32,522 nucleotides of DNA from Solirubrobacterales bacterium (lineage in GTDB: Bacteria > Actinomycetota > Thermoleophilia > Solirubrobacterales > Solirubrobacteraceae), in assembly GCA_019239445.1 (NCBI GenBank), contig JAFAZV010000068.1:1-32522 (forward strand), read 5' to 3'. The notes under the pieces were generated by a model. It was given only the letters and a program-made list of their open reading frames with translations, was not told the origin of the DNA and searched no databases. The first letter of the stretch is position 1; the number at the start of each line of letters is the position of its first letter. Both the position numbers and the translations under genes were made by a program. This document shows positions 1 to 32,522 of this stretch, one piece after another.

Positions 1-566
1 TCGCGCGAGGCGGGCGCGCGGCTGGGAGTCGGGACGTCGAACTCGTCGGCGTCCACGAGCTCATCGGCGAAGCGCATCGTGTGCAGTGCCAGCACCCCGT
101 CGAGCGGGCGCACGGCGACCAGATATTCCCGGTTGTGGAAAACCCAACGTCCGATCCCCGCCCGGCGCGACTTGACGAGCGCGTCGTGCAGCAGCCGGTA
201 GGAAGACTGGCCCTTCGCGCCGGCGCCGAGGTAGTACGTTCGGTCGTAGAAGACTAGATCGATCTCCCCCGCGCAGACGAACTGCTCGAGCTCGATCAGG
301 CGCGAGCGCTCGCCCGCCGCCGCCGCGACTTCGTCCCTGCTCAACAGCACGTACTCGCCGTCGCGGACCTCGTAGCCCTTGGCCACCTCCTTGTATGGGA
401 CCTCCTTGCTCTCCTTGGAGCAGATCCGCTTCTGCTTGATCTGTGCGCCGTCTTTGGCGTGCACCTGGTGGAAATGAATCCCGGTGTCCTGGGTGGCGGA
501 GTGAACCTTGATCGGTACGGCGATCAGGCCGAACGTGATCGTGCCGTTCCAGATCGAGCGCGGCAT
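1..566 (-). CDS. ku: Ku protein, non-homologous end joining (C-terminal part outside the window)
   Basis: Bacterial Ku forms a ring-shaped homodimer that threads onto double-strand DNA ends and recruits LigD. The reading frame starts at ATG 564-566 (MPRSIWNGTITFGLIAVPIK), the signature N-terminus of bacterial Ku, and stays open to the left edge, giving 188 codons of a protein usually around 260-320 residues. Other family blocks are visible: IHFHQVH near residue 30, RICSKESKEVPYKEVAKGYE near 47, and FYLGAG-like and RRAGIGRWVFHNREYL stretches further on. No clear Shine-Dalgarno precedes the start. A stress-type promoter lies only 12 nt upstream. The gene is divergent from the DUF892 gene at 650. 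No LigD gene is in the window, but the truncated side is unseen. Confidence 0.93.
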   Translation of the reverse strand, partial: MPRSIWNGTITFGLIAVPIKVHSATQDTGIHFHQVHAKDGAQIKQKRICSKESKEVPYKEVAKGYEVRDGEYVLLSRDEVAAAAGERSRLIELEQFVCAGEIDLVFYDRTYYLGAGAKGQSSYRLLHDALVKSRRAGIGRWVFHNREYLVAVRPLDGVLALHTMRFADELVDADEFDVPTPSRAPASR

Positions 567-578
567 CTACGCGCTGCC

Positions 579-602
579 TTACCCAACGGCCCTGGTTTCA
601 AC
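579..602 (-). promoter_or_regulatory. SigB/SigF-type promoter of ku
   Basis: On the minus strand a -35 element GTTGAA (602-597), a 12-nt spacer and a -10 element GGGTAA (584-579) match the SigB consensus GTTTAA-N12-14-GGGTAT. The -10 ends 12 nt before the ku start codon, so the transcript would have a leader of roughly 5-7 nt and no room for a Shine-Dalgarno. This is inferred from sequence only. Confidence 0.55.
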
Positions 603-649
603 CCGCAGCGCCACGGAGAGAGCCAACACGGAAGGCAGCTACAGGAGCG

Positions 650-1630
650 ATGAACGTGACCAGCCTGGATGAGCAAGTGACGAAGTACCTGACCGACGCG
701 CACTCGATCGAGCGCCAAGCGCTCGTCCAGATGCGTGGCGCGCCCGATATCGCCGGCGATCCGGTGATCGCCTCGGCGTTCGTGCAGCACTTGGCCGAGA
801 CCGAGGCCCACGAGAGCCTGGTGCGCCAGCGCCTCGACGCTCGCGGCGCCAGCCCCGCGGTGCTCAAGGAAATCGCCGGCGCAGTGACCGGCGCCGGATT
901 CGCGATGTTCGCGGCCGTGCAGCCGGATACGCCGGGCAAGCTCGTGACTCACGCCTACTCCTACGAGCACATGGAGCTGGCCGCATACGACCTTCTGAGC
1001 CGCATCGCGGAGCGGGCCGGTGACTCCGAGACGGTTCGCGTCGCCCGCCAGATCCTGACGCAGGAGCAGGCGATGGCCGACCGGCTCGCGAGCCTGTTCG
1101 ATCGCGCGGTCGACGCATCGCTGCGCGAGCAGAAGCCCGACGATCTCGGCGAGCAGCTGAACAAGTACCTCACCGACGCTCATGCGATCGAGGCCCAGGC
1201 GCTGCAGTTGCTGGGTCGCGCGCCCAAGATCGTCGGCGAGAGCCGACTCGCCGCGGCTTTCGAGGAGCACCGTGCCGGGACGGAAACCCACCAGCGCTTG
1301 GTCGAGGAGCGGCTTCAGGCGCGCAGCGCCGGCGCATCGACCCTCAAGGACGCCGCGCTTCGCCTGGGCGCGCTCAACTGGGGCGGCTTCTTCCAGGCGC
1401 AGCCGGACACTCCCGCCAAGCTCGCTGGCTTCGCGTACGCGTTCGAGCACCTGGAGATCGCGGCTTACGAGCTGCTAGCGCGAGTCGCCCGGCGCGCAGG
1501 CGACACCGATACCGAGGCCGTCGCACAGCGGATCCTGCCCGAGGAGCGAGCGGCGGCGGAGAAGCTCCACAGCCTGTTCGAGGTGGCGACCGAGGCCGGA
1601 CTCGAGGCGCAGGGAGTGGCGGCGCGATGA
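650..1630 (+). CDS. Tandem-duplicated DUF892 (YciE-like) ferritin-like protein
   Basis: DUF892/YciE proteins are four-helix ferritin-like bundles thought to bind a di-metal centre and linked to stress responses; the biochemical role is not established. The usual protein has one domain of about 160 residues. This 326-residue product has two copies: residues about 6-155 and 167-315. Corresponding blocks are LDEQVTKYLTDAHSIERQA and LGEQLNKYLTDAHAIEAQA, then ET-xxH, a QPDTP-AKL segment, YEHMELAAYDLL versus FEHLEIAAYELL, and a QEQ or PEE pair. Metal-ligand type Glu and His residues occur in both halves, so neither looks dead. ATG 650 follows the ribosome site AGGAG. The stop overlaps the ATG of the alcohol dehydrogenase (ATGA), so the two are likely co-translated. 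Confidence 0.85.
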   Translation: MNVTSLDEQVTKYLTDAHSIERQALVQMRGAPDIAGDPVIASAFVQHLAETEAHESLVRQRLDARGASPAVLKEIAGAVTGAGFAMFAAVQPDTPGKLVTHAYSYEHMELAAYDLLSRIAERAGDSETVRVARQILTQEQAMADRLASLFDRAVDASLREQKPDDLGEQLNKYLTDAHAIEAQALQLLGRAPKIVGESRLAAAFEEHRAGTETHQRLVEERLQARSAGASTLKDAALRLGALNWGGFFQAQPDTPAKLAGFAYAFEHLEIAAYELLARVARRAGDTDTEAVAQRILPEERAAAEKLHSLFEVATEAGLEAQGVAAR

Positions 1631-2811
1631 GAGCGGTTGCCTACCACGGTAAGCGCGACGTCCGGGTCGACACGTTCCCAGACCCGCGGATCGAGGAACC
1701 CACCGACGCCATCGTCCGCGTCACCTCGACCGGGATCTGCGGTTCTGACCTGCATCTGTACGAGGTGTTGGGGGCGTTCATCGACGAGGGCGACATCCTC
1801 GGCCACGAGCCGATGGGGATCGTCGAGGAAGTCGGGGCCGGTGTCTCTCAAATCAAGCCGGGCGACCGGGTCGTGGTCCCGTTCAACATTTCCTGCGGGC
1901 ATTGCTACATGTGCGAGCAGCAGCTCTTCTCGCAGTGCGAGACGACGCAGGTGCGCAACCAGGGCAAGGGCGCCTCGCTGTTCGGCTATACGAAGCTCTA
2001 CGGCCAGGTGCCGGGCGGCCAGGCCGAGCTCCTGCGGGTCCCGCAGGCGCATTTCGGACCGATCAAGGTTCCCGAGGGTCCGCCCGATGACCGCTTTGTC
2101 TACCTATCCGACGTGCTGCCGACGGCGTGGCAGGCGGTCGACTACGCCGCGGTGCCGGCGGGGGGGACCCTAGCGGTGTTCGGGCTTGGGCCGATCGGCC
2201 AGATGTGCTGCCGGATCGCTCTGCATCAGGGGGCAGGCACCGTGTTCGGAGTCGACCTCGTGCCGGAACGGCTCGAGATGGCGAAGGAGCACGGCGTTCA
2301 TCCGGTTGACGTGAGCCAACGCCAAGACGTGGCTGAGGCGCTGCGCGACTTGACTCAGGGGCGCGGTCCCGATTCGGTCGTGGACGCCGTCGGCATGGAG
2401 GCCCATGGTTCGCCGGTGGGCAAGCTCGCTCACCAGCTCAGCGGGATGCTGCCTGATCCGGTGGCGCGGCAGATGGTCTCCCGCGCCGGCATCGACCGGC
2501 TGAGCGTGCTGCACGGAGCGATTGACGCCGTGCGCCGCGGCGGGACGATCTCGCTGAGCGGCGTCTACGGCGGCATGGCCGATCCCATGCCGATGATGGA
2601 CCTGTTCGACAAGCAGATTCAGCTGCGCATGGGTCAAGCCAACGTCAGGCGGTGGATCGAGAAGATCATGCCGCTGCTCGAGGATCAGAGCGATCCGCTC
2701 GACGTGGAAGGACTGGCGACGCATCACCTGCCGCTCGAGCAGGCGCCGCATGCTTACGAGATCTTCCAGAAGAAGCAGGACGGAGCGATCAAGATCCTGC
2801 TCCAGCCGTAG
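1627..2811 (+). CDS. Zinc-dependent alcohol dehydrogenase, formaldehyde dehydrogenase-like subgroup
   Basis: A 394-residue medium-chain dehydrogenase/reductase that would oxidise an alcohol or aldehyde adduct with NAD. Visible catalytic zinc ligands are C38 (GICGSD), H60-E61 (LGHEPMG) and D162 in SDVLPTAWQA. The structural zinc loop C90-x2-C93-x2-C96-x7-C104 is intact. The Rossmann motif GLGPIG is at 186-191. The D in the DVLPT segment and the insertion around residues 260-300 fit the glutathione-independent formaldehyde dehydrogenase-like branch, but the substrate cannot be assigned from sequence. The start ATG overlaps the stop of the DUF892 gene, suggesting shared expression in a stress or detoxification setting. 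It converges on the SDR gene. Confidence 0.9.
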   Translation: MRAVAYHGKRDVRVDTFPDPRIEEPTDAIVRVTSTGICGSDLHLYEVLGAFIDEGDILGHEPMGIVEEVGAGVSQIKPGDRVVVPFNISCGHCYMCEQQLFSQCETTQVRNQGKGASLFGYTKLYGQVPGGQAELLRVPQAHFGPIKVPEGPPDDRFVYLSDVLPTAWQAVDYAAVPAGGTLAVFGLGPIGQMCCRIALHQGAGTVFGVDLVPERLEMAKEHGVHPVDVSQRQDVAEALRDLTQGRGPDSVVDAVGMEAHGSPVGKLAHQLSGMLPDPVARQMVSRAGIDRLSVLHGAIDAVRRGGTISLSGVYGGMADPMPMMDLFDKQIQLRMGQANVRRWIEKIMPLLEDQSDPLDVEGLATHHLPLEQAPHAYEIFQKKQDGAIKILLQP

Positions 2812-2861
2812 CGGCGCCGCGGCTTGAGGTCGCTGTGGTCGGCCGCGCGGATCGCGGTCGC

Positions 2862-3911
2862 TCAGACGCGCCCGCCGACGCGGGTCAGCAGCTCGCGCAC
2901 GCGCAGCGGACCGCTGGTGCTGCTCGCCAACGGCGGCGTGTCGAGGTCGCTCGCCGATCGCATGCCGTCGATCAGCTCCGAAAGCGCCTCGAGTGAGGAG
3001 TGCTTCGGCTCCCAGCCGAGCTCGCGCCGAGCCCGGGTGGTGTCCATCATCGGCACCGAGAGACCCATATCCACCCAGCCTGGCTCGGTCGGCTGCAAGC
3101 GCAGAGCGAACGTCGCGGCGGCCGCCGAGCGCACAACTCCGGTGGGCACGGGCACCTGCCGAGCGTTCAGCAGCTGCGCCAGCTCTGGCGGTCCGATCGG
3201 GGGATGGGCGGCGATGTTGAAGGCGCCGCGGGCGTCGCTGAGGATCGCCCGCCGGTACGCATCGCCCACGTCAAGCGAATGCACGGCTTGGAAGCGGAGC
3301 CTCGGCACGTCGGGGACGAACGGGATCAGGCTCGCGCGCAGCAAGGCGCGGGGCAGGAACGGTCCTGCGAACAGCCGGCGAATCTCTGTCGCCGCTTCGC
3401 GCTTGAAGATCAGTCCTGGGCGCATGCGGACGATCCGCAGCGACGGCTGCTCACGTTCGAGGCGGTCGAGCGCGCGCTCGGTAGCCGCCTTGTGCCGGGC
3501 GTAGAACGAGCTCGGAGTTCCCTCCGTCGGCCACGATTCATCCACGAAGCGGTCCTTCGGGCCCTTGGAATAGGCGCCGACGGATGAGGCGTAGATCAGT
3601 GCCGGAACACCGGCCTCGGCAGTAGCGCGGAACACGCGCTCGCTCCCCAGGACGTTGACGCCGTAGGTGACCGACTCGTCGCGCCCGGGCTGGATCAGCC
3701 ACGCCAAGTGGACGACGGCGTCGGCGCCGCGCACGATCGAGACGAGATCCGCGTCGACGACGTCGGCGGTGATGAAGGTCGTGCGAGGATAGGTGCGCTG
3801 TGGCTGGCGACGGACAATCCCGACCACTTCGTGCACATCGCTCTCGCCGGCAAGCGCCTCGAGCAGGCTGGTGCCGACGTTTCCCGTGGCTCCGGTGATC
3901 ACCACCCGCAT
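2862..3911 (-). CDS. NAD(P)-dependent epimerase/dehydratase (extended SDR family)
   Basis: A 349-residue Rossmann-fold enzyme. The nucleotide-binding motif GATGNVG is at 7-13, an acidic residue follows near 50 (TADVVD), and the catalytic set is S109/S110 (YASSVGAY), Y137 and K141 (YARHK). This is the extended SDR layout used by sugar-nucleotide epimerases and related reductases. The C-terminal half carries the typical GAFNIA and RRELGWEPKHSS blocks. The substrate is unknown. The start is ATG 3909-3911 with no convincing ribosome site. A GGGTAA element ends 10 nt before it, so the message may be nearly leaderless and stress-controlled. The gene is convergent with the alcohol dehydrogenase and divergent from the 77-residue gene. 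Confidence 0.87.
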   Translation of the reverse strand: MRVVITGATGNVGTSLLEALAGESDVHEVVGIVRRQPQRTYPRTTFITADVVDADLVSIVRGADAVVHLAWLIQPGRDESVTYGVNVLGSERVFRATAEAGVPALIYASSVGAYSKGPKDRFVDESWPTEGTPSSFYARHKAATERALDRLEREQPSLRIVRMRPGLIFKREAATEIRRLFAGPFLPRALLRASLIPFVPDVPRLRFQAVHSLDVGDAYRRAILSDARGAFNIAAHPPIGPPELAQLLNARQVPVPTGVVRSAAAATFALRLQPTEPGWVDMGLSVPMMDTTRARRELGWEPKHSSLEALSELIDGMRSASDLDTPPLASSTSGPLRVRELLTRVGGRV

Positions 3912-3921
3912 GTTCGGCCCA

Positions 3922-3946
3922 TTACCCGGGTAAGGGGCAGGGAAAG
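3922..3946 (-). promoter_or_regulatory. Probable SigB-type promoter of the SDR gene, with palindromic -10
   Basis: On the minus strand CTTTCC (3946-3941), a 13-nt spacer and GGGTAA (3927-3922) resemble GTTTCC-N13-GGGTAG found before the anti-sigma gene, with one change in the key GTTT. The -10 is half of a perfect 12-bp palindrome TTACCCGGGTAA (3922-3933), so a second GGGTAA faces the 77-residue gene. That plus-strand copy lacks a good -35, so only the minus direction is called. Confidence 0.4.
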
Positions 3947-3973
3947 CAAACCCATTCAGGAGAGGAGCGGCAG

Positions 3974-4207
3974 ATGTCCACCTCCGCGGAAACCGGCGGT
4001 ACCACCGGCACCAAGGACAAGGACTACAACCTCATCTGGTTTACCGAGCAGTGCCTGAGCAACGCTTTGCGGCTGGAGACCTACATCCAGGACGCCGAGC
4101 GTGACGGCGACTCGGAACTGGCTGACTTCTTCCGGCGCGCTCAGAACGAAAGTCGCAAGGGCGGCGAGCTGGGCAAGGAGCAGCTCCGCAAGCGGTTCGC
4201 CTCCTGA
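3974..4207 (+). CDS. Small conserved helical protein (77 residues)
   Basis: I recognise the type but not a named family. The core DYNLIWFTEQCLSNALRLE followed by YIQDAERDGDSELADFFRRA looks like a two-helix hairpin seen in short proteins of unknown function. The heptad-like pattern and the Glu and Asp positions recall one half of a ferritin-like bundle, but there is no full ligand set. It has one Cys, a low-complexity Ser/Thr/Gly N-terminus and a basic C-terminus. The strong ribosome site AGGAGAGGAG sits about 8 nt before ATG 3974. A strong hairpin 17 nt after the stop probably ends its transcript. Its 3' end overlaps the tail of the methyltransferase gene on the other strand. Confidence 0.75.
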   Translation: MSTSAETGGTTGTKDKDYNLIWFTEQCLSNALRLETYIQDAERDGDSELADFFRRAQNESRKGGELGKEQLRKRFAS

Positions 4208-4929
4208 ACCGCATCACGGTGAGGGCTGGGCGGCTTCGCCGGCCGCTCAGCCTTGATCACCAGCATCTCCTCCGCCCGCTCGGCCGGGTGCGCCAGCAGT
4301 CCCTGTTGGTGCAGCCAGGGCGCGCGCGCGCGCAAGATGGGACCGAGCTCGCCTTGATGCCGAAGCGCGACTTCGGCATGTAGGCCACGCTCACGCAGCA
4401 TCGACAGGGTGGCCGTCTCGCCGCATAGCGCCGAGTGGACGAGCAGCAGCCTGCCGCCCGGCCTGAGGTACGCGTCCGCCTGGGAGCAGATTCGGTCGAG
4501 AACGTCGCGGCCATCGTGCCCTGCCTCCCACGCCCGCGCCAGCCCGCGTCGCGGAAGCTCGGCTTGGGGACTGGGGACATACGGCGGGTTCGAGACGATC
4601 AGGTCGAAGCGCTGGCCGGCCACGGGCGCGAACAGATCCCCGTGCAGAGCCCGCACGCGCACGCCGTTCAGTCTCGCGTTCAGCCGCACCGCGAGCAGCG
4701 CGCGCCGCGAAACGTCCACCGCAACGACCTCGCCGCAGCCGGCCTGCGCCGCGGCGATCGCCAGGACGCCGCTGCCCGTGCCGAGGTCGAGCGCGCTGGC
4801 GCCGGCGGGAGGCGGCTCCTCGCGCAGGCAGCGCACGAGCATCCAGGCATCGCTGGGTGGCTGAAAGACTCCCGGCAATGGCAGCAGCAGCACCGGACCC
4901 GATTGCTTTCCCCGCCTCGGTGGCGCCAA
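4141..4929 (-). CDS. HemK/PrmC-like SAM-dependent methyltransferase
   Basis: A class I methyltransferase with the SAM motif DLGTGSG at residues 48-54, the acidic ribose-binding D72 (VVAVDVS) and NPPY at 114-117, the motif of N-methyltransferases acting on Gln, Asn or nucleobase amino groups. The opening LPGVFQPPSDAWML matches the short HemK-related branch without the PrmC N-terminal helical domain, so it is not obviously the release-factor enzyme. The conserved domain ends near EMLVIKAERP. The remaining 35 residues are low-complexity, contain a terminator hairpin and overlap the 77-residue gene by 67 bp, so they may be run-on coding. The outer ATG at 4929 overlaps the divergent GCS2 gene. GTG 4893 is a possible inner start. 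Confidence 0.82.
   Translation of the reverse strand: MAPPRRGKQSGPVLLLPLPGVFQPPSDAWMLVRCLREEPPPAGASALDLGTGSGVLAIAAAQAGCGEVVAVDVSRRALLAVRLNARLNGVRVRALHGDLFAPVAGQRFDLIVSNPPYVPSPQAELPRRGLARAWEAGHDGRDVLDRICSQADAYLRPGGRLLLVHSALCGETATLSMLRERGLHAEVALRHQGELGPILRARAPWLHQQGLLAHPAERAEEMLVIKAERPAKPPSPHRDAVQEANRLRSCSLPSSPPLRLSF
4224..4252 (+). terminator. Intrinsic-type hairpin after the 77-residue gene
   Basis: Arms GGCTGGGCGGC (4224-4234) and GCCGCTCAGCC (4242-4252) form an 11-bp stem with one G-T wobble and a 7-nt loop. Only TT follows, so it is a GC-rich actinobacterial-type terminator rather than a classical one. It lies inside the last codons of the oppositely oriented methyltransferase frame. Confidence 0.6.
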
Positions 4930-6044
4930 ACGCCGAGCAGCTGCGCGCCGCGTTCGCGAAGAGCCCAGCCAACAGCGTCGGCCTCGAGGACGAGGTGATG
5001 CTGCTCGACCCCGACAGCCTCGAGCTCCTGCCCCGCGCCCACCAGGTGCTGGCGTCGCTTGGCGACTCGGAGACGTTCAAGCTCGAACTCCCCGCCTCCC
5101 AGCTCGAGATCGTCACCACGCCGAACGCGTCCGTGCCCGAGCTCGGCGCCACGCTGCTGGCCACGCGCCGAGAGCTCCTTTCACACCTCGGCGGGAGCGC
5201 CCTGGCGGCGTCGGCCGGGGTGCATCCGTTCAGCACCGGCGTCGGCGAGCTCAACCAGCTCGAGCGCTACTCGCAGACCATCGTCGAACACGGCCGGCTT
5301 GCCCAGCGCCAGCTCGTCTGCGCCTTGCAGGTGCATATCAGCGTCGGCGACGCCGACCGCGCCCTGGCTGTGTACAACGCCGCCCGGTCCTATCTACCCC
5401 TGATCGCCGCGCTGGCGGCGAACGCGCCGTTCTACGAAGGTCGCGACACGGGCCTGGCGTCGGTGCGCCCGAAGCTCTCCGAGCTGCTGCCGCGCCAGGG
5501 CGTGCCGCCGGCGATCGACTCGTGGGAGTCGCACGCCAAGGCGCTTGCCTGGGGCGCGGCGTCGGGAGCGTTCCCCCCTCGCACCTGGTGGTGGGAGCTG
5601 CGCCCGCACGTCGGCTATGGGACGCTCGAGTTCCGCGTCCCCGACGGCCAGAGCAGCGTGGCCGACGCCACTGCGATCGCTGCCTTCGTGCAAGCGCTCG
5701 CGGCATGGCTGGGCGAGCGCTACGACGCGGGCGCGCGTGAGCCTGTCGCCGAGACCTGGCGAATCGCCGAGAATCGCTGGCTGGCGTGCCGCTACGGCGT
5801 CGAAGGCACGCTCCCCGACCTTCAGACCGGCGAGCGCCTGCCCACCCGCGAGCGCCTCCTCGAGCTGATCGAGACGCTACAGCCAACCGCGACTCGCCTG
5901 GGCTCGGCCGCGCTACTCGATCATGCACGGCAGCTGACGGCCGTGAACGGTGCACTCGCGCAGCGGCAAGTCGCTGCGCAGCTCGGTGTCCGCGGTGTCG
6001 CAGCCTGGCTGGCGGGGCGCTTTCTCGATGCGCCGTCCGGGTAG
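4878..6044 (+). CDS. GCS2-family glutamate-cysteine ligase / carboxylate-amine ligase
   Basis: Members of the GCS2 (YbdK-like) family use ATP to join a carboxylate, classically the gamma-carboxyl of glutamate, to an amine such as cysteine. The 388-residue product opens its domain with VGLEDEVMLLD (Glu 37 and 39, the usual metal-ATP site). It continues with a QVHISVGDAD segment, NAARSYLPLIAALAANAPF and WWWELRPHVGYGTLEFRVPD. These are the family hallmarks in order. The true substrates are open, as YbdK-like proteins are often not glutathione or mycothiol enzymes. ATG 4878 has a weak upstream GAAAG; GTG 4857 is an alternative. It ends 9 nt before the diiron oxidase gene, so the two are probably one transcript. 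Confidence 0.85.
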   Translation: MAAAAPDPIAFPASVAPNAEQLRAAFAKSPANSVGLEDEVMLLDPDSLELLPRAHQVLASLGDSETFKLELPASQLEIVTTPNASVPELGATLLATRRELLSHLGGSALAASAGVHPFSTGVGELNQLERYSQTIVEHGRLAQRQLVCALQVHISVGDADRALAVYNAARSYLPLIAALAANAPFYEGRDTGLASVRPKLSELLPRQGVPPAIDSWESHAKALAWGAASGAFPPRTWWWELRPHVGYGTLEFRVPDGQSSVADATAIAAFVQALAAWLGERYDAGAREPVAETWRIAENRWLACRYGVEGTLPDLQTGERLPTRERLLELIETLQPTATRLGSAALLDHARQLTAVNGALAQRQVAAQLGVRGVAAWLAGRFLDAPSG

Positions 6045-6053
6045 AGCAAGGCC

Positions 6054-7091
6054 ATGAACCGGGCGCCGGCGCCTCGAGGGCAGATCAGCGAGCGGTTGCT
6101 AGAGGCGCTGGGCGCGAGCCCGCACGAGCTCGAGCTGGAGGCGATCCCGGCCACGGGCGACGCCCTTGCCGATGAGGATCTGCAGCTCTCGCTCTATCTC
6201 TGCTACGAGCTGCACTACCGGGGCTTGCCAGACGTCGATGAGGAGTGGGAGTGGGAGCCGTCGCTACTCGCGCTACGCGCAGAGCTCGAACGGCGCTTCG
6301 AGCGTGCGCTGCTCGATGCCGTTCCGATGCCGACTCGCCCTACCGGCGCCGATGAGATCGACGTCATCCTGCGGGGAATCTCCGAACGAGAGTCGCCGCC
6401 GCTCTCTACCTATGTCCGCTCGAGCGCGAGCCTCGAGCAGATCATGGAGTTCCTGGTTCACCGCTCGGCCTACCAGCTGAAGGAGGCCGATCCCCATTCA
6501 TGGGCGATCCCGCGCCTCTCCGGGGAGCCCAAGGCGGCGCTCATCGAGATCCAGGCCGACGAGTACGGGGGCGGGCGCAGCGACTGGATCCACGCCGAGC
6601 TGTTCGCCCGGGCCATGCAGGCGATCGGGCTCGACCGCAGCTACGGCGCGTATCTCAATCTGATTCCGGCCGTGACGCTGGTAACCGTCAACCTCATGTC
6701 CCTGTTCGGCCTGCATCGTCGTTGGCGTGGAGCGATCGTTGGGCACCTGGCGTTGTTCGAGATGACCTCTTCGATTCCCAACCGGCGCTACGGGGACGGC
6801 TTACGCCGCCTGGGTCTGGGTGGTGATGCGACGTTGTTCTTCGACGAGCACGTCGAGGCGGACGCGGTTCACGAGAACATCGCCGCCGTCGACCTGGCCG
6901 GGGGTCTACTCCGGCAGGAGCCCCAGCTCGCGCCGTCGCTGGTTTGGGGCGCCGAGACCCTCGCGTGTCTGGACGCCCGGTGGGCCGGCTGGGTCCTGGA
7001 CTGCTGGCGCGCCGGGCGCAGCTCCCTGCTGCGGCCGCTCGAAGACGGTGAGGCCGACGTCACCGGATCGGCCGCCTTGTCAGCTTCCTGA
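6054..7091 (+). CDS. Iron-containing redox enzyme, heme-oxygenase-like diiron oxidase (HDO) family
   Basis: HDO enzymes use a diiron site in a heme-oxygenase-like helical fold for N-oxygenation, C-C cleavage or desaturation of small molecules. The 345-residue product shows QLKEADPHSWAIPRL, QADEYGGG, SDWIHAELF, a PAVTLVTVNLMSLFGLHRR stretch, LALFEMTSSIPNRRY and FFDEHVEADAVHE. Candidate iron ligands are E144, E170, H180, E236, H266, D270 and H273. From memory, these have the same spacing as the seven ligands of the SznF N-oxygenase diiron domain, offset by 45. A ribosome-site-like AAGG lies 5 nt before ATG 6054. The substrate is unknown. The gene follows the GCS2 ligase closely and overlaps the CDGSH gene tail to tail by 12 bp. 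Confidence 0.85.
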   Translation: MNRAPAPRGQISERLLEALGASPHELELEAIPATGDALADEDLQLSLYLCYELHYRGLPDVDEEWEWEPSLLALRAELERRFERALLDAVPMPTRPTGADEIDVILRGISERESPPLSTYVRSSASLEQIMEFLVHRSAYQLKEADPHSWAIPRLSGEPKAALIEIQADEYGGGRSDWIHAELFARAMQAIGLDRSYGAYLNLIPAVTLVTVNLMSLFGLHRRWRGAIVGHLALFEMTSSIPNRRYGDGLRRLGLGGDATLFFDEHVEADAVHENIAAVDLAGGLLRQEPQLAPSLVWGAETLACLDARWAGWVLDCWRAGRSSLLRPLEDGEADVTGSAALSAS

Positions 7092-7322
7092 CGCCTCCGG
7101 CGGATCGAGCGCGAGCGAACCCCCTGGCGCGCGGAACCCGATCAACTTGTGCGTTCCGTCACAAGTAGGCCAGAGCCGCGACTTGCCGCATCTGCAGAGG
7201 GCAATCGGCCGCCGCTGGCCGCCGATTGGACGGCCCTCCCGGTCGAGGACCTGCGCCGGACCGCGGACCAATAGCGGCCCGTCTCTGTAGGCAGTCAGGA
7301 GAACAGCGTTCTTTGCCGGCAC
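7080..7322 (-). CDS. CDGSH-type iron-sulfur protein
   Basis: A small 80-residue protein with one CDGSH domain. The cluster ligands are C43, C45, C54 and H58 in ALCRCGKSRLWPTCDGTH, with the spacing C-x-C-x8-C-x3-H typical of the 2Fe-2S site. Such proteins transfer electrons or clusters. The segment before the domain (DGPLLVRGPAQVLDREG) matches the single-domain bacterial members. The start is GTG 7320-7322; no good ribosome site is seen. Its last 12 bp overlap the 3' end of the diiron oxidase gene on the other strand. That closeness suggests functional pairing, for example supply of electrons to the diiron centre, but this is inference. Confidence 0.88.
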   Translation of the reverse strand: MPAKNAVLLTAYRDGPLLVRGPAQVLDREGRPIGGQRRPIALCRCGKSRLWPTCDGTHKLIGFRAPGGSLALDPPEASGS

Positions 7323-7340
7323 GGTACGGGTAGTTTCCCC

Positions 7341-7366
7341 GCTGACGGCGTCTCCACGCCGTTAGC
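7341..7366. repeat. Strong inverted repeat between the CDGSH gene and sigma factor 1
   Basis: GCTGACGGCG (7341-7350) and CGCCGTTAGC (7357-7366) form a 10-bp stem with one G-T wobble and a 6-nt loop. It lies 17 nt before the sigma-1 promoter -35 and 19 nt before the CDGSH start. No T tract follows on either strand, so an operator or a leader hairpin of the CDGSH message is as likely as a terminator. Confidence 0.5.
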
Positions 7367-7382
7367 GCGCGAACATGCCGAC

Positions 7383-7408
7383 GTTTGACCTTTCCGGCAG
7401 TGGGGTAG
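7383..7408 (+). promoter_or_regulatory. SigB/SigF-type promoter of sigma factor 1
   Basis: GTTTGA (7383-7388), a 14-nt spacer and GGGTAG (7403-7408) are a near-perfect SigB promoter. Since the gene behind it encodes a SigB/SigF-type factor, positive autoregulation is the natural reading. The start codon lies 51 nt after the -10, with a full ribosome site in between. Confidence 0.7.
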
Positions 7409-7459
7409 CTTCTAATCGAATTGCGTCTGGATCGACGGCATCGCTAAGGAGGTCGCGAC

Positions 7460-8260
7460 GTGGCACATGGCCTGCTAGAGCGCACAGAGAGGGTCGGATT
7501 CTTGCTCGAGCGCACTGAATCGAGCGAGTTGTTCGTACGCTGGCAGCAGCACGGGGACACCCGCGCGCGGGCGCAGCTGGTCGAACGGTTCCTTCCGTTG
7601 GCGCGCAAGTTGGCGCGCCGGTACAGCGGCGCGCACGAGCCGTTCGATGACCTTCTGCAGGTGGCCAGCCTGGGCTTGGTCAAGGCCATCGACCGATTCG
7701 ACACCAGCCGTGGTACTGCCTTCTCATCATTCGCCGTTCCCACGATCCTTGGCGAGCTCAAGCGGTATTTCCGCGATCTCGGGTGGTCGGTGCACGTTCC
7801 GCGTGGGGCGCAGGAGCTGGCCTTGAAGGTCGAGGAGGCGCGCCAGCGGATGACCTCCAAGACCGGGCGTCCGCCGAGTGTTCCCGAGCTGGCTCAGTAC
7901 CTCGAGTTGAGCGTGGAAGATGTGCTCGAAGCTCTCGAGACCGCCGGCGCGCATCACACCGCCTCGCTCGACGCGCCACGCGACGATGGTGAGGAAGACG
8001 CGGGCACGCTCGCAGACGCGTTCGGCCAAACCGACGAGCGCTTTGATCTCGTCGACGACAAGGTCACGATCGCGGCGGCGGCGCGCCACCTTGGGGCGCG
8101 CGAGCGGCGGGTGCTCGTGTTGCGCTTCGTCGAAGACCTGACCCAGAGCCAGATCGCCGCCATGATCGGCGTCTCCCAGATGCAGGTCTCGCGGATCCTT
8201 CGGCGTGCGCTCGAGCAGCTCCGCGAACTAACGCTGGTCGAAGAGCAGCCGATCGCTTAG
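7460..8260 (+). CDS. RNA polymerase sigma factor of the SigB/SigF/SigG family (copy 1)
   Basis: A group 3 stress-type sigma factor of 266 residues without region 1.1. Region 2 runs from about 36 to 105 (LVERFLPLARKLARRY, FDDLLQVASLGLVKAIDRFD, FSSFAVPTILGELKRYFRD). Region 3 follows (VHVPRGAQEL to about 160). Region 4 with its helix-turn-helix is at about 205-256 (LTQSQIAAMIGVSQMQVSRILRR). The N-terminus carries a short repeat LLERTE at 5-10 and 15-20. GTG 7460 is chosen because AAGGAGG lies 7 nt upstream. Its own promoter is SigB-like. It is followed by the anti-sigma gene, so it is probably held inactive by that protein until stress. It is clearly paralogous to the factor at 11511-12308. Confidence 0.93.
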   Translation: MAHGLLERTERVGFLLERTESSELFVRWQQHGDTRARAQLVERFLPLARKLARRYSGAHEPFDDLLQVASLGLVKAIDRFDTSRGTAFSSFAVPTILGELKRYFRDLGWSVHVPRGAQELALKVEEARQRMTSKTGRPPSVPELAQYLELSVEDVLEALETAGAHHTASLDAPRDDGEEDAGTLADAFGQTDERFDLVDDKVTIAAAARHLGARERRVLVLRFVEDLTQSQIAAMIGVSQMQVSRILRRALEQLRELTLVEEQPIA

Positions 8261-8281
8261 CCAGCAGCCGATCGCTTAGCC
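8244..8281 (+). repeat. Perfect 19-bp tandem duplication across the sigma-1 stop codon
   Basis: The unit AGCAGCCGATCGCTTAGCC occurs twice without a gap (8244-8262 and 8263-8281). The first copy holds the stop TAG, so the second copy is untranslated. Perfect identity suggests a recent slippage event. Confidence 0.8.
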
Positions 8282-8326
8282 GATCGGCCATATGAGCTGA
8301 ACGTTCGCGTGCGCCGCCGGCGGGGC

Positions 8327-8351
8327 GTTTCCGTCTGCCCGATGCGGGTAG
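8327..8351 (+). promoter_or_regulatory. SigB/SigF-type promoter of the anti-sigma gene
   Basis: GTTTCC (8327-8332), a 13-nt spacer and GGGTAG (8346-8351) fit the SigB consensus. It lies in the 325-nt stretch 8261-8585 between sigma 1 and the chosen anti-sigma start. Apart from the 19-bp duplication and this promoter I see nothing else in that stretch. The leader would be about 160-230 nt, depending on the start codon. Confidence 0.6.
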
Positions 8352-8585
8352 TCGGCGGGAGAAGTCGTCCATCGAGCCAGTGAAGGCGCCGTATACAGCG
8401 AATGCGCACGCTAACTTCAAGCGGGCGCCGGTGTGGCACCGCGGCGGCGCGTTTGCGGGGCCTCGGTCACCGGCGGCCGGTCAACTGCGCGGCATCGGTC
8501 CTGTAGATGCTGCGAGCGGATGCCGACATGGATGGTGTGGCGCGCCTACTCGTATCGCATCATCACGCCGGCCGAGGCGGGCGCG

Positions 8586-9470
8586 ATGACGGCTGACGCG
8601 CCGAGCGCTGCGCTGGCCGCCGAGCCTGCGACGCTCAGTCTTACGCTCGAAAGCCGTCCCGAAACGCTCACCCTCGTGCGCGGGATGCTGAGCGGAGTCG
8701 CCGAGCTGCTGTCGATGGATCCAGAGCTGCTGGATGACCTGAAGACGGCCGTCAGCGAGGCCTGCAACAACGTCGTGCTGCACGCATACCCCAACGGTTC
8801 CGGTCCGCTCGCGGTGTCGCTCAACGCCGCCCAAGCCGGCATCGAGGTGCTCGTGCGCGATGCGGGAGTCGGCATCCCCGAACACGCATCCGCCGATGAT
8901 CGCGTACAGGGAGTCGGTTTACCGGTCATCCGGGCTCTCACCGACAAGGCCGAGTTCCGCCCTTGCCAGGGCGGCGGCACCGAGGTGTGGATGCACTTCG
9001 CGGGACAGCGCGACGGCAGGCCCCTATTCCAGCGCCCCGACATGGCCGCGCCTGATGATGGGTTCTCGAAGCACCTCGCCGGCGACGCCGTTGTCTCCGT
9101 GTCGCCCATCGGGCTCCTCGGAGGCGTCCTCGGAAGGCTGTCACGCGCGCTCGCGGCCAGCGCTCGCTTCTCGCTCGACCGCTTCTCCGACGTCTATCTG
9201 GTGACCGACGCGATCGCCGCGCATACATCAGTTGCGGCGAGCGGCGAGAGAATCGGCTTTGCAATCAGGGCGGGCGGCCGGCGCCTGGAGCTGACCGTTG
9301 GGCCGCTCCGCGCCGGCAGCGGTGAGAAGCTTCGTACGGAGGGTCACGGCGGTGACGCCCCGTCCCCGCTCGAGCTGCTCAGCGACCAGCTCGAGTGTCA
9401 CGACGTCGGCGGTTACGAGCTCCTCCGGGTGGTCATGGTCGATCATCGCCGTTGGCCGGCCAGGAGCTGA
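8586..9470 (+). CDS. Anti-sigma factor ATPase (RsbW/SpoIIAB-like GHKL) with a C-terminal extension
   Basis: An RsbW-type serine kinase would bind the sigma factor and phosphorylate its STAS antagonist. The N-terminal GHKL domain (about 15-140) has the N-box SEACNNVVLHAY (E58, N61, N62), DAGVGIP at 92-98 and GVGLPVI at 109-115. Unlike a 140-160-residue RsbW, this product continues to residue 294. Residues about 190-287 (ARFSLDRFSDVYLVTDAIAAH, then IGFAIRAGGRRLELTVGPLR) follow the strand-helix order of a GHKL domain but lack the N-box Asn and the DxGxG motif, so it looks like a degenerate second copy. ATG 8586 has GAGG upstream; ATG 8520 and an outer start at 8433 are alternatives. It converges on the STAS gene. 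Confidence 0.82.
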   Translation: MTADAPSAALAAEPATLSLTLESRPETLTLVRGMLSGVAELLSMDPELLDDLKTAVSEACNNVVLHAYPNGSGPLAVSLNAAQAGIEVLVRDAGVGIPEHASADDRVQGVGLPVIRALTDKAEFRPCQGGGTEVWMHFAGQRDGRPLFQRPDMAAPDDGFSKHLAGDAVVSVSPIGLLGGVLGRLSRALAASARFSLDRFSDVYLVTDAIAAHTSVAASGERIGFAIRAGGRRLELTVGPLRAGSGEKLRTEGHGGDAPSPLELLSDQLECHDVGGYELLRVVMVDHRRWPARS

Positions 9471-9485
9471 ACCGGCGAGAGGGGC

Positions 9486-9830
9486 TCAATCGGCCTCGAA
9501 CAGCTCTTCGGGCGTGTCGGCGAAGCGCAGGCGATCCTCGACGCCGGTCAAGCTCAGCAGCCGCTGCACCTGCTGAGGCCCGCGCACCACGCCAAACTGC
9601 TTGCCTAGCCCCTCCGCGCGCTGGTGGGCCTTGACCAGCGTGCTCAGCCCGGTCGAATCCATGAATTCGAGCTCGCGTAGGTCAACCACGACGCCTTCGG
9701 TGCCGGACGCCACCGTGTGCTCGAGCTCCTCCTCCAGCGCCGCACTCGACGCCAGGTCGAGCTCGCCGCTGACCGTGATCACGCTCGTTCGCCCGTTGTT
9801 GCGAACCTCTACGCGGAAATGACCCTGCAC
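9486..9830 (-). CDS. STAS-domain anti-sigma factor antagonist (RsbV/SpoIIAA-like)
   Basis: A 114-residue single STAS domain. The order is TVSGELDLASSAALEEEL, then GVVVDLRELEFMDSTGLSTLV, with S59 of DSTGL as the expected phosphorylation site. The dephosphorylated protein would bind the anti-sigma ATPase and free the sigma factor. GTG 9828-9830 is chosen because AAGGGG lies 6 nt upstream and the STAS fold begins just after it. The same frame stays open for another 188 codons upstream, but that part lies antisense to the dehydrogenase gene and has no protein-like features. Unlike the usual rsbV-rsbW-sigB order, it faces the anti-sigma gene tail to tail. Confidence 0.9.
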   Translation of the reverse strand: MQGHFRVEVRNNGRTSVITVSGELDLASSAALEEELEHTVASGTEGVVVDLRELEFMDSTGLSTLVKAHQRAEGLGKQFGVVRGPQQVQRLLSLTGVEDRLRFADTPEELFEAD

Positions 9831-9898
9831 CTCGTGCCCCTTGTCGTCACGCTGGCGCGAGCGTAACTGATATGCATCGCAGCCTGCCCTACTGAACC

Positions 9899-9925
9899 GT
9901 TTGCCGTCAGCACGGGGATGGGTAA
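9899..9925 (+). promoter_or_regulatory. SigB/SigF-type promoter of the 3-hydroxyisobutyrate dehydrogenase-like gene
   Basis: GTTTGC (9899-9904), a 15-nt spacer and GGGTAA (9920-9925) match the SigB pattern. The GTG start at 9936 is only 10 nt beyond the -10, so transcription would begin about 4 nt before the start codon. The upstream in-frame ATG 9918 overlaps the -10 and is therefore unlikely to be the start. Confidence 0.55.
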
Positions 9926-9935
9926 GAGGAGCGCT

Positions 9936-10811
9936 GTGAGCGTCATCGCATTTCTCGGAACCGGGACGATGGGCCTGCCGATGGCCCGGAACCTGGTGTC
10001 GGCTGGTTTCGAGCTCCGGGCCTGGAACCGCAGTCGCGACCGCGCGGCGGCACTGGCGAACGACGCGGTCGCCGTGGTCGGCGATCCGCGTGAGGCGGCG
10101 CAAGGCGCGCAGGTCCTGGTGACGATGCTGAGCGACGCCGCGGCGGTGCTCGATACCGCGGCCGCGGCGCTCGATGCCCTTCCCGAAGGCGGCATCTGGA
10201 TTCAGATGAGCACCATCGGGCTTGAAGGTACCGAGCACTGCGCGCGACTCGCCGATCGCACGCAAACGACGTTCGTCGACTCGCCAGTGTTGGGCACTCG
10301 CGAGCCGGCGCAGCGAGGTCAGCTGATCGTGCTTGCTTCCGGTCCCGATGCGGCACGCGAGCGTTGCCAGCCCGTGTTCGATGCCGTCGGCCAACGAACG
10401 CTGTGGCTGGGACCGGCTGGCTTCGGTACGCGCTGCAAGGTCGTCGTCAACAGCTGGGTCGTCGGCGTCGTCGGCGCGCTCGCTGAGACCATCACCCTGG
10501 CCCAGGTTCTCGATGTCGGCCCCGAGCGCTTCTTCGAGGCGATCGAAGGCGGCGCGCTCGATCTCCCCTACGCGCGGTTGAAGGGCGCTTTGATGATCGA
10601 GCGGAACTTCGACGACCCAGCCTTCCGGCTCGCATTAGCACGAAAGGACGCCGATTTGATCCTCGCGGCGATGTCCGAGCGCGACCTCGAGCTGCCGATC
10701 ATGCGTGCGGTCGCGGACCGGCTTCGCCGCGCCGATGAGGACGGCCACGGAGAAGAGGACATGGCCGCGACTTACTGGGCCACCGCCCCCGAATTGGCGT
10801 CACGGCGGTAA
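9936..10811 (+). CDS. 3-hydroxyisobutyrate dehydrogenase-like beta-hydroxyacid dehydrogenase
   Basis: NAD(P)-dependent oxidoreductase of the beta-hydroxyacid family (3-hydroxyisobutyrate, tartronate semialdehyde and GLYR-type enzymes), 291 residues. The nucleotide motif FLGTGTMGLPMARNL is at 6-20, NRSRDR follows at 31-36 as the cofactor-selecting segment, and S92 lies in MST. The catalytic K168 and N172 are in RCKVVVNSW. The second, all-helical domain runs from about 170 to the end. The arginines after beta-2 favour NADP(H). The substrate is unknown. GAGGAG precedes GTG 9936, but a SigB-like -10 ends at 9925, so the message may start inside that motif. Placement among stress-regulatory genes suggests stress-induced metabolism. 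Confidence 0.87.
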   Translation: MSVIAFLGTGTMGLPMARNLVSAGFELRAWNRSRDRAAALANDAVAVVGDPREAAQGAQVLVTMLSDAAAVLDTAAAALDALPEGGIWIQMSTIGLEGTEHCARLADRTQTTFVDSPVLGTREPAQRGQLIVLASGPDAARERCQPVFDAVGQRTLWLGPAGFGTRCKVVVNSWVVGVVGALAETITLAQVLDVGPERFFEAIEGGALDLPYARLKGALMIERNFDDPAFRLALARKDADLILAAMSERDLELPIMRAVADRLRRADEDGHGEEDMAATYWATAPELASRR

Positions 10812-10822
10812 CACCCGCCGGC

Positions 10823-10847
10823 GTTTGCCACGGAAGGACGAGGGTAA
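10823..10847 (+). promoter_or_regulatory. SigB/SigF-type promoter of the acidic 108-residue gene
   Basis: GTTTGC (10823-10828), a 13-nt spacer and GGGTAA (10842-10847) match the SigB pattern. The ATG start at 10859 follows the -10 by 11 nt, so the transcript would be almost leaderless. Confidence 0.6.
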
Positions 10848-10858
10848 ATCTCGAGGCG

Positions 10859-11185
10859 ATGTCGCCCGGCGATCTGGAACACGAGCAGGAAGCCGCCGCC
10901 GCAGCCGAGGCCGGCGCAATCGGCGGCCGCGTGAGTTCCGAGCCACCGCCTACCGACGGAGACCCGAGCGAGGCCGAACGACCGCTCGCGGAAGCTGGCC
11001 AGGGCGAGGCGGAAGGCTTCGAGCAGGCCGAACATGAGCTGGCCGAGCACGCTAGCCACGGAGATCAGCACGCGGCACGCCGGGTGATCCAGGACGCTCC
11101 GGGCGAAAGCGACGACGCGCGTGCGGCCGACGACGGCGCGGCTGACGACTTTCGCTCCTCCGCTGTCGACGACGCCACTGAGTAG
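10859..11185 (+). CDS. Small acidic, probably disordered stress-type protein (108 residues)
   Basis: A very acidic, Ala/Glu/Asp-rich protein with no hydrophobic core, so largely disordered apart from a likely helix in the middle. The block GQGEAEGFEQAEHELAEHASHGDQHAARRVIQDAP looks conserved-family-like: I have the impression of short actinobacterial proteins with a GEAEGFE-to-ASHGD segment, function unknown. No signal peptide, Cys or catalytic motif is seen. It is the third gene in a row with a SigB-type promoter, which supports a general-stress role. A short GAGG lies directly before ATG 10859, too close for a normal ribosome site. I do not assign a function. Confidence 0.7.
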   Translation: MSPGDLEHEQEAAAAAEAGAIGGRVSSEPPPTDGDPSEAERPLAEAGQGEAEGFEQAEHELAEHASHGDQHAARRVIQDAPGESDDARAADDGAADDFRSSAVDDATE

Positions 11186-11230
11186 AACTCGGAGCGCCGT
11201 TGCGCGGGGCACGTCAGCCGTCTCCGGCCA

Positions 11231-11256
11231 GTTACGAGTTCCAGGATTCCGGGTAC
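11231..11256 (+). promoter_or_regulatory. SigB/SigF-type promoter of the small hydrophobic gene
   Basis: GTTACG (11231-11236), a 14-nt spacer and GGGTAC (11251-11256) resemble the SigB pattern, with one change in the GTTT core. The leader would be about 40 nt and contains a good ribosome site. Confidence 0.45.
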
Positions 11257-11303
11257 CCAGCCTTAAGGGGATACAGACCCTGTGGATCGGGAAAGGAGAC
11301 CTG

Positions 11304-11477
11304 ATGGTCGCGTTGGTGATACTGCTGCTGATCCTGGCTCTGTTCGGCGGCCTCGGCTTTGCCGCACACTTCCTCTGGATCGTTCTCATCGCAGCGCTTG
11401 TGCTCTGGGTGATCGGCTTCTTCGTCGGAGGCGTGGAGTCGGGCATCGGCCGGCGGCGCTGGTACGGCCGCTGGTAG
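11304..11477 (+). CDS. Small hydrophobic membrane protein (57 residues)
   Basis: The product has two membrane segments, about residues 2-18 (ALVILLLILALFGGLGF) and 22-42 (HFLWIVLIAALVLWVIGFFVG), then a basic aromatic tail RRRWYGRW. This matches the short 'hydrophobic protein' type (lmo0937-like) common in actinobacteria, of unknown function and often stress-induced. ATG 11304 is chosen because AAAGGAG lies about 6 nt upstream; the longer upstream frame covers the promoter and is rejected. A SigB-type promoter precedes it. It converges on sigma factor 2 with a 33-nt gap and no visible terminator. Confidence 0.85.
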   Translation: MVALVILLLILALFGGLGFAAHFLWIVLIAALVLWVIGFFVGGVESGIGRRRWYGRW

Positions 11478-11510
11478 ATATCGCCGGCTGGATTTCCGTA
11501 CGGGCGACCG

Positions 11511-12308
11511 TCAGATCGCAGGCGCGCTCGCGTCGCTGCGATCACGGTCGTCCGTCAGCTCGCGCAGGTGCGCAAGCGCGTTGCGGAGCAGCCGCGAGAC
11601 CTGCATCTGCGAGACGCCGATCCGCCCGGCAATCTCGGTTTGAGTGAGATCGGCGCCGAAGCGCAGGAGCAGGATCTCGCGCTCGCGGCGGGGTAGGTGA
11701 CGCGCTGCGGCGGTGATCGTCGTCTGAGCGTCGATGATGTCGAGGCGGCGGTCGGCCCCTCCAAGAGTCTCTATCCGGCTCGTAGGAGCACCCTCGGCAT
11801 CGTCGGACGCCGGAGCATCAAGCGAAACCGCGTCGTAGGCCTCGGCCGCCTGTAGTCCTTCCAAGACGTCTTCGTCGCTCACCTCGAGATACTGCGCGAG
11901 ATCGCCGATCGTGGGCGGGCGTCCAGTCTGGGCGCTGATCTTCCTTTGCGCGTCGGTGACCCGGTGGGCCAGCTCTTGCGCACCGCGGTTGACGTGCACG
12001 GCCCAGCCCGAGTCGCGAAAGTAGCGCTTCAGCTCGCCCACGATGGTCGGGACCGCGAAGGAAGTAAAAGCGAACCCCCGCTCAGGGTCGAACCGCTCCA
12101 CCGCCTTCACCAGTCCGAGACTCGCCACCTGCACGAGGTCGTCGAACGATTCGCTCGAGTTCGCGTATCGCCCCGCCAGCTTGTGCGCGAGCGGCAGATA
12201 GCGCTCGACCAGCTCGTCCCGCGCGGCTCGGTCCGCCGATCGCCGCCAGCGCGCGAACAGCTCTGGAGACCCGGTCGCTGCTGCGGGTGCGCCCGGGACT
12301 TCTGTCAC
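11511..12308 (-). CDS. RNA polymerase sigma factor of the SigB/SigF/SigG family (copy 2)
   Basis: A 265-residue paralogue of sigma factor 1 with the same layout: LVERYLPLAHKLAGRY, FDDLVQVASLGLVKAVERFD, FTSFAVPTIVGELKRYFRDSGWAVHVNRGAQEL in regions 2-3, and LTQTEIAGRIGVSQMQVSRLLRNAL in region 4.2. The recognition helix is nearly identical to copy 1, so promoter choice may overlap. The linker (DAPASDDAEGAPTSRIETLGG) and the N-terminus differ most, which could separate binding to anti-sigma partners. The start is GTG 12306-12308 with AAGGCG just upstream. No SigB-type promoter is visible before it; a TACAAAAT stretch near 12345-12352 on the minus strand could be a -10 of another class. Upstream lies topoisomerase IB on the same strand. 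Confidence 0.92.
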   Translation of the reverse strand: MTEVPGAPAAATGSPELFARWRRSADRAARDELVERYLPLAHKLAGRYANSSESFDDLVQVASLGLVKAVERFDPERGFAFTSFAVPTIVGELKRYFRDSGWAVHVNRGAQELAHRVTDAQRKISAQTGRPPTIGDLAQYLEVSDEDVLEGLQAAEAYDAVSLDAPASDDAEGAPTSRIETLGGADRRLDIIDAQTTITAAARHLPRREREILLLRFGADLTQTEIAGRIGVSQMQVSRLLRNALAHLRELTDDRDRSDASAPAI

Positions 12309-12492
12309 CGCCTTGGCCGACCTCTCTCAGCTCGTTGGTCTGGAATTTTGTACCACACGGCGGAAGCCGTGGCTAGCGGGCGGAAGGGGTGGGAATGAAG
12401 CTTCCCGGCCGCGGCCGAGCGTCGTCGGCGGTGCGGCCGAGGTCACCCGCGGCGCGCACGCGCGGCGCTGAGGTCCCGCGGGCGCGCTGAGG

Positions 12493-13590
12493 TCAGGCCG
12501 CCTCTCGCGAGAGCGCTGGTGAGTCCGTCTCCTCGTGGAGCAGGTCGAGCACGGCGCGCTCCAGACGCGCGCGACCTCGATCGTCGCCCGGGTGCAGATC
12601 GCCGATCCGCTGCAGACCCGCTTCAATCGTCCAGCCCGATAGGTAACGGTCGAACACGCGCGGGTCGATGTACGCGCGACGAGCCACCGCGCGCGTGTTC
12701 CCGAGCAGCTCGGAGACAGCGCGCACAGCTCCGTCGATCGCGCGTTTGCGCGCAGCCTTGGATGCCCGTAGCTCCGGGTCCGCGGCCAGCGCCACCGACG
12801 CCAGCACGGTCGCGTTCCACGTCCGGAAGTCTTTGGCGCTGAACTCCGCACCGAGATGCTGCTTGAGGTAGTCGTTGATGTCGTCGGAGCGCACGGGAAC
12901 CCAGTGCCTGCCTTCTCGGAATGCGAGCAGCTCCTGCGGCCCACCTCGCCGGCGCTTGAGCGCGCGCACAAGATCGCCGCAGAGCGGATCCTGGATCACG
13001 TGCACCCGGCGTACCCCGCCCTTGGCCGGGTAGTCGAATACGATCGCGCCGTCCTCGCGACGGATCTTCACGTGATCGCGGCGCACGGTAGCCAGGCCGA
13101 CGCCGTGATCTTCCTCGGCGTACTCCTCGCCGCCGATGCGAAACAGTCCGACGTCCAGCAGCCGGACCCCACACGCCAGAACGGCGGTGCGTCCCGGGCC
13201 GAAGCCATTCGTCAGGGCGGCGCCCGCGAGATCGGCTGCGAGCTCGCGCCGCAGGCGCGGCAGCAGTCCCGCGAAGCGCTCCATCCGCTCGAACTTCTCG
13301 CGGTCGCGCCGCTCCCGCCACCGCGGGTGGTAGAGATACTGCTTGCGCCCGGCGGCGTCGATCCCGGTGGCCTGGAGGTGTCCCATCGGGTCGGGGCAGA
13401 TCCACACATCCTTCCACGCTGGTGGGATCGCCAGCCCGCGTACGCGCTCAATCACCTCCGGATCGGCGAGGGTCGCGCCGTCCACGTCGATGTAGCTGAA
13501 GCCCCGGCCCCGCCGAATGCGGTGCAGGCCAGGCCCCGCGCAGTCCGAGCGGCGGAGGCGAGCTCTACGAGTGCGGATGTCCGTAGCCAT
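12493..13590 (-). CDS. DNA topoisomerase IB (poxvirus/eukaryotic-like)
   Basis: Relaxes supercoils by nicking one strand through a 3'-phosphotyrosine. The 365-residue product has the N-terminal GLHRIRRGRGFSYID and PPAWKDVWICPDPMGHLQATGIDAAGRKQYLYHPRW blocks. The catalytic pentad is visible as R151 (FRIGGEEY), the K-R segment AKDFRTWNATV with R256, the NTRAVARRAYIDPRVF block, and Y307 as nucleophile. All key positions are intact. The start ATG 13588-13590 has AGGAAG 5-6 nt upstream. A GGGTAG lies at 13626-13621 on this strand, but its -35 (GAGTAA, 12-nt spacer) is poor, so stress control is only possible. The fold resembles tyrosine recombinases, but the motifs are those of topoisomerase. The 184-nt gap to sigma factor 2 holds only GC-rich short repeats. 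Confidence 0.93.
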   Translation of the reverse strand: MATDIRTRRARLRRSDCAGPGLHRIRRGRGFSYIDVDGATLADPEVIERVRGLAIPPAWKDVWICPDPMGHLQATGIDAAGRKQYLYHPRWRERRDREKFERMERFAGLLPRLRRELAADLAGAALTNGFGPGRTAVLACGVRLLDVGLFRIGGEEYAEEDHGVGLATVRRDHVKIRREDGAIVFDYPAKGGVRRVHVIQDPLCGDLVRALKRRRGGPQELLAFREGRHWVPVRSDDINDYLKQHLGAEFSAKDFRTWNATVLASVALAADPELRASKAARKRAIDGAVRAVSELLGNTRAVARRAYIDPRVFDRYLSGWTIEAGLQRIGDLHPGDDRGRARLERAVLDLLHEETDSPALSREAA

Positions 13591-13649
13591 TAGTCTTCCT
13601 TTCCCCGGCAGGAGATTTTCCTACCCCGGGCCGCCGGATTACTCGCCTG

Positions 13650-15050
13650 ATGCAGAGCGCCCCATTCACCTCGCCGCTGGCCCAAGGCCTTGCCGAGGAC
13701 TTACTCGAGCGCTTTCAGCGCTACGTGCGGATCGATTCCCAGGCGCGCCGCGATCGCGAGCGCTCACCGAGCACGCCCGGGCAGCTCGAGCTCGGACGGC
13801 TGCTCGTGCGCGAGCTCAAGGAGGCCGGACTCGACGCCGTCGAGCAGGATGAGAATGGCTATGTCACGGCGACGCTGCCGGAGGTAGGGGGCGCGGCAGG
13901 AGGCGGGGAGGACGGGCACGACGCCGGCCCCGGCGCGATCGGGCTGATCGCGCATCTCGACACCACGCCCGACACCCCGGCTGCCGGGGCGGAGGCGCTC
14001 GTGCACCGCGCGTACGCGGGCGGCGTGATCGACCTGCCTCGCGGCGGAACTCAACTCGATCCGGCCTCGATGCCCGAGCTCGGCGCCAAGGTCGGTCACG
14101 ACATCGTCACCTCCAGCGGCGACACGTTGCTGGGCGCCGACGACAAGGCGGGCGTGGCGGCGATCATGTCCGCCGTTGCCCACCTCGCGCGCCATCCGGA
14201 TCTTCCGCGCCCGCGGCTGCGAATCGCCTTCACGCCCGACGAGGAGATCGGCGAAGGCGCAACGCTGTTCGACATTCCGCGCTTTGGCGCTCTATGCGCC
14301 TACACGATCGACGGGTCCAAGCTGGGGGAGCTCCAGGACGAGACGTTCAGCGCCGCCGAGGCCATCATCACGATCGACGGCGTTGACGTGCACCCGGGCC
14401 AGGCCACCGGCAAGCTCGTGAACGCGCTGCGCCTGGCCTCGCGCGTGGTGGCGGCGTTGCCGGACGACACCTTGACCCCCGAGACGACCGCCGACCGCGA
14501 GGGATTCATCCATCCGTACCTCATCGAAGGAACCGCCGCGCGCGCCACCATCCGCGCGATCGTGCGCGACTTCGACGATGAGTTGCTCGAGGCGCACCAG
14601 CGCCTCCTCGAGCGCACCGCTCGCGAGGTCGTCGAGCGCGAGCCGCGCGCTCGCCTCGACGTCGCGCTGCGCGAGCAGTACCGGAACATGCGTCGCTACA
14701 TCGAGCGCGTCCCGGAAGCCATCGCCGCTGCCGAAGCGGCGATCCGCGCGGAGGGAATCGAGCCCGTCCGCGAGCCGATCCGGGGCGGAACCGACGGCTC
14801 GCGCCTCAGCGAGATGGGCCTTCCGACTCCGAACATCTTCACCGGCGGCCAAGAGTTCCATTCACTGCGCGAGTGGGCATCGCTGCAGGACATGGCGGCG
14901 TCCGCGGCGACGATTATCCGCCTGGCACAGGAGTGGGCGACGCGGCAGTCGCCGCTCGGCGGGCGGGAGGACTCGGGCAGCAGGTTGAAGGACTCGGGCA
15001 GCGGGTCGAAGGACTCGGTCGGCCAGCCGGAGGACTCGGGCAGCGGATAG
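13650..15050 (+). CDS. pepT: Peptidase T (M20 tripeptidase)
   Basis: A cytoplasmic zinc aminopeptidase that removes N-terminal residues from tripeptides, 466 residues. Metal-site motifs are AHLDTTPD (H102, D104), GADDKAG (D164), FTPDEEIGEG (E198 as catalytic base, E199 as ligand), IDGS (D221) and the C-terminal FTGGQEFHS. PIRGGTDGSRLSEMGLPTPN marks the substrate site typical of PepT. A Gly-rich insertion near residues 78-95 and a 28-residue tail of EDSGS-type repeats (from about 439) are extra to the family. The tail is made by a 21-bp DNA repeat. The start ATG 13650 has no clear ribosome site. It is divergent from topoisomerase IB and is followed 32 nt later by the aminotransferase. Confidence 0.92.
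   Translation: MQSAPFTSPLAQGLAEDLLERFQRYVRIDSQARRDRERSPSTPGQLELGRLLVRELKEAGLDAVEQDENGYVTATLPEVGGAAGGGEDGHDAGPGAIGLIAHLDTTPDTPAAGAEALVHRAYAGGVIDLPRGGTQLDPASMPELGAKVGHDIVTSSGDTLLGADDKAGVAAIMSAVAHLARHPDLPRPRLRIAFTPDEEIGEGATLFDIPRFGALCAYTIDGSKLGELQDETFSAAEAIITIDGVDVHPGQATGKLVNALRLASRVVAALPDDTLTPETTADREGFIHPYLIEGTAARATIRAIVRDFDDELLEAHQRLLERTAREVVEREPRARLDVALREQYRNMRRYIERVPEAIAAAEAAIRAEGIEPVREPIRGGTDGSRLSEMGLPTPNIFTGGQEFHSLREWASLQDMAASAATIIRLAQEWATRQSPLGGREDSGSRLKDSGSGSKDSVGQPEDSGSG
14968..15050 (+). repeat. 21-bp tandem repeat, four units, encoding the PepT tail
   Basis: Units start at 14968, 14989, 15010 and 15031. Each begins AGGACTCGG, and three continue GCAGC. The period of 21 keeps the frame, giving (E/K)DSGS-type peptides. 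The last unit is 20 bp and ends in the stop TAG. Confidence 0.85.
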
Positions 15051-15082
15051 GCTCCGCGCGTGATCCCCAGCCCGATCGTATC

Positions 15083-15880
15083 GTGAGCGCCCCGGCCACG
15101 CTGGCGTCGCTAGACGGAGAGATCATGCCGGCGGCCGAGGCGGTGGTTCCCGCCACGGACGAGGGGCTGCTGCGGGGCGACGGCGTGTTCGAGGTGATCC
15201 GCGTCTACGACGGCCGGCCGTTCGCGCTCGAGGAGCACCTGCAGCGTCTCGAGCGCTCGGCCGCGAACCTACGACTGCCGCTCGATCTCGAGGCGGTGCG
15301 CGCCGATGCGCACCGGCTGCTCGCGCGAGCGGGAGCGGGGAGCGAGCACGAGGCGCTGCGCATCGTCCTCACCCGAGGGGGGCGACGGATCCTGTTCACC
15401 GAGCCGCTGCCCCCGTCGCCCGAGCGGGTACGGCTCGCCTCGATCACCTACGCACCGACTCGAGTTCTCGACGGCGTCAAATCACTGTCCTACGCGGCGA
15501 ACATGCTGGCCAGCCGGCTCGCGCGCGAGCAGGGGTTCGACGAGGCGCTCCTGGTGACGCCGCACGGGCGGGTCCTGGAGGCGCCGACGAGCTCGATCTT
15601 CTGGATCAAGGACGGCGCGATCCTGACGCCTCCCCTCGACGAGCACATCCTGGCCTCGATCACCCGCGCCGCCGTGATCGAGCTCATGGACGCGAGAGAA
15701 CAGTCGTGCACCCTCAAAGACCTCGGGCAGGCGGACGAGGCGTTTCTCGCCTCTACCACCCGCGAGGTCCAGCCTGTCGCTGCCATTGACGAGCGCAGCT
15801 TCGACCACGCTGGACCGAAGACCGCCGAAGCGGCCGCCGCGATGAGCGCGCGGATCCGCTCGGAACTCGGGCTGGGGTGA
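15083..15880 (+). CDS. Class IV aminotransferase (branched-chain aminotransferase / aminodeoxychorismate lyase type)
   Basis: A PLP enzyme of fold type IV, 265 residues. The N-terminal LDGEIMPAAEAVVPATDEGLLRGDGVFEVIRVYDG, the PLP lysine K133 in GVKSLSYAANMLASRLAREQG, E166 in GRVLEAPTSSIFWI and the AFLASTTREVQPV phosphate-site block are all present. The family holds branched-chain amino acid transaminase, D-amino acid transaminase and 4-amino-4-deoxychorismate lyase (PabC); sequence alone does not decide among them. GTG 15083 is chosen because homology begins right after it. The upstream open frame lies over the pepT repeat tail. The stop overlaps the GTG of the epimerase gene (GTGA), which indicates translational coupling. 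Confidence 0.85.
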   Translation: MSAPATLASLDGEIMPAAEAVVPATDEGLLRGDGVFEVIRVYDGRPFALEEHLQRLERSAANLRLPLDLEAVRADAHRLLARAGAGSEHEALRIVLTRGGRRILFTEPLPPSPERVRLASITYAPTRVLDGVKSLSYAANMLASRLAREQGFDEALLVTPHGRVLEAPTSSIFWIKDGAILTPPLDEHILASITRAAVIELMDAREQSCTLKDLGQADEAFLASTTREVQPVAAIDERSFDHAGPKTAEAAAAMSARIRSELGLG

Positions 15881-16956
15881 AGGTTCTCAGCGTCATCGGC
15901 AACCGCCCCCAGTTCATCAAGGCCGCTGCGGTGTCGCCACGGCTGCGCGAGGTCGCCGACGAGGTCCTGATCCACACTGGGCAGCACTTCGATGATGAGC
16001 TCTCCTCGGTGTTCTTCGCCGAGCTCGGCATCCCGGCGCCCGAGCGCGAGCTCGGCATCGCGCTCGGCACCAACACCTCGCAGACCGCGCGGATGCTCGC
16101 GGCCCTTGAGCCGGTGATCGCGTCTGAGCTTCCAGATGTCGTGCTCGTCTACGGCGATACGAATTCCACCCTGGCCGGTGCGCTGGCCGCCGCACAGGCC
16201 GGGCGCCCGGTCGCGCACGTGGAAGCCGGAATGCGTTCGTTCGACCGCTCGATGCCCGAGGAGCTCAACCGGATCCTCTCCGACCATGCCAGCTCGCTGT
16301 TGCTGTGCTCCTCGCCGGTGGCGGTCGAGAATCTCCAGCGCGAGGCGGTCGGCGGCGCGGTAGAGCTCGTCGGCGACGTGATGGTCGACGTCGCGCTGAG
16401 CGTGCAGCCGGCGGCCCGTCCGCGCCTGGACCTCCTCGCCGCGCGGGGCGTCACTCCCGGCGAGTACGTGCTGGCCACGGCTCACCGCGCCGGCAACGTC
16501 GACGACCCCGCACGTCTTGCGCGTCTCGTCGAGTTGCTGCTGGCGGTGCCGCTGCCGGTGGTTCTGCCGCTCCACCCCAGGACCGAGGCGCGGCTGCGCG
16601 CAGCTGGGCGGCTCGACGAGCTGGCCGCGGCACCCGAGATGATCCTCACTCCGCCGCTCGGTTACATCGAGCTGACGGCGCTGCTATGCAACGCGCGCGC
16701 GGCGCTCACCGACTCGGGCGGGCTTCAGAAGGAGGCCTACCTGGCCGGTGTCAAGTGCATCACGCTGCGCCCGAGCACCGAGTGGGTCGAGACCGTCGAG
16801 CAGGGCTGGAACACGCTGGTCGACCTCGATCGCGATGCGATGCTGACGGCGCTCAATCGCGATCCGCCGCTCGAGCGCCCGCCGCTCTACGGCGACGGGC
16901 GCGCTGGTGAGCGCGTCGTTCAGTCCCTTCGCGACCATGCAGCCGCCCATGCCTGA
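15877..16956 (+). CDS. wecB: UDP-N-acetylglucosamine 2-epimerase (non-hydrolysing)
   Basis: Interconverts UDP-GlcNAc and UDP-ManNAc for surface polysaccharide or teichoic-type polymers. The 359-residue GT-B-like product starts VLSVIGNRPQFIKAAAVSP and has GDTNSTLAG (D94), HVEAGMRS (E116), MPEELNRILSDH (E128, E129), ATAHRAGNVD and DSGGLQKEA, the set of active-site motifs of the family. The length is normal. It starts at GTG 15877 inside the stop of the aminotransferase gene and ends 8 nt into the acetyltransferase gene, so the three form a tight unit. No glycosyltransferase or dehydrogenase of the ManNAc pathway is in the window, so the final polymer is unknown. Confidence 0.93.
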   Translation: MKVLSVIGNRPQFIKAAAVSPRLREVADEVLIHTGQHFDDELSSVFFAELGIPAPERELGIALGTNTSQTARMLAALEPVIASELPDVVLVYGDTNSTLAGALAAAQAGRPVAHVEAGMRSFDRSMPEELNRILSDHASSLLLCSSPVAVENLQREAVGGAVELVGDVMVDVALSVQPAARPRLDLLAARGVTPGEYVLATAHRAGNVDDPARLARLVELLLAVPLPVVLPLHPRTEARLRAAGRLDELAAAPEMILTPPLGYIELTALLCNARAALTDSGGLQKEAYLAGVKCITLRPSTEWVETVEQGWNTLVDLDRDAMLTALNRDPPLERPPLYGDGRAGERVVQSLRDHAAAHA

Positions 16957-17707
16957 CGTCGCGCCGGGAGCACAAATCTCCGCGACCGCGTCGCTGGCCG
17001 AGGACGTCGTGATTGCGCACGGCGCCGTGGTGGCGGATGGGGCCGTCATCGGAGCCGGCTGCCGGATCGGCGCCGGCGCGGTCGTTCACGCGGGAACCGA
17101 GATAGCCGCCGGCTGCCTGGTCGAGGATGGCGCGGTCCTCGGCAAGCGTCCGCGGCTGCGCCCCGGGTCGAGTGCCGCCGCCGGCGGCGAGCTCGGAGCG
17201 CTCGTCCTGGAAGCTGACGTGACCGTCTGCTGCGGCGCTGTCCTGTACGCCGGAGCGCTCGTCGGCCGCCGCGCGATCATCGGCGACCAGAGCCAGGTCC
17301 GCGAGCGTGCCCGAGTCGGCGAGCGCACCGTGGTCGGCCGCGCCTCCTGCGTCGACTTCGGCGCGCAGGTGGGGGATCGGGTGCTGATCCAGACGGGCGT
17401 CTACGTGACCGGTGGCTCGATCGTCGAAGACGATGTGTTCCTCGGACCGGGCGTCGTCACCACCAACGACCACGCCATGGGGCGCCATCCCGCCGGCGAG
17501 CCGCTGCAGGGGCCGGTCTTCCGCCGCGCCTGCCGCGTCGGCGGGGGCGTCGTGCTGGTCCCGGGCGTGGTCATCGGCGAGGAGGCCTTCGTCGCCGCGG
17601 GTGCGCTGGTGACGCGGGACGTCGGTGCTCGCCAGGTCGTGATGGGGGTGCCGGGCCGCGTCGTGCGCCAAGTTGGCGATGAGGATCTGATCGAGCAGTG
17701 GAGCTGA
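16949..17707 (+). CDS. Left-handed beta-helix acyltransferase (hexapeptide repeat)
   Basis: A trimeric beta-helix acyl- or acetyltransferase. Hexapeptide repeats run through most of the 252 residues: VVIAHGAVVADGAVIGAGCRIGAGAVV and later VGERTVVGRASCVDFGAQVGDRVLIQ, then LGPGVVTTNDHAMGRH, GGGVVLVPGVVIGEEAFVAAGALVTRDV and the closing VVMGVPGRVVRQVG. The TNDH site is typical of sugar-nucleotide N-acetyltransferases such as WbpD/WlbB. A loop of about 15 residues (RPRLRPGSSAAAGGE) interrupts the helix early on. The start at ATG 16949 overlaps the epimerase stop (ATGCCTGA); ATG 16937 is an alternative. It probably acts on an amino sugar in the same pathway as the epimerase. The 124 nt after it hold only a 12-bp palindrome (17760-17771). 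Confidence 0.85.
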   Translation: MPDVAPGAQISATASLAEDVVIAHGAVVADGAVIGAGCRIGAGAVVHAGTEIAAGCLVEDGAVLGKRPRLRPGSSAAAGGELGALVLEADVTVCCGAVLYAGALVGRRAIIGDQSQVRERARVGERTVVGRASCVDFGAQVGDRVLIQTGVYVTGGSIVEDDVFLGPGVVTTNDHAMGRHPAGEPLQGPVFRRACRVGGGVVLVPGVVIGEEAFVAAGALVTRDVGARQVVMGVPGRVVRQVGDEDLIEQWS

Positions 17708-17831
17708 GCGCGCGCGACGCTTCGGCGAAAACCTCAAACGGGAAGGACTGAACGCAAAACGCCGGCCGGCGACGCACGTGAGAGGATCCGCAGCGCGACG
17801 CGAGCAGCTCTAGGAACCCGAGGAGAACGCG

Positions 17832-18161
17832 ATGGAGACCTGGGACATCACCGCACTGGCGATCGAGCCGCACCAGCCCAAGGTGCTGCGCTCCGACGAC
17901 GAGACGCGGGCGATCGCGATCCACCTGCCCGCCGGCGAAGAGCTCCAAGAGCACCAGGTCCACGAGCGCACCTACGTTCTCGTCGCCGCAGGCGAGGTCG
18001 AAATCTCCGGCGACGGCCGTAGCGAGACAGGGGGCCCGGGCTTCCTGTCTCACTTCGAGCCCAACGAACGCCGGACCGTGCGCGCGATCAGCGACGCCCG
18101 TGTGGTGCTCGTGCTGGCGCCGTGGCCAGGAGTGGGCCACCCGTCGCGGGCTGGCACTTAG
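17832..18161 (+). CDS. Small cupin-domain protein
   Basis: A 109-residue single-domain beta barrel. The first cupin motif is present in modified form as HLPAGEELQEHQVHERTYVLVAAGEVEI, with His at 41 and 44 and Glu at 45 as likely metal ligands. The second motif is weaker (GFLSHFEPNERRTVRAISDARVVLVLAPW). Many such stand-alone cupins are small-molecule binding or isomerase proteins of unknown substrate. The C-terminal PGVGHPSRAGT is loose. ATG 17832 has CGAGGAG 6-8 nt upstream. It stands alone after the acetyltransferase and converges on purA, with twin hairpins between. Confidence 0.8.
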   Translation: METWDITALAIEPHQPKVLRSDDETRAIAIHLPAGEELQEHQVHERTYVLVAAGEVEISGDGRSETGGPGFLSHFEPNERRTVRAISDARVVLVLAPWPGVGHPSRAGT

Positions 18162-18170
18162 CGCGGCGCC

Positions 18171-19558
<1,388 letters not shown>

Positions 19559-19614
19559 TCAGTGTACGAAGGGGTCAGGGCGAGCGGCTCGCGCTCACGC
19601 AATCGCGTCCGCGC

Positions 19615-20394
19615 TCAGCTCCACCCGCCGAGCTGACTGCCGTCCGCGGGAACGGAGCCCACATCCATCCGCCGGTCGTGACCGAGCAGAGGCAGTTCGT
19701 CGCACATCTCGGTCAGACGCGAGACGGTCCGCTCGGTGATCTGCTCGCACAGTGCCTCGCGATCGAGGATGTTGGTCGTGACCACCATCGAGCGCTCGTC
19801 CTCATAGCGCGCGTTGACGATCGAGTAGAGCTCCTCCAGCACCCAGTCGGTGGTTCGCTCGGCACCGACATCGTCGACGTGGAGCAGGTCCACCGCGGTC
19901 AGGCGGTCGAGCAGCTCGACGTGAGAGCGCTCAGCCCGGTGGGTGTCACGGATCTCGTTGAGCAGGCGGGGCAGCGAGTAGATCGCCACCGAACGTCCGG
20001 CCTTCAGCGCCGCCTTGGAGACGAGCATCGCGAGCGTCGTCTTGCCGGTTCCAACCGGCCCCATGAACCAGAGGCCGCGCCCGGACTCGAGCTTCTCGTC
20101 GATCCGGTCGACGAAGCGCCGCGCGGCCGCCGCCACCTGCGGGTCGATGTCGGTCACCGGAGGCCGGTCGAACGCGACGTCGCGGTAGCGCTTGGGGATG
20201 ACCGCGGACAGGCTGCGCGCCTTCGCCAGCACGATCCGCTGCGCCCGGCAGCGGCAGTCATAGGCGGTGTTCGTGTCTTGGTCGTAGAGAAACCCGGAGC
20301 CGTCGCATAGCCCGTAGGCGCAGTCCCCCTCAGCGCGGCGCTGCGTCTGGCGAGCGACCTGCGTCTGCCGGGCGATCTGAGCTTCCGGGCTCAC
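19615..20394 (-). CDS. DnaC/DnaI-type replicative helicase loader (AAA+ ATPase)
   Basis: Loads the DnaB hexamer on DNA. The 259-residue protein has a short Gln/Arg N-terminus, then a cysteine cluster C25, C30, C47 and C49 that could bind zinc as in DnaI. The AAA+ domain follows with Walker A GPVGTGKT (112-119), Walker B LLHVDDVG, sensor-1 VVTTN and an Arg-rich end (RTVSRLTEMC). GTG 20394 overlaps the dnaB stop (GTGA), so helicase and loader are translationally coupled. This favours a loader over an IstB transposition protein, and there is no transposase nearby. Most actinobacteria are thought to use DciA instead, so a DnaC/DnaI-like gene here is notable. Confidence 0.85.
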   Translation of the reverse strand: MSPEAQIARQTQVARQTQRRAEGDCAYGLCDGSGFLYDQDTNTAYDCRCRAQRIVLAKARSLSAVIPKRYRDVAFDRPPVTDIDPQVAAAARRFVDRIDEKLESGRGLWFMGPVGTGKTTLAMLVSKAALKAGRSVAIYSLPRLLNEIRDTHRAERSHVELLDRLTAVDLLHVDDVGAERTTDWVLEELYSIVNARYEDERSMVVTTNILDREALCEQITERTVSRLTEMCDELPLLGHDRRMDVGSVPADGSQLGGWS

Positions 20395-21746
20395 GCCGCG
20401 AACCGATCGCCGGCGTAGTTCATGAACTTCGGATAGTCCTTCTGGAAGGTCAGGACAACCTCGCCGACGGGACCGTTTCGGTGCTTGGCGAGGATGATGT
20501 CAGCCTCTCCAGGCCGCTCGGAGTCGCGGTCGTAGTACTCCTCGCGATAGATGAACATCACGAGGTCGCTGTCCTGCTCGATCTGGCCTGACTCCCTCAG
20601 ATCGGAGAGGATCGGCTTCTTGTCCCCGCCGCGTTGCTCGACGGCGCGGCTCAGCTGGGAGAGCGCGATGACAGGGACATTCAGCTCGCGCGCGAGGCCC
20701 TTGAGGCCGCGGGAGATCTGGCCAACCTGCTCGACCCGGCTCTCAACCCGGCCTTCGTGACGCATCAGCTGCAGGTAATCGATGATGATCAGGCCGAGGC
20801 CGCCTTTGACCTGGTGGTGCAGGCGCCGGGCCTTGGCGCGCAGGTCGAGGACGCCGATGTCGCTCGAGTCATCGATGAACAGCGGCGCCTCGGACAGCCG
20901 CTGGCATGCCTCGAGGATCTTCGGCCACCGATGCTCGGCGACGCGGCCGCGCCGCAGGTCGTCGCCCTTGATTCGTGCCTGCGAGGCGACGAACCGCTGG
21001 GCCAGCTCCGATTCCGACATCTCGAGCGAGAACAGGGCGACCGCGTGGCCGGCGAGGACGGCGTTCTCGGCGATGTTGGCCACCAGCGCCGACTTGCCCA
21101 TCGAGGGACGCGCCGCGATCACGATCAGGTTTCCGGGCTGGAAGCCTCCGGTTTTCTCGTCGATGTCCTTGAACCCCGACGGCGTCCCGGTCAGGGGCGT
21201 CTTCAGCACCGATAGGCGGTGTAGCTTGTCGGTCTCTTCGTGCAGGATGTCCGCGATCGTGCGGATCTTCTTCTGGCGCTCGTCGTGCGCCACTTCGAGC
21301 ACCGAGCGCTCCGCGCGTTCGACGAGGTCGCGAGCCGGCGCCTCTCGGCCGATCACACTCGACTGGATCTCGTAGGAGGCGTTCAGCAGCGCTCGCATCT
21401 GGGCGTTATCGCGGACGATGCGTCCGTACTCGCGCGCATGTCCGGCCGCCGGCACCCATCCTGCCAGCTCGTCGATCGTCTCCGGCCCTCCAACCTCCGC
21501 CAGCTTGCCGTGGTGGCGCAACGTCTCGGCGACGGTCAGCTGGTCGATCTTGCGGTCGGACTCGTGCAGCTCGAGCATCGCCGCGAACACCGCCGCGTGC
21601 TGCTCACGGTAGAAGTGCTCCGGTCGCAGCTGCTCCTCGACCAGAAGCGAGTACAGATGGCGCTCGTCGAGGAGCACGGCGCCGAGCACCGACTTCTCCG
21701 CCTCCAGGTTGTGGGGCGGGACCGCGATGTTGGCTACGGCGCTCAT
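20391..21746 (-). CDS. dnaB: Replicative DNA helicase DnaB
   Basis: Hexameric fork helicase of 451 residues, normal length, with no intein. The N-terminal helical domain (PPHNLEAEKSVLGAVLLD, EHFYREQHAAVFAAMLEL) is followed by the linker and a RecA-like domain with Walker A RPSMGKS (213-219), Walker B GLIIIDYLQLM, and the SQLSRAVEQR and SDLRESGQIEQDSDLVMFIYREEYY blocks. The end LTFQKDYPKFMNYA is typical. The start is ATG 21746. A 292-nt gap with tandem repeats separates it from rplI on the same strand. Its stop overlaps the start of the loader gene. Confidence 0.96.
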   Translation of the reverse strand: MSAVANIAVPPHNLEAEKSVLGAVLLDERHLYSLLVEEQLRPEHFYREQHAAVFAAMLELHESDRKIDQLTVAETLRHHGKLAEVGGPETIDELAGWVPAAGHAREYGRIVRDNAQMRALLNASYEIQSSVIGREAPARDLVERAERSVLEVAHDERQKKIRTIADILHEETDKLHRLSVLKTPLTGTPSGFKDIDEKTGGFQPGNLIVIAARPSMGKSALVANIAENAVLAGHAVALFSLEMSESELAQRFVASQARIKGDDLRRGRVAEHRWPKILEACQRLSEAPLFIDDSSDIGVLDLRAKARRLHHQVKGGLGLIIIDYLQLMRHEGRVESRVEQVGQISRGLKGLARELNVPVIALSQLSRAVEQRGGDKKPILSDLRESGQIEQDSDLVMFIYREEYYDRDSERPGEADIILAKHRNGPVGEVVLTFQKDYPKFMNYAGDRFAA

Positions 21747-21900
21747 CGGATCCGAGAATAGGTCGGGGAGAGGCGGCGAGATCGAAGCGTTCCCGGTAGA
21801 TGGTTCATTCCACGAGAGCCATGCCCGCCTGCGCGCGGAGCCGCCGATCCGCCCGTTGCTCCAGCTCGAGTCGGTGGTGTGGGGCGGGTACCCGGCGTCG

Positions 21901-22011
21901 GGCGAGCCGGTGGCGCGAGCCCGAGCGTCCCCGCGTTAGGCGAGCCGGTGGCGCGAGTCCGAGCGTCCCCGCGTCGGGCGAGCCCGTGGCGCGTTCCCGG
22001 CGTCGCCGTCG
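21901..22011. repeat. 38-bp tandem repeat (about three units) between rplI and dnaB
   Basis: Unit 1 (21901-21938) and unit 2 (21939-21976) differ at only about three positions. Unit 3 (21977-22011) is shorter and more diverged. A unit begins GGCGAGCCGGTGGCGCGAG, and partial echoes flank the array (21883-21900 and from 22012). It lies in the 292-nt gap 21747-22038 inside the operon. I see no supported gene or clear promoter in the rest of that gap. Confidence 0.8.
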
Positions 22012-22038
22012 GGCGATTCGGTGCCGAGGGACGCCGGG

Positions 22039-22488
22039 CTACGCTGCGACGACCATGGTCTTGATCGTCGCGGTCACGTCGTCCGCGACCTCGACCACGA
22101 CCATGTAGGTCCCGACGTTGCGAATCGGGTCCGCGAGGTGAACCTTGCGACGATCGACCCTGATACCGCGAGCGTCGCGAATCGCATCGGCAATGTCCTG
22201 CGTCGTGACCGAGCCGAACAAGCGACCATCCTCGCCCGCCTGCTGCGGGATCGTCAGCACCGTGCGTCCCAGCAACGCCGCGTTCTCGCGCGAGCGCTCC
22301 TCGGCTTCCTGCTTAGCCCGCTCGGCGCTCTCGCGCCGCCGCGCCGCCGCGTCTATCGATCCCTTCGTCGCAGGCTCAGCGAGTTTGCGCGGGAGCAGAT
22401 AGTTGCGCAGATAACCCGCCGACACCTCGACGACCGTGCCGCGCTCGCCCAGCGTGTCCACGTCTTGGAGCAGGATCGCCTGCGGCAC
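22039..22488 (-). CDS. rplI: 50S ribosomal protein bL9
   Basis: A 149-residue protein with the complete bL9 layout. The N-terminal domain AILLQDVDTLGERGTVVEVSAGYLRNYLLPRKLA binds 23S rRNA. A long charged helix (about 45-75) links to the C-terminal domain with GRLFGSVTTQDIADAI and DRRKVHLADPIRNVGTYMVVVEV. The start is ATG 22488, 17 nt after rpsR, in the standard order rpsF-ssb-rpsR-rplI. Confidence 0.97.
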   Translation of the reverse strand: MPQAILLQDVDTLGERGTVVEVSAGYLRNYLLPRKLAEPATKGSIDAAARRRESAERAKQEAEERSRENAALLGRTVLTIPQQAGEDGRLFGSVTTQDIADAIRDARGIRVDRRKVHLADPIRNVGTYMVVVEVADDVTATIKTMVVAA

Positions 22489-22505
22489 CGCGCGTCGTCT
22501 CCTTG

Positions 22506-22817
22506 CTAGCGCTCGCGCTCGCGGTCGCCTCGCCCGCCGCGCTCGCTGCCGCCTTCGGCGACGTACGGCAGCAGCGCCAGCTCGCGAGCTCGCTTGACCG
22601 CGCGCGCGACCTGGCTCTGGTGACGCCGGCAGGCACCGGTGATCCGACGCGAACGGATCTTGCCGCGCTCGGAGATGAAGCGGCGCAGAGCCGAGATGTC
22701 CTTGTAGTCGACCTGGTCGATGTGGTCGCGACAGTACGGGCAGGGCTTGCGCCGGCCAGAAGTCGGACCCCCCTTCCTATCGCGCCGGCGGACCGGCCGT
22801 CTACGTTGCTTCGCCAC
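22506..22817 (-). CDS. rpsR: 30S ribosomal protein bS18
   Basis: The core [64 protein letters not shown] is a textbook bS18, which pairs with bS6 on the platform of the small subunit. The CPYC pair plus a later Cys could bind zinc (the C+ form). The protein is extended by about 17 residues at the C-terminus ([16 protein letters not shown]), a basic and acidic low-complexity tail. The start is ATG 22817, 41 nt after the ssb stop. Confidence 0.96.
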
Positions 22818-22858
22818 AGGGCATCACCTAACTCGTTGCTGCTCGATCTCGATCGGCC

Positions 22859-23329
22859 TCAGAACGGGATATCGTCGTCGGCCGCTCCGGCTGCCACGGG
22901 AGCGCTCTCGAAGTCGCCGGTGTCAATCGGAACATCGCTCTCCGCGGCACGAACGCTGCTGGAGAAACCGTTTCCATTGCCGGCGTCATCGCGCCCGCCG
23001 AGAAACTGCACGGAATCAGCGATGATATCGACTGCCTGACGCTTCTGCCCATCGGTCTGAGTCCACTCGCGCCAGCGCAGGCGCCCGTCAACCGCAATCG
23101 GCCGGCCCTTCTTCAAGTAGCGCGCGCAGTTCTCACCCTGCTGGCCCCAGACGGTGACGTCGAAGTAGTTCGGCTGGTTCTCCCACTGCCCAGTCTCGCT
23201 GTTCTTGCGGCGGCCGTTGCAAGCGACGCGGAGCGTGCAGACCTGCGTGCCGCTCGCAGGCACAGAGCCCAGCTCGGGGTCTCTCGTCAAGTTCCCGGTG
23301 ATGATCACCCGGTTGATATTTCCAGCCAT
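22859..23329 (-). CDS. ssb: Single-stranded DNA-binding protein
   Basis: A 156-residue OB-fold protein that coats ssDNA as a tetramer. The OB domain covers about 1-112: NINRVIITGNLTRDPELGSVPASGTQVCTLRVA, a WENQPNYFDVTVWGQQGENCARYLKKGRPIAVDGRLRWREW block and VDIIADSVQFL. A Gly/Asn/Ser-rich linker then leads to the acidic tip DDDIPF, which recruits partner proteins. ATG 23329 has AAAGGAG 9 nt upstream; the longer open frame upstream has no homology. It lies 221 nt from rpsF, an unusually large gap that holds a hairpin. Confidence 0.96.
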   Translation of the reverse strand: MAGNINRVIITGNLTRDPELGSVPASGTQVCTLRVACNGRRKNSETGQWENQPNYFDVTVWGQQGENCARYLKKGRPIAVDGRLRWREWTQTDGQKRQAVDIIADSVQFLGGRDDAGNGNGFSSSVRAAESDVPIDTGDFESAPVAAGAADDDIPF

Positions 23330-23403
23330 TGCTGAGGCTCCTTTCCAGCCTGCGTTTGAAAGCTTGGCGGCGAGTCTAGGCGCGGTGGAGGCGGCAACTC
23401 CCG

Positions 23404-23439
23404 GGCTCCGCGGAAAATGGACGGAAACGTTGCGGAGCC
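23404..23439 (-). promoter_or_regulatory. Hairpin in the rpsF-ssb gap
   Basis: GGCTCCGC (23404-23411) and GCGGAGCC (23432-23439) form a perfect 8-bp stem with a 20-nt loop, about 75 nt before the ssb start. No T tract follows on the minus strand. It may attenuate or process the operon message between rpsF and ssb; no known leader class is recognised. Confidence 0.4.
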
Positions 23440-23550
23440 GAAACAGTCGCGCCACCAGGCGTCGCGAAGGCGTAACAAAGCTTGGGCAACTCCCAACTCC
23501 GGTGCCGCCAGACGCGACGCCGGGAGCATCAACGCAATTAGGCCAGATGC

Positions 23551-23928
23551 CTAACTCTCGCCGCCGCCGGTCGCTGCCGCCGCTACCGCCGCCACGACAG
23601 GCGGAGGATTCTCCGGCGCCGGTGGCGTACCCGGGATGACCTTGATGATCCGGAAGCGCAGGACGCTGTCGGCGATGCCGAGGCTGTGCGACAGGGATTC
23701 GAGCAGAGCGGGCGGCCCTGTGAACTGCAGAAGGTGATACTCCGCCTCGGACTGGTGCTCGATCCGATATGTGAGCGGACGCCTGCCCCAGCTCTGGTTG
23801 CGCTCAATCGAGCCGCCGGCCGATCCGATCGCGCTCTCCACGTCGGCGAGGATCTTCGTGCGCTCCTCCTCCGGCGCGCTCATCGAAAGCAGGAGCGTCA
23901 GGTCGTAGATCGGAGTCTGAGTAGCCAT
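23551..23928 (-). CDS. rpsF: 30S ribosomal protein bS6
   Basis: A 125-residue bS6. The ferredoxin-like core reads YDLTLLLSMSAPEEERTKILADVESAI, the conserved WGRRPLTYRIEHQSEAEYHLLQF block and a VLRFRIIKVI end. A Pro/Ala-rich tail (about 103-125) is extra. ATG 23928 is chosen because the fold begins directly after it; the ribosome site is weak. First gene of the ribosomal and replication operon, divergent from the YdeI-family gene with 72 nt between the starts, where its promoter must lie at least in part. Confidence 0.95.
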   Translation of the reverse strand: MATQTPIYDLTLLLSMSAPEEERTKILADVESAIGSAGGSIERNQSWGRRPLTYRIEHQSEAEYHLLQFTGPPALLESLSHSLGIADSVLRFRIIKVIPGTPPAPENPPPVVAAVAAAATGGGES

Positions 23929-24000
23929 GCGCAAGTCGCCCCTCGGGCGGCGGCCGACTATAGCAACGCCCCCATCGCGTCCCTCGGACACAATCGGGTC

Positions 24001-24594
24001 GTGCCCGACGAAGTCACCGAAACCAAAGCCGGGCTCCCGGTGCTCGAGCTCGCGGACCAGCAAGCGTGGGAGCGCTGGCTGGAAGCGAACCACGGATCAT
24101 CGGCCGGCGTCTGGCTCAAGATCGCCAAGAAGCGCGCGACCGAGCAGACGGTGAGCTATCCGGAGGCCGTCGAGGCAGCGCTCTGCTATGGGTGGATCGA
24201 CGGCCAGAAAGCCTCCTATGACGAGCGCTACTCGCTGCAGCGATTCACCCGTCGAGGCCGGCGCAGCAAGTGGTCGCAGATCAACCGCGAGAAGGCCGAG
24301 CGGCTGATCGACGCAGGACGGATGCAAGCGTCCGGCCTCGCAGAGGTGCGGCGAGCCCAGCTGGACGGTCGCTGGGATGCCGCCTACCCCGCCCAGAGTC
24401 GAGCCACTGTGCCCGATGACTTTCAGCAGGCGCTCGATGCCAATCCGGACGCGAAGGCGTTCTTCGAAACTCTCACCGGCTCCAACCGCTACGCGTTCCT
24501 GTTCCGCCTGCACAACGTCACGCGAGCGGACACGCGAGTTAAACGGATCGCCAGCTACATCGAGCGGCTGAACGCCGGCAAGACGCTCCTTTAG
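24001..24594 (+). CDS. YdeI/OmpD-associated family protein
   Basis: A 197-residue protein of the YdeI/OmdA type. Visible blocks are AWERWLEANHGSSAGVWLKIAKK, SYPEAVEAALCYGWIDGQKASYDERYSLQRFTRRGRRSKWSQINREKAERLIDAGRM, the DFQQALDANPDAKAFFETLTGSNRYAFLFRL segment (the OmdA-like C-terminal domain) and RIASYIERLNAGKTLL. The molecular role is unknown; Bacillus YdeI has been tied to antimicrobial peptide tolerance. The first codon is GTG 24001, as homology starts there and upstream codons are antisense to rpsF. It converges on otsA. Confidence 0.88.
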   Translation: MPDEVTETKAGLPVLELADQQAWERWLEANHGSSAGVWLKIAKKRATEQTVSYPEAVEAALCYGWIDGQKASYDERYSLQRFTRRGRRSKWSQINREKAERLIDAGRMQASGLAEVRRAQLDGRWDAAYPAQSRATVPDDFQQALDANPDAKAFFETLTGSNRYAFLFRLHNVTRADTRVKRIASYIERLNAGKTLL

Positions 24595-24643
24595 AGGCCG
24601 GACGAGCACCAAATCGCATGCATCCGGCGCGCGATGTTGCCCC

Positions 24644-24660
24644 CTGTCGCGCACCGACAG
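24644..24660. terminator. Small hairpin between the YdeI-family gene and otsA
   Basis: CTGTCG (24644-24649) and CGACAG (24655-24660) form a 6-bp stem with a 5-nt loop in the 82-nt gap between convergent genes. There is no T tract, so termination is a guess from position. Confidence 0.35.
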
Positions 24661-24676
24661 CGCGGGACGCCCTTAC

Positions 24677-26140
24677 CTACCGCAGCTGGCGGGTGGCCTC
24701 CTTGCGGCGGATGTCCTCGAGCTGCTCGTCGATCCAGTCACCGGGGTCGCGTGCCGTGACGATCGACTTCAGCCCCTCGTGGCGGCGCTCGCGCTCGGCA
24801 CGCGGCATCGTCAGAGCGGCATGGATCGAGTCGGCAAGCTCCTGGATGTCGAACGGGTTGACCGACAGCGCGTACTCGCCGAGCTCCTCGTGAGCACCGG
24901 TGTTCTCGGACAGGATCGAGACGCCGGCGTGCTCGTTGACCATCGGTCCTTCCTTGGCGACGAGGTTCATCCCGTCGAACATCGCGTTGACGATCAGGAC
25001 GTCGTAGTGCTTGTAGGCGGCCACCGCCTCCTCGAGGTCGTCGCGCAGCTTGAGCTGGATAGGCATCCAGTCCGGCGAGCCGTGTCGATGGTTCACGACT
25101 GCCACCACCGCCTCGATCCGCTCGAGGTACTCGGCGTACTCCGGCACGTCGGTCCGAGAGGGCATCAGCTGGGCGATGAATGTGATGCGCTCCCGGAACT
25201 CCGGATGCTGCTCGAGGAACACGTCGAAGGCGCTGAACCCGCGCAGCACGTTCTTTGACAGGTCGGCGCGATCGACGCGGAGGATCAGGTGATCGCGCCG
25301 GTGACGAAGCAATTCGGCCTCGAAGTTCCGGGTCGCTTCGCGCCGGCCGACGGCCTGGACGGCCTCGGAGTCAATCGGCAAGGGGTAGTTGCGCACCCAG
25401 ACGTCGCGGTCGCCGCAGTGCACCACGCCGGCCTCGTGGTCGACCTCCATGCCCATCAAGTCATCACAGCACTGGAGGAAGCTCCGCCGGTAGGACCGGG
25501 TGTGAAACCCGATGATGTCGTTAGCGAGGATTCCGTGGTAGATGTCCTCCCGGATCATCGAAGGCAGCACGCGCCACGAGTCAGACTGACTCCATGGGAT
25601 GTGCACGAAGTGGTGCAGGAAGACGTCAGGCCGCGCGCGCCGGATCAAGCCGGGGAGCGTGTAGAGGTGGTAGTCATGGACCATCACCACCGGGTGTTCG
25701 ATGTCCTCGATTTCCTCGAGCACCGCACGGGCCAGGTCCTCGTTGACCGCGTTGTAGCCGAACTCGAACGCCTCGGTCTCGTTGCGACGAATGTCCGGCG
25801 CGTTGGACAGGTCCCACAAGTAGTGCTGGATGAACCACAGCATCGGGTTGGCGATGATGTTGTAGAAGCGGTCGTAGGCCTCCTCGTCGGACGCGACCAG
25901 CTTCACGCGGTACTCGCGACCCTCCGGCGAGCGCACCGGGAACGACTGGCCGTCGGCGCGCTCCGCCATCGCCACGTCCTCATCGGTCATCGCCGAGGCG
26001 ATCCAGGTGACGTCGCGATACGAGGCGAGGCCGGTGAGCGCGGTTACCAATCCTCCCGTGCCGCGACGGACCTCACCTCCCGGCTGGAACGTGACGGGTC
26101 CGCGGTTGGAGACGAGGACGAGTGGCGATTTCGAGTTCAT
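24677..26140 (-). CDS. otsA: Trehalose-6-phosphate synthase (GT20, OtsA-type)
   Basis: A retaining glycosyltransferase that would join UDP- or ADP-glucose to glucose-6-phosphate. The 487-residue product shows VSNRGPV (R13), GTGGLVTAL, YNIIANPMLWFIQHYLW, VHDYHLYTLP (D156), FVHIPW (H180), a donor-site R288 and K296 in LRVDRADLSKNVLRG, and FDGMNLVAKEG with SENTGAHEELGEYALSVNP. In classical OtsA the donor motif reads DYSKG; here Leu and Asn replace Tyr and Gly, so a related acceptor (for example a glycerol or glycerate phosphate) cannot be excluded. No OtsB phosphatase domain is fused or adjacent. It follows treT by 78 nt on the same strand. The start is ATG 26140. Confidence 0.85.
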   Translation of the reverse strand: MNSKSPLVLVSNRGPVTFQPGGEVRRGTGGLVTALTGLASYRDVTWIASAMTDEDVAMAERADGQSFPVRSPEGREYRVKLVASDEEAYDRFYNIIANPMLWFIQHYLWDLSNAPDIRRNETEAFEFGYNAVNEDLARAVLEEIEDIEHPVVMVHDYHLYTLPGLIRRARPDVFLHHFVHIPWSQSDSWRVLPSMIREDIYHGILANDIIGFHTRSYRRSFLQCCDDLMGMEVDHEAGVVHCGDRDVWVRNYPLPIDSEAVQAVGRREATRNFEAELLRHRRDHLILRVDRADLSKNVLRGFSAFDVFLEQHPEFRERITFIAQLMPSRTDVPEYAEYLERIEAVVAVVNHRHGSPDWMPIQLKLRDDLEEAVAAYKHYDVLIVNAMFDGMNLVAKEGPMVNEHAGVSILSENTGAHEELGEYALSVNPFDIQELADSIHAALTMPRAERERRHEGLKSIVTARDPGDWIDEQLEDIRRKEATRQLR

Positions 26141-26218
26141 AGGTTGGAGCCTCGCAACGTCGGTCTTCCGGTATGGCTGACATCTCGCGCTTCGATCACA
26201 TGTTCACGTCCTGAACCG

Positions 26219-27451
26219 TCACATACCGATTGTTTCGAACAGCGCGAGCCAATCGCGCAGCAGCCGCGGGGTCAGGAATTTCCGGCGTGCGGTGTCCTTG
26301 CCGGCTAGCCCGAGGCGCTTGCCGAGGCCGGGATCGGACAGGATCTCGAGGCACCGCTGCGCGCATTCCTCGACGCTTCCGACGAGAAAGCCCGAGACGC
26401 CATTGGTGATCTGGAGTGGAATCCCGCCCACATCACCGCCTATGAACGGCCGGGCCTTCCAGATCGCCTCGGTGACGGTCAAACCGAAACCTTCCCGAGT
26501 CGACTTTTGAAGCACGATGTCGCAGTGCGACTGAAACGCGTTGACTTCGATCGCGCCCACGTTGTTCAGGTTGTTGAGGATGTGGATGTCGGGATCGCCG
26601 TCGGCGTGGGCGACGGTGGCGTTGAAGAAATCCCATCCTTCGGGATCGTCGGTGGCCATCGATCCCACGAGCGCCAGCTGCACGTCCGGCATCTCCTGCT
26701 TGACCATGCGGTAGGCGTCGATCACCCCAAGCGGATCCTTCCACGGATCGAAGCGCGAGATCTGGCACAGCAACGGGCGGTCGACGTCGATCCCGAACTG
26801 ATCGCAGATGTAGACGGCGTCCTCGGGCGAGAAGGCCATGTTCTTCGGCGCCAGCGGGTCGATCGCCGGCGCGACGATGTGCGCCCGCCCGTCCAGCCCA
26901 TTGGGGACGTACGCGGGCATGTGGTAGACCGAGGTCGAGTAGTGCTCGAGGTAGGGGAGCAACCGCGCGAGCGTGGCCTCGTTCGGGGTTGAGAGGTCGA
27001 TGTGGCAGCGCCAGACCCAGTTGCGCGACTTCTCGGGAACGATCGAGGCGATCGCCGCCGGCTGCGGGTCGTGGACGATGCAGAGGTCCCAGTCGCCGCC
27101 GAGCTGCTCGGCGTTGATCTCGTTGTACCGGCGCCAGGTCTCCCACTCCTCTTCGGTGAGGTCCTGAGGGTTGCCCTGCAGAGCGTTGTGCATCACCTTG
27201 GTGGCGTTGAAGAACTCCTCGCGACCGTAGATCACTTGCCATTCGCAGTCGAGCCCGACGTCGACCATCAGCGGGACGAGCGTGTAGAGAATCTCGGCCA
27301 CGCCGCCGCCGAAGGCGGTGGCCGAGACATGGACGATGCGCTTGCCCGCCAGTGCAGCCGCCCGCTCTCGGATCTCCTCGACGAGCGTGCGGCCGACGAT
27401 GCTCTGATAGTCCGAGATGTGCTTGTGCGGAACTGTGACGGTCTGGAGCAT
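26219..27451 (-). CDS. treT: Trehalose glycosyltransferring synthase TreT (GT4)
   Basis: TreT makes trehalose directly from a nucleoside-diphosphate-glucose and glucose, reversibly. The 410-residue product begins YQSIVGRTLVEEIRERAAALAGKRIVHVSATAFGGGVAEILYTLVPLM, then WQVIYGREEFFNATKVMHNALQG, close to archaeal TreT as I remember it. The GT4 donor-site motif EGFGLTVTEA is present, as are ICDQFGIDVDRPLLCQISRFDPWKDP and GGDVGGIP. ATG 27451 is preferred because homology starts soon after it; an in-frame GTG lies at 27487. The gene sits between the IMPase-like gene and otsA on one strand, so all three are probably co-transcribed. Confidence 0.9.
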   Translation of the reverse strand: MLQTVTVPHKHISDYQSIVGRTLVEEIRERAAALAGKRIVHVSATAFGGGVAEILYTLVPLMVDVGLDCEWQVIYGREEFFNATKVMHNALQGNPQDLTEEEWETWRRYNEINAEQLGGDWDLCIVHDPQPAAIASIVPEKSRNWVWRCHIDLSTPNEATLARLLPYLEHYSTSVYHMPAYVPNGLDGRAHIVAPAIDPLAPKNMAFSPEDAVYICDQFGIDVDRPLLCQISRFDPWKDPLGVIDAYRMVKQEMPDVQLALVGSMATDDPEGWDFFNATVAHADGDPDIHILNNLNNVGAIEVNAFQSHCDIVLQKSTREGFGLTVTEAIWKARPFIGGDVGGIPLQITNGVSGFLVGSVEECAQRCLEILSDPGLGKRLGLAGKDTARRKFLTPRLLRDWLALFETIGM

Positions 27452-27496
27452 CGAGCGCACCCGCGCCAAATGGCGGCGCGGCGGCACGATAGCGAC

Positions 27497-28486
27497 TCAC
27501 GAACGCATCGCTCGTAGCCGCGACACTCCATCGTCCACGGCCCGAACCAGGTGGGCGTGCAGTTCGCGGTTGGCGGCCGAAATCGACGACATCTGAAACT
27601 CGTGGCCGGAGCCGAGCAGGCGATGGCGATCGAGCGGCGTGCCCCAGCCGTCGGTGACGATTCCGCCCGCCTCGAGCAGGCACAGCCACGGCGCGGCGAG
27701 GTCATACGGCGAGTTGTTGAGGACCTGGCCGCCGCCCACCTTCAAGAACTCAGCCTGCATCCCCGGAACCTCGTCGACGAGGCGCGAGCCGACCTCGATC
27801 ACCGCGTCGAGCTGGCCGGTGACGACACGAGTCATCGAAAACGCTTGCGACCCGAGCTCAAACGTCCCGCCACCGACCGACGAGACGTCGATCAGGTCGC
27901 CCAGCACCTCTACCGTCGCGCGGGCGGGACGCCCCCGGAAGCCGTACGCCCAGAACATCGCCCCTACATCACGGTTCGGGCTGAGCGCGATCGCTCGGCT
28001 CGAGCGCACGCCAGCGCCGCGGCGAGCCAGATACCAGTCGCCCGCCTTGATCTCGACTACACAACCGATCTCGACGTCGGCCATAGTCGGCTCGCCACCG
28101 AGGAGCGGCGCCATCGCCACCGCGACGCACGCCGACTCCAGCCCCGCCATCGCAGGACGGGTACCGTCGATTGGGTCGACCACGAGCACGTGCGTAGCCC
28201 CGGGGGACGCCACCAGCCCTCGGTCTTCGGAGTAGAACGCCAGGTGCGGGGCTTCTTGCGCGATGAACTCGGCGAGCGCGCTCTCCGCCACCTCGTCCAC
28301 GGCGAAGGTCACGTCCCCACCGGCGCCGCCGCCCTGTTGGCGCCGGCCGGCGTGCGACCCGAGCTCGGGAAGCACGCGCGCGCGCAGGCGCGTCGCCAGC
28401 TCGAGCACGAGCCGCTCGTCCCGATCGCTGTGCACGTGGGCATTGTGAAGTGAGACCGTCGCTCCATGACGAGAGCCAACGCTCAC
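27497..28486 (-). CDS. Inositol monophosphatase-family phosphatase
   Basis: A Mg-dependent phosphatase of the IMPase/FBPase fold. Metal-site motifs are FAVDEVAE (D64), YSEDRG (E87) and DPIDGTRP (D104, D107). The second signature, usually WD-x-AA-G, reads PYDLAAPWLCLLEAGG. The GTRP and PYDLAAPW variants set it apart from ordinary inositol-1-phosphatases, so the substrate is open. As the first gene of a group with TreT and an OtsA-type synthase but no OtsB, it could dephosphorylate the sugar phosphate made there; this is inference. The start is uncertain: GTG 28486 is the outer limit, GTG 28435 is equally possible, and neither has a ribosome site. Confidence 0.82.
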   Translation of the reverse strand: MSVGSRHGATVSLHNAHVHSDRDERLVLELATRLRARVLPELGSHAGRRQQGGGAGGDVTFAVDEVAESALAEFIAQEAPHLAFYSEDRGLVASPGATHVLVVDPIDGTRPAMAGLESACVAVAMAPLLGGEPTMADVEIGCVVEIKAGDWYLARRGAGVRSSRAIALSPNRDVGAMFWAYGFRGRPARATVEVLGDLIDVSSVGGGTFELGSQAFSMTRVVTGQLDAVIEVGSRLVDEVPGMQAEFLKVGGGQVLNNSPYDLAAPWLCLLEAGGIVTDGWGTPLDRHRLLGSGHEFQMSSISAANRELHAHLVRAVDDGVSRLRAMRS

Positions 28487-28612
28487 GAGGCCAATTTCGA
28501 ATATGACGACGAGGATCCACCGGGCTTCAAGTGCGGCGCGGCGAAGCTGCGAACACCGGCTGGCGAGGAGGAGCGTCTCGATCGCGGCGACGTCGTCCGC
28601 TTCCCTCGGGAC
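28466..28612 (+). pseudogene. Remnant of a cupin-family gene (internal deletion and lost 3' end)
   Basis: The frame from ATG 28466 reads TRANAHEANFEYDDEDPPGF, the usual N-terminus of a group of actinobacterial cupins. It then jumps after about residue 28 straight into LRTPAGEEERLDRGDVVRFP, which in those proteins is the end of the barrel (a 'GE-x-L-x-x-GDVV-x-FP' block). The metal-binding motif 1 between them is missing, and the His-containing GAHQ-type motif 2 after FP is absent. The frame then runs into the antisense of the histidine kinase gene. Recognition rests on memory of the family; it could be a chance resemblance, but both ends match in order. It overlaps the outer start of the phosphatase gene. 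Confidence 0.5.
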
Positions 28613-28614
28613 CG

Positions 28615-30012
28615 TCAGCCGGGTATCTCGAGCGTGAACACCGTCTCGCCCGGTCCCGAGCGCGCCGTCAGCCGCCCCGCCATGCGCTCCGCCAGCTCGC
28701 TCGCGATGGCCAGCCCGAGGCCGCTGCCCTGGGCGTCATCGGCAGTGTAGAACGGCTCGAAGATTCGTTGCATCGCCTCCGCTTCGATGCCGTAACCGTC
28801 GTCGCGCACGGCCATGCGCAGGTGGCCGTTGTGGCGCGCGGCGGTGACGACGATGCGCGTGCCCGGGGGCGTGTGGGTGAGTGCGTTGTCAATCAGGATG
28901 CGCATGATCTGCGCCACGCGGACTGGGTCGCACTGAGCGTCGATCCGCCGGGCCAGACGCAGCTCGAGATGCGCATCGTGCTGCGCCAGCGTCGGCTCGA
29001 ACTCGCCCGACACCGAGCGCGTGAGCTCACCGAGATCGACCTGCTCGGGTCGCAGCTCGAGTGAACCGGCCTCGAGCCTCGACAGGTCGAGCAGGTCGAC
29101 CGACAGCTTGCGCAGGCGCTCGACCTGTTCGCGTACCTGATCGAGGAACCGACGTCGTGTATCGGCGTCGAGCTCCTCATCCTCGAGCAGCTCGACGAAC
29201 CCGCCGAGGGAAAAGATCGGCGTGCGCAGCTCGTGTGAGGCCGTGGCGATGAACTTCTTACGTGTCAGATCGAGCTGCGCCAGCTGCCGCTGCATCTGGT
29301 TGAACGCGGACGCCAGCTGGCCGAGCTCATCGGTCGAGTCAACCGGGATCGGATCCTCGAACTCGCCCGCGGCGACACGCTCGGCGGCCAGCTCGAGGCG
29401 CTTGACCCGGTGCGCCAGCGCGCGAGCCACCAGATACCCGCCGATCAGCGCCAGCACGAGCGCGATCCCGCCTGCAACGAGGATCTCATGGCGGACGATC
29501 GCGACGTTGCGCACCACGTCGGAGACCGGGTCCGAGTAGACGATCACCCGGGCCACGCGACCCTGATAGGAGACGGGATACGCCGCCTCCGCGACGGTTC
29601 CGGACGCCGCCGATTCGGTGCCCGTGCGCGATTTTCCCGACTGCGCGGCGAGCTCCGCTACGGGGAAGCTCAAGGTCTCGGCCGAGTTGGGGTTGCTGGA
29701 ATCGGCCAGCGGCGAGAGCTGGGGCCCCACCGGTGCCAGCGCCACCGACACCGACAGCAGCGTCACGCGCGAGCCCGAGCCGAGCGCGGCATTGTTCACC
29801 AGGTTTCTGATCTCGCGCGACGTGTCGGAGGATCCGACCGTCTCGGCGATCGGCCCAGAATGCTTTTGCGCCGCGGCCGCGAGCTGATCGAGCTTCTCGT
29901 CGACCAGTCGCTGCTGAAGGCCCGGCGCCACGTACAGGTACAACACGCCGATCGCGGCCACCGTGATCGCGGCAAACAGCAGCGCGAGCTTGTTGCTCAG
30001 AGAGATCCGCAT
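28615..30012 (-). CDS. HAMP-domain sensor histidine kinase
   Basis: Membrane sensor kinase of 465 residues. TM1 is at about 7-29 and TM2 at about 177-197, with a 145-residue extracytoplasmic sensor region rich in Ser, Ala and Gly between them. HAMP follows (about 198-250). HisKA has H260 in ATASHELRTPIFSLGG. HATPase_c has the N box around N376 (RILIDNALTHTPPGT), DDGYGIE at 404-410, FEPFYTAD and GSGLGL at 429-434. ATG 30012 is preferred since SLSNKLALLF begins a typical N-terminus; GTG 30045 would overlap the regulator gene by 17 bp. It is paired with the regulator directly upstream. The signal is unknown. Confidence 0.92.
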   Translation of the reverse strand: MRISLSNKLALLFAAITVAAIGVLYLYVAPGLQQRLVDEKLDQLAAAAQKHSGPIAETVGSSDTSREIRNLVNNAALGSGSRVTLLSVSVALAPVGPQLSPLADSSNPNSAETLSFPVAELAAQSGKSRTGTESAASGTVAEAAYPVSYQGRVARVIVYSDPVSDVVRNVAIVRHEILVAGGIALVLALIGGYLVARALAHRVKRLELAAERVAAGEFEDPIPVDSTDELGQLASAFNQMQRQLAQLDLTRKKFIATASHELRTPIFSLGGFVELLEDEELDADTRRRFLDQVREQVERLRKLSVDLLDLSRLEAGSLELRPEQVDLGELTRSVSGEFEPTLAQHDAHLELRLARRIDAQCDPVRVAQIMRILIDNALTHTPPGTRIVVTAARHNGHLRMAVRDDGYGIEAEAMQRIFEPFYTADDAQGSGLGLAIASELAERMAGRLTARSGPGETVFTLEIPG

Positions 30013-30028
30013 GAGACGCCGCTGCCGG

Positions 30029-30742
<714 letters not shown>

Positions 30743-30780
30743 GAGCCTCCTAGTGTGCCAACCGGTGCACTGGTTTCTGC

Positions 30781-30807
30781 GCCAAAGCTTAGACCCCGCA
30801 CTTTGGC
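30781..30807. promoter_or_regulatory. Inverted repeat between the response regulator and the M28-like gene
   Basis: GCCAAAG (30781-30787) and CTTTGGC (30801-30807) are perfect 7-bp arms around a 13-nt centre. It sits 39-65 nt before the regulator start and 58-84 nt before the divergent gene, a suitable place for an operator. Which protein binds is unknown. Confidence 0.35.
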
Positions 30808-30864
30808 CGCTCACGCTCCGGTTCACCGACCATCGAGCCCCGCCCCGTGGCTAACCTGCGAGCG

Positions 30865-32522
30865 ATGCTGGATCCGCGGATCTACCGGACGGGCTTCGTC
30901 GCGGTCGCACTGGCCGTGATCGTCTTCGCTTTCTCGCTGCAGGATCAGCAAGGTCCGCTTGCGCCCACGCTGGCGCCGGATGCGTTCAACGGGCAGAACG
31001 TCGAGGCGCTGATGAACGCCTGGGCAGGGGCGTACCCCGAGCGACGCCCGGGCTCGGAGGCAGACGACGCGCTGGCGGGCGAGATCGCCCGGCGGCTGCG
31101 CCGGATCCAGGCCGGATACGCGGTCTCCACCTCGGTGTTCAAGGCGCGCAGTGCGGACGGTGTCCGCCCGCTCGAGACGGTGACTGCCGTACGGGCCGGC
31201 GAGTTGCCCGGAAGCATCGTCGTGGTCGCTCACCGGGATTCGTTGAGCGCTCCGGCCACGGCCGACCTATCGGGTTCTGCGGTCCTGATCGAGCTGGCCC
31301 GCGTGCTCGCCGGCCAGACGCAGCAGCGAACCATCGTGCTCGCCTCGACCAGCGGCTCAGCCGGCGCCGCCGGCGCGCTGCAGCTGGCTCAGACGCTCCC
31401 TGCTCCCGTCGACGCCGTGATCGCGGTTGGAGATTTGGCCGGTGCGCGGGTGCATCAGCCGGTGGTCGTCCCCTGGTCGGACGGCAACACGCTGTCGCCG
31501 CCGCTGCTGCGCAGCACCGCCGCCTCGGTCACCGCGGCTCAAGCGGCACTCCGCGTCGAGATGCCGTCCTTGGGCTCGCAATTCGCCCACCTCGCATTTC
31601 CGTTCACGCTGTCCGAGCAAGGCCCGTTCGGCGCCCGCCGCATTCCCGCGGTCGCGGTCTCGGCGTCAGGCGACGCTGCCCCGGCCGCCGATGAGCCGAC
31701 CAGCCCGGACCAGATCCGCGGGCTCGGCCGCAGCGTCCTCGCGACGATGAACGCGCTCGACACCGGACCGATGATCCCGCGAGCGTCGGCCTACCTCGTG
31801 CTCGCCGGCAAGATCATCCCGACGTGGGCGATCAGGCTGCTCGTGCTGGCCTTGATGCTGCCCGTGCTGGCCGCGGCGGTCGACGGAGCGGCTCGCGCGC
31901 ACCGGCGGGGCTACCCGATGGCGAGGTCGGTGATGTGGGTGTTGACCGCCGCGGTGCCGTTCGCACTCGCGGCGCTAACCGCCGTGGGCCTGCGTGTGCT
32001 CGGAGTACTCGACGCTGTGCCACCCGAGCCGGTCGGGCGCGGCGCGGTCCCAATGCATGGCGCCGGCGCGGCGGCGCTGGGGATCATCGCGGCGGTGATC
32101 GTCATCGGCTTCTTCGTCGCCCGGCCAGTGGTGATCCATCTCGCCGGTGCCCGGCGCGTGCTCGGCAAGCGGCCCGGTGAATGGCAGGGCGCCGGCGCGG
32201 CAACCCTGCTCGTGCTGTGCGCGACGGCCATCGCGATCTGGGCCACCAATCCCTTCGCCGCGGCGCTGACGCTGCCGGCGCTGCACCTGTGGATGTGGAT
32301 CCTCGACGCCAAGATCCGGCTCCACCGGGTGACCACACTCGCACTCGTGCTCGCCGGCCTGGCGGCGCCGGCGCTGGTGATCATCTTCTACGCGCATGCG
32401 CTTGCGCTCGGACCGGTCGAATTGCTGTGGAACGTTCTGCTGTTGATCGCCGGCGGACACGTTGCGCCGGCTGTCGTTCTCGAGTACAGCGTGCTGCTCG
32501 GCTGCCTGGCCAGCTTGCTGGC
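30865..32522 (+). CDS. Membrane protein with a degenerate M28-peptidase-like domain (3' end outside the window)
   Basis: Opens at ATG 30865 (or GTG 30847) and stays open to the right edge, 552 codons. TM1 is at about 10-24. An extracytoplasmic domain at about 40-300 follows the M28 aminopeptidase plan: SIVVVAHRDSLSAPATADLSGSAVLIELARVLAG then RTIVLASTSGSAGAAGAL. H123, D125 and D134 are at zinc-ligand-like places, but the catalytic Glu pair that normally ends the TDGEE-type motif is replaced by Ser-Ala (165-166). Peptidase activity is therefore doubtful. From about residue 310 at least six further membrane segments follow. The function is unknown; the domain may bind peptides or act as a scaffold. 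Confidence 0.75.
   Translation, partial: MLDPRIYRTGFVAVALAVIVFAFSLQDQQGPLAPTLAPDAFNGQNVEALMNAWAGAYPERRPGSEADDALAGEIARRLRRIQAGYAVSTSVFKARSADGVRPLETVTAVRAGELPGSIVVVAHRDSLSAPATADLSGSAVLIELARVLAGQTQQRTIVLASTSGSAGAAGALQLAQTLPAPVDAVIAVGDLAGARVHQPVVVPWSDGNTLSPPLLRSTAASVTAAQAALRVEMPSLGSQFAHLAFPFTLSEQGPFGARRIPAVAVSASGDAAPAADEPTSPDQIRGLGRSVLATMNALDTGPMIPRASAYLVLAGKIIPTWAIRLLVLALMLPVLAAAVDGAARAHRRGYPMARSVMWVLTAAVPFALAALTAVGLRVLGVLDAVPPEPVGRGAVPMHGAGAAALGIIAAVIVIGFFVARPVVIHLAGARRVLGKRPGEWQGAGAATLLVLCATAIAIWATNPFAAALTLPALHLWMWILDAKIRLHRVTTLALVLAGLAAPALVIIFYAHALALGPVELLWNVLLLIAGGHVAPAVVLEYSVLLGCLASLL

What the first reader, a model, noticed from the sequence alone, without database searches (positions are those of the whole stretch)
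6483..6872. Complete seven-ligand diiron site with SznF-like spacing in the HDO protein
Candidate ligands E144, E170, H180, E236, H266, D270 and H273 can be read directly. As I remember the SznF N-oxygenase ligands (E189, E215, H225, E281, H311, D315, H318), every position is offset by the same 45. The extra Glu before the first canonical one is the feature linked with N-oxygenating HDOs. The enzyme may therefore be an N-oxygenase rather than a UndA-like decarboxylase.
Basis: partly seen in the sequence, partly recalled or inferred. Interest (0 to 1): 0.65.

Follow-up and report, generated by a model that had tools for sequence, protein, structure and literature searches.

The report
Seven-ligand diiron oxygenase beside CDGSH protein
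The gene encodes an oxygen-using diiron enzyme whose seven metal-binding residues match, one for one, those of the nitrogen-oxidising enzyme SznF; its reaction is unknown, but across Actinobacteria its gene repeatedly lies beside one for a small iron-sulphur (CDGSH) protein that may be its partner.

Summary
Window 6054-7091 (+) encodes a 345-aa PF14518 protein. HMMER alignment to SznF pairs E144/E170/H180/E236/H266/D270/H273 with E189/E215/H225/E281/H311/D315/H318, offset 45 throughout. Each is present in 83-84 of 84 aligned family sequences. The predicted fold (pLDDT 93.7) is nearest to the N-oxygenases HrmI (Z 33.7), SznF (28.5) and RohS (27.6), and farther from CADD, BesC and UndA (20-17). 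RohS shares the seventh carboxylate; HrmI has Phe there, yet is an N-oxygenase. So the extra Glu marks the 3H/4C cofactor type and does not prove N-oxygenation. "Not UndA-like" is supported; "N-oxygenase" is plausible (about 50%) and untested. The new element is context: a CDGSH gene lies within 1.5 kb in 66 of 83 homologous loci, in four arrangements (at least 13 changes on the tree). In 149 actinobacterial genomes it lies near 20 of 28 members of this subfamily and 0 of 36 other PF14518 hits. I propose a peroxo-diiron oxygenase with a dedicated NEET-type electron donor, in a stress-gene setting.

The parts
6054..7091 (+). HDO gene, 345 aa, PF14518 (Haem_oxygenas_2), 3H/4C type
   Evidence: ORF; Pfam 1e-55; AF2 model pLDDT 93.7; fold neighbours HrmI/SznF/RohS
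6483..6485 (+). codon of E144, the extra (seventh) carboxylate, = SznF E189, RohS E119; Phe in HrmI
   Evidence: present in 83 of 84 family sequences
6561..6563 (+). codon of E170, core ligand, = SznF E215
6591..6593 (+). codon of H180, core ligand, = SznF H225
6759..6761 (+). codon of E236, core ligand, = SznF E281
6849..6851 (+). codon of H266, core ligand, = SznF H311
6861..6863 (+). codon of D270, core ligand, = SznF D315
6870..6872 (+). codon of H273, core ligand, = SznF H318
7080..7322 (-). CDGSH iron-sulphur protein, 80 aa, convergent with the HDO (3' ends overlap by 12 bp); cluster ligands C43, C45, C54, H58 encoded at 7149-7196
   Evidence: PF09360 E 2.6e-15; linkage 66 of 83 loci; 20 of 28 versus 0 of 36
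4141..4929 (-). HemK2/MTQ2-type methyltransferase, frequent neighbour of this HDO clade (role unknown)
   Evidence: TIGR00537 over cut-off; found in 40 loci
4857..6044 (+). GCS2/YbdK-type carboxylate-amine ligase, ends 9 bp before the HDO start, probably the same transcript; neighbour mainly in Thermoleophilia
   Evidence: PF04107 2.4e-37; TIGR02050 over cut-off

Best explanation
An uncharacterised, conserved actinobacterial clade of 3H/4C HDOs. SHOWN: fold class, full ligand set, nearest relation to the N-oxygenases HrmI/SznF/RohS, and clade-specific linkage to a CDGSH gene. INFERRED: the six core ligands bind two irons and E144 completes Fe1, so the diferrous enzyme can make a mu-peroxodiferric species without substrate as seventh ligand; the peroxide (or its P' form) oxidises a nitrogen of a small substrate (amine, guanidine, amino acid or gamma-glutamyl-type conjugate); the diferric centre is then re-reduced by electrons delivered through the neighbouring CDGSH [2Fe-2S] protein. 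The setting (stress-type sigma factors, a DUF892 ferritin-like protein, topoisomerase IB) suggests a stress or stationary-phase role rather than a classical antibiotic cluster. My separate estimates: 3H/4C diiron site 0.93; N-oxygenation 0.5; CDGSH as electron donor 0.4. The confidence given is for the chemistry class, a peroxo-diiron enzyme of N-oxygenase type.
For: Seven ligands aligned and conserved. Nearest folds are three N-oxygenases, Z 34-27, over nearly the whole protein, and the profile search ranks the same three first. CDGSH gene within 1.5 kb in 66 of 83 loci, with at least 13 changes of arrangement on the tree, and near 20 of 28 members versus 0 of 36 other PF14518 hits in 149 genomes, p = 1.6e-10. 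Precedents: RohS is assayed with NADH plus phenazine methosulfate as electron source (PMC10724926); MboA has a dedicated Fe2S2/flavin partner MboB (PMC13185094). Opposite net charges of the HDO (median -18) and CDGSH (+3) proteins, weak support only.
Against: Identity to SznF, RohS and HrmI is only about 20% and the branches between them are very long. HDOs with the same ligands can differ in reaction (PMC13108848). A supported clade of 14 rows keeps the family fold and, where checked, all seven ligands, but has no CDGSH neighbour. No N-oxygenation pathway genes or recognisable substrate are nearby. Geometry of E144 was not measured.
Confidence: 0.5

Rival explanations
1. A protective HDO, comparable with DtpC of Acinetobacter: it consumes O2 or peroxide, or otherwise limits oxidative damage in stressed or dried cells, with the CDGSH protein as redox partner, rather than making an N-oxidised metabolite.
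For: Stress-type neighbours in the window: two SigB/F-type sigma factors, an HATPase of anti-sigma type, STAS, DUF892, topoisomerase IB; LigD primase-polymerase beside CDGSH-less relatives. DtpC is an HDO in an operon with katE, and its metal-ligand mutants lose protection (PMC13232832).
Against: DtpC is described with six ligands, and kinship to this clade was not tested. Neighbours vary between lineages; only the CDGSH gene and, less often, the methyltransferase recur widely.
Confidence: 0.25
2. A 3H/4C HDO that oxidises carbon (C-C cleavage, desaturation or rearrangement), the seventh ligand serving only to pre-organise Fe1.
For: The ligand set does not fix the reaction; HDOs with identical primary ligands diverge in function (PMC13108848). 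FlcD, which excises carbon, is also a near structural neighbour at Z 25.7.
Against: Known carbon-oxidising diiron HDOs (UndA, BesC, PolF) are markedly farther in fold (Z 17-16) and in sequence.
Confidence: 0.2
3. The CDGSH linkage reflects a shared need for iron or cluster handling under stress (cluster repair, iron donation to the HDO), not electron donation to it.
For: From general knowledge, NEET proteins can transfer clusters as well as electrons. Intervening unrelated genes occur between the two in several loci, so strict co-translation is not needed.
Against: The linkage is specific to this HDO subfamily (0 of 36 other PF14518 hits) and survives many rearrangements; other stress genes of the window are linked far less often.
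Confidence: 0.3

Closest known systems
SznF central HDO domain (streptozotocin N-oxygenase)
   Same: All seven ligands at a constant offset of 45; similar fold, Z 28.5 over 306 residues
   Different: No cupin domain in the window protein (345 aa, a single PF14518 domain); different genomic context; about 20% identity
HrmI (lysine N-oxygenase, nitro-forming)
   Same: Closest fold, Z 33.7 over 309 residues including the N-terminal part; same six core ligands
   Different: HrmI has Phe where this protein has E144; 3H/3C
RohS (2-aminoimidazole N-oxygenase)
   Same: Same seven ligands in alignment (Glu119 for E144); Z 27.6
   Different: RohS is in azomycin clusters; about 17% identity in the structural alignment; alignment starts at residue 35 of the window protein
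MboA/MboB (mangotoxin HDO with dedicated redox partner)
   Same: Idea of an HDO with a dedicated iron-sulphur partner (PMC13185094)
   Different: MboA is 3H/3C and a desaturase/acetylenase; MboB is an NAD(P)H flavin/Fe2S2 reductase, not a CDGSH protein
DtpC (Acinetobacter desiccation-tolerance HDO)
   Same: An HDO in a stress setting (PMC13232832)
   Different: Operon with catalase KatE; six ligands reported; relation to this clade not tested

Membership tests
HDO superfamily (PF14518) | Heme-oxygenase-like helical bundle, PF14518 match | tested here: met
   PF14518 E 1e-55 over its cut-off; AF2 model matches HDO structures, Z 34-17
HDO superfamily (PF14518) | Six core ligands E-H-E-H-D/E-H | tested here: met
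   E170, H180, E236, H266, D270, H273 aligned to SznF, RohS, HrmI, conserved in 83-84 of 84
HDO superfamily (PF14518) | Bound dimetal cofactor activating O2 | not testable with these tools
   needs protein, iron loading and spectroscopy
3H/4C subgroup of HDOs | Additional Glu ligand before the first core Glu | tested here: met
   E144 aligns with SznF E189 and RohS E119, conserved
3H/4C subgroup of HDOs | The extra Glu coordinates Fe1 | not testable with these tools
   model coordinates not available to scripts; metal-free prediction in any case
HDO N-oxygenases (SznF, RohS, HrmI) | Closest kinship in sequence and fold to N-oxygenases | tested here: met
   the three rank first by profile and by structure; distance remains large
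HDO N-oxygenases (SznF, RohS, HrmI) | Oxidation of a substrate nitrogen | not testable with these tools
   no substrate known; bench assay needed
SznF proper | C-terminal cupin domain for N-nitrosation | tested here: not met
   345 aa with only PF14518 found
UndA fatty-acid decarboxylase | Specific sequence and structural kinship with UndA | tested here: inconclusive
   UndA is not among the profile hits and has Z 17.1 against 28-34 for N-oxygenases; activity not tested

The most novel reading that the evidence does not exclude
A widespread actinobacterial two-component oxygenase: a 3H/4C diiron HDO driven by a dedicated CDGSH (NEET-type) [2Fe-2S] electron donor and used under stress. It would be the first HDO shown to use a NEET protein, and a new physiological role for bacterial CDGSH proteins.
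Probability: 0.3. Interest if true: 0.72.

Novelty: new variant of a known kind. Interest (0 to 1): 0.5.

Why it matters
About a dozen of more than 10,000 HDOs have a known function (PMC13108848), and how most are re-reduced is open. A large conserved 3H/4C clade with a specifically linked small iron-sulphur protein gives a concrete test of two points: does the seventh carboxylate allow substrate-free peroxo formation outside SznF, and can a CDGSH protein feed electrons to a diiron oxygenase?

Tried and rejected
Rejected: UndA-like decarboxylase (far in sequence and fold). Rejected: a phage gene; no match in 50,697 phage records, although a few relatives lie on plasmids. Rejected: CDGSH linkage as a general property of HDOs (0 of 36 other hits). 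Tried without result: an alternative redox partner in CDGSH-less relatives; neighbours examined there are LigD primase-polymerase, DUF7218 and an MFS transporter. Tried: measuring ligand distances in the model; coordinates are not exposed. Tried: clustering all neighbour ORFs (timed out; the subset added nothing decisive; one search shows what look by eye like NAD-kinase-type, glycosyltransferase and methyltransferase genes between HDO and CDGSH in some loci). Full-text searches for CDGSH together with HDO terms found no paper describing the pair; absence from one open-access library is weak evidence. The primary SznF and RohS structure papers were not held, so SznF ligand numbers were checked by alignment, not against that paper.

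Full report
WHAT WAS CHECKED. The ORF at 6054-7091 (+) encodes 345 aa. Pfam assigns PF14518, Haem_oxygenas_2, E = 1e-55. The best sequence match in the PDB is SznF (8e-8), then HrmI and RohS. Walking through the HMMER alignment with the 471-residue SznF chain pairs the seven residues with E189, E215, H225, E281, H311, D315 and H318 at a constant offset of 45. The constant offset is partly luck: a one-residue deletion and a one-residue insertion between E236 and H266 cancel. The matching residues are not luck. In 84 aligned sequences (window plus 83 loci, 45-69% identity to the window protein) each of the seven is found in 83 or 84, the exceptions being gaps.

STRUCTURE. AlphaFold2 with 55 family sequences gives mean pLDDT 93.7 and pTM 0.91. 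Against solved structures the order is HrmI Z 33.7 (309 residues, 2.4 A), SznF 28.5 (306, 3.0 A), RohS 27.6, FlcD 25.7, then CADD 20.1, BesC 17.2 and UndA 17.1. With the family profile, only SznF (5e-17), RohS (1e-16), HrmI (9e-15) and, weakly, BesC (0.003) are found among HDOs. The three closest are N-oxygenases. H266, D270 and H273 sit at i, i+4, i+7 of one predicted helix.

DOES THE EXTRA GLU MEAN N-OXYGENASE? RohS has Glu at the E144 position and HrmI has Phe, yet both are N-oxygenases. The 2026 review (PMC13108848) puts 3H/4C at about a quarter of all HDOs and ties the seventh carboxylate to peroxo formation without substrate in SznF, while noting that the 3H/3C enzyme HrmI forms the peroxo species too. 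So the Glu is a marker of cofactor type. Kinship to N-oxygenases is the better argument, and it is moderate: about 20% identity and very long branches to SznF, RohS and HrmI in the tree.

CONTEXT. Next to the HDO, on the opposite strand with a 12-bp overlap of the 3' ends, lies a small CDGSH protein with all four cluster ligands (PF09360). This is common in the family. Of 83 homologous loci, 66 have a CDGSH-motif gene, every one within 1.5 kb and 36 within 150 bp of the HDO frame. The arrangement varies: downstream opposite 37, upstream opposite 14, downstream same strand 12, upstream same strand 3. On the HDO tree at least 13 changes of arrangement are needed, so the linkage has outlived repeated rearrangement. 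On a Curtobacterium plasmid the two genes overlap by 4 bp on the same strand. As a control, 149 genomes spread over the phylum were searched for both families. A CDGSH gene lies within 2.5 kb of 20 of 28 hits scoring at least 160 bits (this subfamily) and of 0 of 36 other PF14518 hits, Fisher p = 1.6e-10, chance expectation about 0.3% per HDO (the genomes are related, so the p-value is a guide only). The linkage is therefore specific to this clade, not to HDOs at large. One supported clade of 14 rows (SH-aLRT 99) has no CDGSH neighbour; five of its members that were checked separately keep all seven ligands, and in three loci examined the neighbours are LigD primase-polymerase, DUF7218 or an MFS transporter.

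OTHER NEIGHBOURS. A HemK2/MTQ2-type methyltransferase is found in 40 of the loci, and 8 of the 11 above-cut-off genes of that family in the 149 genomes lie within 2.5 kb of an HDO of this subfamily (counted by hand). In Thermoleophilia a GCS2/YbdK-type ligase precedes the HDO, in the window by 9 bp. The window also holds two SigB/F-type sigma factors, an anti-sigma-type ATPase, a STAS protein, a DUF892 ferritin-like protein and topoisomerase IB, a general-stress setting rather than an antibiotic cluster.

MECHANISM PROPOSED. Shown: fold, ligand set, nearest kin, linkage. Inferred: a diferrous site pre-organised by E144 forms a peroxodiferric species, oxidises a nitrogen of an unknown small substrate, and is re-reduced through the CDGSH cluster. 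RohS is assayed with an added reductant, PMS plus NADH (PMC10724926), and MboA shows that an HDO can have a dedicated partner (PMC13185094). The HDO is strongly acidic and the CDGSH protein basic (median net charge -18 and +3; window -22 and +6), compatible with docking but weak evidence. The main rival is a protective role like that of DtpC, an HDO in a katE operon of Acinetobacter (PMC13232832).

VERDICT.

Noticed in passing
window 7460-8260 (+), 8433-9470 (+), 9486-9800 (-), 11511-12308 (-): Two SigB/F-type sigma factors with an HATPase of anti-sigma type and a STAS protein: a partner-switching stress regulator beside the HDO locus.
   Followed up: partly
window 650-1630 (+): Protein with two DUF892 (ferritin-like) stretches, apparently an internal duplication.
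   Followed up: no
L112, L113, L114 (HDO relatives without CDGSH): These seven-ligand relatives sit beside LigD primase-polymerase, DUF7218 with a Rho_N domain, and an MFS_3 transporter.
   Followed up: partly
L086 4947-6256 (Curtobacterium plasmid pW21): HDO and CDGSH genes on one strand overlapping by 4 bp, a likely translationally coupled pair on a plasmid.
   Followed up: no
window 4141-4929 (-) and 4857-6044 (+): The HemK2-type methyltransferase (TTG start as listed) and the GCS2-type ligase (GTG start) diverge and overlap at their 5' ends as called; one or both starts are probably wrong.
   Followed up: no
window about 14960-15050 (+): The M20 peptidase ORF ends in a short repetitive tail (KDSGSG/EDSGSG-like units), perhaps a small tandem repeat.
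   Followed up: no
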